This document shows, piece by piece, positions 1 through 64,000 of a stretch of 64,000 nt of DNA (its first letter is position 1; each line of letters opens with the position of its first letter). The notes under the pieces are model-generated. The model saw only the letters and a list, made by a program, of their open reading frames with translations, searched no databases and was not told where the DNA came from. The translations under genes were made by a program, and so were the position numbers. Source of the DNA: Candidatus Faecivicinus avistercoris (lineage in GTDB: Bacteria > Bacillota > Clostridia > Christensenellales > Aristaeellaceae); NCBI GenBank assembly GCA_018716805.1, contig DVJL01000027.1:1-64000 (forward strand). The letters are read 5' to 3'.

Positions 1-607
1 CGGCGACGTCCTGGAAGGTGACCTTGTTCGCGTTCGGGTCGCTCAGCCGGGCGCGCGATTTGCCGAAGTTCATCGCGCCCTTCGCGCCGCCGGACTGCTG
101 GCGGAACATGAAGTACATCAGCACGCCGAACAGCGCGACCGTCACCAGAATCGGCAGCCATTCCACCCACCACGACGGCGAAGCCGGGAGACGCGTCGTA
201 ATCTCAAAGCGGTATTCCGTCGGGCTGACGCTGCGGCCGAGCACCTCGGTGTAGATGGCGTTGACGTCCGTGTAGAACTGCTCCTCGCTGGGGAGGATGC
301 AGCGGATGTCGTAGTAGGTGCCGAAGTCCGGTTCGGAGACGAGGCTGCCCTCGATGCGGCCGATCAGCACGTTTTGCTGGATGATGACCTGATCGAGCGT
401 CATGCCCTGCTGCGCTTCGGACACGGTTTCGCCCAGGTCGCTGCGCAGATCCGCCTCGACCCATTCCAGCAATTCCGTATAGCTGAGCGTCCTCGATTCC
501 ACCGGCGAGCCGGAGCCGAGCATATTCACCGTCAGGATGATGATCGCAATGAGCAACAGGTAGACCAGCGGCCCCTGGAAAATCCTGCGCAATGGCTTTT
601 TCTCCAA
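1..607 (-). CDS. ftsH: ATP-dependent zinc metalloprotease FtsH, N-terminal part (runs off left edge)
   Basis: FtsH is a membrane-anchored AAA+ protease that removes misfolded and short-lived membrane and cytosolic proteins. Only the first 202 residues are visible: a basic cytoplasmic start, a membrane helix at about residues 12-30, an extracytoplasmic domain of about 120 residues, a second helix at about 151-168, then the entry to the ATPase module (GKSRARLSD followed by KVTFQDVA). The ATPase and HExxH zinc site lie outside the window. The ORF track misses this gene because it starts with TTG (605-607) and has no stop in the window; GAGAGG lies about 10 bases upstream. Its place behind tilS and hpt is the order usual in Firmicutes and supports the call. 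Confidence 0.93.
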   Translation of the reverse strand, partial: MEKKPLRRIFQGPLVYLLLIAIIILTVNMLGSGSPVESRTLSYTELLEWVEADLRSDLGETVSEAQQGMTLDQVIIQQNVLIGRIEGSLVSEPDFGTYYDIRCILPSEEQFYTDVNAIYTEVLGRSVSPTEYRFEITTRLPASPSWWVEWLPILVTVALFGVLMYFMFRQQSGGAKGAMNFGKSRARLSDPNANKVTFQDVA

Positions 608-653
608 TTTTGGAAATCCTCTCTTTCAAAATTCAGCCCGGCCGCCTCGGCGG

Positions 654-1205
654 TCAGCAGTTTTCATAGACCTCGGGCTTCAGCACGCCGATATAGGGCA
701 GGTTGCGGTAGCGCTCGGCATAGTCCAGCCCATAGCCGACCACGAATTCGTTTCCGACCTCGAAGCCGGAGTAATCCGCCTTGAGCTCGATGCCCGGCGC
801 GCGGCGGGACGGCTTGTCCAGCAGCGTGCACAGCCGGATCGATTTCGCGCCGCGCGTGGCCAGCAGCCGCGTCAGGTACGACAGCGTGAACCCGGAGTCC
901 ACGATGTCCTCGACGATGACGACGTGCTTGCCCTCGATGGAGGTGGACAGATCCTTGCGGATTTCGACCTCGCCGCTCGACTTTGTGCGGTTGCCATAGC
1001 TGGAGACGGCCATGAAGTCCATCGTCAGGTGAACCGGCATGGCGCGCACCAGATCCGTGTAGAATACGATTGCGCCCTTGAGGATGCAGACCATCGTCGG
1101 ATTCTTGTCGCGGTAATCCTCCGCGAGCTGCGCGCCGAGCGCGCGCACGCGTTCGCGAATCTGTTCTTCCGAGAGCAATACCTTCGCAATGTCCTTTTCC
1201 ATCAT
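654..1205 (-). CDS. hpt: Hypoxanthine phosphoribosyltransferase
   Basis: This cytosolic purine-salvage enzyme joins hypoxanthine or guanine to PRPP, giving IMP or GMP. The 183-residue product has the type I phosphoribosyltransferase PRPP loop [12 protein letters not shown] at about residues 96-107, the flexible-loop motif [11 protein letters not shown] at about 68-78, and a C-terminal [12 protein letters not shown] typical of Hpt. I chose the ATGATG at 1205 rather than the longer 1259 start because GGAGGGG sits 6 bases before it. It lies 26 bases after tilS and 46 before ftsH, so the three are probably co-transcribed. In Bacillus TilS and Hpt are reported to interact and activate ftsH; that is family knowledge, not visible here. 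Confidence 0.95.
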
Positions 1206-1231
1206 GTGCTTCCCCTCCATCGTAATTCCAG

Positions 1232-2572
1232 TCATTCGCCGAGCGCCTTCTGCGCCCACGGCTCAAGATGCCATTCCAGTTCGAGCGCCGCGTCCGATTC
1301 GGAGCGCAGCGCGGCCTCTTCGGCGATGCAGATGCCCGCGGCCCAGAGCACGCGGCCGCCCTTTGCAATCAGCGGAACGAAGTCCCTGAGCGGCCGGTCG
1401 ACGCGGCGGTCGGTCAGCACGTCCGACAGCAGCCGGTCGCCCGTGCCGAGCGGCCGGATGCGGTCGCCGTCGCGCCGCGTGCGCACGACCGCGCCCGCGA
1501 GCGCGTCCCTCCGAAGGACCTGGCGAAACGGCGCGTCGCGCACGGGCGCGGCTACGCACGGCCGGACGCGGAGCGAGCCGATTTCGCCAAATCGAATTTC
1601 GCCCGCCTCGGCGAGCGGAACCGGCGCGGGTAATCCGGCGCCTGCCGGGAGAAAATAGATTGCGCGCGGCGTCCGCTCGGCCATCGCGCCGCCGGTCAAA
1701 GCGATTCGCCCGCGCGCCTTTGCGCACAGCGCCACGAGCTCGACGAGCCGGTCGTGCGCAAGCGGCTGCGGGCAGGCGGCGCGAATCGCGCGCCGCAGGA
1801 TCGCCTCGTCCGCCTCCTCGGGGCGGCGGATGCGCCGTCCATACGGGCCTTCGTCCAGATGGTCGCGCAGAAACGCATCGGTCAGCCGCTGCATGAACCG
1901 GTTTTCGCAGCGGGCCGCCTCGGCGTACCGCGAAAGCGCGCGCGCCGCTGCGGGATAGGATTCCTCGAGAGCAGGCAGGCCATGCAACCGCAGCGCGTTG
2001 CGCGGCGTGTCTGGTGAAAGATTTGTCCGGTCCGTGCGCCATGCGACGCCGCGTTCGCGCAGAAACTGCTCGAGCGCGCGTCGGGGCGTCGAGAGCAGCG
2101 GGCGGTAGAGGTCGCCGGAGCGCTCGTCCATGCCGCCGGCGCCGTCTGGACCCGAGCCGCGCAACAGGTGCATCAGCACCGTCTCCGCCTGATCGTCCAT
2201 GTGGTGCGCCAGCGCGATCCATTCTGCGCCGGTCTCGCGGCGGATCCTCCGAAGCGCGTCGTAGCGGGCGCGCCGGGCGGCGGTTTCGATGCCCTCGCCG
2301 GTTTCGCGGGCCAGCGCGGGAACGTCCACATGCGCGATGCGAAGCGGCACGCCCAGCCGGCGGCACAGCGCGCGGCAGTATTCCGCATCGGCGAGCGATT
2401 CCGCGCCGCGGATGCCGTGCTCGACGTGCGCCGCGGTCAGCGTGAGCGCGAGCGCGTCCCGCCTCTCCGCGAGCAGACAGAGCAGCGCCACCGAGTCCGC
2501 ACCGCCCGAGACGGCCACGAGCAGGTGGCACCCGCGCGCCGCGGAAAAGTCGGGCAGGTCGAAGCGGCTCAT
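1232..2572 (-). CDS. tilS: tRNA(Ile)-lysidine synthase TilS
   Basis: TilS attaches lysine to C34 of tRNA-Ile(CAU) using ATP, so that the tRNA reads AUA codons. The 446-residue product has the PP-loop SGGADS at residues 22-27, the N-type ATP pyrophosphatase core with HHMDDQAET at about 130-140, and TilS substrate-binding and C-terminal domains, the latter carrying [15 protein letters not shown]. The start is the ATG at 2572, preceded by GGAGGGG; the ORF track runs 72 codons further upstream through the promoter. It is the first gene of the tilS-hpt-ftsH operon, with a TTGCCT-N17-TATAAT promoter upstream. Confidence 0.95.
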
Positions 2573-2597
2573 GAAACACCCCTCCACAATATCCTCT

Positions 2598-2626
2598 ATT
2601 ATATCGGAAAAACGACGCAAAGGCAA
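2598..2626 (-). promoter_or_regulatory. Sigma-A-type promoter of the tilS-hpt-ftsH operon
   Basis: Minus-strand TTGCCT (2621-2626), 17-base spacer and a perfect TATAAT (2598-2603), ending 25 bases before the tilS start codon. Confidence 0.7.
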
Positions 2627-2816
2627 CGGGGTTTTCAGAGAATTCGGTGTAAAACGTGGGATATTCCGCGATGTTTCGCGATATATACGATTGTGTCCGC
2701 TCGATTTGCGGTCATATCCAGAAAGAGGCGGCGCTTCCGGAAACCGCCAGATCCCGCGCCCGCGCGCCGCGCGCGTTTCGCGGCCCATGCATTCCCACCG
2801 CGCGGCCGATTTGCCA

Positions 2817-2846
2817 GCATACGGCCGGCGGCCTTCGGAGAAGTTA
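2817..2846 (+). promoter_or_regulatory. Possible forespore (sigma-F/sigma-G-type) promoter of spoIVB
   Basis: GCATA (2817-2821), a 15-base spacer and GGAGAAGTTA (2837-2846). This fits the sigma-F pattern GYwTA/GGnrAnAnTR with one mismatch. Bacillus spoIVB is transcribed by sigma-F and sigma-G, which makes the match meaningful, but it is a visual match only. Confidence 0.45.
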
Positions 2847-2889
2847 GTCAGAGGAACCGCGCGGGGCCTGAGTGAAGGAGGAATGGCGT

Positions 2890-4137
2890 ATGAACGAAGT
2901 GAAACTGCGGCGGCGCGTCGGATGGCTGTTGGCAGCGGCCATTGTGGCGACGCTTTCGCCGCAGGTGGGGGCGATTTCGGGTTTGCCGGATGCGCTGGTC
3001 ATGCCGACGGGCGGCATGGCGAGCGTGGAGGTCGCGCTTCCACTGAGCGCGGAGGTGCGCGACGACGAGGCGGTGCTGGCCGCGGTCGACCATGGCGCGG
3101 GCGAAGCGCTCAACCTGACCGCGGGGGATTCGTCCGGAACGGCTGAAGTGGTGTTCCGGCTGCTCGGCCTGCCGGTCAAGACGATGACGGTGACGGTCGA
3201 ACCTCCGCGCGTGCTGGTGCCGGGCGGGCAGTCGCTGGGCGTCGCGGTGCAGACGCAGGGGCTGGTGGTCGTCGGCGCTTCCGATCTGGGCGATGCGCCC
3301 AGCCCGGCGCATGAGGCTGGGATTCGCGCGGGCGACGTGATCCAGTGCGTCAACGGCGCCTATGTCGGCACGGCCGGAGAGCTCTCGGAGCTGATCGCCG
3401 CGTCGGAGGCGGAGACCGTGCACGTCGAGGTGCTGCGCGATGGGGAAATGCTCGCGTTTGACGTCGCGCCGCAGACCGATCCGCGCGATCAGGTGCGCAG
3501 GCTCGGCGTTTGGGTGCGGGAAAGCACGGCGGGCATCGGCACTTTGACCTATTACGATCCCGAGACCGGCGGCTATGGCGCGTTGGGCCACGCGATTACC
3601 GACGTGGACACCGGCGTCGCCTTTCCTGTGGCCGACGGCGCGGTCTATGAAAATGAAGTCGTCGGCGTGACGCGCGGCGAGGAGGGCGAACCCGGCGAGC
3701 TGACGGGGGCGTTCTTCGAGGCGGAGAATGCGCTGGGCAGCATCGAGCGCAACACGGAGTTTGGCGTGTTCGGCGCGGCGGAGGGGGCGCTCGAGGCGGG
3801 ATCGCTGTATCCCGACGGCCTGCCCGTCGGAACGCGCTCGGACATCCACACAGGGGAGGCGCAGATTCTGGCGACGATCGGCGCGGAGGGCGTGCGCGCC
3901 TATGACTGCGAGATCGAGAAGCTCTACGATCAGTCCGAGCCGCAGACGCGCTCGATGGTCGTGCACATCACGGATCCAGAACTGCTCGAGCGGACGGGCG
4001 GCATCGTGCAGGGCATGTCCGGCTCGCCGATCGTTCAGGACGGGAAGATCGTGGGCGCGGTGACGCACGTGCTCGTCAGCGATCCGACGCGCGGTTACGG
4101 CGTGTACATCGAGTGGATGCTCGACGCCGCGGCGTGA
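2890..4137 (+). CDS. spoIVB: SpoIVB serine peptidase (S55)
   Basis: SpoIVB is secreted from the forespore into the intermembrane space, where it cleaves SpoIVFA and triggers pro-sigma-K processing in the mother cell. The 415-residue product has an N-terminal membrane anchor or signal at about residues 9-28, a PDZ domain around GIRAGDVIQCVNG, a probable catalytic His in GALGHAITD, and the catalytic Ser in GMSGSP at about residue 375, followed by VTHVLVSDPTRGYGVYIEWML as in the family. Start is the ATG at 2890 with GGAGG 8 bases upstream; the track's GTG at 2872 overlaps that site. It is followed by spo0A, the arrangement conserved in Bacilli and Clostridia. Confidence 0.94.
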   Translation: MNEVKLRRRVGWLLAAAIVATLSPQVGAISGLPDALVMPTGGMASVEVALPLSAEVRDDEAVLAAVDHGAGEALNLTAGDSSGTAEVVFRLLGLPVKTMTVTVEPPRVLVPGGQSLGVAVQTQGLVVVGASDLGDAPSPAHEAGIRAGDVIQCVNGAYVGTAGELSELIAASEAETVHVEVLRDGEMLAFDVAPQTDPRDQVRRLGVWVRESTAGIGTLTYYDPETGGYGALGHAITDVDTGVAFPVADGAVYENEVVGVTRGEEGEPGELTGAFFEAENALGSIERNTEFGVFGAAEGALEAGSLYPDGLPVGTRSDIHTGEAQILATIGAEGVRAYDCEIEKLYDQSEPQTRSMVVHITDPELLERTGGIVQGMSGSPIVQDGKIVGAVTHVLVSDPTRGYGVYIEWMLDAAA

Positions 4138-4174
4138 CGGCTCTGCGTTAACTTCACAAAAAGTACGGCGCCGT

Positions 4175-4204
4175 GCAGGAATTCGCGGAACAGGCGTAGA
4201 ATTG
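4175..4204 (+). promoter_or_regulatory. Sigma-H-type promoter upstream of the spo0A-like gene
   Basis: GCAGGAATT (4175-4183), a 12-base spacer and GTAGAATTG (4196-4204). This matches the sigma-H consensus RnAGGAwww-N11/12-RnnGAATww at all but the last position. spo0A is a classic sigma-H target. The predicted start point is about 65 bases before the ATG. Confidence 0.6.
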
Positions 4205-4275
4205 AATGAACCGCTGGGAGTTTCCCGGTGAAGCTCCCGGCTTTGTGAGGGCTTTGCCCGGACGGGGAGGTCGCC

Positions 4276-4983
4276 ATGGCTCTGTGTGCGGTGATTGCAT
4301 CGATCGACGGCGGGGAGTTGGCGGCCTGCGCGTCCGCGGCCGGTTTTGCGGAAGTTATTTCCGTTCGGGACGGGCTTTCGGCGCTGCGCCGGCTGCGCGA
4401 GCGGACGGCCGACGCGCTGATTGCGGATGCCGTGCTGCCCGGTCTGGATGGACTCGGGCTGTTCCGCCGGGTGCTGGAGTCGCCGCTGCGGGTGCATCCC
4501 GCAATGGTGCTCGCGCTGCCGGAGGGCATGTCCGCGCCGCCGCACGAAGAATTTGCGGCGGTCGAGCGTCCGCTGTCGGTGGAGCGCGTCAGGGCTGCGC
4601 TGGAATCGCAGCGCCCGGAAAACCGCGCGATTCCGGAGGAAAAGCGGCGCAGGGCGCGCGAAGCGCTTTCGTCGCTGGGCGTGCCGGACCACCGGGGAAC
4701 GGACTGCCTTGCGCGGGCGGTCGAACTCGCATGGCTCGATGGGCGCTACCTCAGCGCGCTGACGTCGCGGCTGTATCCGGCGGTGGGCCGCAGCTTTGGC
4801 ATGGACGGCCGCGCGGTCGAGCGCGCAATCCGCTATGTCATCGACGCGGCGTGGCGCATGGGCGAGATTGAGGCCCAATATCAAATTTTTGGCAATACCG
4901 TCGACGCGAGGCGCGGCAGCCCGACCTGCGGTGAAATGATCGCGCGCATCGCGGATATACTACGTTGGGAGGGAAGAGCATGA
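4276..4983 (+). CDS. spo0A: Spo0A-family sporulation response regulator with degenerate receiver
   Basis: Spo0A is the master regulator of entry into sporulation, activated by phosphorylation of an N-terminal receiver. The C-terminal half of this 235-residue protein (from about 118) is a clear Spo0A DNA-binding domain: LSSLGVPDHRGTDCLARAV, the recognition region RAVERAIRYVIDAAW, and the ending ARIADILRWEGRA. The N-terminal receiver is weak. The phospho-acceptor Asp is kept (IADAVLPGLDG), but by my alignment one acidic-pocket Asp is Ile, the switch Thr is Ala (MVLALPEG) and the invariant Lys is Arg (VERPLS). Start ATG 4276 has GGGGAGG upstream. The stop overlaps the deoB start (ATGA). It could be the only Spo0A or a divergent paralogue. 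Confidence 0.88.
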   Translation: MALCAVIASIDGGELAACASAAGFAEVISVRDGLSALRRLRERTADALIADAVLPGLDGLGLFRRVLESPLRVHPAMVLALPEGMSAPPHEEFAAVERPLSVERVRAALESQRPENRAIPEEKRRRAREALSSLGVPDHRGTDCLARAVELAWLDGRYLSALTSRLYPAVGRSFGMDGRAVERAIRYVIDAAWRMGEIEAQYQIFGNTVDARRGSPTCGEMIARIADILRWEGRA

Positions 4984-6164
4984 AAAGGATGAAGCATGTG
5001 GTTCTGGTGGTGCTGGACGGCGCCGGCGCCGGCTATCAGCCGGACGCGGACAAATATGGCGATGTGGGCGCGAACACGCTGGGCCACGTCATCGAACAGG
5101 AGCATCCTGAGATTCCAAATCTGACGGAGATGGGCCTGCTGAAGACCATTGGCATGCACCCCGAGGATGAGGACGATCCCATCGGCTGCTACGGCACGAT
5201 GCTGGAGCGCGCCGCGGGCAAGGACACCACGACCGGCCACTGGGAGCTGGCGGGCCTGACGCTTGAGAAGCCCTTTCCGACCTATCCAAACGGCTTTCCC
5301 CAGGAAGTGATCGACGAGTTTGAGCGCGAGACGGGCATGGGCACGATCGGCAACTGCGTCGCTTCCGGCACGGAGATCATCGAGCGGCTGGGGCCGGAGC
5401 ACATCCGCACCGGCAAGCTGATCGTCTACACCTCGGCCGACAGCGTCTTTCAGATCGCTGCGCACGAGGCCATCGTGCCGCCGACGGAGCTGTGGCACAT
5501 CTGCCGCATCGCGCGCCGCATCCTGAAGGGCGAACACAGCGTCGGCCGCGTCATCGCGCGCCCGTTTATCGGCAATCCCGGCGCGTTTGTGCGCACCGGC
5601 AACCGCCGCGATTTCTCGGTCGATCCCGTCGGAAAGACGATGCTCGACGTCATCAAGGGCGACGGCATGGACGTGCTGGGGGTCGGCAAGATCGAGGACA
5701 TCTTCAACCACCGCGGGCTGACGCAGTCCAACCACGCCGCCGGCAACGAGGCGTGTACCGACGCGATCATCGAATATATGAAGAAGGAACACTGGCGCGG
5801 TCTGCTGTTTGCGAACCTCGTGGACACGGACATGCTCTATGGCCATCGCAACGACGTGCCCGGCTTTGCCCGCGCGCTCGAGGCGTTTGACCGCCGCCTT
5901 CCGGAGATTCTCAAGCTGCTGGGCGACGACGGCATGCTCATCATCACCGCCGACCACGGCTGCGATCCCGCCTATCCCACCACGGATCACACGCGCGAGC
6001 GCGTGCCGCTGCTGGTATGGGGACTGGGGCTCGAGGAGGGCGTCGATCTGGGCGAGCGCGCCACGTTTGCCGACGTCTCCGCCACCGTGCTCGAAGCGCT
6101 CGGCTGCCGCCAGCGCCTGGATGGCACGTCATTTTATAAGACGATTGCGCTGGATGCAAACTGA
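4980..6164 (+). CDS. deoB: Phosphopentomutase
   Basis: DeoB interconverts ribose-1-phosphate (or deoxyribose-1-phosphate) and the 5-phosphate, linking nucleoside breakdown to the pentose phosphate pool. The 394-residue product shows the alkaline-phosphatase-fold metal motifs: VVLDGAGAG with D near residue 12, NTLGH, the phospho-acceptor Thr in AAGKDTTTGHWE, LVDTDMLYGHRND, and ITADHGCDP followed by TTDHTRERVPLL. I chose ATG 4980, preceded by GGGAGGGAAGAGC; it overlaps the spo0A-like stop as ATGA, so translation is probably coupled. deoD, the phosphorolysis partner, lies far away at 61381. A terminator hairpin follows. Confidence 0.95.
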   Translation: MKRMKHVVLVVLDGAGAGYQPDADKYGDVGANTLGHVIEQEHPEIPNLTEMGLLKTIGMHPEDEDDPIGCYGTMLERAAGKDTTTGHWELAGLTLEKPFPTYPNGFPQEVIDEFERETGMGTIGNCVASGTEIIERLGPEHIRTGKLIVYTSADSVFQIAAHEAIVPPTELWHICRIARRILKGEHSVGRVIARPFIGNPGAFVRTGNRRDFSVDPVGKTMLDVIKGDGMDVLGVGKIEDIFNHRGLTQSNHAAGNEACTDAIIEYMKKEHWRGLLFANLVDTDMLYGHRNDVPGFARALEAFDRRLPEILKLLGDDGMLIITADHGCDPAYPTTDHTRERVPLLVWGLGLEEGVDLGERATFADVSATVLEALGCRQRLDGTSFYKTIALDAN

Positions 6165-6254
6165 GGCGCCGCATCGGTTTCGACCATGAAATCCTCTGAA
6201 CCCGCCTTTTGCAAAGGGCGGGTTATCAAACCGCAGGGAACCCCTGCAAAAGCA

Positions 6255-6294
6255 AAATCCCTTTGGCCGAAAAGCGCCAAGGGGATTTTTGTTT
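6255..6294 (+). terminator. Rho-independent terminator after deoB, probably bidirectional
   Basis: Stem AAATCCCTTTGGC / CGCCAAGGGGATTT (near-perfect, 7-base loop) followed by TTTGTTT. Two smaller hairpins precede it: AACCCGCC/GGCGGGTT at about 6199-6224 and GCAGGG/CCCTGC at about 6233-6247. Confidence 0.75.
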
Positions 6295-6333
6295 GCTGCA
6301 GGGGAAGGCGGCGCACCATTTGGAAATGCGCTG

Positions 6334-6361
6334 CCCGCCGCGCAGGCAGCTGCGCGGCGGG
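6334..6361 (-). terminator. Strong hairpin after the alpha/beta hydrolase gene
   Basis: Perfect 11-base stem CCCGCCGCGCA / TGCGCGGCGGG with a 6-base loop, 28 bases past the minus-strand stop codon. The U-tract is poor (GCGCATTT), so termination may really occur at 6255-6294. Confidence 0.5.
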
Positions 6362-6388
6362 CGGATTTGCACCGTCAACGGCTGAGAA

Positions 6389-7243
6389 TCAATAGCCGTG
6401 CTCCTGCAGGAAGTCGATCAGCAGATTGCCCATGATTTCGCTGCCCTGGATGTAGGAGGAGTGATCTTCGCCATCGACGATGACCAGCTCGGAATTCGGC
6501 AAGCTGTCGGCGATGAGCTGGGTGTGCTCGGCCAGAATGACGTCTTCGCTGCCGGCCGTGACCAGCACGGGGATGTCGATGCTCGCCAGATCGGCGGGAT
6601 CGATGTCCGGCTCCGTCAGCATCAGCGTGACCAGCGGATCTGGATTCGCTTCGTTTTCAGCGGCGAAGTATTCCATCAGCTCAGGATCCGCGCCGTCGGG
6701 ATAGAGGTTGGTGCCGCTGATCGCCATCAGGCTCAGCGTGCCGGGGTGAGCCAGCTCGAGCGTCAGGCCGATGATGCCGCCGTCGCTCCAGCCGTAGTAG
6801 GCGGGCTGTTCGAGGCCGAGTGCGGTGATGAACTGATAGACGTCTTCGGCCATGTCGGCATAGTGGTATTCGTCGAGCGGCTCATTGGCGCCCTGGCCGC
6901 GCGAGTCCAGCGCGTAGACCTGATAGCCCGCGTCGACCAGCTGCTGCATTTCGACGGTAAACGCGGTGTGTGAGCCGCCGTTGCCGTGCACGAGCACGAC
7001 CGGCTTGCCCTCGCCGGCGACGGCATAGTACAGCGATACGCCATTGACCTCGATGGTCGCATGTTCGCCGATGCAGTCCGCTTCGGGATCGGCGGTTTCC
7101 TCGGCCGCAGCTTCCTCAGTTTCGGCCGTTTCAGCCGTTTCCTCGGCTGCAGCCGTCTCGGCAGTTTCCTCTGCGGCCTCCGCGAAGGCGGGGCAGACAA
7201 CGATAAACAGCATTGCCAGCATCCATGCGAGCATTTTCTTCAT
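6389..7243 (-). CDS. Secreted alpha/beta hydrolase with acidic linker
   Basis: Predicted exported hydrolase of 284 residues; the substrate cannot be read from sequence. A signal peptide (residues 1-21, ending PAFA-EA) is followed by a low-complexity Glu/Ala/Thr stretch to about residue 53 and then an alpha/beta-hydrolase core: oxyanion loop VLVHGNGG, nucleophile Ser in GWSDGG, acidic residue in VTAGSEDV, and His in GEDHSSY. The triad is complete. There is no lipobox and no wall anchor, so the product is probably released or held by the acidic segment. It lies alone between terminators; a TATAAT at 7314-7319 and a terminator-like hairpin lie in its leader. Confidence 0.85.
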   Translation of the reverse strand: MKKMLAWMLAMLFIVVCPAFAEAAEETAETAAAEETAETAETEEAAAEETADPEADCIGEHATIEVNGVSLYYAVAGEGKPVVLVHGNGGSHTAFTVEMQQLVDAGYQVYALDSRGQGANEPLDEYHYADMAEDVYQFITALGLEQPAYYGWSDGGIIGLTLELAHPGTLSLMAISGTNLYPDGADPELMEYFAAENEANPDPLVTLMLTEPDIDPADLASIDIPVLVTAGSEDVILAEHTQLIADSLPNSELVIVDGEDHSSYIQGSEIMGNLLIDFLQEHGY

Positions 7244-7263
7244 ATTTCTCTCTTCCTTTCGGA

Positions 7264-7305
7264 TAAAAATGCAAGGGAGCTATCCCTTTCGGTTCGCTCC
7301 CTTGC
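7264..7305 (-). terminator. Terminator of the binding-protein gene, lying in the leader of the hydrolase
   Basis: Perfect 10-base stem GCAAGGGAGC / GCTCCCTTGC followed on the minus strand by ATTTTTA. It ends transcripts from the gene at 7397. Because a minus-strand TATAAT lies at 7314-7319, it would also be the first structure in the hydrolase mRNA, so an attenuator role is possible. Confidence 0.7.
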
Positions 7306-7396
7306 TGGGTTTGATTATAGCACGATCCCCGATGCCTTCCAGCGCAAATCTGTTAAGTTTCACATGCCGAAGGCGGGAATGGGGGCACCTGAGGCG

Positions 7397-8146
7397 TCAT
7401 TCCGCGGTGATGTACTTGTCGATGATCGACTGCACGGTGCCGTCGGCGATGAGTTCCTCGAGCGCGGCGTTGAATTCATCGTAGATTTCGCTTTCCTTCG
7501 CGAAGCAGACGGCGTATTCCTCGAGCGCATAGGCGGTGTCGAGCAGCTCGAGTCCCTCGTTGGCCTCCACGAAGCTGGCGGCCACCTGATCATCGATGAT
7601 GACGCAGTCGACCTTGCCGGAGCTCAGCGCGACGATGGCGTCCGGCGCCTTGTTGTAGCGCTCGATGGAATGGCTCAGGCCGTTGGCTTCGACGTCGTCG
7701 GTGATGTAGAGGTCGCCGGTCGTGCCGATTTGCACGCCGATGTTAAAGGTGTTTTCAGGGTTGAACAAATCGTCCACGGAGGTGATGGCGCTGCCCTCGG
7801 GCACGATGACGGACTGCTTGGCCGTGGTGTAGGGAGTGGAGAAATCGACGCTCTGCATGCGCTCCTCGGTGATCGTGAAGCCGGACATGCCGAAGTCGAC
7901 CTTGCCGCTGACGACGGCGGCGATGATCGAATCGAACTGCATGTCCTCGATCGAAAGGTCGTAGCCCAGCTTCTCGCAGACCGCCTGCGCGATCTCGACG
8001 TCGATGCCGACGATCTCGCCGGTTTCGTCGTCGTAGTACTCATAGGGGGCGAAGTCGATGCTGGAACCCATCGTGAGCGTTTCGGCGAAGGCGGCGGTCG
8101 AGACCATCAGGGCGAGGGAGAGCAGAATGGCAAAGATCTTTTTCAT
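7397..8146 (-). CDS. Amino-acid-type ABC transporter substrate-binding protein (SBP family 3), orphan
   Basis: Extracytoplasmic solute-binding protein of 249 residues, family 3 (polar or basic amino acids, or opines). A signal peptide ends STAAFA-ET at about residue 21. The mature start LTMGSSIDFAPYEYYD and the segments GIDVEIAQAVCEKLGYD, VVSGKVDFGMSGFTITEER and SGKVDCVIIDDQVAASFV are typical. There is no lipobox Cys, so in a Gram-positive it would be released unless held otherwise. No permease or ATPase gene is adjacent, so it must work with a transporter elsewhere or act as a free binding protein or sensor. It has its own strong promoter and terminator. Confidence 0.9.
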   Translation of the reverse strand: MKKIFAILLSLALMVSTAAFAETLTMGSSIDFAPYEYYDDETGEIVGIDVEIAQAVCEKLGYDLSIEDMQFDSIIAAVVSGKVDFGMSGFTITEERMQSVDFSTPYTTAKQSVIVPEGSAITSVDDLFNPENTFNIGVQIGTTGDLYITDDVEANGLSHSIERYNKAPDAIVALSSGKVDCVIIDDQVAASFVEANEGLELLDTAYALEEYAVCFAKESEIYDEFNAALEELIADGTVQSIIDKYITAE

Positions 8147-8208
8147 TGTTGAACTTCCCTTCTCGGTTGGATTTTCCGACGGCGTCCTGCGCCGGAATTA
8201 TGTGCATA

Positions 8209-8237
8209 AGAATACCACGATGTGGAGTGACTGTCAA
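8209..8237 (-). promoter_or_regulatory. Strong sigma-A-type promoter of the substrate-binding protein gene
   Basis: Minus strand TTGACA (8232-8237), 17-base spacer, TATTCT (8209-8214); 63 bases before the ATG. Confidence 0.75.
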
Positions 8238-8375
8238 TGCATTTTTATGTAAAATTTTCGGACTATATGTATATTTAAGCATGTTATGCCGGGAAATACA
8301 GGCATATGCTGGAATAAAATGCGGAATGCGTCGGGAGAATACGAACGTGAGCCGCGCATTTTTACGCGGAAACTA

Positions 8376-8404
8376 TTGCATATTTTTGCGAAATGGAGTA
8401 TAAT
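8376..8404 (+). promoter_or_regulatory. Sigma-A-type promoter of argF-carA-carB/dapF
   Basis: TTGCAT (8376-8381), 17-base spacer, perfect TATAAT (8399-8404), 35 bases before the argF ATG. A small inverted repeat CCGCG/CGCGG brackets an AT-rich centre just upstream (about 8352-8369) and could be an operator; I could not identify a clear ArgR box. Confidence 0.7.
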
Positions 8405-8438
8405 GGGCGTACAATGAAACGCAACGGAGGTTGAAACG

Positions 8439-9443
8439 ATGAACTTCAAGGGACGCAGTTTCCTCAAATTGCTGGACTTTACGCCCGCTGAGATCGGTGC
8501 GCTGATCGACCTGGCGGCCGAGCTGAAGGCGAAGAAGAAGGCCGGCGTTGCGCACGACGCGCTGCGCGGTAAGAACATCGCGCTGATCTTTGAAAAGACG
8601 TCCACCCGCACGCGGTGCAGCTTCGAGGTCGCCGCGTATGACCTCGGCATGGGCGTGACCTACCTCGATCCCGCCGGATCCCAGATCGGCAAGAAGGAGT
8701 CCATCGCCGACACGGCGCGCGTGCTCGGCCGCATCTACGACGGCATCGAGTACCGCGGCTTCGGACAGGAAATCGTCGAAACGCTGGCGAAGTACGCCGG
8801 CGTGCCGGTCTGGAACGGCCTGACGAACGAATTCCACCCCACACAGGTGCTGGCCGACCTGCTGACCCTGCGCGAGCGCTTCGGCCGGCTGAAGGGGCTG
8901 AAGCTGGTCTACATGGGCGACGCGCGCTACAACATGGGCAATTCGCTGATGGTCGGCTGCGCAAAGATGGGGCTGAGCTTCGTGGCGTGCGCGCCGGAGA
9001 AGTACCTTCCGGGCGCGGGGCTGGTCGCCGAATGCCGGAAGATCGCCCAGGAGACCGGCGCGTCGATCGAGCTTTCTTCCGCGCCGATGGAGGCCGTCCG
9101 GGGCGCGAACGCCGTCTATACCGACGTCTGGGTCTCCATGGGCGAGCCGGACGAGGTCTGGGAGGAGCGCATCCACGAGCTTTCGCCCTATCAGGTCGAT
9201 GCCGAAAAGATGGCCGCAGCCGCGCCGGACTGCGTGTTCATGCACTGCCTGCCGGCGTTTCACGACCTGAACACCGGCATCGGCCGCGAGATCGCCAACA
9301 AATTCGGCGTTCAGGAGATGGAGGTCACCGACGAAGTGTTTGAAGGCCCGCAGTCGATCGTGTTCGACGAGGCGGAGAACCGGATGCACACCATCAAGGC
9401 CGTGCTCGCCGCGACGCTCGCGGGTATGGAGCCGTCAAAATAG
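8439..9443 (+). CDS. argF: Ornithine carbamoyltransferase
   Basis: Transfers the carbamoyl group from carbamoyl phosphate to ornithine, giving citrulline. The 334-residue product carries the carbamoyl-phosphate motif [13 protein letters not shown] (about residues 51-63), the second phosphate-contact segment [11 protein letters not shown], and the ornithine-binding HCLPAFHD near residue 270, all diagnostic for OTC rather than aspartate carbamoyltransferase. Start ATG 8439 is preceded by CGGAGG. carA begins 17 bases after the stop and carB follows it with an overlap, so the enzyme is made together with its carbamoyl phosphate source, as expected for arginine synthesis. It could also run backwards in an arginine deiminase route, but no arcA or arcC is nearby. 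Confidence 0.96.
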
Positions 9444-9460
9444 AAGTGGATGGGATTTTC

Positions 9461-10534
9461 ATGAGCAAGGCTTATCTGGTGCTGTCCGATGGGACGGTCT
9501 ATGAAGGCGAGGGCTTCGGCGCCGAGGCCGACGGCCTTGGCGAGCTGGTGTTCACCACCGGCATGACCGGATACATCGAAACGCTGACCGACCCGAGCTA
9601 TGCCGGCCAGATCATCATGCAGACGTTTCCGCTGATCGGCAACTACGGCATCATCGACGCGGACTTTGAGGGGAACTGCCTCGCACGCGGCTACGTCGTG
9701 CGCGAGTGGTGCGATGCGCCGTCCAACTTCCGCTGTCAGGGAACGGTCGACGCATTTCTCAAAGCGCGCGGGATTCCCGGCATCTGCGGCGTGGACACGC
9801 GCGCGATCACGCGCCGCATCCGCGAACAGGGCGTCATGAACGCCCTGATCTGCCGCCGCGTGCCGGACGACCTCTCGGCTCTCCGCGCCTATGCGGTGAC
9901 CGGCGCGGTCGATCTGGCAACCTGCGCAGAGCCTTCGGTGCATCCGGCCGCGGGGGAGGCGCACTATCGCGTGGCGCTCGTCGACTACGGCGCAAAGCGC
10001 AACATCGTCCGCGAGCTGTGCCGCCGTGGCTGCGAGGTCGCCGTCGTGCCCGCGCGGACGGCGGCGGAGGCGATCCTCGACCTCGATCCGGACGGGATCA
10101 TGCTCTCCAACGGGCCGGGCGACCCCGGCGAGAACGCCTTCTGCATCGCGCAGATCGCGAAGCTGCTGGGCAAAAAGCCGCTGTTCGGCATCTGCCTGGG
10201 CCATCAGCTGACGGCGCTCGCGACCGGCGCGCGGACGGAAAAGATGAAGTACGGCCACCGCGGCGCAAACCAGCCGGTGCGCGACCTCGCCGGCGCGCGG
10301 ACCTACATCACCAGCCAGAACCACGGCTACGCGGTCGTATCCGACTCGGTGAAGGCCGGAAAGGTGCGCTACGTCAACGCCAACGACGGAACCTGCGAGG
10401 GCATCGACTATCCGGAATGGCGCGCGTTCACCGTGCAGTTCCACCCCGAGGCCAGCGCCGGGCCGCGCGACACGTCGTTTCTGTTCGACCGCTTTCTCGA
10501 CCTGATGGGAGGTGCGCCGCATGCCGCTGAATAG
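9461..10534 (+). CDS. carA: Carbamoyl-phosphate synthase small subunit
   Basis: Glutaminase subunit that releases ammonia from glutamine and channels it to CarB. The 357-residue product has the CarA N-terminal domain (LSDGTVYEGEGFG, GMTGYIETLTDPSY, GVDTRAITRRIRE) and a class I glutamine amidotransferase domain with catalytic Cys in FGICLGHQ and His/Glu in VQFHPEAS. Start ATG 9461 was chosen over the in-frame GTG at 9446, which is too close to the argF stop; the ribosome site (GTGGAT) is weak, so coupling to argF is likely. Its 3' end overlaps the carB start by 14 bases. Confidence 0.95.
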   Translation: MSKAYLVLSDGTVYEGEGFGAEADGLGELVFTTGMTGYIETLTDPSYAGQIIMQTFPLIGNYGIIDADFEGNCLARGYVVREWCDAPSNFRCQGTVDAFLKARGIPGICGVDTRAITRRIREQGVMNALICRRVPDDLSALRAYAVTGAVDLATCAEPSVHPAAGEAHYRVALVDYGAKRNIVRELCRRGCEVAVVPARTAAEAILDLDPDGIMLSNGPGDPGENAFCIAQIAKLLGKKPLFGICLGHQLTALATGARTEKMKYGHRGANQPVRDLAGARTYITSQNHGYAVVSDSVKAGKVRYVNANDGTCEGIDYPEWRAFTVQFHPEASAGPRDTSFLFDRFLDLMGGAPHAAE

Positions 10535-13500
10535 GGATATCCGCAAGGTGCTGATGATCGGCTCCGGCCCAATCGTCATCGGACAGGCGGCGGAGTTCGA
10601 CTATGCCGGCGCGCAGGCCTGCCGCGTGCTGAAGGCCGCGGGCGTGAACGTCGTGCTCGTGAATTCCAATCCCGCCACGATCATGACCGACAGCGCGCTG
10701 GCGGACGAGATCTATCTGGAGCCGCTGACGGCGCGGACGGTCAAGCGCATCATCGAGCGCGAAAAGCCGGACAGCATGCTCGCCGGGCTGGGCGGCCAGA
10801 CGGGCCTGACGCTTGCCATGCAGCTGGACAAGGAGGGCTTTCTCGCGCAGCACGGCGTGCGGCTGATCGGCGTCAACGCCGAGGCGATCGACAAAGCCGA
10901 GGACCGGCAGCGGTTCAAGGAGACCATGCAGGCCATCGGCGAGCCGACCATCCCCTCCGAAATCGCCAACGACGTGCCCCGCGCGCTCGAAATCGCCGAG
11001 GCCGTCGGCTATCCAGTGATCGTGCGTCCGGCGTTTACGCTGGGCGGCGCGGGCGGCGGCGTGGCCTACGCGCCGGAGGAGCTTCGCGAGACCGCGCGGA
11101 CGGGGCTGGAGATGTCGCCGATCCATCAGGTGCTGATCGAGCGCTACATCGCCGGCTGGAAGGAGATCGAGTTTGAGGTCATGCGCGACGCCGTGGGCAA
11201 CGCCATCGCGGTCTGTTCGATGGAAAACTTCGATCCCGTCGGCATCCACACCGGCGATTCCATCGTCGTCGCGCCGGCGCTGACGCTGGCGGACAGGGAA
11301 AATCAGATGCTGCGCAGCGCGGCGCTGAACATCATCTCGGCACTGGGCGTGGTCGGCGGATGCAACTGCCAGTTTGCGCTCAACCCGGACAGCTTTGAAT
11401 ATGCCGTCATCGAGGTCAACCCGCGCGTGTCGCGCTCGTCCGCGCTGGCGAGCAAGGCCACCGGCTATCCCATCGCAAAGGTCACCACGCAGATCGCGCT
11501 GGGCTATACGCTCGACGAGATCCGAAACGAGATTACCGGCAAGACCTGCGCCTGCTTCGAGCCCGCGCTGGACTACGTCGTGGTCAAGCTGCCGAAGTGG
11601 CCGTTTGACAAGTTCGCCGGTGCCAGCCGCGCGCTCGGCACGCAGATGAAGGCCACCGGCGAGGTCATGGCCATCGCGCCGTCGTTTGAAATGGCGCTGA
11701 TGAAGGCCGTGCGCGGCGCGGAGATCGGGCTGGACACGCTCAACCGAGCGGACGCGAGCGGCCTGCCGGTCGAGGAGCGGCTGAAAAACGCCGACGACCT
11801 GCGTCTGTTTACGATCTTCGAGGCGCTCAAGTCCGGCGTCTCCATCGACCGCATCCACGAGATCACGAAGATCGACCGCTGGTTCCTCGCGAAACTCGCG
11901 CATCTCGCCGAATACGAGCGCTCGATCGCCGGGGGGCTGACGGAGGAGAGCTACCTGCGCGGCAAGAAGCTCGGCTATCCGGACGGCGCGCTGCGCCGGC
12001 TGAGCGGGGCGAAGGCGCTGCCGGAGGCGCGGTCGTCGTTTAAGATGGTCGACACCTGCGGCGCGGAGTTCGACGCCGAGACGCCGTACTTCTACTCCAC
12101 CTTCGACGCCGAATGCGAGTCGCGCGCGTTCCCGCGCTCGGGCAAGCCGGTGATCGTCGTGCTCGGCTCCGGGCCGATCCGCATCGGGCAGGGCATTGAG
12201 TTCGACTATTCTTCGGTGCACTGCGTGTGGACGCTCAAGGAGATGGGCTACGACGTCGTCATCGTCAACAACAACCCCGAGACCGTCTCCACCGACTACG
12301 ACACCGCCGACCGGCTCTACTTTGAGCCGCTGACCGAGGAGGACGTGCTGCGCATCCTCGAAGTCGAAAAGCCGGTGGGCGTCGTGGTGGCGTTCGGCGG
12401 CCAGACGGCGATCCGGCTGACGCAGGCGCTCGACCGCGCGGGGACCAACATCCTCGGCACCTCCGCCGAGGGCATCGACATCGCCGAGGACCGCGCGCGG
12501 TTCGACGCGCTGCTGGAGCGGTTCTCCATCCGGCGGCCGAAGGGCATGGGCGTGCGCACGCTCGACGAGGCATTCGCGGCGGCGCAGTCGCTCGGCTATC
12601 CGGTGCTGCTGCGGCCGAGCTACGTCATCGGCGGCCAGAACATGACCATCGCCCACCGCCCGGAGGACGTCGAGCGCTACATGGCGCGCATCCTCGCCGG
12701 CGGCATCGACAACCCGGTGCTCGTGGACAAGTACATGGCCGGCATCGAGCTGGAGGTCGACGTCATCTCCGACGGCGCCGACGTGCTCATTCCCGGCGTG
12801 ATGGAGCACATTGAGCGCGCCGGCGTCCACTCGGGCGATTCCATCGCCGTCTATCCGCCGTACAACCTGACCGACCGGATGCTCGGCCGCATCGTCGAGA
12901 ACTCCACGAAGCTCGCGCTGGCGCTGGGCACGAAGGGGCTGGTGAACATCCAGTACCTGATCTACCACGGCGAGCTGTACGTCATCGAGGTCAATCCGCG
13001 CGCGTCGCGCACGATCCCGTACATCAGCAAGGTCACCGGCGTGCCGATGGTCGATCTGGCCAGCCGCGTGATGGTCGGGCAGAAGCTCAAATCGCTCGGC
13101 TACGGCACGGGGCTGTACCGCACGCCGCCGTACTTCGCCGTCAAGGTGCCCGTGTTCTCGTTTGAGAAGCTCGCCGACGCGAACAGCTATCTCGGCCCGG
13201 AGATGAAATCGACCGGCGAGGTGCTCGGCATCGGCAAGGACATGGGCGAGGCGCTGTTCAAGGGGCTGGTCAGCGCGGGATTCCATCTGCCCGCGCCCGG
13301 CACGGAGATCGGCGCGCTTTTGAGCGTGGACGAATACGACTACTACGAGGTGCTCGGCCTTGCGCGCAAACTGGACGGGCTCGGCTGCCGCCTCTACGCG
13401 ACCGGCGGCACCGCCGCGGCGATCGCCACGCTGGGCATCCCGGTCGAGAAGGTCGCCGACATCCACGACATCGAGGCGACGAAATTGCTGCTCGAGAGCG

Positions 13501-14546
13501 GCGCGATCCAGCTGATCGTCTACACCGGCGCGCTGCTGGACGCTACGATTGAGGATTACATCGCCCTGCACCGCCAGGCGCTTCGGCTGAACCTCGCGTG
13601 CCTGACCTCGCTCGACACGGCCAACGCGCTGGCCGACAGCATCGCCAGCCGCTATACGCAGGACAACACCGAGCTGGTGGACATCAACCACATGCGAACC
13701 TGCCGCCGCCGTCTTCGCTTCATGAAGATGCAGGGCACGGGCAACGACTATCTGTTCTTCGACAACTTCGACGGCGCGATTACCGATCCCGAGTCGCTGT
13801 GCGTGCGCCTGTGCCGGAGCCACTACGGCGTCGGCGCGGACGGGATCGTGCTGATCGGTGCGTCGGAGGTGGCCGATGCGCGGATGCGCATCTACAACCG
13901 CGACGGCACAGAGGGGCGCATGGCGGGCAACTGCATCCGCTGCGTGGCGAAATTTTTGTACGATTCCGGCCGCGTGACGGCCGAGGAGATGACCATCGAG
14001 ACGGCCAGCGGCGTCAAGCGCCTGCGCGTCTACACGCGCGACGGCCGCGTGACCTCCGCCGACGTCGATATGGGGCGCGCCGTGCTGGACGCCGCCGCCG
14101 TGCCGTGCACGCTGCCCTATGCGCGCGCGATCGGCGTGTCGGCCGTCATCGGCGGCAGGGAGTATGCCGTCACCTGCGTGTCCATGGGCAACCCGCACTG
14201 CGTGGTGTTCACCGATTCGGTCGATGCCCTCGACCTCGACACCCTCGGCCCGCAGTTTGAAAACGCGCCGGTCTTCCCGGAGCGGGTCAACGCGGAATTT
14301 GTCCGCGTGGTCAACCGCACGACGCTGCGGATGCGCTGCTACGAGCGCGGAAACGGCGAGACGATGGCCTGCGGCACGGGCGCCTGCGCCGCGGTCGTCG
14401 CCGCGGTGGAAAACGGCCTGTGCGAAAAGGACACCGACGTCAACGTCTACGTCAAGGGCGGCCTGCTGGTCGTTCGCTATGCCGACGAGGGCGTGACGCT
14501 GGCCGGCAATGCGGAGCTGGTGTTCGAGGGCGTGGTCGAGGTGTGA
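10521..14546 (+). CDS. carB-dapF: Fusion: carbamoyl-phosphate synthase large subunit - diaminopimelate epimerase-like domain
   Basis: Residues 1 to about 1060 are a complete CarB: two ATP-grasp halves ([17 protein letters not shown] near residue 10 and [17 protein letters not shown] near 545) and the C-terminal MGS-like allosteric domain ending [10 protein letters not shown]. After a handful of residues (RTCRRR) the frame continues into a full DapF (about 1063-1341): [26 protein letters not shown] and the second active-site Cys in [13 protein letters not shown]. There is no stop and no ribosome binding site at the junction. The first DapF active-site motif reads MAGNCIRC rather than the usual CGNG-x-RC, so the first catalytic Cys is Ala and a new Cys sits three residues on. 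CarB start ATG 10521 has GGGAGGT upstream. DapF would make meso-diaminopimelate for lysine and peptidoglycan. Confidence 0.93.
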
Positions 14547-14591
14547 AATCTGTCCTTTGAGCCCGATGCGCTTGAGAGCGCGGAGGCGGGA

Positions 14592-14640
14592 GCGGGGCGG
14601 CCGCCTGCTTTGTTGGAATTGCGGCGGCCGCCCCGCCTTT
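14592..14640 (+). terminator. Terminator hairpin after carB-dapF
   Basis: Perfect 13-base stem GCGGGGCGGCCGC / GCGGCCGCCCCGC with a 19-base loop, then CTTTGC. The U-tract is short. Confidence 0.6.
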
Positions 14641-14653
14641 GCATGCATTGGAA

Positions 14654-14682
14654 TTGACAAGCCTGCACATCAATGTTAAAAT
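14654..14682 (+). promoter_or_regulatory. Sigma-A-type promoter of the Eis-like acetyltransferase gene
   Basis: Perfect TTGACA (14654-14659), 17-base spacer, TAAAAT (14677-14682), 50 bases before the TTG start. Confidence 0.75.
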
Positions 14683-14732
14683 AAGGCATAAACTGCCGCG
14701 AAAGCGCGCAGCAGAGAACAGGAGGATGCCCT

Positions 14733-15923
14733 TTGCCGGTGCGGCTGATTGGACGGGAAGACGTCATAGCGTGCGAGAAAATTCAGAGCATCGCATTTGC
14801 CTATTCGCTGGATCTGAGGGAGCTCGAAGGCATTCTGTCCAGGGAGCCGGAGCCGCCCGACCCCTACATTGGCCACTTCGACGGGGAGGGTAACTTGACC
14901 GCGTGCATGGAACTGCCGGAGTACAAAATCCGATATGAGGGCGGATGGGCTCGGATGACCGGCATTGCCGGGGTCGCTTCGCTGCCGGAATGCCGGTTTG
15001 GCGGCGCGGTGCGCCAGCTTGTGCAGTTTGCCTTCCAGCGCATGCGCCAGAGCGGCGCGCTGTTTTCGGCGCTGTATCCATTTTCCCATGCCTTCTACCG
15101 CCAGTTCGGCTTTGAGCTGTGCCAGTTCTCGCCGGAATACGAGATCCCGGCGGAAGCGCTGGCGCCGTTTCGCTGCACGGCAGGCGTGCGCATGGTTCAG
15201 CCCGGCGCTCCGCTGGATGCGCTGAAGGCCGTCTTTTCCGCCCGCTTTTCGGAGTTCAATCTGGCCATCGAACGCGAGGACCGCCGCTGGCGGGGGATCC
15301 TCGGCAGGGATCCCTACAAGGAGCGCATTTACGCATACCTACTCGAAGAGTGCGGCGCGCCCATCGCCTATGTAGTCCTTTCTCCCGAGGACGATGGCCC
15401 GGGAAAGATCGGGAACGTTCGCGAGATCGCGTTTGCGCAGCCGCGCGCACTCGCGCAGGCGTTCGGCTTTCTGTACCGCCTGTCCGCCCAGTATGGAAAG
15501 TTTCGGATGTACCTGCCCGGCGTGCCGCTCGCCTCGCTGCTGGGCGAGAGCTATGCGCTGCGCGGAAACCTTCACAGCCCGCATGGCCAGCCGATGGCGC
15601 GCGCAATCGACGTTCGCGGGGCGCTCGAACGGAAGCGCCACTTCGACGGCGCACGCTATTCGCTGCGCGTTCGCGACGAAATGATTCCCGAGAACGACGG
15701 CCTTTTCAGCGTGGAATGCGAGGCTGGGAGAGTGCGCGTCGCGCAGGCCGGGGGAATCGAACCGGATTTGACCGCGGATGTCCGAACGATGACTCAGCTG
15801 CTGCTGGGGTTTTCTTCCATCGATGATGCGCTGTATCGGGAAGACGTTTGCGTTTCGGGCAATCTGGAAACGCTGCGCAGGGTTTTTGTGCGGCGGCCTG
15901 TGTATCTGACGGAGCACTTCTAA
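14733..15923 (+). CDS. Eis-like GNAT N-acetyltransferase
   Basis: Predicted acetyl-CoA-dependent acetyltransferase of the Eis family (tandem GNAT folds plus an SCP2-like C-terminal domain; family enzymes acetylate amines such as aminoglycosides or peptide lysines). The 396-residue length fits. The acetyl-CoA region is MTGIAGVASLPECRFGGAV (about 75-93), followed by LFSALYPFSHAFYRQFGFE, the family's F/Y-rich segment. The second GNAT domain covers roughly 150-285, and the C-terminal domain contains ADVRTMTQLLLGF. The start is TTG at 14733 with AGGAGG 7 bases upstream; the nearby ATG at 14726 is out of frame. The natural substrate is unknown. Confidence 0.85.
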   Translation: MPVRLIGREDVIACEKIQSIAFAYSLDLRELEGILSREPEPPDPYIGHFDGEGNLTACMELPEYKIRYEGGWARMTGIAGVASLPECRFGGAVRQLVQFAFQRMRQSGALFSALYPFSHAFYRQFGFELCQFSPEYEIPAEALAPFRCTAGVRMVQPGAPLDALKAVFSARFSEFNLAIEREDRRWRGILGRDPYKERIYAYLLEECGAPIAYVVLSPEDDGPGKIGNVREIAFAQPRALAQAFGFLYRLSAQYGKFRMYLPGVPLASLLGESYALRGNLHSPHGQPMARAIDVRGALERKRHFDGARYSLRVRDEMIPENDGLFSVECEAGRVRVAQAGGIEPDLTADVRTMTQLLLGFSSIDDALYREDVCVSGNLETLRRVFVRRPVYLTEHF

Positions 15924-15959
15924 GCGCCTGCGCGGCTGTAAAATTGGAGGAAACGGGAC

Positions 15960-16376
15960 ATGAAGCGGATTGAACCTGCGGTTGAACGCGTTCTGCTTGA
16001 GCGCTTTGGCGGGGACAGCGTCGTCGCGCTGGCAACCGTCGAGGATGGAATGCCCTACTGCCGGAGCGTCAATGCGCACTACGAGGGCGGCTGCTTCTAC
16101 GTCGTCACGCATGCGCGATCGAACAAAATGCGGCAGATTGCAAAGGAACCGATGGTCGCGCTGAGCGGTGAATGGTTTTCCGGACACGGACGGGCCGAGG
16201 ATATGGGAGCGTTTGCGGCCGCCGCAAATGAAGCGGTCGCCGCCCGGCTTCGGCGCGCCTTTTCTGCGTGGCTTGGCAACGGCCATACCGATCCGAACGA
16301 TCCCGATACGCACATCCTGCGCATTGCGCTGACGGATGGCGTGCTGCTCAGGCACGGCGTCCGCTACGAAATCTGA
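15960..16376 (+). CDS. Pyridoxamine 5'-phosphate oxidase-fold (PPOX) flavin-binding family protein
   Basis: Small split-barrel protein of 138 residues resembling the PPOX and general-stress-protein-26 family, which bind FMN, F420 or haem. VVALATVEDGMPYCRSVNA followed by CFYVVTHARSNKMRQI and PMVALSGEW is the usual beta-barrel start. The role is unassigned; such proteins are usually flavin reductases or stress proteins, not true PNPOx. The start ATG 15960 has TTGGAGGAAA upstream. It follows the Eis-like gene by 36 bases, probably in one transcript, and is followed by terminator hairpins. Confidence 0.8.
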   Translation: MKRIEPAVERVLLERFGGDSVVALATVEDGMPYCRSVNAHYEGGCFYVVTHARSNKMRQIAKEPMVALSGEWFSGHGRAEDMGAFAAAANEAVAARLRRAFSAWLGNGHTDPNDPDTHILRIALTDGVLLRHGVRYEI

Positions 16377-16501
16377 AAGCCTACCGGGCGTGAAGACCGC
16401 ATTTTCTGCAAATGTCCGCCGCAGAGGGCTGCGGCTGCTGGCCGTGCGGAGTTTGTGCAGACGCTGCGCGCCTGTGCCGGCCTTTCGAGACGAGCTTTTT
16501 T

Positions 16502-16542
16502 ATGAAAAAGCGCTGCGAAAGCGGATTTGCTTTCGCAGCGCT
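16502..16542 (-). terminator. Terminator of the ecfA1-...-ybaK operon
   Basis: Perfect 14-base stem AGCGCTGCGAAAGC / GCTTTCGCAGCGCT, 6-base loop, followed on the minus strand by TTTTTCAT. Confidence 0.8.
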
Positions 16543-16606
16543 AAGATGTTCTTCCTGGCGAGAGGTGGTAAAAGAGTTTTTTCGTTCTTTTATAGCCATT
16601 TCGAGT

Positions 16607-16641
16607 CCCGCCGGCATGAATTGCCGGCGGGGCTGTCTTTT
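16607..16641 (+). terminator. Terminator after the PPOX-family gene
   Basis: 10-base stem CCCGCCGGCA / TGCCGGCGGG with a 5-base loop, followed by GCTGTCTTTT. Confidence 0.6.
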
Positions 16642-16708
16642 GCCGAAAGGGCTGTTTCAGGGTTTTTGCGCAGGAAGGGCGGAAAATTGCGCGGTTCCCA
16701 TGCAGACT

Positions 16709-17185
16709 TCAGCGATCCTTGGTCACCGGGGCAAATTTTGCGCCGGTATAATTTCCCAAGGCGATGGGATCGACGCACATCTGCAGGCCGCGCTGTCCGG
16801 CGCTGACGTAGATCCGGTCGAATTGCCGGGCGGTTTCGTCGATCACGGTCGGGTACTTCTTCTTCATGCCCACCGGCGAACAGCCGCCGCGGATGTATCC
16901 GGTCAGCGGCTGGAGCTCGCGGACGTGGATCATCTCGATCTTCTTTTCTCCCGCCGCAGCGGCGCACTTCTTCAGGTCGAGCTCGCAAGCCACGGGAATG
17001 CAGAATACGCAGACGCCGTGCTTTTCGCCGCGCGCCACCAGCGTCTTGAACACGCGCGCGGGATCGAGCCCCATCGCGGCCGCCGCGTGGACGCCGCTGA
17101 GGTCGCTCTCGTCGACCTCGTAGGAGGCGGTTTCAAATTCGATGCCGGCCTGCTTGAGCAGACGCATTGCGTTGGTCGTGGTCAT
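16709..17185 (-). CDS. ybaK: YbaK/EbsC-family Cys-tRNA(Pro) deacylase
   Basis: Editing hydrolase that in well-studied members removes cysteine mis-attached to tRNA-Pro. The 158-residue product shows AAAMGLDPARVFKTLV, the conserved Lys region CELDLKKCAAAAG, GYIRGGCSPVGMKKKYPTVID and the C-terminal GQRGLQMCVDP, all characteristic of YbaK rather than ProX. The GGCSPVGM segment is the strongest signature. The ATG at 17185 overlaps the stop of the preceding pyrophosphatase-like gene as ATGA. It is the last gene of the ecf-truA operon and is followed by a terminator. Confidence 0.93.
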   Translation of the reverse strand: MTTTNAMRLLKQAGIEFETASYEVDESDLSGVHAAAAMGLDPARVFKTLVARGEKHGVCVFCIPVACELDLKKCAAAAGEKKIEMIHVRELQPLTGYIRGGCSPVGMKKKYPTVIDETARQFDRIYVSAGQRGLQMCVDPIALGNYTGAKFAPVTKDR

Positions 17186-17544
17186 GGTTCTTCCTCCCTG
17201 CGGATGAGCAGCCCTTTCATGAAATCGCTTTCGTTGTGAAATGCGAGGACGGTTTCGATTTCCTCCGCGGTCAGGCCGAGGAGCAGCTTGATCTCTGAAT
17301 CGCGCTTGAACCGGTCGACGGTGACGATCATCCCCACGAGCGGCAGGCCGGGCAGCGAGCCCGTCCAGAGGTCGATGCCGCCGCCGTCCATGGACGAGGT
17401 TCCCCTCAGATAGCCGTAGTCCGCCGGATAGACATGGCCGTACTTTGGATGCCGGGAGCCCTTCGGCCGGTCGATGACGATTTCACACTGGGCGATCAGC
17501 GCGTCGAGCGCGCGCCAGAAGTCGCGGTTCGCGGCCGGGAGCAT
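17182..17544 (-). CDS. Inorganic pyrophosphatase-like protein with altered metal site
   Basis: A 120-residue protein resembling a shortened family I inorganic pyrophosphatase: EIVIDRPKGSRHPKYG, YPADYGYLRGTSSMDGGGIDLWTG and IVTVDRFKRDSEIKLLLG. In true PPases the metal motif is DGDPLD; here it is DGGGID, so two of the three clustered Asp remain and the middle one is Gly. It may still hydrolyse phosphoanhydrides of a nucleotide or protein partner, or have lost PPase activity. Start ATG 17544 has GGAGGTG upstream; the track's GTG at 17553 is part of that site. It overlaps ybaK by 4 bases. Confidence 0.75.
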   Translation of the reverse strand: MLPAANRDFWRALDALIAQCEIVIDRPKGSRHPKYGHVYPADYGYLRGTSSMDGGGIDLWTGSLPGLPLVGMIVTVDRFKRDSEIKLLLGLTAEEIETVLAFHNESDFMKGLLIRREEEP

Positions 17545-17649
17545 GGCGGTCACCTCCGGTTGATTCGATGTCCGTGAAGTGGGGGGAGAGGGCGGCCTGC
17601 GGCATTGCGGTGAAGGGCGCCGGTTCGGATGGATTCTTCCAATGGACGA

Positions 17650-18405
17650 CTACCGGCCGCGGTCGGCGGCGTCGTAGAACACCTCCATCAGCGTAAGTCC
17701 GTGCGGCGGCGCGGTCACGCCCAGGTCGAGCCGGTTCCCGCTCGCGATGGCGCGCGCGAACGCCCCGGGTTCGAGCTTGCCGCTGCCGACGCCCACCAGC
17801 GTGCCGGCGATGATGCGCACCATGTTGTACAAAAAGCCGTTGCCCTCGACCGTCAGGCGGATCTCCGTCCCATCGCGGGCGATTTCGGCGCGGTGAATGG
17901 TTCGCACCGTGTCGCGCACGACCGAGCCGCTCGCCGCGAAGGCCGCGAAGTCGTGCGTGCCGACGAGCGATTCGGCCTCCCGAGCCATGAGCGCTTCGTC
18001 GAGCGGGTAGATGATGTGCGCGTGCGTCAGGCGGTTCAGCGCGCCGGCATGGGGGCTGACGTGGAACAGGTAGCGGTAGCGCTTTCCCTTTGAGGAAAAC
18101 CGCGCGTGAAACGACGGCGGCACTTCCTCCGAGGCGCGAACCCGGATGTCCGGCGGCAGCAGGGTGTTCAGTGCGAAGCTGAACTTTTCCCCCGGGATGG
18201 CGCTGCCGGTGTCGAAGTGCGCCGACTGGCCGAGCGCGTGGACGCCGGCGTCGGTGCGGCTCGCGCCGTGGAGCGTGACGGGCTGGCGCGTCAGCTTTGC
18301 GAGCTTTTCCTCGACGACCTGCTGGACGGCCAGCGCGTTGGCCTGCCGCTGCCAGCCAGCGTAGCGCGTGCCGTCGTATTCGATGGTGAGGTGGATGCGT
18401 CGCAT
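17650..18405 (-). CDS. truA: tRNA pseudouridine(38-40) synthase TruA
   Basis: Converts U38-U40 in the anticodon arm of many tRNAs to pseudouridine. The 251-residue product has the N-terminal IEYDGTRYAGWQRQ, the catalytic Asp in GASRTDAGVHALGQ (about residue 52), RYRYLFHV, the GTHDFAAFAASG motif and GNGFLYNMVRIIAGTLVGVG. Length and motifs are complete. It follows ecfT by 16 bases; the ecfA1-ecfA2-ecfT-truA order is common in Firmicutes. Confidence 0.96.
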   Translation of the reverse strand: MRRIHLTIEYDGTRYAGWQRQANALAVQQVVEEKLAKLTRQPVTLHGASRTDAGVHALGQSAHFDTGSAIPGEKFSFALNTLLPPDIRVRASEEVPPSFHARFSSKGKRYRYLFHVSPHAGALNRLTHAHIIYPLDEALMAREAESLVGTHDFAAFAASGSVVRDTVRTIHRAEIARDGTEIRLTVEGNGFLYNMVRIIAGTLVGVGSGKLEPGAFARAIASGNRLDLGVTAPPHGLTLMEVFYDAADRGR

Positions 18406-18421
18406 GGTGTCCTCCGTTGGG

Positions 18422-19231
18422 TCAGACGACCTGGAAGTGGTTGAGCACGAGGATCACGGCCAGCAGCGCGGCCATCGCGCCCGCGGCGATTGCGTCGCGC
18501 GCGCCGTAGTGCAGCTGGCGCATTCGCGTGCGGCCCTCGCCGCCGCGGTAACAGCGCGCCTCCATCGCCAGCGCCAGATCCTGCGCGCGGCGGAACGCGC
18601 CGACAAACAGCGGCACCAGCAGCGGTATCATCGCCTTCGCGCGCTTGATGAAATTGCCGCTTTCAAAATCAGCGCCGCGCGCCATCTGCGCGCGCATGAT
18701 CTTGTTCGCCTCGTCCATCAGCGTAGGGATAAAGCGCAGCGCGATGGACATCATCATCGCGATCTCGTGCACGGGGAAATGGATGCGCTTCAGCGGCCGC
18801 ATCAGCGTCTCCAGACCATCGGTCAGCGAGTTGGGCGAGGTCGTCAAGGTCAGCATCTGCGAGCAGACGACCAGCAGAATCAGCCTCGCGGCGATGAAGA
18901 ACGCCGTGCGCAGGCCCTCATCCGTCACCCGCAGAAAGCCCAGCCGGAAGATTTCGTTTCCGCCCGACTGAAAGAAGGCGTTCAACACAAACGTAAACAG
19001 CAGGATGAACAGAATCGGCCGGATGCCGCGAATCAGAAACTTGAGGGAGATCTTCGAGCTGAGCGCCGTGAACACCACGAACGCGAGGATCACGCCGAAG
19101 CCCGTAAAGCCGTGCGAGATGAATACGATCACGATCAGCGCAAACGTCAGAATCAGCTTCGTGCGCGGATCCAGACGATGCAGAAACGAATCGCCGGGAA
19201 AGAACTGGCCAAACGTGACGTTCTTCAGCAT
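18422..19231 (-). CDS. ecfT: Energy-coupling factor transporter transmembrane protein EcfT
   Basis: Integral membrane T component that couples ATP hydrolysis by EcfA1/A2 to vitamin-binding S components. The 269-residue product begins with FFPGDSFLHRLDPRTKLILT, the usual EcfT entry, has about five to six membrane helices, and contains the two coupling-helix motifs AQMARGADFE and AMEARCYRGGEGRTRM that dock on the ATPases. It overlaps ecfA2 by 7 bases. No S-component gene is in the window, consistent with a group II ECF module shared by several S proteins. Confidence 0.95.
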   Translation of the reverse strand: MLKNVTFGQFFPGDSFLHRLDPRTKLILTFALIVIVFISHGFTGFGVILAFVVFTALSSKISLKFLIRGIRPILFILLFTFVLNAFFQSGGNEIFRLGFLRVTDEGLRTAFFIAARLILLVVCSQMLTLTTSPNSLTDGLETLMRPLKRIHFPVHEIAMMMSIALRFIPTLMDEANKIMRAQMARGADFESGNFIKRAKAMIPLLVPLFVGAFRRAQDLALAMEARCYRGGEGRTRMRQLHYGARDAIAAGAMAALLAVILVLNHFQVV

Positions 19232-20082
19232 TTGCGGCCTCCTTCCAGCGTGCGGAGAATGGCGTCGCGGACGTCGTTCAGCGCATAGACGCCCTCGGGG
19301 ATGTCAAAGCCGCGCGCGCGCAGCGCATCGGCCAGCCGCGCGCATTCCGGCACGTCCAGCCCGATGGCGCGCAGCTCGCTGCCATGGCGGAACACCTCGG
19401 CCGGCGTGCCGGAAAACGCGATCCGGCCGTGGTCGAGCACGAACAGCCGGTCGCACAGGCGGCCGACGTCGTCCATGGAGTGCGAGACCATGATGACCGT
19501 CGTGCCCGAGGCGTGAATGGACGCGATCAGGTCGAGCATGTCGCGCCGCCCGGCGGGGTCGAGCCCTGCGGCCGGCTCGTCGAGGATCAGCGTCGACGGC
19601 TGCATCGCCAGCACGCCGGCGATGGCCACGCGGCGCTTCTGACCGCCGGAGAGCTCAAAGGGCGAGCGCTGGGCATATTCGCCGCTCAAGCCCACCTGCG
19701 CAAGTGCCTTTTCGACGCGCGCGCGGATCTCATCCTCGCCAAGCCCCAGGTTTCGAGGCCCGAATGCGACGTCCTTTTCGACCGTCTCCTCGAAGAGCTG
19801 GTATTCGGGGTATTGAAAGACCAGTCCGACCGTCCGCCGCACGGCGCGCAGGTCGGTCTCCTTGTCGCCCAAGTCCATGCCGTCGACGAACACCGTGCCC
19901 GGCTCGGAGCGCTCCAGCGCGTTCAGGTGGGAGATCAGCGTGCTCTTCCCGCTGCCGGTGTGGCCGATGATGCCGATGAATTCGCCGTCGGCGATCGACA
20001 GGCTCACGCCGTAGAGCGCGTGCGCTTCAAACGGCGTGCCGGACATGTAGACATGGCTTAAATCTTTGACTTCAATCGGCAT
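19225..20082 (-). CDS. ecfA2: Energy-coupling factor transporter ATP-binding protein EcfA2
   Basis: One of two ABC ATPases of the ECF module. In 285 residues it has Walker A GHTGSGKST (about 40-48), the Q-loop VFQYPEYQLFEETVEKDVAFGPRNLG typical of EcfA2, the ABC signature LSGGQKRRVAIAG, Walker B LILDEPAAGLDP and the switch His in VSHSMDD. The C-terminal helical extension (residues 230-285) is the EcfA dimerisation part. It overlaps ecfA1 by 25 bases and ecfT by 7. Confidence 0.95.
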   Translation of the reverse strand: MPIEVKDLSHVYMSGTPFEAHALYGVSLSIADGEFIGIIGHTGSGKSTLISHLNALERSEPGTVFVDGMDLGDKETDLRAVRRTVGLVFQYPEYQLFEETVEKDVAFGPRNLGLGEDEIRARVEKALAQVGLSGEYAQRSPFELSGGQKRRVAIAGVLAMQPSTLILDEPAAGLDPAGRRDMLDLIASIHASGTTVIMVSHSMDDVGRLCDRLFVLDHGRIAFSGTPAEVFRHGSELRAIGLDVPECARLADALRARGFDIPEGVYALNDVRDAILRTLEGGRKC

Positions 20083-20900
20083 AGTTCCTCAACCATTTCC
20101 TCCACTGTCATCGTTACGGCGCCCAGCTTCAGCCCCTTGCGCCTGAGCTCGGCGGCCAGCCGCATCATCTCCGGTACGTCCAGCCCCAGCGCGCGGATCT
20201 CGTCCACATGGGCAAAGACTTCGCGCGGCGCGCCGAGCATCGCGATCTTTCCATCGTCCATGACCGCCACGCGGTCGGCGAGAACGGCCTCGTCCATGAA
20301 GTGGGTGATCCAGACGACGGTGATGCCCTCCTCGCGGTTGAGCTTGCGCGCGAGCGAGAACACGTCGCGCCGGCCGACCGGGTCGAGCATCGCGGTGGAT
20401 TCGTCGAACACGATGATCTTCGGCCGCATGACCAGCACGCCGGCCACGGCCACGCGCTGCTTCTGCCCGCCCGAGAGCATTGAAGGCGAGCTCTGCGCGA
20501 ACTGCGCCATGCCGACCGCGGCGAGGGTTTCGTCCACGCGGCGGCGGATCTCCTCGGGCGCGACGCCCAGGTTCTCCGGGCCGAACGCGCAGTCCTCCTC
20601 GACCGTCGTGGCGACGATCTGGTTGTCCGGGTTCTGGAATACCATGCCGCAGACCTCGCGCACGGGGTAGCAGTCGTCCTCGCTGGTCGCGCGGCGGCCG
20701 TCAACCGTCACCGTGCCCGACGTCGGAATCAGCAGCGCGTTGAGCAGCTTCGCAAACGTCGACTTGCCGCTGCCGTTGCGCCCGAGCACGGCCAGAAATT
20801 CGCCCGCGGGCACGTCCAGCGTCACGCCGTTGACGGCGGGATTTTCCGAATCCTCGTACTGATAGCGCACGTCTTGCGCGCAGATGATCGCATCCGACAA
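20058..20900 (-). CDS. ecfA1: Energy-coupling factor transporter ATP-binding protein EcfA1
   Basis: Second ABC ATPase of the ECF module, 280 residues: Walker A GRNGSGKSTFAK, Q-loop VFQNPDNQIVATTVEEDCAFG, signature LSGGQKQRVAVAG, and Walker B IIVFDESTAMLDP with Ser in place of the usual Pro, a feature of EcfA1. The ending GAVTMTVEEMVEELCRLKSKI is family-like. The start codon is TTG at 20900 with AGGAGG upstream; the nearby ATG is out of frame. It heads a minus-strand operon ecfA1-ecfA2-ecfT-truA-PPase-like-ybaK, driven by an extended -10 promoter and divergent from pgk-tpiA. Confidence 0.95.
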   Translation of the reverse strand: MSDAIICAQDVRYQYEDSENPAVNGVTLDVPAGEFLAVLGRNGSGKSTFAKLLNALLIPTSGTVTVDGRRATSEDDCYPVREVCGMVFQNPDNQIVATTVEEDCAFGPENLGVAPEEIRRRVDETLAAVGMAQFAQSSPSMLSGGQKQRVAVAGVLVMRPKIIVFDESTAMLDPVGRRDVFSLARKLNREEGITVVWITHFMDEAVLADRVAVMDDGKIAMLGAPREVFAHVDEIRALGLDVPEMMRLAAELRRKGLKLGAVTMTVEEMVEELCRLKSKI

Positions 20901-20923
20901 TGTCCTCGACCTCCTAGTCGCCC

Positions 20924-20932
20924 ATTATACCA
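20924..20932 (-). promoter_or_regulatory. Extended -10 promoter of the ecf operon
   Basis: Minus strand TGGTATAAT, i.e. TGn plus a perfect -10; the -35 region is poor (AAACCG at 17 bases). Confidence 0.55.
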
Positions 20933-21028
20933 TACGCACGTTAACGCGGTTTGAATTTCACAGGGGACATTTGAGAAGATTCGCGCTGAAGCGGAGCGAA
21001 AAAAGCTCCGATGTCGCACAAAATTTGC

Positions 21029-21057
21029 TTTCATTTCCAGATAAAGTGTGCTAAAAT
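21029..21057 (+). promoter_or_regulatory. Probable promoter of pgk-tpiA-gpmI
   Basis: -10 TAAAAT at 21052-21057 with only a weak -35 (TTTCAT, 17-base spacing). The start codon follows 33 bases later behind GGAGG. Confidence 0.4.
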
Positions 21058-21090
21058 AGAGACATAAACTAAATGGAGGAGTGAACACCC

Positions 21091-23034
21091 ATGAACCTCA
21101 ACAAAATGACCATCGAAGATGTTCAGGTTTCCGGCAAGAAGGTTCTCGTGCGCTGCGACTTTAACGTGCCGCTCGACGCCGAAGGCAACATCACCGATGA
21201 AACCCGTATCAACGCGGCGCTGCCGACCATCCGCTACCTGCTGGACAACGGCGCGGCGGTCATCCTCTGCTCGCACCTCGGCCGTCCGAAGGGAGAGTAC
21301 AACATGAAGTACTCCCTCGCTCCGGTCGCCAAGCGCCTGAGCGAGAAGCTCGGCTTCGAGGTCAAGCTGGCCAAGGACGTCGTCGGCCCCGATGCGAAGA
21401 AGCTCGCGGCAGAGGTCGAGCCCGGCAAGGCCGTGCTGCTCGAGAACGTCCGCTTTGAGCCGGGCGAGGAGAAGAACGATCCCGAGCTGGCCAAGGAGCT
21501 CGCCTCGATGGCCGAGCTGTATGTGTCCGACGCGTTCGGCACCGTCCATCGCGCGCATGCCTCGACCGCGGGCGTCGCGAACTACCTGCCCGCCGTCGCC
21601 GGCTTCCTGATTGGCAAGGAGCTTCAGTTCCTGGGCAACGCCGTCGAGCATCCGGAGCGCCCGTTCCTCGCCATTCTGGGCGGCGCGAAGGTCAAGGACA
21701 AGATCGGCGTCATCAAGGCGCTGCTTGAGAAGGTCGACGTGCTGCTGATCGGCGGCGGCATGTCCTACACCTTCCAGGTCGCCATGGGCGGCAGGGTCGG
21801 CCGTTCGCTGCTCGACGAGGAGCGCATCGATCTGGCCAAGGAGCTCATCGAGACCGCGAAGCAGAAGGGCGTGAAGATGCTCCTGCCCGTGGACAACGTC
21901 TGCGGCGACAGCTTCTCCAACGACTGCGAGCGCATCACCGCGCATTCCCGCAACATCCCCGACAACTTCGAGGGCATGGACATCGGCCCGGAGACGGTCA
22001 AGCTGTTCTCCGAGGAGATCAAGAAGGCCCGCACGATCGTCTGGAACGGCCCGATGGGCTGCTTCGAGATGCCCAACTTCGCGCATGGCACGCTTGCGAT
22101 CGCGCAGGCGATGGCCAATTCGCACGCCATCACCATCATTGGCGGCGGCGACAGCGCGGCGGCGGTCACGCAGATGGGCCTGGCCGACCGCATGACCCAC
22201 ATCTCCACCGGCGGCGGCGCGTCGCTCGAGTTCCTCGAGGGCAAGGAGCTGCCCGGCGTCGTCTGCCTGCAGGACCGCGTGATTCCGGAGCGCCGCCCGA
22301 TCATCGCCGGCAACTGGAAGATGAACAAGACCCCCGAGGAGGCCGCGCAGCTCGTGACCGACCTGATTCCGCTGGTGAAGAACGCCAAGTGCGACGTCGT
22401 TGTCTGCACGCCGGCCGTCTGCTTTGCCGCCGTCAAGCCGATCATCGAGGGCACGAACATCAAGCTGGGCGCGCAGAACGTCCACTTCAAGGAGTCCGGC
22501 GCCTATACCGGCGAGCTGAGCGCCGACATGCTCAAGGCCGCGGGCTGCGAGTACGTCATCATCGGCCACTCTGAGCGCCGCCAGTACTTCGGCGAGACCG
22601 ACAAGACCGTCAACCTCCGCACCGTCGCGGCTGTCCGCGCCGGCTTGAAGGCCATCGTCTGCGTCGGCGAGCTGAAGGACGAGCGCGAAGCCGGCTACAC
22701 CGACATGATCGTCACCTACCAGACCCAGATGGCGCTGCATGGACTGTACGCCAACGAGCTGGAGAACGTCGTCGTCGCCTACGAGCCCGTCTGGGCAATT
22801 GGCACCGGCCTGACCGCCACGGACGAGCAGGCGAACGAGACCATCGGCGTCATCCGCAAGGCCATCGCCGCCAAGTTCGGCCGCCACGCCGCGGAGCGCA
22901 TCCGCATCCAGTACGGCGGAAGCATGAAGGGCTCCAACGTCAAGGGCCTGATGGCGCAGCCGGAGATCGACGGCGGCCTCATCGGCGGCGCGAGCCTGAA
23001 GGCTGCGGACTTCGCGCAGGTGGTGAACTTCTGA
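21091..23034 (+). CDS. pgk-tpiA: Fusion: phosphoglycerate kinase - triosephosphate isomerase
   Basis: A 647-residue bifunctional glycolytic enzyme. Residues 1 to about 392 are [65 protein letters not shown] and the nucleotide loop GGGDSAAAV. After a short linker the TPI domain starts at about 401: GNWKMN with the active-site Lys, the electrophile His in IIGHSERRQ, the base Glu in [11 protein letters not shown], and [10 protein letters not shown]. Both active sites look intact and the reading frame is continuous. PGK-TPI fusions are known from Thermotoga and a few other lineages. The start has GGAGG upstream; the stop overlaps gpmI by one base (TGATG). GAPDH is encoded separately at 36063. Confidence 0.95.
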
Positions 23035-24593
23035 TGGCAACGACCGCACTTTTGATTCTGGACGGCTTTGGGATCGGGCAACCCGATCCCAAGTCCAACG
23101 CCATCTACGCCCAGGGCACGCCGAACATCGACCGCCTGAAGGCGCAGTATTCCCACACGGCGATCGGCGCTTCCGGTCTGGACGTCGGCCTTCCCGACGG
23201 CCAGATGGGCAACAGCGAGGTCGGCCACACGAACATCGGCGCGGGCCGCGTCGTCTACCAGATGCTGGTGAAGATCACCAAGGACATCGAGGACGGCGTG
23301 TTCTTTGAGAACAAGGCGCTCAATGCGGCGATGGACAACTGCAAGCAGCACGATTCCGCGCTGCACCTGATCGGCCTGGTCTCGCCCGGCGGCGTCCATT
23401 CCCACACCGAGCACCTCTACGGCCTGCTCGAAATGGCGAAGCGCCATGGGCTTGAGAAGGTCTACGTCCACTGCCTGCTCGACGGGCGCGACGTCCCGCC
23501 GGATTCCGGCTGGGAGTACGTCCAACAGCTGGAGGACAAGATGCGTGAGCTGGGCGTCGGCAAGATCGCGACGGTCATGGGCCGTCTCTACGCCATGGAC
23601 CGCGACTTCGCCTGGGAGCGCGTCGAGAAGGCGTACAACGCCATGGTCTGCGCCGAGGGCGAGCGAGCGAGCGATCCCGTTCAGGCGATCAAGGATTCTT
23701 ACAACGTCGTCGACGAGACCGGCAAGCACCTGACCGACGAATTCGTGCTGCCGACCGTGATCGACGAAAACGGCGTCGTCCGCGCGAACGATTCCGTCGT
23801 GTTCTTCAACTTCCGCCCCGACCGCGCCCGCGAGATCACCCGCGCGTTCGTCGATCCGGAGTTCAAGGGCTTTGAGCGCAAGCACGGCTTCTTCCCGCTG
23901 ACCTACGTCTGCATGACGCAGTACGATGCGACGATGCCGAACGTGCTGATCGCCTACCCGCCGGAGTCGCTGTCGATGACGATGGGCGAGTACCTCTCCA
24001 AGTGCGGCAAGACGCAGCTGCGCATCGCCGAGACGCAGAAGTACGCGCACGTCACGTTCTTCTTCAACGGCGGCGAGGAGCGCCAGTTCCCCGGTGAGGA
24101 CCGCATTCTGATCCCGTCGCCGCCGTCGGAGGAAGTCCCGACGTTCGACCTGAAGCCCGAGATGAGCGCCTACGAGGTGACCGACGCCGTGCTGCCCTGC
24201 ATCAACGAGGACAAGTACGATGTCATCATCCTCAATTTCGCCAACTGCGACATGGTCGGCCACACCGGCGTCATGGCCGCGGCGATGAAGGCGGTCAAGA
24301 CGGTGGACGAGTGCGTCGGCAAGATCGTCTCGGCGATCGTCGCCAAGGGCGGCAAGTGCATCATCACCGCCGACCACGGCAATGCCGACCAGATGATCGA
24401 CCCCGTTCACGGCGGGCCGTTCACGGCGCACACGACGAATCCCGTGCCGGTGATCGTCGTCGATCCGGAGCATCCGCAGCAGAAGCTGCGCGAGACCGGC
24501 CGCCTGTGCGACCTGTGCCCGACGATGCTCGACATGATGGGACTTGCGCAGCCTGCCGAAATGACGGGCGTGTCGCTGATCGTCCACGAATAA
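23034..24593 (+). CDS. gpmI: 2,3-bisphosphoglycerate-independent phosphoglycerate mutase
   Basis: Interconverts 3- and 2-phosphoglycerate using two metal ions. The 519-residue product has ALLILDGFG with the first metal Asp, the phospho-Ser in GQMGNSEVGHTNIGAG (about residue 62), HCLLDGRDVPP, FFNFRPDRAREIT, NFANCDMVGHTG and ITADHGNADQM with the remaining metal ligands. It begins in the stop codon of pgk-tpiA, so translation is almost certainly coupled, and the pair makes three consecutive glycolytic steps from one mRNA. A terminator follows. Confidence 0.96.
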   Translation: MATTALLILDGFGIGQPDPKSNAIYAQGTPNIDRLKAQYSHTAIGASGLDVGLPDGQMGNSEVGHTNIGAGRVVYQMLVKITKDIEDGVFFENKALNAAMDNCKQHDSALHLIGLVSPGGVHSHTEHLYGLLEMAKRHGLEKVYVHCLLDGRDVPPDSGWEYVQQLEDKMRELGVGKIATVMGRLYAMDRDFAWERVEKAYNAMVCAEGERASDPVQAIKDSYNVVDETGKHLTDEFVLPTVIDENGVVRANDSVVFFNFRPDRAREITRAFVDPEFKGFERKHGFFPLTYVCMTQYDATMPNVLIAYPPESLSMTMGEYLSKCGKTQLRIAETQKYAHVTFFFNGGEERQFPGEDRILIPSPPSEEVPTFDLKPEMSAYEVTDAVLPCINEDKYDVIILNFANCDMVGHTGVMAAAMKAVKTVDECVGKIVSAIVAKGGKCIITADHGNADQMIDPVHGGPFTAHTTNPVPVIVVDPEHPQQKLRETGRLCDLCPTMLDMMGLAQPAEMTGVSLIVHE

Positions 24594-24621
24594 TCGATCG
24601 AGTTTCCGAGACATTTGCAAC

Positions 24622-24660
24622 AACCCTGCTTCCGCACATGGGAAGCAGGGTTGAATTTTT
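24622..24660 (+). terminator. Rho-independent terminator after gpmI
   Basis: Perfect 12-base stem AACCCTGCTTCC / GGAAGCAGGGTT, 7-base loop, then GAATTTTT. Confidence 0.85.
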
Positions 24661-24688
24661 GGTGCGGTTCAGGTCGGGATTGCGTCCG

Positions 24689-26902
24689 TCACTTCTTCGT
24701 GCGGGCGGATTCGCGGTATTTTCCGGGCGTCATTCCCTCTCTGGCCTTGAAGGCGCGGATGAACGAGGACTGGTCCGCGTACCCGCATTGCAGGCAGATG
24801 TCGCTCAATTCCAGACCCGTGGTGGCTAGGAGATCCTTGGCCTTGCCGATGCGCAGCGAGGTCAGGTAGTCGCTCATGGTCTTTCCGGTCGCGTTTTTGA
24901 AGCGGCGGCGCAGGGTCTGCGGGGAGATGGAGAACTGGTCGTAGAGGGATTCGAGCGAGAACTGGCAGTCGTCAAAGCGGTCGTCGAGCAGGGCGAGGCA
25001 GCGGTGGATGTCGCTGTCCTGGCAGAGCGTCTCGCTGGACTCCAGATACTGCTTGATGGAGGCGGACAGCTCGGAGATGTGCTGCACGAGTTCGTCGATG
25101 GAATCGTATTCGCAGATGTGGAAGATGTCGAAGCGCTCCGTCCTGAAGGGGTGGGAATTGTTGAGGTTGTGCACCTCGCGCATGAACGATGTGCTCAGCT
25201 CCATGCAGACGCATTTGACCTGCTGCAGGGAGAGCTTGCCGCTTCGGATGGTGCGCACGAGGCCCGCGAGCTGCGCCTGGATCTCGTCCACGTCCCAGTT
25301 GAGGAGCCCCTGCGCGAAGGCGTTCAGCTGGCGGCGTGGGTATTCGGAGGATTCAGACTGGCACAATTCCGTCTGATCGTACAGGATGACGGTGTGCAGG
25401 CCGAACACCAGCCGGTAGTCCATGGCGGTGCGCGCCTCGATATAGGAGACGGGAACATGCTGCAACGCTTCGCAGGAATGGCCGATCGCCAGAGTGGCAT
25501 GGGAAGGAGCGGCGCCTTTGTCCAACTGGCGCAGAATTGCCTCGCCAATTTCCGCCAGACGCTGGGGATCGGCGCAGTTGACGATGCCCAGTGCGGATGC
25601 GCGGTTCTCCGTCTGGCAGAAATAGGCGGTGAAGTCGCTGGCGACGATGCCGTTGAGCTGTCTTTCGACTTCGGAAGGCTCGCCGTCGAACAGCAGTACG
25701 CAGGCGCAATAGTGCGGAAAGGGAAAGGAGATGTTCAGGTGCCGGCAGATATTGGCGCTTTCCTCGTTGGAGCTGTACCTGCCGTTGAGGATTCGCAGGA
25801 TGAACATGTTCTTCATCTGCTCCGTGGTGAATATCTGCAGGCTCCGATCGTACTCCTGAGAGAGCTGGCCATATTGCAAAAACACCTGGCGAAGAGCGTC
25901 GATGTCGCCGTCCGGCTGACAGGACTCGGAAGCGCCGATCAGGCGCTTTGCGCTTTGCGCCAGTTTGGCGATGGGCATGTAGCTGCGCATGAAGCTGACC
26001 GCAAGAACGGCCAGACCCAGCAGGACGATCAGGCTGCAGCAGATGAAGTTTGTATTTGTGACGCGGTTCAGCTCGTCAAATTGATTGAGAACCTGATTGA
26101 GCGTAAACATGCGGATGCCATAGGGCAGGCTGTCGCCCATGAGCAGATAGGAGGCGCCGCGCAGCTCAAAGGTCTGAATTCCGGCGTCGGGCAGGGAGAC
26201 GCCGGCGATGGACTGCAGTTCTTCTGCCTCCAGCGCGCAGTCGGAAAACAGGAGGGTGCCGCTGCCGTCCAGGATGACGTGCTGGCTGCCGGCCTGGACG
26301 TCCGGGTTCAACATGCTTTGGATGGTGTTGTGGTTGAGCAGGAACAGCACATAGCTGCTGCGGTTGTTGGGATAGACAAACACCAGATCGGATTGCTCCA
26401 TGCTGGCGCCATAGCGCGTCGTGCTGAACACGGAAGGCAGGGTTATTTCCTGCAGCGCTTGCAGCAGTGCATCCGGGTCTGCTACATGCGGAAATGCGAC
26501 CTCCGCTTTGCAGGTGCCGTCGGCGGTCAGCAGGTATTCCTCGCCGGGGTAGTAAATGATCAGGCCGTCGTATTTATAGAAGGAGAGATCATAGCCGCCC
26601 AATGCGTTGCGCGCGGAGACGTGATCCCGGGAAAAGGCGGTGTGGGAGATCTGGCCGTCGCTGACGATCTTGGCGGAGAGGTTTGTGAATTCGTTCAGCA
26701 GCGAGGACAGGTTTTCCGATTGATACGCCGCCTGACTGCGGGTCATGGTGTAGACGTCGTTTTCCAGGGAGAGATAAAAGGAGCGGAACATCTGCGTGTT
26801 GAAGAGCAGCAGCACGGCGATGATGAAGAATACAATCGCGAGTAGTGTTGGAAGATAGAAGGAATGCCGAAGCTGTTTGAGCGCCGCTTTGATCTTTCCC
26901 AT
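24689..26902 (-). CDS. Membrane-anchored AraC-family regulator with extracytoplasmic sensor domain
   Basis: Predicted one-protein sensor-regulator of 737 residues. A first membrane helix lies at about residues 15-37 (LPTLLAIVFFIIAVLLLF), followed by an extracytoplasmic domain of about 230 residues, a second helix (LIVLLGLAVLAVSFM, about 290-310), a cytoplasmic linker, and a C-terminal AraC pair of helix-turn-helices: FSISPQTLRRRFKNATGKTMSDYL and LSDICLQCGYADQSSFIRAFKAREGMTP. Such regulators usually control the adjacent sugar ABC operon, here divergent at 27233, in response to an external sugar. Start ATG 26902 was preferred; the ORF track's 56-codon extension begins at the predicted transcription start and would lack a ribosome site. 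Confidence 0.88.
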   Translation of the reverse strand: MGKIKAALKQLRHSFYLPTLLAIVFFIIAVLLLFNTQMFRSFYLSLENDVYTMTRSQAAYQSENLSSLLNEFTNLSAKIVSDGQISHTAFSRDHVSARNALGGYDLSFYKYDGLIIYYPGEEYLLTADGTCKAEVAFPHVADPDALLQALQEITLPSVFSTTRYGASMEQSDLVFVYPNNRSSYVLFLLNHNTIQSMLNPDVQAGSQHVILDGSGTLLFSDCALEAEELQSIAGVSLPDAGIQTFELRGASYLLMGDSLPYGIRMFTLNQVLNQFDELNRVTNTNFICCSLIVLLGLAVLAVSFMRSYMPIAKLAQSAKRLIGASESCQPDGDIDALRQVFLQYGQLSQEYDRSLQIFTTEQMKNMFILRILNGRYSSNEESANICRHLNISFPFPHYCACVLLFDGEPSEVERQLNGIVASDFTAYFCQTENRASALGIVNCADPQRLAEIGEAILRQLDKGAAPSHATLAIGHSCEALQHVPVSYIEARTAMDYRLVFGLHTVILYDQTELCQSESSEYPRRQLNAFAQGLLNWDVDEIQAQLAGLVRTIRSGKLSLQQVKCVCMELSTSFMREVHNLNNSHPFRTERFDIFHICEYDSIDELVQHISELSASIKQYLESSETLCQDSDIHRCLALLDDRFDDCQFSLESLYDQFSISPQTLRRRFKNATGKTMSDYLTSLRIGKAKDLLATTGLELSDICLQCGYADQSSFIRAFKAREGMTPGKYRESARTKK

Positions 26903-26995
26903 CGATTTCCGATTCCCTTCTGTTGTGGAGTTGCTCCCGGAGAAACCGGCCGCCGGCGGAGCTTGCAAAAACGCGCGAAGCGGCGAAATTCGGGT

Positions 26996-27040
26996 TTCGG
27001 AATTGCAAATCGGCCCCAGCGGAGAGTTGCCAATTCCGAA
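26996..27040 (-). other. Stem-loop in the AraC-sensor mRNA leader
   Basis: Perfect 10-base arms TTCGGAATTG and CAATTCCGAA separated by 25 bases that can form a further small hairpin. It lies between the predicted start of transcription (about 27069) and the ATG at 26902, so it would be part of the 5' leader. Confidence 0.5.
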
Positions 27041-27075
27041 GGCCCCGAGTAGGCGGTTCCTTGAAAGCAAATACC

Positions 27076-27105
27076 ATTATAACACAGAATGTTAACCTTT
27101 TTCAA
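27076..27105 (-). promoter_or_regulatory. Promoter of the AraC-sensor gene
   Basis: Minus strand TTGAAA (27100-27105), 18-base spacer, TATAAT (27076-27081). Confidence 0.6.
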
Positions 27106-27173
27106 TTGACATTTTCGAACGAAACTCTGAAAAACCAACCACTCCAAGGAAGGGAGATGCTCGAATTTGCCGA

Positions 27174-27203
27174 TTGTAATTCGCTGAAACTTAATGATAT
27201 AAT
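27174..27203 (+). promoter_or_regulatory. Promoter of the carbohydrate importer operon
   Basis: TTGTAA (27174-27179), 18-base spacer, TATAAT (27198-27203). AraC-type control would act around or upstream of it; I could not define half-sites. Confidence 0.55.
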
Positions 27204-27232
27204 CATAAAAAACAATAGTGAGGGGGATTCAC

Positions 27233-28171
27233 TTGGAGCAGGTGAGAATTTCAAAAAAAGATCGTTGGCGCAGGACGTGGAGGCTGGCGGTTGAAAACAA
27301 GGCGCTGTATCTGATGATTTTGCCGGCGTTCCTTTACATTCTGATCTTCCATTACCTGCCCATGTATGGCGTGCAGATTGCCTTTCGCAATTTCAATTTT
27401 GCCGATGGCATCACCGGAAGCAAATGGGTAGGAATGAAGTGGTTTGACTATTTCTTCAATTCCAACAACTTTGTCAACGTCGTCAGCAACACGCTCATCC
27501 TGAATTTCTACAATCTGCTGGCGGGCTTTCCGGTGCCGATTCTGCTGGCGCTGATGATGAACGCGGTTCCGGGAAGGCGCTTCAAGCGCGTGGCCCAGAC
27601 GGTTACCTATCTGCCGCACTTCATCTCCGTGGTCGTGCTGGTGGGCATGATGAGCTGTATGTTCTCGGTCAACAGCGGATGGGTGAACACGCTCGTCAAG
27701 TTCTTTGGCGGAGAGCCGGCGTACATCATGGGCGAGGCCAAGTATTTCCGCCATGTCTACGTCTGGTCGGGCGTTTGGCAGGAGATGGGCTGGAATTCCA
27801 TCATCTATCTCGCAGCGCTGACCAGCATTGATCCCGGATTGCACGAGGCGGCCATGATCGACGGCGCGGGCAAGCTCCGGCGCATATGGCACATCGACCT
27901 GCCGGGGATTCTGCCCACGATCGCCATTCTGCTGATCATGCGCTTTGGACAGATGATGTCGCTGGGCTTCGATAAGGTGTACGTCATGCAGAATTCGCTG
28001 AACTATTCCGTATCCGAAGTGCTCTCCACTTACATCTACGAGCAGGGCATCAAGAGCACCAAGTATTCCTATTCCGCGGCGATCGGACTGTTCAACAATT
28101 TGGTCAACCTGATCATGCTGGTGACGGTGAACAAGATTTCCGATAAGCTGTCCGGAAGCAGTCTGTTCTGA
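27233..28171 (+). CDS. Carbohydrate ABC transporter permease (LplB/MalF-like)
   Basis: First membrane subunit of a CUT1-type sugar importer, 312 residues with six predicted helices. The start of the first helix (LMILPAFLYILIFHYLPMYGVQIAF) is the LplB/YtmP-like form. The cytoplasmic EAA loop that docks on the ATPase is HEAAMIDGAGKLRRIWHIDLP. I chose the TTG at 27233, preceded by AGGGGG six bases upstream; the track's GTG at 27218 overlaps that site. It pairs with the permease at 28187 and the binding protein at 29129. No ATPase gene is present, as usual for this family, which shares a general MsmX-like ATPase. Confidence 0.92.
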   Translation: MEQVRISKKDRWRRTWRLAVENKALYLMILPAFLYILIFHYLPMYGVQIAFRNFNFADGITGSKWVGMKWFDYFFNSNNFVNVVSNTLILNFYNLLAGFPVPILLALMMNAVPGRRFKRVAQTVTYLPHFISVVVLVGMMSCMFSVNSGWVNTLVKFFGGEPAYIMGEAKYFRHVYVWSGVWQEMGWNSIIYLAALTSIDPGLHEAAMIDGAGKLRRIWHIDLPGILPTIAILLIMRFGQMMSLGFDKVYVMQNSLNYSVSEVLSTYIYEQGIKSTKYSYSAAIGLFNNLVNLIMLVTVNKISDKLSGSSLF

Positions 28172-28186
28172 GAGGAGGCATTCGGG

Positions 28187-29068
28187 ATGAAACGATTGAG
28201 CTTTGGCGACAAGATGGTAAATATCGTATTCTATGTAATCCTGACCCTCTTGGTCATCATCTGCTTCTATCCGGTGTGGTATGCCTTTCTCGCCTCGTTT
28301 TCCGACGCCACCTACATCAATTCCGGCGCGCTGATCCTGGTGCCCAGAGGCATTCAGTTTTCCGCCTACGAATATGCGTTTGCGCAGCCGCGGCTGTGGT
28401 CGGGCTATGCCAACACGATCCTGTATACGGTGTGCGGCACCTTTTTCGGCCTGGCGGTCAGCCTGCCCTGCGGCTATGCGCTGTCGCGGAAGGATCTGCC
28501 GTTTCGCCGGGCCATCATGGCGGTCTTTGCCTTTACGATGTACTTTGGCGGCGGCCTGATTCCCACCTACATCGTCTGCTCCAAGCTGCACCTCGTCAAT
28601 ACGCGGTGGATTCTGATTATACTCGGCAGCGTGTCGGTGTACAACATCATCCTGATTCGCACGTTCTGCGGTTCGACGATCCCGAATGAATTGCGGGAAG
28701 CCGCCGTGGTGGACGGCTGTTCCAATTCCCGGTTTTTCTTTGCCTTTGTGCTGCCGCTGTCCAAGGCCATCATCGCGGTGGTGGCGCTGTACATCGCCGT
28801 TTCCCACTGGAACAACTACTACAACGCATTGGTCTACACCACCGATACCTCGCTGCATCCGCTGCAGCTCTACCTGCGCCAGCTGCTGCTGATCACGATG
28901 GGCACGGATTCCGTGTCCGATCCGGATGCGCTCAAGGAAATTCAGGACATGATCCTCACCATCCGCTATGCGGTGATCGTGATCTCCACGCTGCCGATCA
29001 TGTGCCTGTATCCGTTCTTGCAGAAGTACTTTGTGCAGGGCGTGATGATCGGCTCCCTCAAGGGCTGA
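28187..29068 (+). CDS. Carbohydrate ABC transporter permease (LplC/MalG-like)
   Basis: Second membrane subunit of the same CUT1 importer, 293 residues and six helices. FYPVWYAFLASFSDATYINSG is the typical LplC beginning; the ATPase-docking EAA loop is LREAAVVDGCSNSRFFFAFVLP, and the family-specific end YPFLQKYFVQGVMIGSLKG is complete. It starts 16 bases after the first permease gene behind GAGAGG. The substrate cannot be read from permeases; LplBC homologues carry oligosaccharides or sugar derivatives. Confidence 0.92.
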   Translation: MKRLSFGDKMVNIVFYVILTLLVIICFYPVWYAFLASFSDATYINSGALILVPRGIQFSAYEYAFAQPRLWSGYANTILYTVCGTFFGLAVSLPCGYALSRKDLPFRRAIMAVFAFTMYFGGGLIPTYIVCSKLHLVNTRWILIILGSVSVYNIILIRTFCGSTIPNELREAAVVDGCSNSRFFFAFVLPLSKAIIAVVALYIAVSHWNNYYNALVYTTDTSLHPLQLYLRQLLLITMGTDSVSDPDALKEIQDMILTIRYAVIVISTLPIMCLYPFLQKYFVQGVMIGSLKG

Positions 29069-29080
29069 TTCAGAAGGCAT

Positions 29081-29103
29081 AAGAACAGGGATTTCCTGTT
29101 TTT
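29081..29103 (+). terminator. Small hairpin with U-tract between permease and binding-protein genes
   Basis: AACAGG / CCTGTT with a 5-base loop, extendable by A-U pairs, followed by TTTAT. It sits inside the operon, so it is more likely a processing or partial-termination site that sets the ratio of permease to binding protein. Confidence 0.4.
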
Positions 29104-29128
29104 ATAAGAGAAAAAGGAGGAGACTGAT

Positions 29129-30796
29129 ATGACCCGACGCTTTCTTTCGTTGCTGCTGAGCCTGGTGCTTCTCTGCGGAGCCTGCGGAGCCGCCGCTTTC
29201 GCGGAGGAAGAACCGGTGGAACTGAGCATCGTCACGGTGCGCAGGACCACGGACATCACGGAATCCTATTCCCAGAAGGTCTGGGTGCAGGAGATGGAAG
29301 AGGCCCTGAACGTCAAGATCAACTGGATTGAGCTGACGGAAGGCCAGCTCGACGAACCTCTGACCGCGCTGCTCGCCAGCCAGGATCTCCCAGACATCTT
29401 CTGGGCGGGTTCCTGCATGAGCGACGCCATCGTCTCGCAGAACGCGAGCCTGTGGCATGTGATGACCATGGAGGAGATCACCACCTACATGCCCAACCTC
29501 TATAACTTCCTGGAGACCTACTGGGGCGACGGCTGGGTGGAAAACCAGACCTATCCGGACGGCAACATCTACAGCATGCCGGGCGGAAAGATGCATTCCC
29601 GCATGCACGTCACCCAGGGCATCCAGTATATCAATACCAAGTGGCTGGACAATCTGGGGCTGGAGATGCCCACCACCATGGAGGAGTTTTACGAGGTGCT
29701 CTGCGCGTTCCGCGATGAAGATGCGAACGGCAACGGCGATCCGAACGATGAAATCCCGTTCGACTTTGTGGATTCCTTCTACTCCTCGTGGCTGATGAAT
29801 GTCGCCGTTTCGTGGGGCCTGCCGATGTATCCGTCCGGAGGCGTGTACTACGATTGGGACGAGGAAGGGAATGTCATCGGCGCCGTCAACACCGAAGCGT
29901 TCCGCGAGTGCATCGAATACTGCTACAAATTGGGGCAGGAGGGCCTGATTAACCTGGAAGGCTTCGCGCAGACGCTGGATCAGTTCAATGCGAATCTGAA
30001 TGCCGATAAGGTTGGCGTGTTCTGGGCGTGGGGGCCGTGCAACCACATCGAGGACAGCGAGCTGTTCCTCCAGTTTGAGCCGCTGGTTCCGCTGCCGGCG
30101 GAGGGCTATGAAACCGAAATGTACACCGGGAATCTCGACTTCGCCAACGCCTATCGCAACAATTTCATCATCACCAAGAACTGCGAGAACATCGAAAAGG
30201 CCTATGAGCTGTGGGAGTATGCCTCCGATCCCATCCGTGCCCTGGAGATCTGCAACGGCTCTCATCGCGGCGTCATGTGGGACTTCGTGGACGAGAACAA
30301 CGAGTACCTCCCCGCGGACGCGACCCTCGAGGAGATCGCCGCGAACGGCTTCAAGTACCTGCCCTATGTGTTTGAGACCGAGGAAGAGGAAAATGCTGCG
30401 CTGACCGCGGCTGGATACGATTGGCTGATCGGCAAGACCTACACCGGCTCCAACACCACCGGCCTGGTCAACATCGCGCCGCTGATGCTCGAATCTGAAA
30501 ACTACCGCACCGATGATCTCACGGTCTGGGGCGCGCAGCGCTACGCCTCGCTGGATCAGTACGACGAATACCTTTGCCCCTACTACATGAATGCCAGCGT
30601 TGTTTCGGCGGAAGCGCAGGAAGAGCTTGACTTTATGACGGACGGGCTGGACAAAATCATCAAGGGTTTCTTCGCGGAGAGCGTCATGAACGGGATTACG
30701 GATGAATCCTGGAACGCTTACCTGAACGATCTGGAAACCTATGGCTACGACTACTACATCGACTTCTACAACAGAAAGGCACATAACGAACTGTAA
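29129..30796 (+). CDS. Extracellular solute-binding protein, family 1 (LplA-like), of the sugar importer
   Basis: High-affinity sugar receptor for the permeases at 27233 and 28187; 555 residues, a normal length for LplA-type proteins. A signal peptide ends GAAAFA-EEEP at about residue 25. Cys residues occur before the cleavage site (LLCGACG) but they do not form a standard lipobox, so the protein may be released. The mature part has VWVQEMEEALNVKINWIELT, the early domain segment ASQDLPDIFWAG, and the Asp/Asn-rich loop DEDANGNGDPNDEIPF seen in this family and possibly calcium-binding. GGAGGAG precedes the ATG. Substrate unknown. Confidence 0.9.
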   Translation: MTRRFLSLLLSLVLLCGACGAAAFAEEEPVELSIVTVRRTTDITESYSQKVWVQEMEEALNVKINWIELTEGQLDEPLTALLASQDLPDIFWAGSCMSDAIVSQNASLWHVMTMEEITTYMPNLYNFLETYWGDGWVENQTYPDGNIYSMPGGKMHSRMHVTQGIQYINTKWLDNLGLEMPTTMEEFYEVLCAFRDEDANGNGDPNDEIPFDFVDSFYSSWLMNVAVSWGLPMYPSGGVYYDWDEEGNVIGAVNTEAFRECIEYCYKLGQEGLINLEGFAQTLDQFNANLNADKVGVFWAWGPCNHIEDSELFLQFEPLVPLPAEGYETEMYTGNLDFANAYRNNFIITKNCENIEKAYELWEYASDPIRALEICNGSHRGVMWDFVDENNEYLPADATLEEIAANGFKYLPYVFETEEEENAALTAAGYDWLIGKTYTGSNTTGLVNIAPLMLESENYRTDDLTVWGAQRYASLDQYDEYLCPYYMNASVVSAEAQEELDFMTDGLDKIIKGFFAESVMNGITDESWNAYLNDLETYGYDYYIDFYNRKAHNEL

Positions 30797-30813
30797 GCCG
30801 GATCCGGCGGCGA

Positions 30814-30839
30814 GGGGCAGGCGTTTGAAGGCCTGCCCC
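30814..30839 (+). other. Intercistronic hairpin after the binding-protein gene
   Basis: Stem GGGGCAGGC / GCCTGCCCC with an 8-base loop and no U-tract. It could protect the binding-protein mRNA from 3' decay while letting some transcripts continue to the next two genes. Confidence 0.45.
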
Positions 30840-30870
30840 TTCAGATTCAGAGAGAAAGGATGAACGATCC

Positions 30871-31722
30871 ATGATTCTCATGTCCAGCAATCAATGGAAG
30901 TGCGACTTGAACGTCCCGGCGTGGGAGGCGCGGGGAGAGGACTGTTCCGCGGAAGCCCGCGTGGATGGGCTGGCCCGAGCCTACCGGCAGATCGCGCCCG
31001 ACGTGCTGGGAATTCAGGAGGCTTCCGTCCGCATGAACGAATTGCTCATGCAGCGAATGACCGCCTTTGCGCACGGCGGGGAGACCGCTCGCTATGCGCT
31101 GATCACCGGCGGCGATACGCCCATTCTCTATCGCAGCGACCGGCTTTTGCTGATTGAGTCGGGCTTCTTCCGGTATTCGGAGGACGTTCCGGGCTTTGAT
31201 GGATCCTTCAACAACAGCGGCACAAAATCCTATGCCTATGGTGTGTTCGAGGAGGAAGGCGGCCGACGCTTCGCCGTGATGACGACGCACCTGTGGTGGA
31301 AGTCCTCCAATCCCGCGTCCGCCGACTATCAGGCGCATTCCGACGAGGCGCGAGCATTTCAAATCCGCCAGGCGCTCGGACGCTTGGAGGAGGTCTCGCG
31401 CGAGCACGCCTGTCCGGGCTTCCTCATGGGCGATTTGAACGCGGTGATGGACAGCCCCTGCCTGCGTTCGGCTGCGGAAATGGGCTGGGTGGACGCCCAC
31501 GACCTCGCGACGGGTCGGCGCGACGAGACGCGAGGCCATCATCCCTGCGGCCCGGCCGGTTACCGGCGCGTGGAAAAGGGCGCGTTTTCCGAGGCGATCG
31601 ACCACATCCTGGTCAAAACCGGCAGCCCCGTCGTCATCGGCGACTACCTGCGCATCGACGAGCCGTGGTTCGATTGCATTTCCGATCACTATCCGCTGTA
31701 TCTGACCTTTGAATTTGCCTGA
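30871..31722 (+). CDS. Endonuclease/exonuclease/phosphatase (EEP) family protein
   Basis: Mg2+-dependent phosphoesterase fold, 283 residues, cytoplasmic (no signal). All EEP landmarks are present: SSNQWKCDLN with the first Asn, the metal Glu in LGIQEAS, MTTHLWWKS, GDLNAVMDSP with the Asp-x-Asn pair, IDHILVK and the catalytic SDHYPLYL. In carbohydrate operons such proteins probably act on phosphorylated or phosphodiester-linked sugars rather than DNA. It follows the binding-protein gene by 74 bases and is followed 28 bases later by a deacetylase, so all five are probably one regulon. Confidence 0.85.
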   Translation: MILMSSNQWKCDLNVPAWEARGEDCSAEARVDGLARAYRQIAPDVLGIQEASVRMNELLMQRMTAFAHGGETARYALITGGDTPILYRSDRLLLIESGFFRYSEDVPGFDGSFNNSGTKSYAYGVFEEEGGRRFAVMTTHLWWKSSNPASADYQAHSDEARAFQIRQALGRLEEVSREHACPGFLMGDLNAVMDSPCLRSAAEMGWVDAHDLATGRRDETRGHHPCGPAGYRRVEKGAFSEAIDHILVKTGSPVVIGDYLRIDEPWFDCISDHYPLYLTFEFA

Positions 31723-31750
31723 TTGCATCCGTTGGGGAGGAAACGCATTG

Positions 31751-32440
31751 ATGTGGAATGGAAAAATGAAGGCCGTGACCTTCAGCTACGACGACGGCGT
31801 GGAGCAGGACATCCGCTTTATCGAATTGCTCGACCGCTATGGACTTCGCGGAACCTTTAACCTGAACCTCGGCCTGCAAAGCCGGAGCAACACGTTTCGC
31901 AAGTCGGAAATCATCGTCCGGCACATCGATCGGGCGGACATTCCCGCCGTTTATGCAAACCACGAGGTCGCGGGACATACGATGACGCATCCTCATCTGG
32001 AGGCGTTGGATGACGAAACCGTGCGCGAGGAGATCTGGGCGTGTCAGGACGGCCTGCGTCAGCTGACCGGCCGGGCGGTGACCGGAATGGCCTATCCCTA
32101 TGGCACATACGACGGCCGCGTCGTCGAAATCGCGCGGGAGGCCGGCGTGCGATATGCGCGGACGACCGAGCAGACCGAGCGATTCGACGTGCCCTGCGAC
32201 CTGCTCCGGCTTGCGGCGACCTGCCGCCACGCAAATCCGCGGACGCTCGACCTCGCCCGCGCGTTTGTGGAAATGGAGCCTGCGTCGCCGCAGCTCTTTT
32301 ACCTTTGGGGACATACCTACGAATTTGACGAATTCGACAGTTGGGAGATGATCGAGGAGGTCTGCAAAACGCTCGCCGGCCGGCCGGACATCTTCTATGG
32401 AACCAACGCGGAGGTTCTGCTGGGTCAGGGCGAGGGCTGA
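31751..32440 (+). CDS. Polysaccharide deacetylase (NodB-like, CE4)
   Basis: Metal-dependent amidase or esterase that removes acetyl groups from sugars; 229 residues and no signal peptide, so it acts inside the cell on an imported sugar. The catalytic pair is TFSYDDGVEQD, the zinc His motif is HEVAGHTMTHPHLEAL, and AYPYGTYDGRVVEIAREAG is the third motif. Start could be TTG 31748 or ATG 31751 behind GGGGAGGAAA; I give the ATG. Together with the EEP protein it suggests the imported substrate is an N-acetylated or O-acetylated oligosaccharide, possibly with phosphate. A terminator follows. Confidence 0.85.
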   Translation: MWNGKMKAVTFSYDDGVEQDIRFIELLDRYGLRGTFNLNLGLQSRSNTFRKSEIIVRHIDRADIPAVYANHEVAGHTMTHPHLEALDDETVREEIWACQDGLRQLTGRAVTGMAYPYGTYDGRVVEIAREAGVRYARTTEQTERFDVPCDLLRLAATCRHANPRTLDLARAFVEMEPASPQLFYLWGHTYEFDEFDSWEMIEEVCKTLAGRPDIFYGTNAEVLLGQGEG

Positions 32441-32473
32441 TGAGACCAGCTTATCCAAAAAGGTTTTAGACAA

Positions 32474-32520
32474 GTTGAGCGCGAAGGGGCCAAAGCCCTT
32501 TCGCGCTCAATCAGGGTTTT
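32474..32520 (+). terminator. Strong terminator after the deacetylase, probably bidirectional
   Basis: Stem TTGAGCGCGAAGGG / CCCTTTCGCGCTCAA, about 14 pairs, loop GCCAAAG, followed by TCAGGGTTTT. On the minus strand it also follows the gene at 32571. Confidence 0.75.
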
Positions 32521-32570
32521 GGACAGCCTGAACGGGCAGGCAAACGGAGGGTGCTCCGCCGGGCCTGTCG

Positions 32571-33788
32571 CTATTTGACCTTCTCCTGGAAGCGGCTGGC
32601 GTCGCTCTCGCGCACCTCATGCGCGCTGTAGCGCGCCCGCTCGTAGATCTCCGCCGCGTCGGCGGGCAGGTGCTCCCGCGCCGTCTGCTCCGGCACCCAG
32701 CCGGGGTGCTTCAGACGCGCGCGCAGATAATAGAAGCGAACCCGTTCCCTCGGCGGCAGCTTCGCCGCGTCAATGCCCTTCAGCGGATCCGGTTTCCGGA
32801 CGAATTTCCGAAACAGGCGCTTTCGCTCGCCGCCCTCGCGGGTATCGGAGATCTCATCCTGATAGTCTTCGGACGCCGCCTGCACAAACTGGCGGAGACG
32901 CCTGAGCAGCGCGGCGAACATCCGGCGCGATTTTCGCCAGAGCAGACGGACGGCGATGACGGCCAGCGCCGCGGCGGTCGCAATGCCAATGACCAGCACG
33001 ATCTTCTCGAGGATCTCCCAGAAAGGGCTCGGTTCGGCGCTCGCCGCGCCCATCATGTCCATGGCGCCGCCTCCGCCGCCGGTGTCGGGCGACATTTCGA
33101 CGGCGAACAGATTGCCAATCCACGCCAACAAGCGGCCGATTGCGGCGATCAGGGCCCTCCAGAGCCGTTCAAAGAGCTGCAGAATTGCGGGCAGGCAGGC
33201 GATCAGCAGCGTGACCAGCCCCAGTGCTACGGCCAGCAGCCGGTTTTTGCGCCTTACGGACAGCGGCGCCGGGCTTCCCTTGGCCGCCGCGTCGCGCAGG
33301 CTGGCCCGGTTCATCGACAGAAGCGCCAGGAAGGCATAGACCACGAACGCGCCGCGCAGGACGTAAACCGCAGCGTTGGCGGCCTCCGCGTCGAACAGCT
33401 GGGCAAACTGCGCTGCGACGTGCAGGCCCAGTCCGACGCAGGGGTAGGCGAGGGGCAACTCGCTGCCATGCGCCAGTCCCGCCGCCAGCAGGACGGCGAA
33501 CGCGAGCGGGATGGCCAGCAGCACCGGCGCCGTGCGCCACGGCAGAAGGAGCATTCCCAGCGCGGCGATCGCTACGGTTCCCAGTCCCCCGGCGATCAGC
33601 CGCCGCCTGCCGGGCACGGCGGCGCAGATCCACGCCGCGCAGACGTACAGAAGCGCGACGGGCAGGCCCCGAAGCGGCGCTTCCGGGAGGTTCCACGCAC
33701 ACAGCAACACCGGCACCGGGAGAAAGCCCGCCGCCATCATCAGCGGCTGGGTCCAGCGCCGCTTCAGCGATCCGATGTCCGGCTTCAT
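32571..33788 (-). CDS. Membrane protein with C-terminal DUF4129-like segment
   Basis: A 405-residue membrane protein, third gene of a MoxR-DUF58 operon. About eight hydrophobic helices occupy residues 15-205, then a loop with GGGGGAMDM, another helix at about 255-280, and a basic cytoplasmic tail. The tail (LPPRERVRFYYLRARLKHPGWVPEQTAREHL) resembles DUF4129, the segment normally following the transglutaminase domain in TgpA-like proteins; no transglutaminase Cys/His/Asp core is visible. The ATG 33788 overlaps the DUF58 stop as ATGA. The track's 749-residue version runs out of frame through the DUF58 gene and is not real. Confidence 0.75.
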   Translation of the reverse strand: MKPDIGSLKRRWTQPLMMAAGFLPVPVLLCAWNLPEAPLRGLPVALLYVCAAWICAAVPGRRRLIAGGLGTVAIAALGMLLLPWRTAPVLLAIPLAFAVLLAAGLAHGSELPLAYPCVGLGLHVAAQFAQLFDAEAANAAVYVLRGAFVVYAFLALLSMNRASLRDAAAKGSPAPLSVRRKNRLLAVALGLVTLLIACLPAILQLFERLWRALIAAIGRLLAWIGNLFAVEMSPDTGGGGGAMDMMGAASAEPSPFWEILEKIVLVIGIATAAALAVIAVRLLWRKSRRMFAALLRRLRQFVQAASEDYQDEISDTREGGERKRLFRKFVRKPDPLKGIDAAKLPPRERVRFYYLRARLKHPGWVPEQTAREHLPADAAEIYERARYSAHEVRESDASRFQEKVK

Positions 33789-34858
33789 GCGGCGCCCCCT
33801 TCCATCACATACAGGCGAACCGTATTGCCGCGCGACCGCAGGGCCTCCAGCCGAAGCTGCAGCTCGCTGCTGTCGTACGGGGAGAGTACGACCATGTCCA
33901 GCCCGGACAGGCCGCTCAGTTCCTCCAGAAACGTGTTGAAGCTGCGCGTGCGGAGGATCCGGAGGCGGGCGAAGGCCGTCAGCAGCTCCTCTTCGCGAGC
34001 CTCGCCGCCGGAGGGCAGCAGCACTGTGCTCTCTTCGGACGCTCCGATTGGCATGTTGGCGGCGAATCCCGCCGTCAGCCCTGCGCGCAATGCCCGCACG
34101 CACAGCGTGGCCGCCATGGAGATCTCGCGCTCGATCAGATCCTGCTCGTATTCCATCAGGTTGTCCCACTGATTCTCCTTCAGCTGGGCGTTGAACACCA
34201 CCATCAGCCGCGTCTGCGCGGAGAAATCGTGCACCCGCACATGGAGCTCGCCCATGCGCGCGGTGGCCGGCCAGTGGATGTCCCGCACGGGATCCCCGGG
34301 GCGGTAGGGGCGGATGCCGTTGATCAGAAACGGATCGCGCTGCAGCTGGCGCTCGAGCATCATTTCGCCGATGAGCCGGGAAAATGGCATGGGCAGGTCG
34401 CGGTCGTCCAGCAGCCGCGGATAGACCGTGACGGGGGCGTCCAGCCTCTGCTCGCGGCTGCACTGGAAGAAGCCCGTGACGTCGCCGGCGGTCAGGGACG
34501 CGCTGCCGATGTTGTATTCGCCCCGATGCAGGAACTTCACCCGGTGCCGCCGCGTGATGCGCTGATAGGGCATCAGCGTGAACAGGCTCTTGTGATACAT
34601 GCTGCCGCTGACGTCGAGGTTCTCCTGACGGCCGAACTGCAGGTGACGGGAGATCCGGCTCTCCACGCGCAGCCACGGCACGATCAGCGGGCGGTCGTTG
34701 CTGATGACCTCCACCAGCTCGCCCTCGTCGCCCTCGAACACCTCGCGGCGGGAAAACGCGCGGGTACAGGTCAGTCCCCGCAGGGCGACGTGCTCCAGCA
34801 GACGGCCGTAGGCGATGCACAGCGCGGCGAATACCGCGAGCACGACCAGCACGTTCAT
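33785..34858 (-). CDS. DUF58 domain protein
   Basis: A 357-residue protein with one or two N-terminal hydrophobic stretches (residues 1-20) and a central DUF58 signature: LINGIRPYRPGDPVRDIHWPATARMGELHVRVHDFSAQTRLMVVF (split here only by length). DUF58 proteins are partners of MoxR AAA+ ATPases and contain a VWA-like fold; proposed roles are in assembling or activating membrane or envelope complexes. It starts at ATG 34858 overlapping the moxR stop by 4 bases and in turn overlaps the next gene, so all three are translationally coupled. Confidence 0.87.
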   Translation of the reverse strand: MNVLVVLAVFAALCIAYGRLLEHVALRGLTCTRAFSRREVFEGDEGELVEVISNDRPLIVPWLRVESRISRHLQFGRQENLDVSGSMYHKSLFTLMPYQRITRRHRVKFLHRGEYNIGSASLTAGDVTGFFQCSREQRLDAPVTVYPRLLDDRDLPMPFSRLIGEMMLERQLQRDPFLINGIRPYRPGDPVRDIHWPATARMGELHVRVHDFSAQTRLMVVFNAQLKENQWDNLMEYEQDLIEREISMAATLCVRALRAGLTAGFAANMPIGASEESTVLLPSGGEAREEELLTAFARLRILRTRSFNTFLEELSGLSGLDMVVLSPYDSSELQLRLEALRSRGNTVRLYVMEGGAA

Positions 34859-35805
34859 GCGCTCGCCTCGGTGGGCACGGGCACCCGGCCCAGCAGATCC
34901 CGGATGAATTCCTCCGCCAGCGCGCGATTGCCCAGCCCCCGCAGGACGATGCGGTGGGCCAGCACCGGCACGGCCAGCTCCTTGACGTCGTCGGGGATGG
35001 CGTAATCCCGGCCGCGGATCGCGGCCAGCGCCTGCGCCATGCGCGTCAGCGCCAGCATCGCGCGGGGCGACGGGCCGAGCCGCACCTTCTCGGGATCGCG
35101 CGCGGCCTCGCACAGATCGGCGACATAGGTCATGACCGCGTCGGAGACGTGGCACTGCGCGCAGAGCTTCGACGCCTCGGCCAGACCGGCTTTGCCCGCC
35201 ACCGGCTCGAGCCGCGCGAGCGGGCTGTCGGCGATGAAGCGCTTCATCAGGGCGACCGCCTCGTCCCGATCCTTCGGATACCCGAGCGAGATGCGAATCA
35301 GGAAGCGGTCCAGCTGCGCTTCCGGCAGCGGAAAGGTGCCCTGCGTCTCCACGGGATTCTGCGTCGCGATGACCAGGAAGGGCGCGTCGAGCGCGTAGGT
35401 CGCTCCGCCCTCGGTGACCTGGCGCTCCTCCATGCATTCGAGCAGTGCCGACTGGGTGCGCGGCGTGGCGCGGTTGATTTCGTCGGCCAGCAGGATGTTT
35501 GTAAACACGGGACCCTTGACGAACGTGAATTTCCCGGTCTGCTGCGCGTAGACCTGCATGCCGGTGATGTCCGCCGGAAGCAGATCCGGCGTGAACTGCA
35601 CGCGGGCGAAATCGCAGCTGAGCGACCGGGCCAGCGATTTGGCCAGCGTCGTCTTGCCCGTGCCGGGGACGTCTTCCAGCAGCACATGCCCGCCGGCAAA
35701 CAGCGCGGCGAGGATCAGCTCCACCTCGCGCGATTTGCCGACGATCACTCGGCCGATGTTCTGGCTCAGCGCGGCCGCGAGCGGCTTCAGGTCGGTATAC
35801 TTCAT
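34855..35805 (-). CDS. MoxR-family AAA+ ATPase
   Basis: Chaperone-type AAA+ ATPase of 316 residues: Walker A EDVPGTGKTTLA (about residues 42-53), Walker B ILLADEINRATPRTQSALLE, sensor 1 ATQNPVETQGTFPLPEAQLDRF and sensor 2 GPSPRAMLALTRMAQALA. The start ATG 35805 has GGAG 8 bases upstream; the track begins 14 codons earlier in leader sequence. It heads the moxR-DUF58-membrane protein operon. MoxR proteins help mature or insert metal or VWA-domain partners; the client here is probably the DUF58 protein. Confidence 0.93.
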   Translation of the reverse strand: MKYTDLKPLAAALSQNIGRVIVGKSREVELILAALFAGGHVLLEDVPGTGKTTLAKSLARSLSCDFARVQFTPDLLPADITGMQVYAQQTGKFTFVKGPVFTNILLADEINRATPRTQSALLECMEERQVTEGGATYALDAPFLVIATQNPVETQGTFPLPEAQLDRFLIRISLGYPKDRDEAVALMKRFIADSPLARLEPVAGKAGLAEASKLCAQCHVSDAVMTYVADLCEAARDPEKVRLGPSPRAMLALTRMAQALAAIRGRDYAIPDDVKELAVPVLAHRIVLRGLGNRALAEEFIRDLLGRVPVPTEASA

Positions 35806-35983
35806 GGCGCACACTCCATTCGTTGGACGTTTGTTAACATTATACATGTGGTGGAGAGAAAATTCAATCCCACTTCGGCGAAAATGCGGAGGAAACCGGG
35901 GGAATTGCCCGAAAAGGGGAAGGAATGGGGACTCGACAGCGCGGCGGATTTGAAGGAAAATCGATATTTTACCAAAAAAACAC

Positions 35984-36012
35984 TTGTCAAGCCCGCACCG
36001 TTGGGGTAAAAT
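35984..36012 (+). promoter_or_regulatory. Promoter of gap
   Basis: TTGTCA (35984-35989), 17-base spacer, TAAAAT (36007-36012); start codon 50 bases downstream behind AGGAGGG. Confidence 0.7.
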
Positions 36013-36062
36013 AGAAAGCGTGAACAGAGGTACTTGTACCGTATGATTTAGGAGGGTTTCAC

Positions 36063-37076
36063 ATGGCTGTTAAGGTTGCTATTAACGGTTTCGGCCGCAT
36101 TGGCCGTCTCGCTTTCCGCCAGATGTTCGGCGCTGAGGGCTATGAGGTCGTTGCCATCAACGATCTGACTTCCCCGAAGATGCTCGCTCACCTGCTGAAG
36201 TACGACTCCACGCAGGGCTGCTATGCGCGCACCCACGAGGTCGAGGCCGGCGAGGACTACATCACGGTCGACGGCAAGAAGATCACCATCTATGCCAAGG
36301 CGAACGCCGCTGAGCTGCCGTGGGGCGAGCTGGGCGTGGACGTCGTGCTCGAGTGCACCGGCTTCTACACCAGCAAGGCCAAGGCTCAGGCGCACATCGA
36401 CGCTGGCGCCCGCAAGGTCGTCATCTCCGCTCCGGCTGGCAACGACCTGCCGACCATCGTCTATAACGTCAACCACAAGACGCTCAAGCCCGAGGATACC
36501 ATCATCTCCGCTGCGTCCTGCACCACCAACTGCCTGGCGCCGATGGCGAAGGCCCTGAACGACCTCTGCCCGATCGAGTCCGGCATCATGTGCACGATTC
36601 ACGCCTACACCGGCGACCAGATGATCCTAGACGGCCCGCAGCGCAAGGGCGACCTGCGCCGCTCCCGCGCTGGCGCGTGCAACATCGTCCCGAACAGCAC
36701 CGGCGCCGCGAAGGCGATCGGCTTGGTCATTCCGGAGCTGAACGGCAAGCTGATCGGCGCCGCGCAGCGCGTGCCGACCCCGACCGGCTCCACCACCATC
36801 CTGACCGCGGTCGTCAAGGGCACGCCCACCAAGGACGAGATCAACGCCCAGATGAAGTCGCAGTCCACCGAGTCCTTCGGCTACAACACCGATGAGATCG
36901 TCTCCTCCGACGTCATCGGCATGCGCTACGGCTCTCTGTTCGATGCCACCCAGACGATGGTTCAGAATCTGGACAATGGCACCTCTCAGGTGCAGGTCGT
37001 CTCCTGGTACGACAACGAGAACTCCTACGTGAGCCAGATGGTTCGCACCATCAAGTACTTCTCCGAGCTGGCCTAA
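36063..37076 (+). CDS. gap: Glyceraldehyde-3-phosphate dehydrogenase (type I)
   Basis: NAD-dependent oxidative phosphorylation of glyceraldehyde-3-phosphate in glycolysis. The 337-residue product has [14 protein letters not shown] (nucleotide-binding), AINDLTSP, the catalytic Cys in [12 protein letters not shown] (about residue 155), the active-site His in [10 protein letters not shown], and the C-terminal [13 protein letters not shown]. It is transcribed alone from a good promoter and ends at a strong terminator, separate from the pgk-tpiA-gpmI operon 13 kb away; in many Firmicutes these genes are adjacent. Codon use is strongly biased (few rare codons), as expected for a highly expressed gene. 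Confidence 0.97.
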
Positions 37077-37092
37077 TTCAGCTTGGCAGATG

Positions 37093-37124
37093 CCGCCGTC
37101 CGCATTGGACGGCGGTTCTTTTTT
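37093..37124 (+). terminator. Rho-independent terminator after gap
   Basis: Stem CCGCCGTCC / GGACGGCGG, 5-base loop, then TTCTTTTTTG. Confidence 0.9.
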
Positions 37125-37201
37125 GTAAGCTGGCGCTTGTCCGCTGGAGGAGAGGCGTCAGCCGGTTTTGCGTCTTTTTGGCGTTTTTTCCGAATGGACG
37201 C

Positions 37202-37230
37202 TTGCGTTTGCTGCTTTCGTGCGCTATAAT
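37202..37230 (+). promoter_or_regulatory. Promoter of the lepA operon
   Basis: TTGCGT (37202-37207), 17-base spacer, perfect TATAAT (37225-37230). Confidence 0.65.
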
Positions 37231-37313
37231 AAGGAAGATAAAATGAGAAGTCTGTCCCTCGGCGGCCGTGCGATGGATTCGGCTGCCTGGATTGGAATGA
37301 TGGAGGGAACCGC

Positions 37314-39122
37314 GTGTCCAATTACGATCAGAGCAGGATCCGCAACTTTTGCATCATTGCCCACATTGACCACGGCAAGTCCACGCTGGCCGACCGCATT
37401 CTCGAGCGCACCGGGGTCATGCAGCTGCGCGACATGACCGATCAGGTGCTCGATTCGATGGAGCTGGAGCGCGAGCGCGGCATCACGATCAAGTCCAAGG
37501 CCGTGCGCATGACGTACACGGCGCGAGACGGGCAGGAGTATGAGCTCAACCTCATCGACACGCCCGGCCACGTCGACTTTACATACGAAGTCTCCCGCGC
37601 GCTGGCGGCGTGCGAGGGCGCGGTGCTGGTGGTCGATGCCAGCCAGGGCATTGAGGCGCAGACGCTGGCGAACGTCTACATGGCCCTCGAGCACGACCTG
37701 GAGATCCTTCCGGTCATCAACAAGATCGACCTGCCCAGCGCGAACCCCGAGGGCGTGCGCCAGCAGATCGAGGACGAAATCGGCCTGGTGGCGGAGGACT
37801 GCCCGCTGATCTCGGCCAAGCAGGGCGTCGGCATCGACGACGTGCTCGAAGAGGTCGTGGCCAAGGTGCCCGCGCCAAGGGACGATCCGGACGCGCCGCT
37901 TCAGGCGCTGATCTTCGATTCGTACTACGACAACTATCGCGGCGCGATCTCATCGGTGCGCCTGAAGGCAGGCGCGGTGAAGGTCGGCAACCGCATCCGC
38001 ATGATGTCCAGCGGGCGCGAGTTCGAGGTCACGGAGGTCGGCGCCTATCTGCCGCTGGGCTATTCGCCGAAGGAGGCGCTGCGTGCCGGAGAGGTCGGCT
38101 ACATCGCCGCGTCGATCAAGGACATCGCGGACATCCACGTCGGCGACACGATCACGCTCGCGGACAATCCCGCCGCCGCGCCGCTGCCGGGCTACAAGCC
38201 GGTGCTGCCGATGGTCTACTGCGGCATCTATCCGGCCGACGGCGGCGACTACGAGGGCCTGCGCGATGCGCTGGAGAAGCTCCGCCTGAACGACGCGGCG
38301 CTGTCGTTCGAGCCGGAGACGTCCGTTGCGCTCGGCTATGGCTTCCGCTGCGGCTTTCTTGGGCTTCTGCACATGGAGATCATTCAGGAGCGGCTGGAGC
38401 GCGAGTTCGACCTCGACCTGGTCACGACGGCGCCGAGCGTCGTCTACCGCGTGGTCAAGACGGATGGCTCGGTCGTGATGATCGACAATCCGACCAACCT
38501 CCCGCCGGCGCAGGAGATCTCGTGGATGGAGGAACCCTACGTCGACGCGCAGGTCATCACGCCGCAGGACTACGTCGGTGCGATCATGGAGCTGTGCCAG
38601 GACAAGCGCGGCACGTTCCGCGACATGAAGTACATCGATGGCGGTCGCGTGGTGCTCAGCTACGATCTGCCGCTCAACGAGGTCATCTACGACTTTTTCG
38701 ACCAGCTCAAGAGCCGCACGCGCGGGTACGCGTCGTTCGACTACGAGCTGAAGGGGTATGTGCGCAGCGATCTGGTCAAGCTCGACATGCTGCTCAACGG
38801 CGAGCAGTGCGACGCGCTGTCGATCATCGTCCACAAGGATCGCGCCTACGCGCGCGGCCGTTCGATCGCCGAAAAGCTCAAGGAGGCCATTCCGCGGCAG
38901 CTGTTTGAAATTCCGATTCAGGCGGCCATCGGCGGCAAGGTCATCGCGCGCGAGACGGTCAAGGCGCTTCGCAAGGACGTGCTGGCCAAGTGCTATGGCG
39001 GCGACATCACGCGCAAGAAGAAGCTGCTGGAGAAGCAGAAGGAGGGCAAGAAGCGTATGCGCCAGGTGGGCAGCGTTCAGGTGCCCAGCGAGGCGTTCAT
39101 GGCGGTTCTGAAGATGGACTGA
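37314..39122 (+). CDS. lepA: Elongation factor 4 (LepA)
   Basis: Ribosome-associated GTPase that acts on stalled or mispositioned ribosomes. The 602-residue product has G1 [14 protein letters not shown]2 region ERGITIKS, G3 DTPGHVDF, G4 NKIDLPSA and the LepA-specific C-terminal domain ending [31 protein letters not shown] in family form. The start is GTG 37314 with TGGAGGG upstream. The YcxB-like gene and hemW follow closely; lepA-hemW linkage is usual in Firmicutes. Confidence 0.96.
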
Positions 39123-39156
39123 TCCGGCGCGACCGGATCGTCCCGGGAGGAGTTGC

Positions 39157-39660
39157 ATGAAAAAGCCTTTGTTCAAGGCGACGTTTCGCGTGACGCGCGA
39201 GAGCTGTCTGGCGCTCGCGCGGGCGCGCTCCAATCAGTATTTTCGCACGGTATGGGCGTGCAATGCGATGATCGCGCTGTGCGTCGGGCTGCTGTGGGCG
39301 GTGCGTTCGTCGAACGCGCTGTGGCTGACGGTCGTGCTGGCCCTGCTGGTGATGCATTCGCTGCTGGGCGTGCGCCTGACGGCGGCGCGCATGTACGCGT
39401 CGCGCCACGCCTCCGTGGACGAAACGCAGCTGGACTTCTGCGAGGAGGGCATTCGCGTGCGGTCCGCGGTGGAGGAGAGCCTGATTCGCTATCCGCTGAT
39501 CACCGGCCTGCGCGAAGACCGAAAGCATCTCGTGCTCTACATGCGCCATCACACGCCGCTGGTCGTCGTCAAGGACGAGATCAATGGCGGCGGAGCGGCG
39601 GCACTGGCCGCCTTTCTGCGCGAGCGGACGGGGTTGGAGATCCGTCCGCTGCACCGATGA
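39157..39660 (+). CDS. YcxB-like membrane protein
   Basis: A 167-residue protein with two adjacent hydrophobic helices (about residues 32-68, VWACNAMIALCVGLLWAV and LWLTVVLALLVMHSLLGV) and a soluble C-terminal part containing VDETQLDFCEEGIRV, IRYPLITGLREDRKHLVLY and VVVKDEI. This layout matches the YcxB-like family (PH-like fold with two helices); function unknown. It lies between lepA and hemW, and its TGA overlaps the hemW ATG by 4 bases, so it is co-translated with hemW. Confidence 0.7.
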   Translation: MKKPLFKATFRVTRESCLALARARSNQYFRTVWACNAMIALCVGLLWAVRSSNALWLTVVLALLVMHSLLGVRLTAARMYASRHASVDETQLDFCEEGIRVRSAVEESLIRYPLITGLREDRKHLVLYMRHHTPLVVVKDEINGGGAAALAAFLRERTGLEIRPLHR

Positions 39661-40781
39661 GCGCCCTTTCGCTGTATGTGCACATCCCGTTTTGCCGGGC
39701 AAAGTGCGCGTACTGCGATTTCGCTTCCTATCCGCACCGCGAGGCGGACGGGGAGCGGTATTTTTGCGCGCTCGGCGACGAGCTGGCATCGTGGCAGCCG
39801 GAGCTTGCAAATCGCGAAATCGAGACGGTGTTCCTCGGCGGCGGCACGCCCTCGCTGATGCCGGAGGCGGCCATTGCGCGCCTGATGGCGCAGATCCGCG
39901 CGTGCGGGCGCGTCTCGCCCGATGCGGAGATCACGATGGAGGCCAATCCCGGCACGCTGACCCCGCGAAAGCTCCGGGCTTGCCGCGAGGCGGGAATCAA
40001 CCGGCTGTCGCTCGGCGCGCAGGCGATGGACGACCGGCTGCTGCGCGCCCTCGGACGCATCCACACGGCAGGCGACGTTCGCGCATCGGTCGCGATGGCG
40101 CGCGCGGCGGGCTTTGACGACGTCAGCCTCGACCTGATGTACGCCCTTCCCGGACAGAGCCGCGCCGACTGGCTGCGCACGCTCGATGCGGCCGTCGCGC
40201 TCGAACCGGAGCACATTTCGGCGTACAGCCTGATCGTCGAGGAAGGCACGCCGATGGCGGACTGGGTTTTGGCGGGAAGGGTTTCGCTGCCGGACGAGGA
40301 CGAGGCCGTCGGGATGCAGCGCGATGCCATCGAGCGGCTCGCCCGCGCCGGTTATGCGCGCTATGAGATCTCGAATTTTGCGCGCCCGGGTCGCGAGTGC
40401 CGGCACAATTTGGTCTACTGGCTGCGCGGCGACTATCTGGGCATCGGCTGCGCCGCGCATTCGCTGATGGACGGCGTGCGCTTTGAAAACCCGCGCGGTC
40501 TGGACGAATACCTCGCCGGCGAGCGCCGCGTCCACGCGCACCGGCTTTCGCGCGTAGAGGAGATGGAAGAGACGCTGATGCTCTCCACGCGGCTGACCCG
40601 GGGCATGGATCTGGCCGCCTACGGCGCGGAATTCGGCGTGGATTTTGTCAAGGCCCACCGTGTGGCGCTCGGCCGTCTGGCGGCACTCGGGCTGGTGTGC
40701 GTCGAGGACGGCTTTCTGCGGCTGACGCTGGAGGGCATGGAAGTGCAGAATGCGGTCGTCGTAGAGTTGCTCGACGAGTAA
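39657..40781 (+). CDS. hemW: Radical SAM haem chaperone HemW
   Basis: HemW is a radical-SAM protein that binds haem and delivers it to haemoproteins; it is often mis-annotated as oxygen-independent coproporphyrinogen oxidase (HemN). The 374-residue product has the cluster motif CRAKCAYCDF near residue 16, FLGGGTPSLMP, EANPGTL, NRLSLGAQAMDDRLL, DLMYALPGQS and the C-terminal HNLVYWLRGDYLGIGCAAHS. HemN's N-terminal extension is missing, which favours HemW. The start ATG 39657 overlaps the preceding stop; the much longer track ORF begins in another frame of lepA's 3' neighbour. Confidence 0.93.
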   Translation: MSALSLYVHIPFCRAKCAYCDFASYPHREADGERYFCALGDELASWQPELANREIETVFLGGGTPSLMPEAAIARLMAQIRACGRVSPDAEITMEANPGTLTPRKLRACREAGINRLSLGAQAMDDRLLRALGRIHTAGDVRASVAMARAAGFDDVSLDLMYALPGQSRADWLRTLDAAVALEPEHISAYSLIVEEGTPMADWVLAGRVSLPDEDEAVGMQRDAIERLARAGYARYEISNFARPGRECRHNLVYWLRGDYLGIGCAAHSLMDGVRFENPRGLDEYLAGERRVHAHRLSRVEEMEETLMLSTRLTRGMDLAAYGAEFGVDFVKAHRVALGRLAALGLVCVEDGFLRLTLEGMEVQNAVVVELLDE

Positions 40782-40871
40782 GAGATTGCATCCAAATGTG
40801 TAATTGTGTGCAAAATCGGACGAAATCTTGAAGATTTAACCGGTTTTGCGCCCCTGTCTGTGTGGATTTGC

Positions 40872-40900
40872 TTGCGAAAGACTGAATTTTCCCTTATAAT
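40872..40900 (+). promoter_or_regulatory. Promoter of the murC operon
   Basis: TTGCGA (40872-40877), 17-base spacer, perfect TATAAT (40895-40900). Confidence 0.65.
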
Positions 40901-40964
40901 ATGAAATGTGAAGAATGAAGTTCTGGGCGCGCGGCGTGGGCCGGTGCGTGGGGGAGGACTGTGT

Positions 40965-42359
40965 ATGCCGGAAAATGTATTGGCGCACCGCGGAGGCCGC
41001 GTGCACTTTGTCGGGATTGGCGGAAGTTCCATGTCGGGGCTGGCGTCGCTGCTGGCGAGCGAGGGCTTTGCCGTCAGCGGTTCGGACCGCACGCGGTCGC
41101 ACAAGACCGATGCGCTCGCCGCGAAGGGCATCGAAATCCATATCGGCCAGCGCGCGGAGAACGTGCGCGGCGCGGACGTGATCGTCTACTCCGCCGCCAT
41201 CGCCGAGGACAACCCCGAGCGCGCGGAGGCCGCGCGGCTGGGCATTCCGCAGGTCGAGCGCTGTGACCTGATCGGCCAGCTGATGGAGGGCGTGCCGTTC
41301 GCCATTGGCGTCTCCGGCACGCACGGCAAGACGACCACGACGTCGATGCTCGCGCAGGCGTTTCTCTCGGCGGGAGCCGATCCGACGATTCACATCGGCG
41401 GCGAGCTGGACTTCATCGGCGGCTCGACCCGCCGCGGCGGCCGGCATGACTTCATCGTCGAGGCGTGCGAATTCCACGCGAGCTTCCTGCACTTCCACCC
41501 GACGGTCGCCATCGTGCTGAACATCGACGAGGATCACCTCGACTTCTTTCGCGACATCGACCACATCGAGCAGACGTTTGCCGAGTATGTCGCGCTGCTG
41601 CCCGAGGACGGCTGGTGCATCGCATGGGGCGACGATCCGCGCGCGCGCCGCGTGTGCGAGGGCGCGAAGTGCAATCATTTAACCTATGGGCTGGGCGAGG
41701 ACTGCGATCTGCGCGCGGTGGACGTCGTGACCGACGAGCGGGGCTGCGCCACCTACACCGCCGTGCTCCGCGGCGAGCGGCTCGGCCGGTTCCACGTGGG
41801 CGTTTCGAGCCAGGCCAACATGCTCGACAGCATGGCCGTCGTCGCCGCCGCACACATCCGCGGGCTGGACATGGAGAAGGTCGCGCAGGCGCTTTCGTCG
41901 TTCGTCGGGGCGCACCGGCGCTTTGAACTGACCAGCGTCACCGACGGCGTGCGCTGCTACACGGACTACGGCCACAATCCCGCCGAGATCAAAAATGCCA
42001 TTCAGATTGCAAAGCTGCAGCCGCACGGAACGCTCTGGTCGGTCTGGCAGCCGCACACCTATTCGCGCACCAAGACGCTGTTCAACGCCTTTCTGGAGAC
42101 GTTCGACGGCGTCGACCGGCTGCTGATCACCGACATCTGCGCGGCGCGCGAGGCGGATCCGGGCGATATTTCCTCCGAAATGCTGATTGAGCCGCTGCGC
42201 GCGCGGGGCGTCGACGCGGTGCTGACGCCGACGTTCGACGATGCCGAAGCCTATCTGCGCGCCCATTGGCAGCCGGGCGATCTGATGATCAGCCATGGCT
42301 GCGGCGACATCGATCTGCTCAACGAACAGATTGCCAACCACGGGGACACCGTGCGATGA
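40965..42359 (+). CDS. murC: UDP-N-acetylmuramate--L-alanine ligase
   Basis: ATP-dependent cytosolic ligase adding the first L-alanine of the peptidoglycan stem. The 464-residue product has the Rossmann-like start VHFVGIGGSSMSGLA, the ATP loop GVSGTHGKTTTTSM (about residue 110), the Mur-ligase central segment NIDEDHLDFF, HRRFELTSVTDGVRCYTDYGHNPAEI (usual form DYGHHPTEI) and QPHTYSRTKTL. Start ATG 40965 has GGGGGAGG 8 bases upstream; the track extends 19 codons too far. The lipoprotein gene follows with its start region overlapping or abutting the stop. Confidence 0.95.
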   Translation: MPENVLAHRGGRVHFVGIGGSSMSGLASLLASEGFAVSGSDRTRSHKTDALAAKGIEIHIGQRAENVRGADVIVYSAAIAEDNPERAEAARLGIPQVERCDLIGQLMEGVPFAIGVSGTHGKTTTTSMLAQAFLSAGADPTIHIGGELDFIGGSTRRGGRHDFIVEACEFHASFLHFHPTVAIVLNIDEDHLDFFRDIDHIEQTFAEYVALLPEDGWCIAWGDDPRARRVCEGAKCNHLTYGLGEDCDLRAVDVVTDERGCATYTAVLRGERLGRFHVGVSSQANMLDSMAVVAAAHIRGLDMEKVAQALSSFVGAHRRFELTSVTDGVRCYTDYGHNPAEIKNAIQIAKLQPHGTLWSVWQPHTYSRTKTLFNAFLETFDGVDRLLITDICAAREADPGDISSEMLIEPLRARGVDAVLTPTFDDAEAYLRAHWQPGDLMISHGCGDIDLLNEQIANHGDTVR

Positions 42360-42394
42360 CGGAGGCGATGGGCAAGCGACGGGGAGGGATTCTT

Positions 42395-43129
42395 GTGAAA
42401 AAACTCATTGGCCTGCTGACGGCCTGTGCGCTGGCGCTTTGCGCGCTCACGGGCTGTTCGGGCGGAGGGCAGGACGCTGCGGAGCCGGCCGAAACCGCGG
42501 CCATCGCGACGGAGGAACCGACGCAGATGCCGCAGGAGGAGCTTCCGGTGGTCGAGGACGTGCTGCTCGAACAGCCGACGGTCGCGCCGGCGGAGGCGCT
42601 GATCGTCTCCAACGCGACGGCGCAGCCGGCGCAAACCCCTCAGCCGGCCAACGACTTTTCCACCTATACCTTTGCGCGGCTGTCGGATACGTCGTTTGGA
42701 TTCACGTTTGAATATCCCGCGCAGTGGACAAACCTGCCTGGGCGCTATACCGTCTGCTATCGCGAGCCGGTGGAGGAGGGCGATTTTCCCGCGCGCGTTG
42801 CGGTGACGCGCAAGGCGACGGCGCATACGCCGAATTCGCGCACGCTGCTTCAACAGTTTTACAATTACGCTGAGCAGATTCGCGTGCAGTATGATTCGAG
42901 CACGTTTGAATACGGCGAACTGAACAGCGAGGCCTCGTTCATGGGGGAAACGGGGTACTCGATCACCTATCTGGCCTATTCCGGCGACATCGAGGTCGAA
43001 GGTTACATGGTGTGCTGTGCCATCGGGCGGGCGATCTATGTGTTCCACTTCTGCGCTTCCTACGACGACTATCAGGCCATGTCTTCCATCATGACCCGGA
43101 TGCGGGATTCGGTTGCAGTGGTCGAGTGA
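42395..43129 (+). CDS. Lipoprotein of unknown function
   Basis: A 244-residue exported protein. The N-terminus has a lysine pair, a hydrophobic run and a clear lipobox LCALTGC (Cys at about residue 22), so it is predicted to be anchored to the outer face of the membrane. A Glu/Pro/Thr/Ala-rich spacer runs to about residue 90, then a folded domain with TSFGFTFEYPAQWTNLPG, the pattern of PsbP/Mog1-like small domains, and GETGYSITYLAYSGDIEVEGY. I chose GTG 42395 behind GGGAGGG; an ATG at 42356 overlapping the murC stop is possible but lacks a good site. Confidence 0.75.
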   Translation: MKKLIGLLTACALALCALTGCSGGGQDAAEPAETAAIATEEPTQMPQEELPVVEDVLLEQPTVAPAEALIVSNATAQPAQTPQPANDFSTYTFARLSDTSFGFTFEYPAQWTNLPGRYTVCYREPVEEGDFPARVAVTRKATAHTPNSRTLLQQFYNYAEQIRVQYDSSTFEYGELNSEASFMGETGYSITYLAYSGDIEVEGYMVCCAIGRAIYVFHFCASYDDYQAMSSIMTRMRDSVAVVE

Positions 43130-43137
43130 GGTGGCCC

Positions 43138-43935
43138 ATGCAGAGCTACTATGAGTCCGTTCGCGACAACATGCGCATGCCGCTGACATGGTACGACCGC
43201 CGCAACTGTTGCCCGCCGCACTTTCACGCGGGGATTGAGCTGGTCTATGTGCTCGAAGGCAGCTTCGAGGCCGCGATCAACGGCCGAGGGATGACCGTGC
43301 GCGCGGGCGAGCTGCTGGTCACGAACTGTTACTCGGTGCACGCTTACTCAGCGGAGTCCTGCCTGTCGATCACTTCGGTCATTCCGCTGGGCGTCGTGCC
43401 GTCGGTGCGCAAGGTGCTGACGGCGAACCGGTTCCGGGAGAACATCATCACTGACGACGAGCGCCGCTCGATTGAATTCCTGATGCGGTTGCTTGCGGAC
43501 AACCCGGGCAATGAGATCATGCAGAAGGGGCTGTGCTATTCGCTCATCGGCCTGCTGATCGAGCGCATTCCGCTCGATCCGATCGGTGCTTCCGATCAGG
43601 CGAGCGTGATCTGCGCGATCCTCAACTATCTGAATGAAAATTTCGAGCGGCGGCTGACGGTCGAACAGGTCGCGGCGCAGTTCGGCTACAGCCGGAGCCG
43701 CTTTTCCCACCTGTTCAAGAACACGGTCGGCTACAGCCTGCCGCAGTATCTGAACATGCTGCGCTGCCGCAGCGTGTGCGAGGCGATGCTGTCGTCGGAC
43801 GCGTCGGTGGCAGATCTGGCGGCGAATGCGGGATTCAACAGCACCCAGTCGTTTTACGCCGCGTTCAAGGCGGTCTATGGCATGACGCCGCGCGAGTACA
43901 TCCGCAAGCATTGCGCGGGCGGAGAGAAAAAGTGA
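43138..43935 (+). CDS. AraC-family transcriptional regulator with cupin domain
   Basis: A 265-residue cytoplasmic regulator: an N-terminal AraC-binding cupin (PPHFHAGIELVYVLEGSFEAAINGRGMTVRAGELLV in family form) and a C-terminal double helix-turn-helix, RRLTVEQVAAQFGYSRSRFSHLFK and SVADLAANAGFNSTQSFYAAFKAVYGMTPREY. It would sense a small ligand, often a sugar. It follows the lipoprotein gene by 8 bases, so it may be co-transcribed with murC, an unusual partner; the target genes are not obvious. A terminator follows. Confidence 0.88.
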   Translation: MQSYYESVRDNMRMPLTWYDRRNCCPPHFHAGIELVYVLEGSFEAAINGRGMTVRAGELLVTNCYSVHAYSAESCLSITSVIPLGVVPSVRKVLTANRFRENIITDDERRSIEFLMRLLADNPGNEIMQKGLCYSLIGLLIERIPLDPIGASDQASVICAILNYLNENFERRLTVEQVAAQFGYSRSRFSHLFKNTVGYSLPQYLNMLRCRSVCEAMLSSDASVADLAANAGFNSTQSFYAAFKAVYGMTPREYIRKHCAGGEKK

Positions 43936-43945
43936 ACATACGGCG

Positions 43946-43996
43946 CGCCGCACGGTTTGGCAATGCCCCCAGTGCGGCGTGTTTTTCGTTGTTTTG
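43946..43996 (+). terminator. Terminator after the AraC regulator
   Basis: Stem CGCCGCAC / GTGCGGCG with an 18-base loop followed by TGTTTTTCGTTGTTTT. Confidence 0.7.
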
Positions 43997-44150
43997 AAGC
44001 ATCCTGTCAAATTGTTCTCAACTCTTTTTAGACATGCTTCGCGGCCGTAAGCGTGATGCTGTAACCGGACAGGAGTTCCATCAGGCTGTGCTGAAAAGGC
44101 GGCGATGCGGTTGCGCGGCACAAGTGCCAAGACTGGTAAACTCACAGTGC

Positions 44151-44188
44151 AAAAAAATAGCCGGGCGGGATCCATTGGATCCCGCCCG
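44151..44188 (-). terminator. Terminator of the Cys-containing protein gene
   Basis: Perfect 12-base stem CGGGCGGGATCC / GGATCCCGCCCG with a 3-base loop; on the minus strand followed by GCTATTTTTTT. Confidence 0.85.
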
Positions 44189-44275
44189 AGCCCGCCGTAA
44201 AGCCGATTTTTGCAATGAGCTTTTGACGGGATGAAGGAACGTCTTTTGGTTCTTATTGTCCGTGTGTCTTGAATG

Positions 44276-44773
44276 TCAGGTGTTTGCGGCGGTGGAGGAC
44301 TGGTCGGAGCATTCGCAGGTGTAGTCGCTGTCTACATAGTGCGCGAAGGTGCGGGCAATGAAGCGTCTCGCGTTGCAGGCGACGCCACAGTTGTTGGCCG
44401 TGTTTGCGGCGGCGGCGGAAGAGGCAAGGCTGAGGTCCTCGGGCAGCACGAAGCGCACCTTGCTGAGCGTGATGTCGCGGCAGCCGTTCTCTTGGTGCGC
44501 GGGCAGCGTGAATGCCTTCATGCCGCGCGACTGTTCCTGATCGTTCTCATCCAGTTCGTGCAGCGAGATCATCACTGCGGTGCGCCGTCCGGGGCAGACG
44601 TTTTTGACCTTGGCGTTCAGCTGCAGGACGCGTCCCTGCGATTCTACGGGCAGATCGTCGAGATCGTAGGTCATCACAGAGTTGCATCCTGAAAACGAGA
44701 TGGTATCCGAACAGTTGCAGTTTTCCGTCTGATACTGGAGGGTGTACGGGGTGGCGTTGTTGGTTTCGGCCAT
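44276..44773 (-). CDS. Conserved Cys-containing protein of unknown function (possible spore or surface protein)
   Basis: A 165-residue soluble protein without signal peptide or helices. Cysteines are grouped at the start (ENCNCSDTISFSGCNS), the centre (KNVCPGRRTAVMISLHELDE) and the end (NNCGVACNARRFIARTFAHYVDSDYTCEC). The pattern VCPGRR...RGMK...PAH...CRDI...RFVLPEDL resembles a conserved hypothetical family I associate with Clostridia; I cannot name a tested function. Abundant Cys and no export signal would suit a disulfide-linked spore-coat or crust protein, an inference only. ATG 44773 has AGGAGGAA upstream; the track start at 44887 runs through the leader. A near-perfect palindrome lies 65 bases upstream. 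Confidence 0.7.
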   Translation of the reverse strand: MAETNNATPYTLQYQTENCNCSDTISFSGCNSVMTYDLDDLPVESQGRVLQLNAKVKNVCPGRRTAVMISLHELDENDQEQSRGMKAFTLPAHQENGCRDITLSKVRFVLPEDLSLASSAAAANTANNCGVACNARRFIARTFAHYVDSDYTCECSDQSSTAANT

Positions 44774-44837
44774 TGGAAATTCCTCCTGCAATTCATTGCG
44801 GCGGCATCTGGCGCGAGGGCCGTTCAGCGGCGCCGCT

Positions 44838-44861
44838 TTACATATGGCGAACCATATGTAA
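44838..44861. promoter_or_regulatory. 24-base perfect palindrome upstream of the Cys-containing protein gene (candidate operator)
   Basis: Arms TTACATATGG and CCATATGTAA flank CGAA. It is 64 bases before the ATG, where a promoter would be expected, and no ordinary TTGACA/TATAAT pair is visible. The CATATGTAA arm is loosely like the -10 of mother-cell sporulation sigma factors. Confidence 0.5.
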
Positions 44862-44923
44862 CCGGGAATTTCCGCGTCCCATCTCATACTATGCCCGGGG
44901 CGGGACCGCGTGCACCAAGGCGC

Positions 44924-44956
44924 AAAATATCCCGCCGCATCTGTTCGCGGCGGGAT
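44924..44956 (-). terminator. Terminator of the lipid-island operon
   Basis: Perfect 10-base stem ATCCCGCCGC / GCGGCGGGAT, 8-base loop, then ATTTT on the minus strand (and GTTTTC on the plus strand). Confidence 0.75.
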
Positions 44957-45022
44957 GTTTTCTGGCGGACGATTTGATGCTTCTGCGCAGCACCTGTACT
45001 GAAGCGGGAGCTTTCAGGACAT

Positions 45023-46144
45023 TCAGCTCTCTGAGTCCAGCGAGTGGATAAAATCGCTGAGCAACTTGGCGGTATCAGCGGCGGCATCGCCGGGCGCATA
45101 GGCGCGCTGGCAGGCGCGCATCCGCTCGATGGCCTCGCCGCCATTGGCCGTGAGGCGGGCGACGCAGTCCGGCAGGCATTCCGGATCCGGGCAGTATTCC
45201 GCCAGACCGTGGGAGACGAGCATCTGCGGGTTGTGCAGCTCCTGTCCCGCGAGCTGGCCGAACAGTATGACCGGCTTGTTCAGCGCGACGGCCTCCATGA
45301 CGCTGTTTGGGCTGGCGCGCATGATGAGCAGATCGGAATCGAGCATGACGTTCTGAATATCGTTGACGAAGCCCATCGCGTTCAGCCGGCCGTGGTAGCG
45401 CCGGCCGAGGACGCTGCGCAATTTCTTGCGAAGCGCCTTGTTGCGCCCGCAGATCACGTTGACGTGCGCATTCGTGCCGGAAAGCAGCTCGCGGGCGACG
45501 GCGCGAATGGTGCCGGAGCCTTCCGAGCCGCTCATCACGGTGATGACCGGCTGGGCATGGGCCATCGGCCGCTCCTCCGGCCGGGCCAGCCCCATGAACC
45601 GGCGGCGCACCGGAAATCCCACTTTGCGCACCCGGGCGGGATCGACGCCGTGGGAGATCGTGCAGTCGTATGCCTCCTGCGACGGCGCGAGCACCAGCGC
45701 GATGCGCGGGTCGAACCAGTAGTCGGCGATGTCGATCAGGTCGGCTTCGTGGGCGACGAGCGGTATGGAGAGGTTCATCTCCTCGAGCAGATCAATGACG
45801 CTGCCCAGGAATATCGGATGCACGGAGAGGATGCAGTCCGGGCGGAACTCATGGATCAGCTCTTCAAACCGGTGGCGGATCATGACCGCGATGGCGCGCT
45901 GCACCGGCTGGCGAAGCGCCATGCCGGCGGCATAGTTGAGCGCCCACGCCTGCTTCGGCAGCCGGGTGATCGGGCCGTAGGTCTTTTCGGCGCAGACCTT
46001 CTGCACTTTGGACATCAGGTCGAAGCCGTCGATCGTGCGCACCTCGATGTCCGGGTAGGCTTCGAGGCGCTCCATCAGGGAATCCGAGATGCTCTTGTGT
46101 CCGTGGCCGGTGTACACGGCCGTGATAATCAGGAGTCGGCGCAT
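45023..46144 (-). CDS. Diacylglycerol glycosyltransferase, UgtP/MGDG-synthase-like (GT28)
   Basis: Predicted membrane-associated glycosyltransferase moving a sugar from UDP-sugar to diacylglycerol, making glycolipids that also serve as lipoteichoic acid anchors. The 373-residue product has the GT28 N-terminal loop ITAVYTGHGHKSISDSL, SVHPIF and VAHEADLIDIADYWFDP of the MGDG-synthase type, VGFPVRRRFMG, GSEGSGTIRAVARELL (second Gly-rich loop) and the donor-binding RASPNSVMEAVALNKPVILFG. It overlaps the upstream phosphatidyltransferase fusion by 16 bases. MurG-like roles are less likely because the acceptor domain is of the UgtP type. Confidence 0.87.
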   Translation of the reverse strand: MRRLLIITAVYTGHGHKSISDSLMERLEAYPDIEVRTIDGFDLMSKVQKVCAEKTYGPITRLPKQAWALNYAAGMALRQPVQRAIAVMIRHRFEELIHEFRPDCILSVHPIFLGSVIDLLEEMNLSIPLVAHEADLIDIADYWFDPRIALVLAPSQEAYDCTISHGVDPARVRKVGFPVRRRFMGLARPEERPMAHAQPVITVMSGSEGSGTIRAVARELLSGTNAHVNVICGRNKALRKKLRSVLGRRYHGRLNAMGFVNDIQNVMLDSDLLIMRASPNSVMEAVALNKPVILFGQLAGQELHNPQMLVSHGLAEYCPDPECLPDCVARLTANGGEAIERMRACQRAYAPGDAAADTAKLLSDFIHSLDSES

Positions 46145-47289
46145 TTTCTCTTCTCAATCCTCTGAATGATTTTCATGATCCTCGGTCGGTTGTAGCGCTG
46201 GATGACCAGCGAGACCAGGTTGCCAATGATGTACAGAATCATCGCCAGTACGCCGAGCTCATCCATCAATATGGCGAACAGCGGGCTGAGCAGGATCAGA
46301 ACCCAGTGGACGAATTCTGCCGAGCACGTCTCGACCACGAGCTTGCGCAGGTGGTCCGGGTCGCGCAGCAGGTTGCCCTGCTTCGGGAATGCGCGGCGGA
46401 TGTACTTGCTCATGTCCGGCGTGCGGTTTTTCCACCATTGGATGCCGATCTTTTCATAGATTTTGCCGTCCTTTTCCCATGCAAAGCTGCGGAAGGGGAA
46501 GCGGTCGGGATGAAACCACTTCCGCGGCAGCTTTTCGCCCAGAAAGAACGCCGGCACGCCGAGCGTTCCCACGATCGAGGCGAAGCGCAGGAACAGATAG
46601 ATCGGCTTGGGCAGCACGTCGCGCAAAAACGATTCGCCCGACGTGAACATCAGCAGAAAGAACGACAGCATCAGCAGCAGGTACATCACCATGACCTGCC
46701 AGTCGATCGGCCGCATGGCCGCGCCGGGGACGTGCGCGGGGTTGCGCAGCGCGCGGATGTAGAACACCGCGTAGAGCAGAAGCGACACCGCGTGCGTGCC
46801 CGCGAGCAGCGCGATCAGCACGTTTGCGGAATAGGCGGTGATGTCCGGGCTGAGCATCAGCGCGACCATCGTGGCGTACAGCACCACGGAGCTGGCCTTG
46901 CCGTACCAGCGCGCGTCGGCGATGACGCCCGTGCGCTTCATGTAGGCATAGCCGAGCGCCGCGAGGATGACCTCCTTGACGGCCAGAAAGATCAGCACCC
47001 AAAGCATCACCGGATAGCGGAACATCATCACGATACACAGCGCGGCCTGCGCCAGCTTGTCCGCCAGCGGGTCGAGCACGCGGCCGACGTTGCTCTCCAT
47101 GTGCAGTTTCCGCGCGAGGATGCCATCGAGCACGTCGGTCAGCCCCGTGGCGACCACGACGGCGGCCGACCAGTGGTACGCCTTTTTCGCGCAGTAGAGC
47201 CAGACGAACACCGGGATCATCAGGATCCGCAGGAGGCTCAGCGCGTTGGGGAGAGTTACGATGCGGTTTTCATACCTGTTCGCCTGCAT
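46129..47289 (-). CDS. Fusion: CDP-alcohol phosphatidyltransferase - CrtO-like (glycosyl diaponeurosporenoate acyltransferase-type) membrane domain
   Basis: A 386-residue membrane protein in two parts. Residues about 10-190 are a CDP-alcohol phosphatidyltransferase (PgsA-like): the metal motif DGILAR...GRVLDPLADK fits DG-x2-AR-x8-G-x3-D-x3-D, so it should move a phosphatidyl group from CDP-diacylglycerol to an alcohol such as glycerol-3-phosphate. Residues about 200-386 resemble the CrtO family: LPRKWFHPDRFPFRSFAWEKDGKIYEKIGIQWWK and PDMSKYIRR, with further helices. Stand-alone CrtO acylates a carotenoid glycoside in staphylococci; here the acceptor is unknown. It lies between DegV (a fatty-acid carrier type) and a UgtP-like enzyme. 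Confidence 0.82.
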   Translation of the reverse strand: MQANRYENRIVTLPNALSLLRILMIPVFVWLYCAKKAYHWSAAVVVATGLTDVLDGILARKLHMESNVGRVLDPLADKLAQAALCIVMMFRYPVMLWVLIFLAVKEVILAALGYAYMKRTGVIADARWYGKASSVVLYATMVALMLSPDITAYSANVLIALLAGTHAVSLLLYAVFYIRALRNPAHVPGAAMRPIDWQVMVMYLLLMLSFFLLMFTSGESFLRDVLPKPIYLFLRFASIVGTLGVPAFFLGEKLPRKWFHPDRFPFRSFAWEKDGKIYEKIGIQWWKNRTPDMSKYIRRAFPKQGNLLRDPDHLRKLVVETCSAEFVHWVLILLSPLFAILMDELGVLAMILYIIGNLVSLVIQRYNRPRIMKIIQRIEKRKCADS

Positions 47290-47295
47290 AATCGC

Positions 47296-48153
47296 CTATC
47301 CTTTATCCTTTTTGTAAAACAGCAAACCCAGACAGTTGGGGCCGCAGTGGTTGGAGATGGTGCAGCCAGCGCGGGTGTGCAGCACCTCGCGAAACGCCAT
47401 ATGCCGGTCCACTTCGGCGCGCACCGCCTGATACAGCCCGTCCGAAACGCCGGAATCCGTGATGAACAGGCGGGAATCGTCGATCTCGTCGGGATTCGCA
47501 AGCCGGTCGGCGACGTATTTGCTCAGGCAATGCTCCAGCCGTCCGCGGTATTTTTTGCCCACGCCCATCACGCCCTCGCGCACTTCGATGCAGGGCTTGA
47601 GGCTGAGCAGGTTCGCGCCCAGCGCCGCCAGCGCACTGCAGCGGCCGCCCAGGCGAAGGTAATCCAGCGTGTCGACGACGAAGCTGACGTCCAGCCGCGC
47701 CTTCTTCGCCTCCATTGCGCGGAAGATCTCCTCCGCGCCGCAGCCGCGCCCGGCCATCCCCGCCGCGTCGAGCACGAGGTGCCCGATGCCGGTGGAGAGA
47801 TTCCGGCTGTCGACGACGAATACGTTTTCCATTTCCGACGCCGCGAGGCATGCGTTCTGGTAGCAGGCCGACATTTCGCTGCTGATCGTGAAGTGCACGA
47901 TGCCTTCGCACTGTGCGCGCATGGCTCCGAACAGCTGGCGGTAGTCCTCCACGTTGACCGCGGAGGTCGATGCGGTTTTTCCGCCGCGCGCGACATTTTC
48001 AAACAGGTCGTCCGGCGTGATATCCACGCCGTCGCGGTAAGACCGTCCGTTCATCGAGATGTACAGCGGCGCGATGGCGATGTTGTGCGCCGCAATCAGT
48101 TCCCGCGAGAGATCACAGGTGCTGTCGGCAGAGATCCTGACCTTGCCTTCCAA
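47296..48153 (-). CDS. DegV-family fatty-acid-binding protein
   Basis: DegV (FakB) proteins bind a single long-chain fatty acid and present it to the kinase FakA, which makes acyl phosphate for phospholipid synthesis. The 285-residue product has ISADSTCDLSRELI, the lipid-contact motif KTASTSAVNVEDY, HFTISSEMSACYQNA, VDSRNLSTGIGHLVL and the C-terminal NHCGPNCLGLLFY (family G-P-G-x-x-G-like region). The start is TTG at 48153 with GGGAGGG 7 bases upstream; the track starts 13 codons earlier. FakA is not in the window. It heads the operon with the two lipid enzymes downstream. Confidence 0.9.
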   Translation of the reverse strand: MEGKVRISADSTCDLSRELIAAHNIAIAPLYISMNGRSYRDGVDITPDDLFENVARGGKTASTSAVNVEDYRQLFGAMRAQCEGIVHFTISSEMSACYQNACLAASEMENVFVVDSRNLSTGIGHLVLDAAGMAGRGCGAEEIFRAMEAKKARLDVSFVVDTLDYLRLGGRCSALAALGANLLSLKPCIEVREGVMGVGKKYRGRLEHCLSKYVADRLANPDEIDDSRLFITDSGVSDGLYQAVRAEVDRHMAFREVLHTRAGCTISNHCGPNCLGLLFYKKDKG

Positions 48154-48262
48154 GCGCTTACCCTCCCATGTGCAAAACCCTGTCCCGGTCATGAAAATGA
48201 TAGGACAGAAACTTCAAGAAAGATTCTACAAGCCGCAGGCATTGCGGCAGGGCACTACTGCT

Positions 48263-48291
48263 ATTGTACACCAAAGCGACCGAAAAATCAA
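48263..48291 (-). promoter_or_regulatory. Promoter of the lipid-island operon
   Basis: Minus strand TTGATT (48286-48291), 17-base spacer, TACAAT (48263-48268). Confidence 0.55.
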
Positions 48292-48328
48292 ACCTTTCAA
48301 CAAACTTTTGACAAACTTTCGCGCCCCA

Positions 48329-48357
48329 TTGACGCCGGCCGGCGCGCGCCCTATAAT
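48329..48357 (+). promoter_or_regulatory. Promoter of the Nudix gene
   Basis: TTGACG (48329-48334), 17-base spacer, perfect TATAAT (48352-48357). Confidence 0.7.
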
Positions 48358-48377
48358 GGAGCTGGAGGTGCTGTGCT

Positions 48378-48941
48378 ATGAAGATCGAAGCGATTCTGGA
48401 TGCCTGCCGGCCCGATTGCGAACAGGAGCGGCAGGATCTGCGCCTGATGCGCCTTTACCTGAGCAAATTCGACGATCTGCTCCTGCGAACGAATGAGATG
48501 GCCCACTTCACGGCGTCTTCATGGATCGTCAGTCCCGACCGCGAGCGCGTGCTTATGGCCTATCACAACATCTATCAGAGCTGGTCGTGGACGGGCGGAC
48601 ATGCGGACGGCGACGGCGATCTGCTCGCCGTCGCCCTTCGCGAGGCGCGGGAGGAGACGGCGGTTCAGCGGGTCAGCCCCGTGCTGGAAAGGCCGCTCTC
48701 CGCGGAGATTCTGACCGTGCCGGCGCACTGGAAGCGGGGCGCGTATGTCGCTGCGCACCTGCATCTGAACGTCACCTACCTGCTCGAAGCCGACGACCGT
48801 CAGCCGCTGGCCGTCAAGCCGGACGAGAACAGCGACGTCCGGTGGTTTTCGCTCGACGAAGCCGTCGCCGCGAGCACAGAGCCGGAGATGCGCATCGTCT
48901 ATCAAAAGCTCAACGGCAAACTCCGGGCGCTGAGATCGTGA
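48378..48941 (+). CDS. Nudix hydrolase
   Basis: Predicted pyrophosphohydrolase of a nucleoside diphosphate linked to another moiety; 187 residues. The Nudix box is GHADGDGDLLAVALREAREETAV: the REAREE metal helix is intact, but the first Glu of G-x5-E is Gly and the later Gly is Ala. The N-terminal 40 residues form a helical extension, and the end SDVRWFSLDEAV is family-typical. The GGHADG type is widespread in Clostridia and often annotated only as NUDIX. It is transcribed alone. Confidence 0.85.
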   Translation: MKIEAILDACRPDCEQERQDLRLMRLYLSKFDDLLLRTNEMAHFTASSWIVSPDRERVLMAYHNIYQSWSWTGGHADGDGDLLAVALREAREETAVQRVSPVLERPLSAEILTVPAHWKRGAYVAAHLHLNVTYLLEADDRQPLAVKPDENSDVRWFSLDEAVAASTEPEMRIVYQKLNGKLRALRS

Positions 48942-48971
48942 GCCGGGCAGGCGGCGCGCCTTGCGCGAATG

Positions 48972-49061
48972 TGCGGACGGGGATGCCGCATGGCCCTGCA
49001 AAGGCGGCGATCCGCCATCAGCATGGCGACGATCTCGGTCAGCTCGCACGCCGCTGCCGCG
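48972..49061. repeat. 90-base direct repeat, copy 1
   Basis: Begins TGCGGACGGGGATGCCGCAT and ends CGCCGCTGCCGCG; the second copy is 118 bases downstream and differs at only a few positions. Confidence 0.8.
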
Positions 49062-49089
49062 GAGATGCGCGAATGGGATGCCGCGCCCT

Positions 49090-49179
49090 TGCGGACGGGG
49101 ATGCCGCATGGCCCTGCAAAGGCGGCAACCTACCGTCAGCATGGCGACGATCTCGGTCAGTTCGCACGCCGCTGCCGCG
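49090..49179. repeat. 90-base direct repeat, copy 2
   Basis: Same beginning and end as copy 1; the main differences cluster in an 8-base patch after AAGGCGGC and one C/T change near the end. Confidence 0.8.
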
Positions 49180-49368
49180 AGCGGGCAGCTGTTTGAGACA
49201 AAGGCGGGCTTCCTCCGCACCCTGTTGCCCGCGCGGAAATACCGCCCGTGCTCGGGCGAAGCTGTGCAGGCGGCGCGCCAAGATTTCGCCGTTTCCGCTT
49301 CACCTGCGGAAGCGGCGCTTATTTCAGAAATGTGCAAGCCCCAGAGGGTGCTCCCGCGGCTCCGCTTT

Positions 49369-49498
49369 CCCTGCGGAAGCGGTGTTTGCTGCGCAGCGCG
49401 ACGGACAGCGGGTCGCGGCTCTTCGTCCGCCCTCCCTGCGGAAGCGGTGTTTGCTGCGCAGCGCGACGGACAGCGGGTTATGGCTCCTCGTCCGTGCT
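49369..49498. repeat. Tandem 65-base repeat, two good copies plus flanking decayed copies
   Basis: Units 49369-49433 and 49434-49498 start CCCTGCGGAAGCGGTGTTTG and share at least 45 identical leading bases. A weaker copy precedes (from about 49300) and a partial one follows (about 49499-49527), running over the stop codon of the HD-domain gene. Confidence 0.8.
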
Positions 49499-49515
49499 CC
49501 CCGCGAAAGCAGCGT

Positions 49516-50106
49516 TTACTGCGCGACCCGCGCCAGCTCCGCGGCGACGTCCGCCTCGCTGGCGCGCATGGCCTGAAGGGTCTTGTCCATCAGCTCATCC
49601 AGCGTCCAGCCGAGCATCTCCGCGCCCTTCGCGATGACCTCGCGCGAACATCCGGCGGCGAACTTCTTGTCCTTGTACTTCTTCTTCAGACTCTTGAGCT
49701 CCATGTCCTGAACGCTCCTGGACGGGCGCATCAGCGCCGCCGCGCCGATCAGGCCGGTCAGCTCGTCCGACGCAAACAGCACCTTCTCCATCAGGTGCTC
49801 CGGCGCGACGTCGGACACCAGGCCGTAGCCGTGGCTGCACACGGCGTGCACCAGCGCGTCGCTCGCGCCGATTTCCGCCAGCAGTTCGGGCGCCTTGGCG
49901 CAGTGCTGGTCGGGGAACTGTTCAAAGTCCACGTCGTGCAGAAGGCCGGCCGTCGCCCAGAAATCGGCGTCCGAGCCGAAGCCGAGCTCGTTTGCAAACC
50001 AGCGCATCACAGCTTCTACCGTCAGCGCGTGTTGGATGTGAAAGTGTTCCTTGTTGTATTTTTTGAGAAGCGACAGCGCCGCCTCCCGGGAAACGCAGTT
50101 TTCCAT
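49516..50106 (-). CDS. HD-domain (HDIG-type) phosphohydrolase
   Basis: A 196-residue metal-dependent hydrolase of the HD superfamily. YNKEHFHIQHALTVEAVMRWFANELG supplies the first His, LLHDVDFEQFP is the HD pair (about residue 57), and HAVCSHGYG and ASDELTGLI give the remaining ligands. The substrate is unknown; relatives act on nucleotides or phosphorylated metabolites. It lies 20 bases after the acetyltransferase gene, so probably co-transcribed. The last codons (ELARVAQ) lie inside the 65-base tandem repeat, so its end may have been reshaped. Confidence 0.85.
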   Translation of the reverse strand: MENCVSREAALSLLKKYNKEHFHIQHALTVEAVMRWFANELGFGSDADFWATAGLLHDVDFEQFPDQHCAKAPELLAEIGASDALVHAVCSHGYGLVSDVAPEHLMEKVLFASDELTGLIGAAALMRPSRSVQDMELKSLKKKYKDKKFAAGCSREVIAKGAEMLGWTLDELMDKTLQAMRASEADVAAELARVAQ

Positions 50107-50126
50107 GGCTCTCTCCTCCGTAGAAT

Positions 50127-50780
50127 TCAGTGGGCCTCGCCTTCCGGAATCACAGCGCAGCCGCCGAGGATGTCCGGCTTGTGCATCATGCTGTCCGCTT
50201 CGGTGATCTCTCGGATGGGGTGGCAGGGGACGCCGGCGGCGAAGTGGTTGGCGGGGATGTCGCGCGTGACGACGCTGCCCGCGCCGATGACGCAGTTGTC
50301 GCCGATGGTGACGCCGGGGCAGACCGTGACGTTCGCGCCAAACCAGCAGTTGCTACCGATTTTAACGGGCCGCGCGTAGCACAGGTGCTTTGCCTCGCCG
50401 TTTTCATCGAGCATGGCCAGGCGTTCGCTCGCGCACATCGGGTGCACCGGCGTGACGATGGTGACGCCGGGGCCGAAATCGCAGTGGTCGCCGATCTCGA
50501 CCGGCGCGTCGTCCTGAACGGTGAAGTTGAAGTTGATGAACACATGCGCGCCGATCTTCGTGTGCGTACCGTAGTGGAAGTAAACCGGCCCCTGCAGGAA
50601 GGTGCCCTCGCCGATCTGGCCGAGCATTTCCTTCAGGATCTGCGACCGCTTTTCGGTTTCGTGCTGGTAGGTCTGGTTGTAGTCGACGTTGAGGTTGTGG
50701 GTGCGCAGCTTGATGGCCTGCAGTTCCGGGGTTGCGGGGCAGAACAGCTTGCCTGCGAAAATCTTTTCTTCCTCGCGCAT
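50127..50780 (-). CDS. Maltose/galactoside O-acetyltransferase family (left-handed beta helix)
   Basis: Acetyl-CoA-dependent O-acetyltransferase of sugars, 217 residues. The N-terminal Maa-type domain (EEKIFAGKLFCPATPELQAIKLRTHNLNVDYN) is followed by hexapeptide repeats: FINFNFTVQDDAPVEIGDHCDFGPGVTIVTPVHP, IGSNCWFGANVTVCPGVTIGDNCVIGAGSVVTRDIPAN and the ending AAGVPCHPIREI, with catalytic His in TPVHP. The start ATG 50780 follows AAGGAGAG. The track's 338-residue version extends through promoter sequence. It is upstream of the HD-domain gene. Confidence 0.92.
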   Translation of the reverse strand: MREEEKIFAGKLFCPATPELQAIKLRTHNLNVDYNQTYQHETEKRSQILKEMLGQIGEGTFLQGPVYFHYGTHTKIGAHVFINFNFTVQDDAPVEIGDHCDFGPGVTIVTPVHPMCASERLAMLDENGEAKHLCYARPVKIGSNCWFGANVTVCPGVTIGDNCVIGAGSVVTRDIPANHFAAGVPCHPIREITEADSMMHKPDILGGCAVIPEGEAH

Positions 50781-50835
50781 GTTTTCGCTCTCCTTCCAAT
50801 CGGCGGCTTGACCGCCTTCGCGCAGTATACGTCCC

Positions 50836-50864
50836 ATTTTAGCACAACTTGCGCGCCGCTTCAA
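50836..50864 (-). promoter_or_regulatory. Promoter of the acetyltransferase-HD operon
   Basis: Minus strand TTGAAG (50859-50864), 17-base spacer, TAAAAT (50836-50841). Confidence 0.6.
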
Positions 50865-50913
50865 GCGGATTTCGTGGCTTTTTGCCTGTATGGCGAAGTT
50901 TGAGGAAGAGCCC

Positions 50914-50942
50914 TTGAACTGCGGCGGCGGCTGTGTTATAAT
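50914..50942 (+). promoter_or_regulatory. Promoter of the yybS-rplI-dnaB operon
   Basis: TTGAAC (50914-50919), 17-base spacer, perfect TATAAT (50937-50942). Confidence 0.65.
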
Positions 50943-51146
50943 GAGGACGATCCTGGAAATTCCCGCCGCGCGCGGATTCTTTCCTGCGCGCCGGTTCAGC
51001 GCTCCTCGGCATGGACTTCCAACCGTATTTTTGAGCGCGCCGGGGATTTTCATTTCCGCCGTATGAACGCTCGTCCCACAGGAAGCGGTGCGGTCTCGCC
51101 AGCGGGCAAACCGCGCGTAGACATCTTTGATTTGGAGGAACAAGCC

Positions 51147-52205
51147 TTGAGCCAGAACAACAGTTTGCGCCCGTCGACTGGCAAGATCGTGGTGGGGTCG
51201 GTTCTCGCGCTGATCCTTGCCTTTTTGCTGCCGCAGGTCCTCATGTTCCAGCTGATGACGTTTAACTTAGGCGTGGTGGCGATGGCCGGCGTCGCGCTGA
51301 CCATCTGGGCCGGGCCGATCCCGGGGATCCTGCTGGCGGTCGCGGGCACGGCCAACATGATGTACTTCTACGGCCTCCAGGTGGGCGCGGTGCTGCTGCC
51401 GATGGCGGTGGTTCCGCCGGTGGCCGTCGCGCTGGGCGTGCGCGCGCGGAAGCCGTTCTTCCAGCAGATGCAGGTGGGGCTGATCGCGTTCCTGGCCGGA
51501 ACGGTGGTGACGGCGCTGCTTGCGGCGATTGCGTTTGGCGGCGACATCGTCGCGCGCGTGGTCGCGATGATCGGCGAGGTGTTCAACGAGGTCGGGTCAG
51601 AGGTCTGGACGATCGTTCAGCCGTCGATGGAGGCGCTCGATCCGAGCATTACGTTTGAACAGTTTTCCGAGGCGTTTGGCGAGGTGCTCGCGCTCATTCA
51701 GGCGTACTACGAGCTGTACCTGCTGGCCAATCTGCTCGCGGGCGCGGCCGTCACGGCCATCGTGTCGGTGTTCTGGGGCAATTGGCTGGCCGCGCGCCGG
51801 GGCGAGGCGACGGTGGAGAGCTTTGTCGGCCTGCACGGCTGGTATCTGCCCGCCAATTTGACGTGGGGCATCCTGATGACGCTGGCGGCGGCGTGGATCC
51901 TCGCAAATACGGCCGCTTCCGGCGGGACGACGACGTGGTTCGTCGTGCTGGAGCTGGCGGAGGTGGCGTTTGTTGTGCAGGCGCTGGCCGCGATTGACCG
52001 GCGTCTCAAGGCGCGCGGCTCCACCCGGGGCCGGCGCACGGCGGTGGTCGTGCTGATTTTGCTGGCCGGCGTGCTGCTCAGCGGGCTGGGCGTGTTTGAG
52101 CTTTTGATGTTGGTCGGCGGCGCTTCGGCGCTGTTCGGCAGCCATGGCGCGGCGCGCCCCATTGTGGAAAAGATCAAAAAGACGTTCGGCGGCGACGACC
52201 GCTGA
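51147..52205 (+). CDS. YybS-like membrane protein (DUF2232)
   Basis: A 352-residue integral membrane protein with about eight helices, ahead of rplI and dnaB exactly where yybS lies in Bacillus. Hydrophobic segments include IVVGSVLALILAFLLPQVL, VALTIWAGPIPGILLAVAG, VLLPMAVVPPVAVALGV and GILMTLAAAWILANTA. The function is unknown. In Bacillus yybS is next to a c-di-AMP phosphodiesterase gene (gdpP), which is not present here. I chose the TTG at 51147, behind TTGGAGGAA; the track adds 28 codons of leader. Confidence 0.82.
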   Translation: MSQNNSLRPSTGKIVVGSVLALILAFLLPQVLMFQLMTFNLGVVAMAGVALTIWAGPIPGILLAVAGTANMMYFYGLQVGAVLLPMAVVPPVAVALGVRARKPFFQQMQVGLIAFLAGTVVTALLAAIAFGGDIVARVVAMIGEVFNEVGSEVWTIVQPSMEALDPSITFEQFSEAFGEVLALIQAYYELYLLANLLAGAAVTAIVSVFWGNWLAARRGEATVESFVGLHGWYLPANLTWGILMTLAAAWILANTAASGGTTTWFVVLELAEVAFVVQALAAIDRRLKARGSTRGRRTAVVVLILLAGVLLSGLGVFELLMLVGGASALFGSHGAARPIVEKIKKTFGGDDR

Positions 52206-52223
52206 ACATGGGAGGAATGCATT

Positions 52224-52676
52224 GTGAAGGTCATTCTGTTGATGGACGTCAAGGGCACGGGCAAGAAGGATCAGATCGTCGAGGCATCCGATGGGTTCGC
52301 CCGCAACTACCTGATTCCCCGAAAGATGGCGAAAGAGGCCACGGCAGAGGCGCTCAACGCGATTTCGCGCGCCAAGAGCGCGGACAAGCATCGCGAAGAC
52401 GTCCGCCGCGCGGAGGCCGAGCAGCGCGCGCGGGAGCTGAAGGGCAAGGTCGTTCAGCTGACGGTGCGCGGCGGCGAAAACGGCAAGCTCTACGGCGCGG
52501 TGACGAACGATCAGATCGCTGCGGCGCTCAAGGAGCAGTTTGGCATTGAAATCGACAAGCGCAAGATCGAGCAGGAGGAGCCGGTCAGGAGTGCGGGCCA
52601 GACGGCGGTGACGCTGAAGCTGATGGCGGGCGTCAGCGCGCGCGTGCTGCTCAACGTCAAGGTCGTCACGAAGTAA
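52224..52676 (+). CDS. rplI: 50S ribosomal protein L9
   Basis: Large-subunit ribosomal protein binding 23S rRNA domain V, 150 residues. MKVILLMDVKGTGKKDQIVEASDGFARNYLIPRK is the conserved N-terminal RNA-binding domain, followed by the long helix (about 41-75) and the C-terminal domain LYGAVTNDQIAAALKEQFGIEIDKRKI. The start is GTG 52224 with GGGAGGAA upstream. The dnaB ATG follows its stop codon immediately (TAAATG). Confidence 0.97.
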   Translation: MKVILLMDVKGTGKKDQIVEASDGFARNYLIPRKMAKEATAEALNAISRAKSADKHREDVRRAEAEQRARELKGKVVQLTVRGGENGKLYGAVTNDQIAAALKEQFGIEIDKRKIEQEEPVRSAGQTAVTLKLMAGVSARVLLNVKVVTK

Positions 52677-54038
52677 ATGGAGGCGCAGTTTCCCATCGGA
52701 GCGGATGGTGCGCGCGTGCCGCCGAACCATCCGGAGTCGGAGCGCGGCGTTCTCGGCGCGATGCTGCGGTCGCGGGAGGCGGCGCTGCTCGCCATTGAAA
52801 CCCTTCAGCCGGAGGATTTTTACGATCCCGCAAACCGCGAGATCTATTCCGCCATGCTCTCCATGGCGATGGCTTCGCGTGCGATCGACCTGGTGACGCT
52901 CGACGAGGAGCTGACCCGGCGCGGCAAACTCGAGTCCGTCGGCGGCGCGGCCTACCTGATTGAGCTGAGCCGCTCGGTGCCCTCGGCGGCGAACGCGCGC
53001 GCGTACATCCGCATCGTCGACGAAAAGGCCACGCTGCGCAAGCTGATCTCCGCGTCGGAGAAGATCATTGCGGCGTGCTATGGCGAGCAGGAGGAGACGC
53101 AGGCCATCCTCGAACAGGCGGAAAAGGCGATTTACGACATCACTATGCGCCGCGGCGGCGAGGAATTGCAGCCGATCCAGCCGGTGATGCTCTCGACCTT
53201 TGAAAAAATCGAGCAGCTGGTGAAGAACAAGGGCCGCATCGAGGGCGTGCCGACCGGCTATACGGAACTGGACGACATGCTCACCGGCCTGCACCCCGGC
53301 GAACTGGTGCTGGTCGCCGGCCGCCCGTCGATGGGCAAGACGAGTATCGGCATGAACTTTATCGAAAACGCGGCCATTCGCGCCGGCAAGAAGGCGGCGG
53401 TGTTCTCGCTCGAGATGCCGGCAGAGCAGCTGGCGATGCGCATGCTCTGCACGGAGGCGCGCGTTGACATGCAGCGCGTGCGCCGCGGTCAGATTGAGGA
53501 CGAGGAGTGGGAGAAGCTCTGCGAGGCGATGATCAGCATCGGCCCGGCGTCGATCCACGTCGACGCCACTCCGGGCATCACCGTTTCGGGCGTGCGCTCC
53601 AAGGCGCGCAGGCTCCAGCTCGAGCACGGGCTGGACGTCATCATGATCGACTACCTCTCGCTGATGAGCGGCGTCGGCCGCTTCGGCAGCCGGCAGGAGG
53701 AGGTCTCGTCGATCTCGCGCTCGCTGAAGGCGCTGGCCATCGAGCTGGGCGTTCCGGTCATCGCGCTGCAGCAGCTGTCGCGCGCGCCGACCGGCCGCGC
53801 AAATCACCGGCCAATGCTGTCGGACATCCGCGAGTCGGGCGCGATCGAGCAGGACGCCGACGTCGTGATGTTCATCCATCGCGAGGATTACTACGACCCG
53901 GAGACCGAAGAGAAGAACATCGCCGAGATCATCATCGCAAAGCAGCGCAATGGCTCGCTCGGCACGGTAAAGCTCGGCTGGAAGGGCGAGTATACTTGGT
54001 TTATGGATCTTTCGCCGCGGCCGAAGGAGGCGGGATGA
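52677..54038 (+). CDS. dnaB: Replicative DNA helicase
   Basis: Hexameric helicase that unwinds DNA ahead of the replisome (called dnaC in Bacillus). The 453-residue product has the N-terminal helical domain starting NHPESERGVLGAMLRSREA, the linker, and the RecA-like ATPase: Walker A GRPSMGKTSIGMNF (about residue 217), SLEMPAEQLAMRML, Walker B VIMIDYLSLMSG, LQQLSRAPTGR and HREDYYDPET, the full DnaB set. It begins immediately after the rplI stop with the binding site inside rplI, indicating coupling. No intein is present. Confidence 0.96.
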   Translation: MEAQFPIGADGARVPPNHPESERGVLGAMLRSREAALLAIETLQPEDFYDPANREIYSAMLSMAMASRAIDLVTLDEELTRRGKLESVGGAAYLIELSRSVPSAANARAYIRIVDEKATLRKLISASEKIIAACYGEQEETQAILEQAEKAIYDITMRRGGEELQPIQPVMLSTFEKIEQLVKNKGRIEGVPTGYTELDDMLTGLHPGELVLVAGRPSMGKTSIGMNFIENAAIRAGKKAAVFSLEMPAEQLAMRMLCTEARVDMQRVRRGQIEDEEWEKLCEAMISIGPASIHVDATPGITVSGVRSKARRLQLEHGLDVIMIDYLSLMSGVGRFGSRQEEVSSISRSLKALAIELGVPVIALQQLSRAPTGRANHRPMLSDIRESGAIEQDADVVMFIHREDYYDPETEEKNIAEIIIAKQRNGSLGTVKLGWKGEYTWFMDLSPRPKEAG

Positions 54039-54111
54039 CCAACTCCGGTTCGGCGTGGCGGCGGAAGCGCCCTTTTCTTGGCTTGGAACGGGAATTTGCA
54101 GGAGGACAGCG

Positions 54112-54327
54112 ATGGGATGGGTCGTTTTCGCGGGAATCGTCTTGATCGGGATCGGCGCGTTTCTCTTTCTCAAGCCAGATTTGATGTGGAAGCTGACGGA
54201 ACAGTGGAAATCCTACCGCGCGGACGGGCCGTCTGACTTCTACCTGAAGAGCACGAAGTTTGGCGGCGTCCTGTTCATGCTCTGCGGAATCGTGGCGATC
54301 GTCCTTCTGCTGGTTTCGGGTTCGTAA
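54112..54327 (+). CDS. Small two-helix membrane protein
   Basis: A 71-residue protein with two helices, VVFAGIVLIGIGAFLFL (about 4-20) and FGGVLFMLCGIVAIVLLLVS (about 50-69), joined by a cytoplasmic or external loop with LMWKLTEQWKSYRADGPSDFYLKSTK. The W-K-L-x-E-x-W-K pattern is common in small uncharacterised Clostridia membrane proteins; no function is known. ATG 54112 has GGAGG 7 bases upstream. It lies between dnaB and the LCP gene. Confidence 0.7.
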   Translation: MGWVVFAGIVLIGIGAFLFLKPDLMWKLTEQWKSYRADGPSDFYLKSTKFGGVLFMLCGIVAIVLLLVSGS

Positions 54328-54584
54328 ATTCTGTTTTGAGGGACGACTGGCCGTGAAAAAGATCGCGGGTTCGTTCGCCCGATGCGCCGTCTGCGAAAGT
54401 GAAGGCTGTGAAACCGCGGAAACAGTCTGCCGCGAACGCCGGCGCCATGCGGCTGGGGAGAAAGCCGCTCGCAATTTGGACGGTGCCTGCCCGGCGCACG
54501 GCGGCGGGATTTCAATCGTGCAAACCGTCGCCGGCGATGGGACGGCTGACGGCAGCCGCGGGCGGGTTGAATATGGAGAATGCC

Positions 54585-55568
54585 ATGTACTATGAATCCT
54601 ACGAGAGAAAAAAACCGCGCAGGCGAAAGCGCAGGCGCGGCGGCTGTCTGGGCGCGCTGCTTCGGTTTTTCGGAAAGCTGATCGCGCTGGCGCTCGTGCT
54701 GGCCGTGTTGGCGGCGGTCGGTCTTTATTTTTTGCCGGTTTCCCTGTTCATGGTGGAGCCGGATTACGATCTCGCGCTGTCGGCCGAGCTGCCCTCCAGC
54801 CCGATCAACGTGCTTGTGCTCGGCGTGGACGTGCTCAACGACGGCAGCCAGCGCAGCGACACGATGATGATCGCGTCGATCGACCGCGGCGTGTTCCGGC
54901 TGACGTCCATTCAGCGCGACACCTATGTCGAAATTGACGGGCACGGCCGCAACAAGATCAACGCGGCCTATGCGTTCGGCGGGCCGGAACTGGCGATGCG
55001 CACCGTCAACCAGGCGTTTGGCCTGAACATCATGCACTATATCGTCGTGGATTTTACGGCGCTGGTCGATATGGTCGATGCGCTCGGCGGCATCGAGCTG
55101 GACATCACGGAGGCGGAGCGCGAGCAGATCAACATCAACGTCGTCGATTCGGCAAAAGTGTTCTATCGGCTCGGCTATTCGGCGTCTGAGCTGCTCCAGA
55201 GCGGCGAAAACACGCACCTCGACGGCCTGCAGGCGCTTGGCTACGCGCGCATCCGCAGTTTGGACAGCGATTTCGTCCGCACCAGCCGCCAGCGCGCGGT
55301 GGTCGAGGCGATGCTCCAGAAGCTGCGCGAGCGGCTGTGGAATCCCGTGGTGGTCGGCCGCTTCATCGCCGAGGGACTTGAGGGCATTCGGACGAACCTG
55401 AACCTCGCCGAGCTCGCCGCGCTGGGCGAGAAGGCGCTGTTTGCCGGGGGGATGGAGCAGCTGCGCGTGCCTGTGAACGGAACCTTTGACGACGATGGTT
55501 CCAAGCTGACGATCACCGACGCCGGCGCGAACCGGCAGGCGCTGTATCGGTTCATCTACGCCGAGTGA
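54585..55568 (+). CDS. LytR-CpsA-Psr (LCP) family cell-wall ligase
   Basis: LCP proteins transfer lipid-linked glycopolymers, such as teichoic acid or capsule, onto peptidoglycan outside the membrane. The 327-residue product has a strongly basic cytoplasmic start (KKPRRRKRRRGG), one membrane helix at about residues 28-48, and the LCP core: NVLVLGVDVL, RSDTMMIASID, TSIQRDTYVEIDGHG with the pyrophosphate-binding Arg, INAAYAFGGPELAMRTV, VDMVDALGGIELDI and the arginine pair region LGYARIRSLDSDFVRTSRQRAVVEAML. I prefer ATG 54585 behind GGAGAA; ATG 54573 would add four residues. A terminator follows. Confidence 0.9.
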   Translation: MYYESYERKKPRRRKRRRGGCLGALLRFFGKLIALALVLAVLAAVGLYFLPVSLFMVEPDYDLALSAELPSSPINVLVLGVDVLNDGSQRSDTMMIASIDRGVFRLTSIQRDTYVEIDGHGRNKINAAYAFGGPELAMRTVNQAFGLNIMHYIVVDFTALVDMVDALGGIELDITEAEREQININVVDSAKVFYRLGYSASELLQSGENTHLDGLQALGYARIRSLDSDFVRTSRQRAVVEAMLQKLRERLWNPVVVGRFIAEGLEGIRTNLNLAELAALGEKALFAGGMEQLRVPVNGTFDDDGSKLTITDAGANRQALYRFIYAE

Positions 55569-55632
55569 GCGGTTTTCCGGCAATTGCGCCGGGCGCTGAT
55601 GGTCCTGCTTCATACTTTGATGAGACATAGAC

Positions 55633-55669
55633 ATGGACGGCATTCCAATGCGGAACGCCGTCCATTTTT
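55633..55669 (+). terminator. Terminator after the LCP gene, convergent with malQ-glgP
   Basis: Stem ATGGACGGC-TTCC / GGAA-GCCGTCCAT with single-base bulges, then TTTTTG. The minus-strand gene stops 7 bases to the right and may share the hairpin. Confidence 0.8.
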
Positions 55670-55675
55670 GAACGA

Positions 55676-58600
55676 TCAGAGCTGCCAGACTTCGTCGGCG
55701 TACTCCTGGATCGTGCGGTCGGAGGAGAACTTGCCCGCGCCGGCGATGTTGTGCAGGCACTTCTTGGCAAATTCAATCTCGTCTTGCGTGTCGCGAATGG
55801 CGCGCAGCTTGGCTTCGCGGTAGGATGGGAAGTCCTTGAGCAGGTAGTAGTGGTCGGGCTTGTGCCAGCTCGCGCCCTCGAGCAGCGAGGTGTACAACTC
55901 GGCCAGCGCGCCGTCTTCGTCGGCAAAGGTGCCGTCGTGGAGCGCGTCCACGGCGCGGCGCGTGCGTGGGTCGGACTCGTACAGCGCCTTCGGGTCGTAG
56001 CTGTCGCGAATGGACTCGATTTCGTCCACGGTCGCCCCGAAGATGAAGTTGTTCTCCTCGCCGGCCTGCTCGACGATTTCGATGTTCGCGCCGTCGTAGG
56101 TGCCCAGCGTGCACGCGCCGTTGAGCATCAGCTTCATGTTGCCGGTGCCGCTGGCCTCCGTGCCGGCGGGCGAGATCTGCTCGGACAGGTCGGCGGCGGG
56201 GATGATGTGCTCGGCGTAAGAACAGTTGTAGTTGTGCACGAACACCACGCGCATCCGGTCGCTGACCTCCGGATCATTGTTGACCATCGCGGCGATCTGG
56301 TTGATGAAGCGGATGATCGCCTTCGCCCGGTCGTAGCCCGGCGCGGACTTCGCGCCGAAGATGAACGCCGTGGGCGGGAAGTTGTCGATGGAACCTTCCT
56401 TCAGGCCGTAGTAGAGGTCGAGGATCGAGAACGCGTTGAGCAGCTGGCGCTTGTACTCGTGCAGCCGCTTGATCTGCACGTCGAACACGAAGTGCACCGG
56501 GATGTCGACGCCCTCGCGCTCGCGGATCAGCGCGGCCAGCTGGCGCTTCTTTTCGCGCTTGACGGCGATGAACCGGCTGGCGAGCGCATCGTCGATCTTT
56601 TCGTCGAGCGCGCGAAGCCTGAACAGGTCGGTCAGGTAGCCGGGGCCGATCACGTCGTCGAGCAGCGCGCACAGCTCGGGGTTACATAGGCCGAGCCAGC
56701 GGCGCTGGGTGATGCCGTTGGTCTTGTTGTTGAACCGCTCCGGAACCAGCGCGTACCACTCGCGGAAGACCTCGCGCTTGAGGATCTCGGTGTGGATTGC
56801 GGCGACGCCGTTGGTGTACGAGGAGCCGTAGACGGCGAGGTTCGCCATGTGCACGCGCCCGTCGCGGACGATGTCCAGCGCGGCCGTGTCCTCGACGCCC
56901 TTCTTGCGAAGCTCCGCCGCGAGCCGCGTCTGGATGCGCTTGACGATGCGGACGAGGGCGGGGGAGACGTCGTTGAGCAGCGACACGTCCCAGACCTCGA
57001 GCGCTTCGCGCATGACGGTGTGGTTCGTGTAGCGGAACGTGCGCTGCGCGATGCGGAACGCGCGGTTGAACGTCACGCCGTCGGCCATCAGCAGGCGGAT
57101 CAGCTCGGGGATCGCCATCGTCGGATGGGTGTCGTTGAGCTGGACGGCGTGCAGGTCGGCAAAGCGGTCGTAATCCGCACCAAAGCGCGCGTGGAACGAG
57201 CGCAGCATATCTTGCAGCGACGCCGAGCAGAGCACGTACTGCTGGCGCGCGCGCAGCAGCTTGCCGGCGCGCAGCGTGTCGTTCGGGTACAGCAGCTTGG
57301 TGATGTCCTCGGCGACGTTCTTCTCCTTCGACGCCTTCGCATAGTCCTGCCGGTTGAACAGGTCGAAGTCAAACTCGTGCGTGCTCTCGCACTGCCACAG
57401 GCGCAGTGTGCCGATGCTGCTGTTCTCGCCGTAGCCGATCACCGGCATGTCGTAGGGCACGGCGCGCACTTCGCAGTTCTTCATCGGCACGATGACGCTC
57501 AGTTCGTCGCGGCGGATGCTCCACGGGTCGCCGAACCGCGTCCAGTCGTCCGGCAGCTCCTTCTGACGGAAGTTCTCGAACTCCTGCTTGAACAGGCCGT
57601 AGCGATACCGCAGGCCGTAGCCGTCCAGCGGGACGTTGTGCGTGGCGGCGCTGTCGAGGAAGCACGCGGCCAGCCGCCCGAGGCCGCCGTTTCCGAGCGC
57701 CGCGTCCTCGATGTCCTCCAGCGCGGCGAGGTCGACGCCCCGCTGGGCGAGCAGCGCGCGGACGTCCTCGAGCATGCCCAGCGCGTAGAGGTTGTTGTAC
57801 ACGAGCCGGCCGACCAGGTATTCCGCGGAGAGGTACAGCGCATGGCGGCGGTCGAGGCGGTCGGCGGCGTCGTCCGCCCAGCGGGGCGCGACGCGCAGCA
57901 TGACCGCGTCGGACAGCGCCTCGTGCAGCTGCACGGCGGAGGCGTCCTCCAGCGCGACGTGATAGCGGGAGACGACCAGCTCGTCCGCGCGGGCGACCAG
58001 ATCCTTCGCGTCGAACGTCGGAAGCTGGCCGCGGTGGTGGCGGCGGTTGAGGATGCGGACGCGGCGCGCGACGGCGTCCAGGTTCTGCGGCAACATCCGC
58101 CAAAGCCAGTTGCCGCCGACCGTGCCGGGATAGTTCATGCGCGATTCCTCGCCGAGGCCGAGCAGGTCCTGCATCGGCACGATGGCCGTGCCGGCGACCG
58201 AGGCGAACGCCGCGTCGAGCAGCGCGGGCAGGACGTCGTCGCTGCCGGGCTTCATGCCGAGCTTTTCGCGCGCGAACGCCTTGACTGGCTCGCTGGCGTG
58301 CGCCCACCAGCCGAGGGTGGTGTTGTTGTCGTGCGTGCCGGTGTAGACGATGCAGTTTTCGGTGTGGTTCTGCGGAAGGTCGACGTTTGTGTCGTCGCTG
58401 TCGAAGGCGAATTGCAGCACCTTCATGCCCGGATAGCCGCAGAACTTGAGCAGGCGCTTGACGCGCGGGCTGACGACGCCCAAGTCCTCGGCGACGATCT
58501 TCAAATTCGGCAGCTCGCGCCGGATGCGGCGGAACAGCTTGCGGTCCGGCCCGAGCTCGTACTTGCCGTTGCGCGCGGTCGGCTCGCTGGCCGGGATGGC

Positions 58601-59491
58601 GTAGTAGTTCGCAAAGCCGATGAAATGGTCGATGCGCAGCAGGTCGAACAGCTCGCCCGCGGCGCGCAGGCGGCCGATCCACCAGGCGAAGTTCGTCGCC
58701 TCGTGGCGGTCCCAGCGGTAGAGCGGGTTGCCCCAGCGCTGGCCGTCGGCCTGAAAGTAGTCCGGCGGCACGCCGGCGATGCGGATCGGGCGGCAGTCCT
58801 CGTCCAGCTCGAACAGCTCCGGGTTGAGCCAGACGTCGGCGGAGTCCTCCGCGACGTAGATCGGCATGTCGCCCATCAGCTCGACGCCGTTCGCGCGCGC
58901 ATAGTCGTGCAGCGCGCTCCACTGGCGGAAGAACAGCACCTGCTCGAACAGGTAGTAGCCGACGCGGTCCTTCAGTTCTTCCGAATAGCGGGCGACGGCC
59001 TCGGGCTTGCGCAGGCGGATGTCCTCGTCCGGCCATTCCATCCACGAGACGAGGTCGAAGTGCTCCTTGATCGCGCGGAACAGCGCGTAATCGCGCGCCC
59101 ACGGATGCGAATCGGCGAAGGCGTCGATCTCATCGGCCATGCGCTCCCGCGCGTGCGCGTAGGCCGCGCCGAGCAGCTCGGCGTGCTGCGCCTTGACGGC
59201 CTCGAAGTCGATCTGGCCGGCGTTGGGCAGCGGATGATACGTCCCCTCGGGCAGGATGCCGTCGCGCTCAAGGAAGGGAATGTCGATCATCAGCGGGTTG
59301 CCCGCGTAGGTCGACGTGCTCTGGTACGGTGATTCGGCGTAGCCGGTCGGGCCGACGGGCAGCACCTGCCAGATGTTCATGCCCGCCGAGCGGACAAAGT
59401 CGATGAAATCGTAGGCCGCCTGTCCCAGCGTGCCGATCCCACCGGGGGAGGGCAGCGAGGTGATGTGCAGCAGTACGCCACTCTTTCTCAT
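55676..59491 (-). CDS. malQ-glgP: Fusion: 4-alpha-glucanotransferase (MalQ) - glycogen/maltodextrin phosphorylase (GlgP)
   Basis: A 1271-residue bifunctional alpha-glucan enzyme. The N-terminal half, to about residue 490, is MalQ (GH77): the opening GVLLHITSLPSPGGIGTLG, LPVGPTGYAESPYQ, nucleophile Asp in LLRIDHFIGF, acid Glu in VAEDLGV and GTHDNNTTLGWW. The C-terminal half, from about 500, is phosphorylase (GT35): YLSAEYLVGR, NGGLGRLAACFLDS, QLNDTHP, ERFNNKTNGITQRRW, QIKRLHEYKRQLLN and the PLP-lysine motif EASGTGNMKLMLNGACTLGTYDGANIEI in two parts. Both active sites look complete. The start ATG 59491 follows AGAGGAG. It would split imported or stored alpha-glucans to glucose-1-phosphate without losing short maltodextrins. 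Confidence 0.94.
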   Translation of the reverse strand: MRKSGVLLHITSLPSPGGIGTLGQAAYDFIDFVRSAGMNIWQVLPVGPTGYAESPYQSTSTYAGNPLMIDIPFLERDGILPEGTYHPLPNAGQIDFEAVKAQHAELLGAAYAHARERMADEIDAFADSHPWARDYALFRAIKEHFDLVSWMEWPDEDIRLRKPEAVARYSEELKDRVGYYLFEQVLFFRQWSALHDYARANGVELMGDMPIYVAEDSADVWLNPELFELDEDCRPIRIAGVPPDYFQADGQRWGNPLYRWDRHEATNFAWWIGRLRAAGELFDLLRIDHFIGFANYYAIPASEPTARNGKYELGPDRKLFRRIRRELPNLKIVAEDLGVVSPRVKRLLKFCGYPGMKVLQFAFDSDDTNVDLPQNHTENCIVYTGTHDNNTTLGWWAHASEPVKAFAREKLGMKPGSDDVLPALLDAAFASVAGTAIVPMQDLLGLGEESRMNYPGTVGGNWLWRMLPQNLDAVARRVRILNRRHHRGQLPTFDAKDLVARADELVVSRYHVALEDASAVQLHEALSDAVMLRVAPRWADDAADRLDRRHALYLSAEYLVGRLVYNNLYALGMLEDVRALLAQRGVDLAALEDIEDAALGNGGLGRLAACFLDSAATHNVPLDGYGLRYRYGLFKQEFENFRQKELPDDWTRFGDPWSIRRDELSVIVPMKNCEVRAVPYDMPVIGYGENSSIGTLRLWQCESTHEFDFDLFNRQDYAKASKEKNVAEDITKLLYPNDTLRAGKLLRARQQYVLCSASLQDMLRSFHARFGADYDRFADLHAVQLNDTHPTMAIPELIRLLMADGVTFNRAFRIAQRTFRYTNHTVMREALEVWDVSLLNDVSPALVRIVKRIQTRLAAELRKKGVEDTAALDIVRDGRVHMANLAVYGSSYTNGVAAIHTEILKREVFREWYALVPERFNNKTNGITQRRWLGLCNPELCALLDDVIGPGYLTDLFRLRALDEKIDDALASRFIAVKREKKRQLAALIREREGVDIPVHFVFDVQIKRLHEYKRQLLNAFSILDLYYGLKEGSIDNFPPTAFIFGAKSAPGYDRAKAIIRFINQIAAMVNNDPEVSDRMRVVFVHNYNCSYAEHIIPAADLSEQISPAGTEASGTGNMKLMLNGACTLGTYDGANIEIVEQAGEENNFIFGATVDEIESIRDSYDPKALYESDPRTRRAVDALHDGTFADEDGALAELYTSLLEGASWHKPDHYYLLKDFPSYREAKLRAIRDTQDEIEFAKKCLHNIAGAGKFSSDRTIQEYADEVWQL

Positions 59492-59537
59492 AAAATCGCT
59501 CCTCTGAATGATTGGCCGTTTCTCAGCCGGTATTCTC

Positions 59538-59566
59538 ATTATACCTGAATGGCAAAAAAAGCACAA
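59538..59566 (-). promoter_or_regulatory. Promoter of malQ-glgP
   Basis: Minus strand TTGTGC (59561-59566), 17-base spacer, TATAAT (59538-59543). Confidence 0.6.
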
Positions 59567-59598
59567 GTATTTTTTGACAAGTCTGTAAAATCGGGGGG

Positions 59599-59626
59599 TT
59601 GACACTTTTTGGTCGGCTGGTATAAT
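59599..59626 (+). promoter_or_regulatory. Promoter of duplicated gene 1
   Basis: Perfect TTGACA (59599-59604), 16-base spacer, perfect TATAAT (59621-59626). Confidence 0.8.
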
Positions 59627-59657
59627 AAAAGTACACCTTGGAAGTGGAGGAACGAAG

Positions 59658-60317
59658 ATGAAGAAACTGCTTGCGCTGCTCATGGCCGCGCTGATGCTCA
59701 CGGGCGCGGCGCTCGCGGAAGAGGACGACTGGTATCTGGACACGGCGGAGGAGCTGGCGGCGTGCGTCGGCGAGCTCGTGGGGGACGAAGCCTACCTGAA
59801 TGCGATGGGTTACCCCGTGGAGCTTGTTGGAATGGCTCACGATTACGTATACGTAGATTTCACCGTCCTGCTGGCTGCATGGCGGATTGAGTGGTCGGAG
59901 ACCGACGACTTGTTGCAAGCGTTGTTTGCTGTCGAAACTGGTGAGCTGTCGGATGCAGGGAGAGATTATCTCGTCCAGAACACAGCGCGGTGGCCACTTC
60001 TGCGGACGAATAGCGAGGAGGGAACTGCAGAATGGTTCGCGACATCACAAATGCTGACGTACAGCCGGACATACATCATGCCTGAAGATTTCCAGACGTG
60101 TACCTATTTGCTGTTATTTAATGGTAAGATGAATGCCGAGATGATCGGTGTGGCCTTCAGCCAGACGGGCGAGGAGACGATTACTGCGACTGCCCTGCCG
60201 GTTTTGCCGACTGTGGGAGAATGGTTAAGACTACAACCGCTTGATTCATTCTTGTTCTCCTGCGAACAGGTGATGAGCGCGCCGGAAAACGTATGGCGAT
60301 CAGTATTGGGTGAATGA
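59658..60317 (+). CDS. Small secreted protein, tandem paralogue 1
   Basis: A 219-residue exported protein of unknown function. The signal peptide MKKLLALLMAALMLTGAALA is followed by EEDDWYLDTAEELAACVGELVGDEAY, identical to the paralogue at 60467. The middle (LNAMGYPVELVGMAHDYVYVDF) is unrelated to the paralogue, then WRIEWSETDDLLQAL, MLTYSRTYIMPEDFQTC and GVAFSQTGEETITATA return to similarity. No lipobox or anchor is visible. Codons after the first 50 are visibly AT-richer than those of the paralogue. It starts at ATG 59658 behind GGAGG and has its own strong promoter. Confidence 0.8.
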   Translation: MKKLLALLMAALMLTGAALAEEDDWYLDTAEELAACVGELVGDEAYLNAMGYPVELVGMAHDYVYVDFTVLLAAWRIEWSETDDLLQALFAVETGELSDAGRDYLVQNTARWPLLRTNSEEGTAEWFATSQMLTYSRTYIMPEDFQTCTYLLLFNGKMNAEMIGVAFSQTGEETITATALPVLPTVGEWLRLQPLDSFLFSCEQVMSAPENVWRSVLGE

Positions 60318-60406
60318 CACAAGCTTTATGTGTATCATTCAAAAACTTCACGGTTTTTTATAGGGCTCTCTACTGCTTTCCTGACAAGTCTGTAAAATCG
60401 GGGGAG

Positions 60407-60435
60407 TTGACACTTTTGGGGCCGGCTGATAGAAT
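60407..60435 (+). promoter_or_regulatory. Promoter of duplicated gene 2
   Basis: TTGACA (60407-60412), 17-base spacer, TAGAAT (60430-60435). Confidence 0.75.
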
Positions 60436-60466
60436 AGAGATACACTTAGGAATTGGAGGGAAAATG

Positions 60467-61111
60467 ATGAAGAAACTGCTTGCGCTGCTCATGGCCGCGC
60501 TGATGCTCACGGGCGCGGCGTTCGCGGAAGAGGACGACTGGTATCTGGACACGGCGGAGGAACTGGCGGCGTGCGTCGGCGAGCTCGTGGGGGACGAAGC
60601 CTACCAGCAGCTGATGTCGGGCTTGGAGTTTGAAGAACTGGACGCGCTCAAGGGCGTGGATTACACCGCGCCGGTTGCCGCGTGGCGGATCGAATGGTCG
60701 GCGGCTGGCGATTTGCTGCTTGCGTTGTATTCGACCGTCGAGGCGGGCGACCTGTCGGACGCGGGGCGGGATCGCTTTGCCCAGCTGGTAGCGCAGTCGC
60801 TGCTTCAGCAGGCGAACAGCGCCGAAGGCGCCAGCTGGCTCGCGGTCTCGACGATGCTGACGTACAGCCGGACGTACGTCATGCCTGAGGATTTCCAGAC
60901 GTGTTCCTATCTGCTGGAATTCGACGGCGCGCTGGTCGGCGTGGCCTTCAGCCAGACGGGCGACGAGACGATTACCGTGACCGCCCAGTTGGTTTCGCTG
61001 GGAGATCAGAGCGTGGAGGAGTGGTTGCAATCGCTGATGCCACTGCTGTTCTCCTGCGAACAGGTGATAGGCGCGCAGGAAAACACATTGTGGCCGGCGC
61101 AGGGTGAATGA
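60467..61111 (+). CDS. Small secreted protein, tandem paralogue 2
   Basis: A 214-residue exported protein, paralogue of the product at 59658. It shares the signal peptide (one residue different) and the next 26 residues, then differs (QQLMSGLEFEELDALKGVDYTAPVAAW), and again matches from WRIEWSAAGDLL onward, including MLTYSRTYVMPEDFQTCSYLL and GVAFSQTGDETITVTAQ. I chose ATG 60467 because it places GGAGG at the same distance as in paralogue 1; ATG 60464 is adjacent. The track's start at 60314 is false. Function unknown. Confidence 0.8.
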   Translation: MKKLLALLMAALMLTGAAFAEEDDWYLDTAEELAACVGELVGDEAYQQLMSGLEFEELDALKGVDYTAPVAAWRIEWSAAGDLLLALYSTVEAGDLSDAGRDRFAQLVAQSLLQQANSAEGASWLAVSTMLTYSRTYVMPEDFQTCSYLLEFDGALVGVAFSQTGDETITVTAQLVSLGDQSVEEWLQSLMPLLFSCEQVIGAQENTLWPAQGE

Positions 61112-61188
61112 CACAAAATTTATGTGTACCATTCAAAAACTTCACAGCTTCGACATGCATCTTTGCTGGTTTTGCCGAGAACATGCGG

Positions 61189-61194
61189 TATAAT
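61189..61194 (+). promoter_or_regulatory. -10 element of the putative small RNA
   Basis: Perfect TATAAT preceded by GCGG; the -35 is not clear. It would start transcription at about 61201, exactly at the base of the first hairpin. Confidence 0.5.
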
Positions 61195-61200
61195 AAACAT

Positions 61201-61279
61201 AGCGACGGAATCCCCTCTTCTCATTCCCCTATCCCATCCGTCGCTGCGGAACGGCTCTCGCGAGCGGTTCCGCTTTTTC
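61201..61279 (+). ncRNA. Putative small regulatory RNA with C-rich loop (about 79 bases)
   Basis: Two hairpins back to back. Hairpin 1: perfect 9-base stem AGCGACGGA / TCCGTCGCT enclosing a 27-base loop rich in C and U (ATCCCCTCTTC, ATTCCCCTATCCC). Hairpin 2: GCGGAACGGCTC / GAGCGGTTCCGC with one mismatch, a TCGC loop, followed by TTTTTC, a standard terminator. A TATAAT lies at the right distance upstream. The loop is complementary to Shine-Dalgarno sequences (GAGGGG, GGGG), as in several known Firmicute small RNAs. No gene of this shape is recognised by me. Confidence 0.6.
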
Positions 61280-61380
61280 TATAGAGAGGTCTCCGCGGGC
61301 GTCGCATTGCCTGAGGAAAACGGGATGAAAAAGCCAGCCATGGCGAATGCCGTCCGCGGCTGGCTTTAGCGCTCGATGCG

Positions 61381-62097
61381 CTATGCGATCTCGAGGGCGA
61401 TTTCCATCATCTGGGTGAACGTGTTCTGGCGATCCTCGGCGGGCAGGGCTTCGCCCGTGACGGCGCTGTCGGAGATGGTCAGCAGCGAGAGCGCGTTCTT
61501 CCCGGCGGCAGCCGCGTTCAGATAGAGCGCATAGGTCTCCATTTCGACGCAGAGCACACCGAGCTTCATCAGCTTGGCGGAGGACGCCTCGTAGCCGCCC
61601 TGCTCATAGAAACAGTCGCTGGAGAACACCGGCCCGGGCACGACGTTCATGCCGAGCGCCTTGCCAGCCGTAATGGCCTTGGCGAGCAGTTCATAGGAGC
61701 AGCAGGGCGCGAGCGTGCCCGAGAAGCCGAATGAATCGCCGTAGCGCGAGTTCGTGTAGGCGCTCATGGCGGCGACGACGTCGCGCAGCTGGAGCTTGCC
61801 GGTCATCGCGCCGGCGGAGCCGACGCGGATGATGTTTTCGACGCCATAGTAGTTGTACAGCTCGTAGGAATAGATGCCGATGGACGGCATGCCCATGCCC
61901 GACGCCATGACCGACACGCGCTTGCCCTTGTACATTCCGGTGTAGCCGTGCACGCCGCGGACGTTGTTGACCAGCACGGGATCTTCGAGGTAGTGTTCGG
62001 CGATGAACTTCGAGCGCAGCGGATCGCCGGGCATCAGCACGGTGCGGGCAAAATCGCCTTCCTTGGCGTTGATGTGCGGGGTTGGAATATTGCTCAT
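61381..62097 (-). CDS. deoD: Purine nucleoside phosphorylase, DeoD type
   Basis: Hexameric phosphorylase splitting purine nucleosides to base and (deoxy)ribose-1-phosphate; DeoB, encoded at 4980, uses the latter. The 238-residue product has the DeoD opening MSNIPTPHINAKEGDFARTVLMPGDPLR, phosphate-binding Arg in NNVRGVHGYTGMYKG, GSAGAM, the nucleoside-binding CVEMETYALYLNA and the catalytic Asp in LTISDSAVTGE. All are typical of the trimer-of-dimers family. It is transcribed alone from a strong promoter. Confidence 0.96.
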   Translation of the reverse strand: MSNIPTPHINAKEGDFARTVLMPGDPLRSKFIAEHYLEDPVLVNNVRGVHGYTGMYKGKRVSVMASGMGMPSIGIYSYELYNYYGVENIIRVGSAGAMTGKLQLRDVVAAMSAYTNSRYGDSFGFSGTLAPCCSYELLAKAITAGKALGMNVVPGPVFSSDCFYEQGGYEASSAKLMKLGVLCVEMETYALYLNAAAAGKNALSLLTISDSAVTGEALPAEDRQNTFTQMMEIALEIA

Positions 62098-62161
62098 GTC
62101 GAATTCCTCCTGTCACTTTTTCGCGGGTGCTTCCCGGCGCGCCGCCGGGATGGATGGCTTC

Positions 62162-62190
62162 ATTATAGCGGATTTGCCGCGCGGCGTCAA
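62162..62190 (-). promoter_or_regulatory. Promoter of deoD
   Basis: Minus strand TTGACG (62185-62190), 17-base spacer, TATAAT (62162-62167). Its -35 overlaps the stop codon of the MATE gene. Confidence 0.75.
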
Positions 62191-63518
62191 CCGGCGGATG
62201 GCTGCGCGAGCTTCTCCCAGCGGCTGCCGCGATAGCGCGCGACATAGGAGATCACGCGGCAGATCCAGTCGACCACCATGGCGATCCAGACGCCCACCGC
62301 GCCCATGCCGAGCCCCAGGCCGATGACGTAGCTCAGCGCGATGCGGAACACCGCCATGGAGGCGAGCGCGACGATCATCGTATAGCGCACGTCGCTCGCG
62401 GCGCGAAGCGCGTTGGGCAGCGTGAACGCCGCCGGCCAGAGGATCATCGCGGCGCCGTTGTGGATCATAATCAGCGTGGAGGCCAGCGCCAGCGCCTCGG
62501 CGCTCGCGTCAAAGATCGGCAGCACCCACGGCAGCAACAGCAGCAGCGGGATGTTGACCAGCGCCGTGGCCGCATACGTCCACGCCAGCAGCTTGCGCGT
62601 GTAGTAGCGCGCCTGCTTGAAGTCGCGCGCGCCGACGCACTGGCCGACGACGGTGATGATCGCCAGATTCATCGTCTGTCCCGGCAGGCAGCCGATGGTG
62701 TCCATCGTGTTGGCGACGGCGTTCGCGGCGGTCTGAATCGTGCCGAACTGTGCGATGACCTGCACGACCAGCACGCGGCCGAGCTGAAACAGGCTGTTTT
62801 CCAGCCCGCTCGGCACGCCGATGCGCAGGATCTGGCGCATCATGGCGAAGTCGGGCTTCCATGCGCCGTGCAGCAGGTGGATTTGCAAGTGCGTTTTGCG
62901 CAGCATGCCGAGGATGCAGATTGCGCCGACCGCGCGCGATACGAGCGTCGGAATGGCCACGCCCTCGACGCCCATGCCTACGCCGTAGATCAGCGTGGCG
63001 TTGCCGGCGATGTTGATGGCGTTGATGAGCAGCGAGACCATCATCGTCGTGCCCGCGCGGTTCATCGACCGGTACAGCGCCGCGCCGGCGTTGTACAGCG
63101 CGATGAAGGGATAGGAGAGCGCGGTGATCCACAGGTAGGTCATCGCATTGTCCCAAACCGCCTGCTCTACGCCGCCGAACACCAGCCCGAACAGCTGCGC
63201 GCGGAACAGGATCATCGGGATGGTGATGAGCAGCGACACGCCCAGCACGACCAGCACCAGCTGGTTGGACACGCGGCAGGCGTCGCTTCGCCGGTTTGCG
63301 CCGATGAACTGCGAGGCGACGACCGCACCGCCGGTTGCCAGCGCGGAGAACAGCGCGATCAGTACGTTGCAGAACATGTCCACCAGCGAGACGCCGGAGA
63401 TCGCCGCGTCGCCCAGCGCCGAGACCATCACCGTGTCCGCCATGCCGACGAAGATGCTCAGCGTCTGCTCGATCAGAAGCGGCAAGAGCAGTTTGCCCAG
63501 TTGACGATTGGTAAACAT
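62187..63518 (-). CDS. MATE-family efflux transporter
   Basis: Cation-coupled exporter of the multidrug and toxic compound extrusion family, 443 residues and 12 predicted helices. Two similar halves are visible: FTNRQLGKLLLPLLIEQTLSIFVGMADTVMVSALGDAAISGVSL at the start and RQILRIGVPSGLENSLFQLGRVLVVQVIAQFGT at the start of the second half. Substrate unknown. I chose ATG 63518, behind GGGGGAATGG; the track's 589-residue version merges it with the acetyltransferase in another frame. It is followed closely by deoD, which has its own promoter. Confidence 0.9.
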   Translation of the reverse strand: MFTNRQLGKLLLPLLIEQTLSIFVGMADTVMVSALGDAAISGVSLVDMFCNVLIALFSALATGGAVVASQFIGANRRSDACRVSNQLVLVVLGVSLLITIPMILFRAQLFGLVFGGVEQAVWDNAMTYLWITALSYPFIALYNAGAALYRSMNRAGTTMMVSLLINAINIAGNATLIYGVGMGVEGVAIPTLVSRAVGAICILGMLRKTHLQIHLLHGAWKPDFAMMRQILRIGVPSGLENSLFQLGRVLVVQVIAQFGTIQTAANAVANTMDTIGCLPGQTMNLAIITVVGQCVGARDFKQARYYTRKLLAWTYAATALVNIPLLLLLPWVLPIFDASAEALALASTLIMIHNGAAMILWPAAFTLPNALRAASDVRYTMIVALASMAVFRIALSYVIGLGLGMGAVGVWIAMVVDWICRVISYVARYRGSRWEKLAQPSAG

Positions 63519-63544
63519 CCATCCATTCCCCCGTAGATTCCATC

Positions 63545-63608
63545 GAAAAATCCCCAAATTTCCAAACTGTATCGCGCCTGCCGGGCCTTTGCCGGAATGG
63601 GGATTTTC
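63545..63608 (-). terminator. Terminator between the GNAT and MATE genes
   Basis: Arms AAAATCCCC and GGGGATTTT(T) enclose about 45 bases with a smaller inner hairpin; on the minus strand the right arm ends in TTTTTCG. Confidence 0.55.
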
Positions 63609-63616
63609 GCTTGCGA

Positions 63617-64000
63617 TTAGTCGGAAAAGCGAGCCATGATCTCGGCGTCGGCGTCCGTGCAGCCGGCCAGCACCGGCGGCTTCCCGGGGTCCTCCGCCGG
63701 CCGCAGCCGCTTGCCGAGCCAGACGACGTCGTGCCACCGCCCGAGCTTGTAGCCGGTCTGCACCAGCGTGCCCATGCGCACATAGCCCATCCGCTCGTGG
63801 AAGTGGATGCTGGGCAGGTTTTCGCCGGTGACGACGCCGTAGAGGTTGTGGAAGCCGCGCCGCGCGAGCATCTCCTCGAGGCAGCGGTACAACTTCGCGC
63901 CGATACCGCGCCCGCGCGCATCGCGGTCGAGGTAGATGGAGAGGTCGGCGTCCCACGCGTAGGCCGCGCGCGAAAAGGCCGCGCCGCCGTAGGCGTAGCC
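63617..64000 (-). CDS. GNAT acetyltransferase, phosphinothricin acetyltransferase-like (runs off right edge)
   Basis: Only the C-terminal 127 residues are in the window; the start lies outside. The acetyl-CoA motif is LYLDRDARGRGIG-type (SIYLDRDARGRGIGAKLY), followed by GFHNLYGVVTGENLPSIHFHERMGYVRMGTL and YKLGRWHDVVWLGKRL, the pattern of the PAT/MnaT family that acetylates amino-acid analogues such as methionine sulfoximine. The first visible residues GYAYGGAAFSRAAYAWDADLS fit the same family. It is absent from the track as a whole because the start is missing; the track shows an internal 91-residue piece. A terminator-like hairpin follows. Confidence 0.85.
   Translation of the reverse strand, partial: GYAYGGAAFSRAAYAWDADLSIYLDRDARGRGIGAKLYRCLEEMLARRGFHNLYGVVTGENLPSIHFHERMGYVRMGTLVQTGYKLGRWHDVVWLGKRLRPAEDPGKPPVLAGCTDADAEIMARFSD

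Follow-up and report, generated by a model that had tools for sequence, protein, structure and literature searches.

A probable free-standing small RNA gene with a strictly conserved C-rich loop in uncultured gut clostridia

Near the end of the window (the whole stretch of DNA that was analysed, 64,000 nucleotides of genome G000) lies what is very probably a free-standing, conserved and undescribed small RNA gene. On sequence comparison, we place the probability of this reading at about 0.93. With it, a family of uncultured gut clostridia gains an apparently undescribed small RNA family that comprises eleven members and has its own covariance model. The RNA family is new; its presumed mode of action is of a kind already known, that of small RNAs with C-rich loops. 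The strict conservation of its long C-rich loop provides, in turn, a clean test case for asking how such loops choose their targets in Firmicutes.

The anatomy begins with a -10 box, TATAAT, which can be read at 61189-61194. Its spacing (about 7 nt) would put the transcription start at about 61201 and therefore give an RNA of about 78 nt. The features are as follows.

61172-61194, plus strand: promoter region, a conserved upstream block (TTGCCGAGAACATGCGG) with TATAAT, from sequence and alignment; no consensus -35 box.
61201-61278, plus strand: putative small RNA of about 78 nt, as the promoter spacing and the terminator suggest.
61201-61245, plus strand: hairpin 1, a 9-bp stem (61201-61209 with 61237-61245), from the fold and from changes on both sides at four of nine pairs.
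61210-61236, plus strand: C/U-rich loop of 27 nt, the presumed pairing region, from conservation across relatives.
61246-61279, plus strand: intrinsic terminator, a hairpin (61246-61273) followed by TTTTTC, from sequence and fold.

The two arms of the first stem, AGCGACGGA and TCCGTCGCT, pair perfectly. The loop between them, AUCCCCUCUUCUCAUUCCCCUAUCCCA, is rich in C and U, holds two CCCC runs and contains no G at all. The second hairpin (GCGGAAC-g-GCTC-tcgc-GAGC-g-GTTCCGC) follows directly. Together, positions 61201-61280 fold with an energy of -34.5 kcal/mol, compared with -19.4 +/- 2.8 for 200 dinucleotide shuffles (z -5.4), none of which folds as well. The original prediction had described this anatomy correctly to the base: a TATAAT placed for a start at the first base of the stem, a perfect 9-base stem, a 27-base C/U loop with two CCCC runs, and a second hairpin that, with TTTTTC, serves as a terminator.

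The promoter is less conventional. A promoter scan returned no sigma-70 pair, and the -10 box hence stands without a good -35 box. In the place of the latter, alignment reveals a block, approximately GCCACA-N-AAATGCG-N-TATNAT, common to most of 11 genomes from three genera. This block is possibly the site of a regulator or the mark of an unusual promoter class. Read from sequence only, the segment thus carries its own promoter-like element, with a good -10 box and a non-canonical -35 region, together with an intrinsic terminator.

Conservation as an RNA was found at two distances. Within the genus, BLAST and the exact loop pattern together located one copy in each of G000, G001, G002 and G003, which is four of the five genomes examined, and no copy among the roughly 295 further genomes searched in the family. 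Three of these contigs belong to metagenome-assembled genomes of uncultured clostridia, one of them from roe-deer duodenum. Among the four genomes, a single one of 25 loop positions varies, and stem, promoter and terminator differ. Conservation is highest in the loop, which stays nearly invariant in all eleven genomes described below as its surroundings change from genome to genome.

Beyond the genus, a first covariance model, built for hairpin 1 only from the four congeners, matched G050, a member of a second genus (39.9 bits, E 2.2e-5 per genome, 396 genomes searched). An extended model matched six more genomes, from a third genus called g6 here (E about 1e-4 each, 308 genomes searched). This brings the total to 11 genomes with a single copy each, all from one family of uncultured clostridia and spread over three genera. 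In all seven new matches, a -10-like box precedes the stem by a few bases, and a G+C-rich hairpin follows the stem directly. Box and terminator lie outside the covariance model, and therefore provide an independent check on these matches. The terminator hairpins of the relatives differ in sequence and stand at the equivalent place. The covariance search originally proposed as a check has thus recovered the same anatomy in relatives.

Two further covariance matches, in G515 and G091, lacked this anatomy and were lost with the final model, and other weak BLAST matches in G000, such as one on contig C116, look like coding sequence. No match to the RNA was found among viral contigs, phages and plasmids, or in the rest of the order sample beyond the 11 genomes. 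Against Rfam 15, including the 6C family, the window and four relatives gave no score at or above any family's gathering threshold; permissive thresholds returned chance matches only, mostly to eukaryotic RNAs.

The stem itself can be asked whether it behaves as a paired element. In the 11-member alignment, which holds eight distinct sequences, 88.7% of the cells are paired, and four of the nine pairs have changed on both sides. The covariation score is 0.310, against 0.169 +/- 0.040 in shuffles, and none of 500 shuffles reaches it. As the stem is built of a GCGGCGG repeat, good pairing is also obtained when it is slid by +3; stem statistics alone are therefore modest. Compensatory changes are present, and with only eight distinct sequences they lend modest support. 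The main argument for a probable RNA is the joint presence of stem, loop and terminator, with the position of the box.

Sequence comparison shows the anatomy, its conservation as an RNA structure and its independence of the neighbouring genes; how the RNA is transcribed, that it base-pairs, what it targets and in which sense it regulates, we infer as follows. Transcription would run from the first base of hairpin 1, about 7 nt past the -10 box, to the second hairpin. Hairpin 1 would present its 27-nt C-rich loop as a single strand. The loop would most likely pair with G/A-rich ribosome-binding-site stretches of several mRNAs, and this pairing would keep ribosomes from loading and leave the mRNA open to decay, after the pattern of RsaA, sX13 or B11. 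By analogy, the RNA most likely acts by base pairing with ribosome-binding sites, a reading that we hold to be somewhat better than an even bet.

C-rich loops that repress through G-rich ribosome-binding sites are documented for RsaA (PMC3961350), sX13 (PMC3771888) and B11 (PMC12395582). Fold and alignment indicate an unpaired, conserved C-rich loop of this kind here. sX13 of Xanthomonas, which is independent of Hfq, is a small RNA with C-rich apical loops that represses mRNAs carrying G-rich motifs at ribosome-binding sites, and G-rich motifs are found at the start sites of its targets (PMC3771888). It differs in having three stems with C-rich loops, where the RNA described here has one 27-nt loop and a terminator; no sequence relation is claimed. 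RsaA of Staphylococcus aureus, like other S. aureus small RNAs with a UCCC motif, is a Firmicute RNA with an unpaired, conserved C-rich motif; it blocks the Shine-Dalgarno sequence of mgrA, which encodes the regulator MgrA (PMC3961350). The best predicted candidate here also encodes a MarR-family regulator. RsaA nevertheless belongs to a different family and makes a second, loop-loop contact, whereas the target here is only predicted.

The 6C RNA, or B11, of mycobacteria likewise has hairpins with C-rich loops, and B11 pairs with guanine tracks next to ribosome-binding sites (PMC12395582). B11 does this through the loop of its terminator hairpin; here, the terminator hairpin has TCGC as its loop, and hairpin 1 carries the C-rich one. 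Further, 6C is actinobacterial, and the window has no Rfam match. LhrC of Listeria has CU-rich loops. LhrC is, like the RNA proposed here, a small base-pairing RNA of a Gram-positive bacterium, and differs in being multicopy (PMC4132741), where a single copy per genome is found here.

If the loop pairs with mRNAs, targets might be found by complementarity. The sample searched comprised stretches of about 1.03 Mb of G000, 0.6 Mb of G009 and 0.18 Mb of G002. Near-perfect complements of the 5' half of the loop were found at the ribosome-binding sites of a MarR-family gene (G002), of a G002 gene that we take, by resemblance only, to be CbiK-like, and of yicC (G000). At the MarR-family gene of G002, AATAGGGGAAAGAAAAGAGAAGAGGGGAAATG is predicted to pair with both halves of the loop over the Shine-Dalgarno sequence, at -33.8 kcal/mol. 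Its ortholog in G003 (70% identity), which was not picked for complementarity, reaches -25.0, within the lowest 2.2% of 492 background sites; a G003 paralogue reaches only -4.0. G000 and G001 yielded no MarR ortholog. This regulator of G002 and G003 is suggested as the best single target lead, with modest support from the ortholog. The yicC leader gives -21.6 in G001, weaker than in G000, and is ordinary in G003. The top candidates mostly differ between genomes.

Statistics over many sites are less favorable. Across the ribosome-binding sites of the G000 sample, the energies of the real loop are no better than those of shuffled loops; in selected contigs of G002 they are slightly better. Leaving out the RNA gene, the 1.03 Mb of G000 holds 22 strong complementary sites. 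The counts for scrambles with the C runs preserved were 13, 25, 23, 8, 4 and 14, and an excess seen over mononucleotide scrambles was withdrawn, as 22 lies within this range. A cross-genus ranking of targets between G000 and G009 gave -47.5 for the best five pairs against -43.0 +/- 1.9 for scrambled columns; the best 20 pairs hardly beat the scrambled columns. A search of 300 genomes for whole-loop targets, allowing up to three mismatches, returned only the RNA gene itself. Half-loop patterns gave many matches, with GGGATAGGGGA apparently more frequent than the reversed pattern; this is not taken as evidence because purine-rich ribosome sites are common.

Thus, what was originally predicted to be an undescribed, independent small RNA holds up (about 78 nt, three genera, no Rfam family), while the added claim, that it acts in trans by blocking Shine-Dalgarno sequences, goes further than pairing energies that do not, overall, beat scrambles can establish. 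A base-pairing role is plausible, by analogy and from the one conserved candidate, the MarR-family gene with its modest ortholog support. Against it stands the near-invariance of about 25 nt, which exceeds what a short seed needs.

In the main rival to base pairing, the loop of the same small RNA would be a decoy that binds and titrates a protein, for example Rho, a cold-shock protein or a KH-type protein. Conservation extends over all 25 nt of the loop, in contrast to a variable stem; the loop is unstructured, C-rich and full of YC steps, and no set of mRNA targets stands out statistically. Rho primary sites prefer unstructured, C-rich RNA. Conversely, a loop of 27 nt would make a short Rho loading site, and each RNA offers one copy of it. 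We regard protein binding as unlikely, if well worth keeping in mind. Quite improbable is a broader proposal, that of a lineage-specific RNA whose long invariant loop imitates the anti-Shine-Dalgarno region or a protein site, which is driven by a dedicated non-canonical promoter block, and which is countered in at least one genome by a sponge, here meaning a regulated, loop-complementary RNA transcribed beside the gene for an HTH-type regulator.

The stretch that brings a sponge to mind lies on contig C51 of G000 (8594-8621; L002 1501-1528). Here, GATAGGGGAATTGGAGGAAGGGATTCCG complements the loop at 24 of 28 bases. A TATAAT immediately precedes this stretch, a divergent gene for what we take, by eye, to be a short HTH-type regulator lies alongside, and a terminator-like hairpin follows about 120 nt beyond the stretch. 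The predicted duplex with the loop has an energy of -34.4 kcal/mol, and the gain for the whole molecules is about -25. The C51 stretch could be a sponge RNA or the leader of a target. One might go further and hold that a small transcript of this sponge or antisense-like kind, rather than many mRNAs, is the main partner of the RNA, and complement, box and duplex energy would all fit. We judge this very unlikely: the stretch was seen in G000 only, the loop is as strictly conserved in genomes where no such partner was seen, and run-preserving scrambles reach similar energies by chance.

Independence from neighbouring genes bears on whether there is a separate small RNA at all. In the window, the upstream gene (60467-61111, same strand) encodes the second of two paralogous secreted proteins, and the downstream gene (61381-62097, convergent) belongs to the purine nucleoside phosphorylase family (PF01048). 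G000 and G001 share these surroundings, with a malQ-glgP fusion, the secreted protein on the same strand and the nucleoside phosphorylase. In G002 and G003, a NUDIX gene is convergent and nrdD or rsmI (the latter named by eye) is divergent. Several g6 genomes have a PatB-like aminotransferase (also named by eye) and a DUF1275 gene as neighbours, and G050 and G122 have yet others. This makes at least four unrelated neighbourhoods across the 11 genomes, and the RNA is therefore not tied to one gene, either as its 3' tail or as its leader.

The segment might still be a leader or attenuator of the downstream gene, or the 3' tail of the upstream mRNA, as the same-strand DUF1275 gene downstream in several g6 genomes and the same-strand upstream gene in G000 and G001 would allow. 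The neighbourhoods already contradict this and leave it scarcely credible: the downstream gene is convergent in G000, G001, G002 and G003, the upstream gene is divergent in G002, G003, G009 and G179, and the neighbour differs again in G050 and G122. The original prediction that no neighbour explains the segment is thus borne out, and the 3' tail that it had named as its possible undoing fails on the same divergent genes. It had also held that no reading frame explains the segment; open frames do cross it, and what stands is that none is conserved with a start codon. A small protein read as PSSHSP(I/T)P through the loop (with Q for H in G002 and G003) was rejected as the least likely reading of all, for although its frame 0 translation is conserved and several between-genus loop differences fall at third codon positions, no start codon is shared (G002, G003 and G050 lack one in this frame), three g6 genomes have stops in frame 24 nt upstream, there is no Shine-Dalgarno sequence, and the frame continues through the terminator to unrelated ends.

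Among the predicted pairings of the loop, purF, purL and purH, on one contig, stood out post hoc. The purF and purL leaders (L131, G000 contig C21, near 1412 and 7725) are among the best, and a search with the N-terminus of purF turned up nothing comparable in the rest of the genus. Taken with the purine nucleoside phosphorylase gene next to the RNA, these leaders hint, again post hoc, at a link to purine metabolism. On the other side of the RNA gene, 59658-60317 and 60467-61111 encode two small secreted proteins, paralogues in tandem that apparently arose by duplication, and a similar GAATGACACA...TGTGTaccATTC inverted repeat follows each of them. The second of these matched no Pfam family on a scan, and G001 has a homolog at the corresponding place. 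Further upstream, on the minus strand (55676-59491), a 4-alpha-glucanotransferase (PF02446) and a glycogen phosphorylase (PF00343) are fused in one frame of 1271 amino acids, a fusion that is present in G001 as well.
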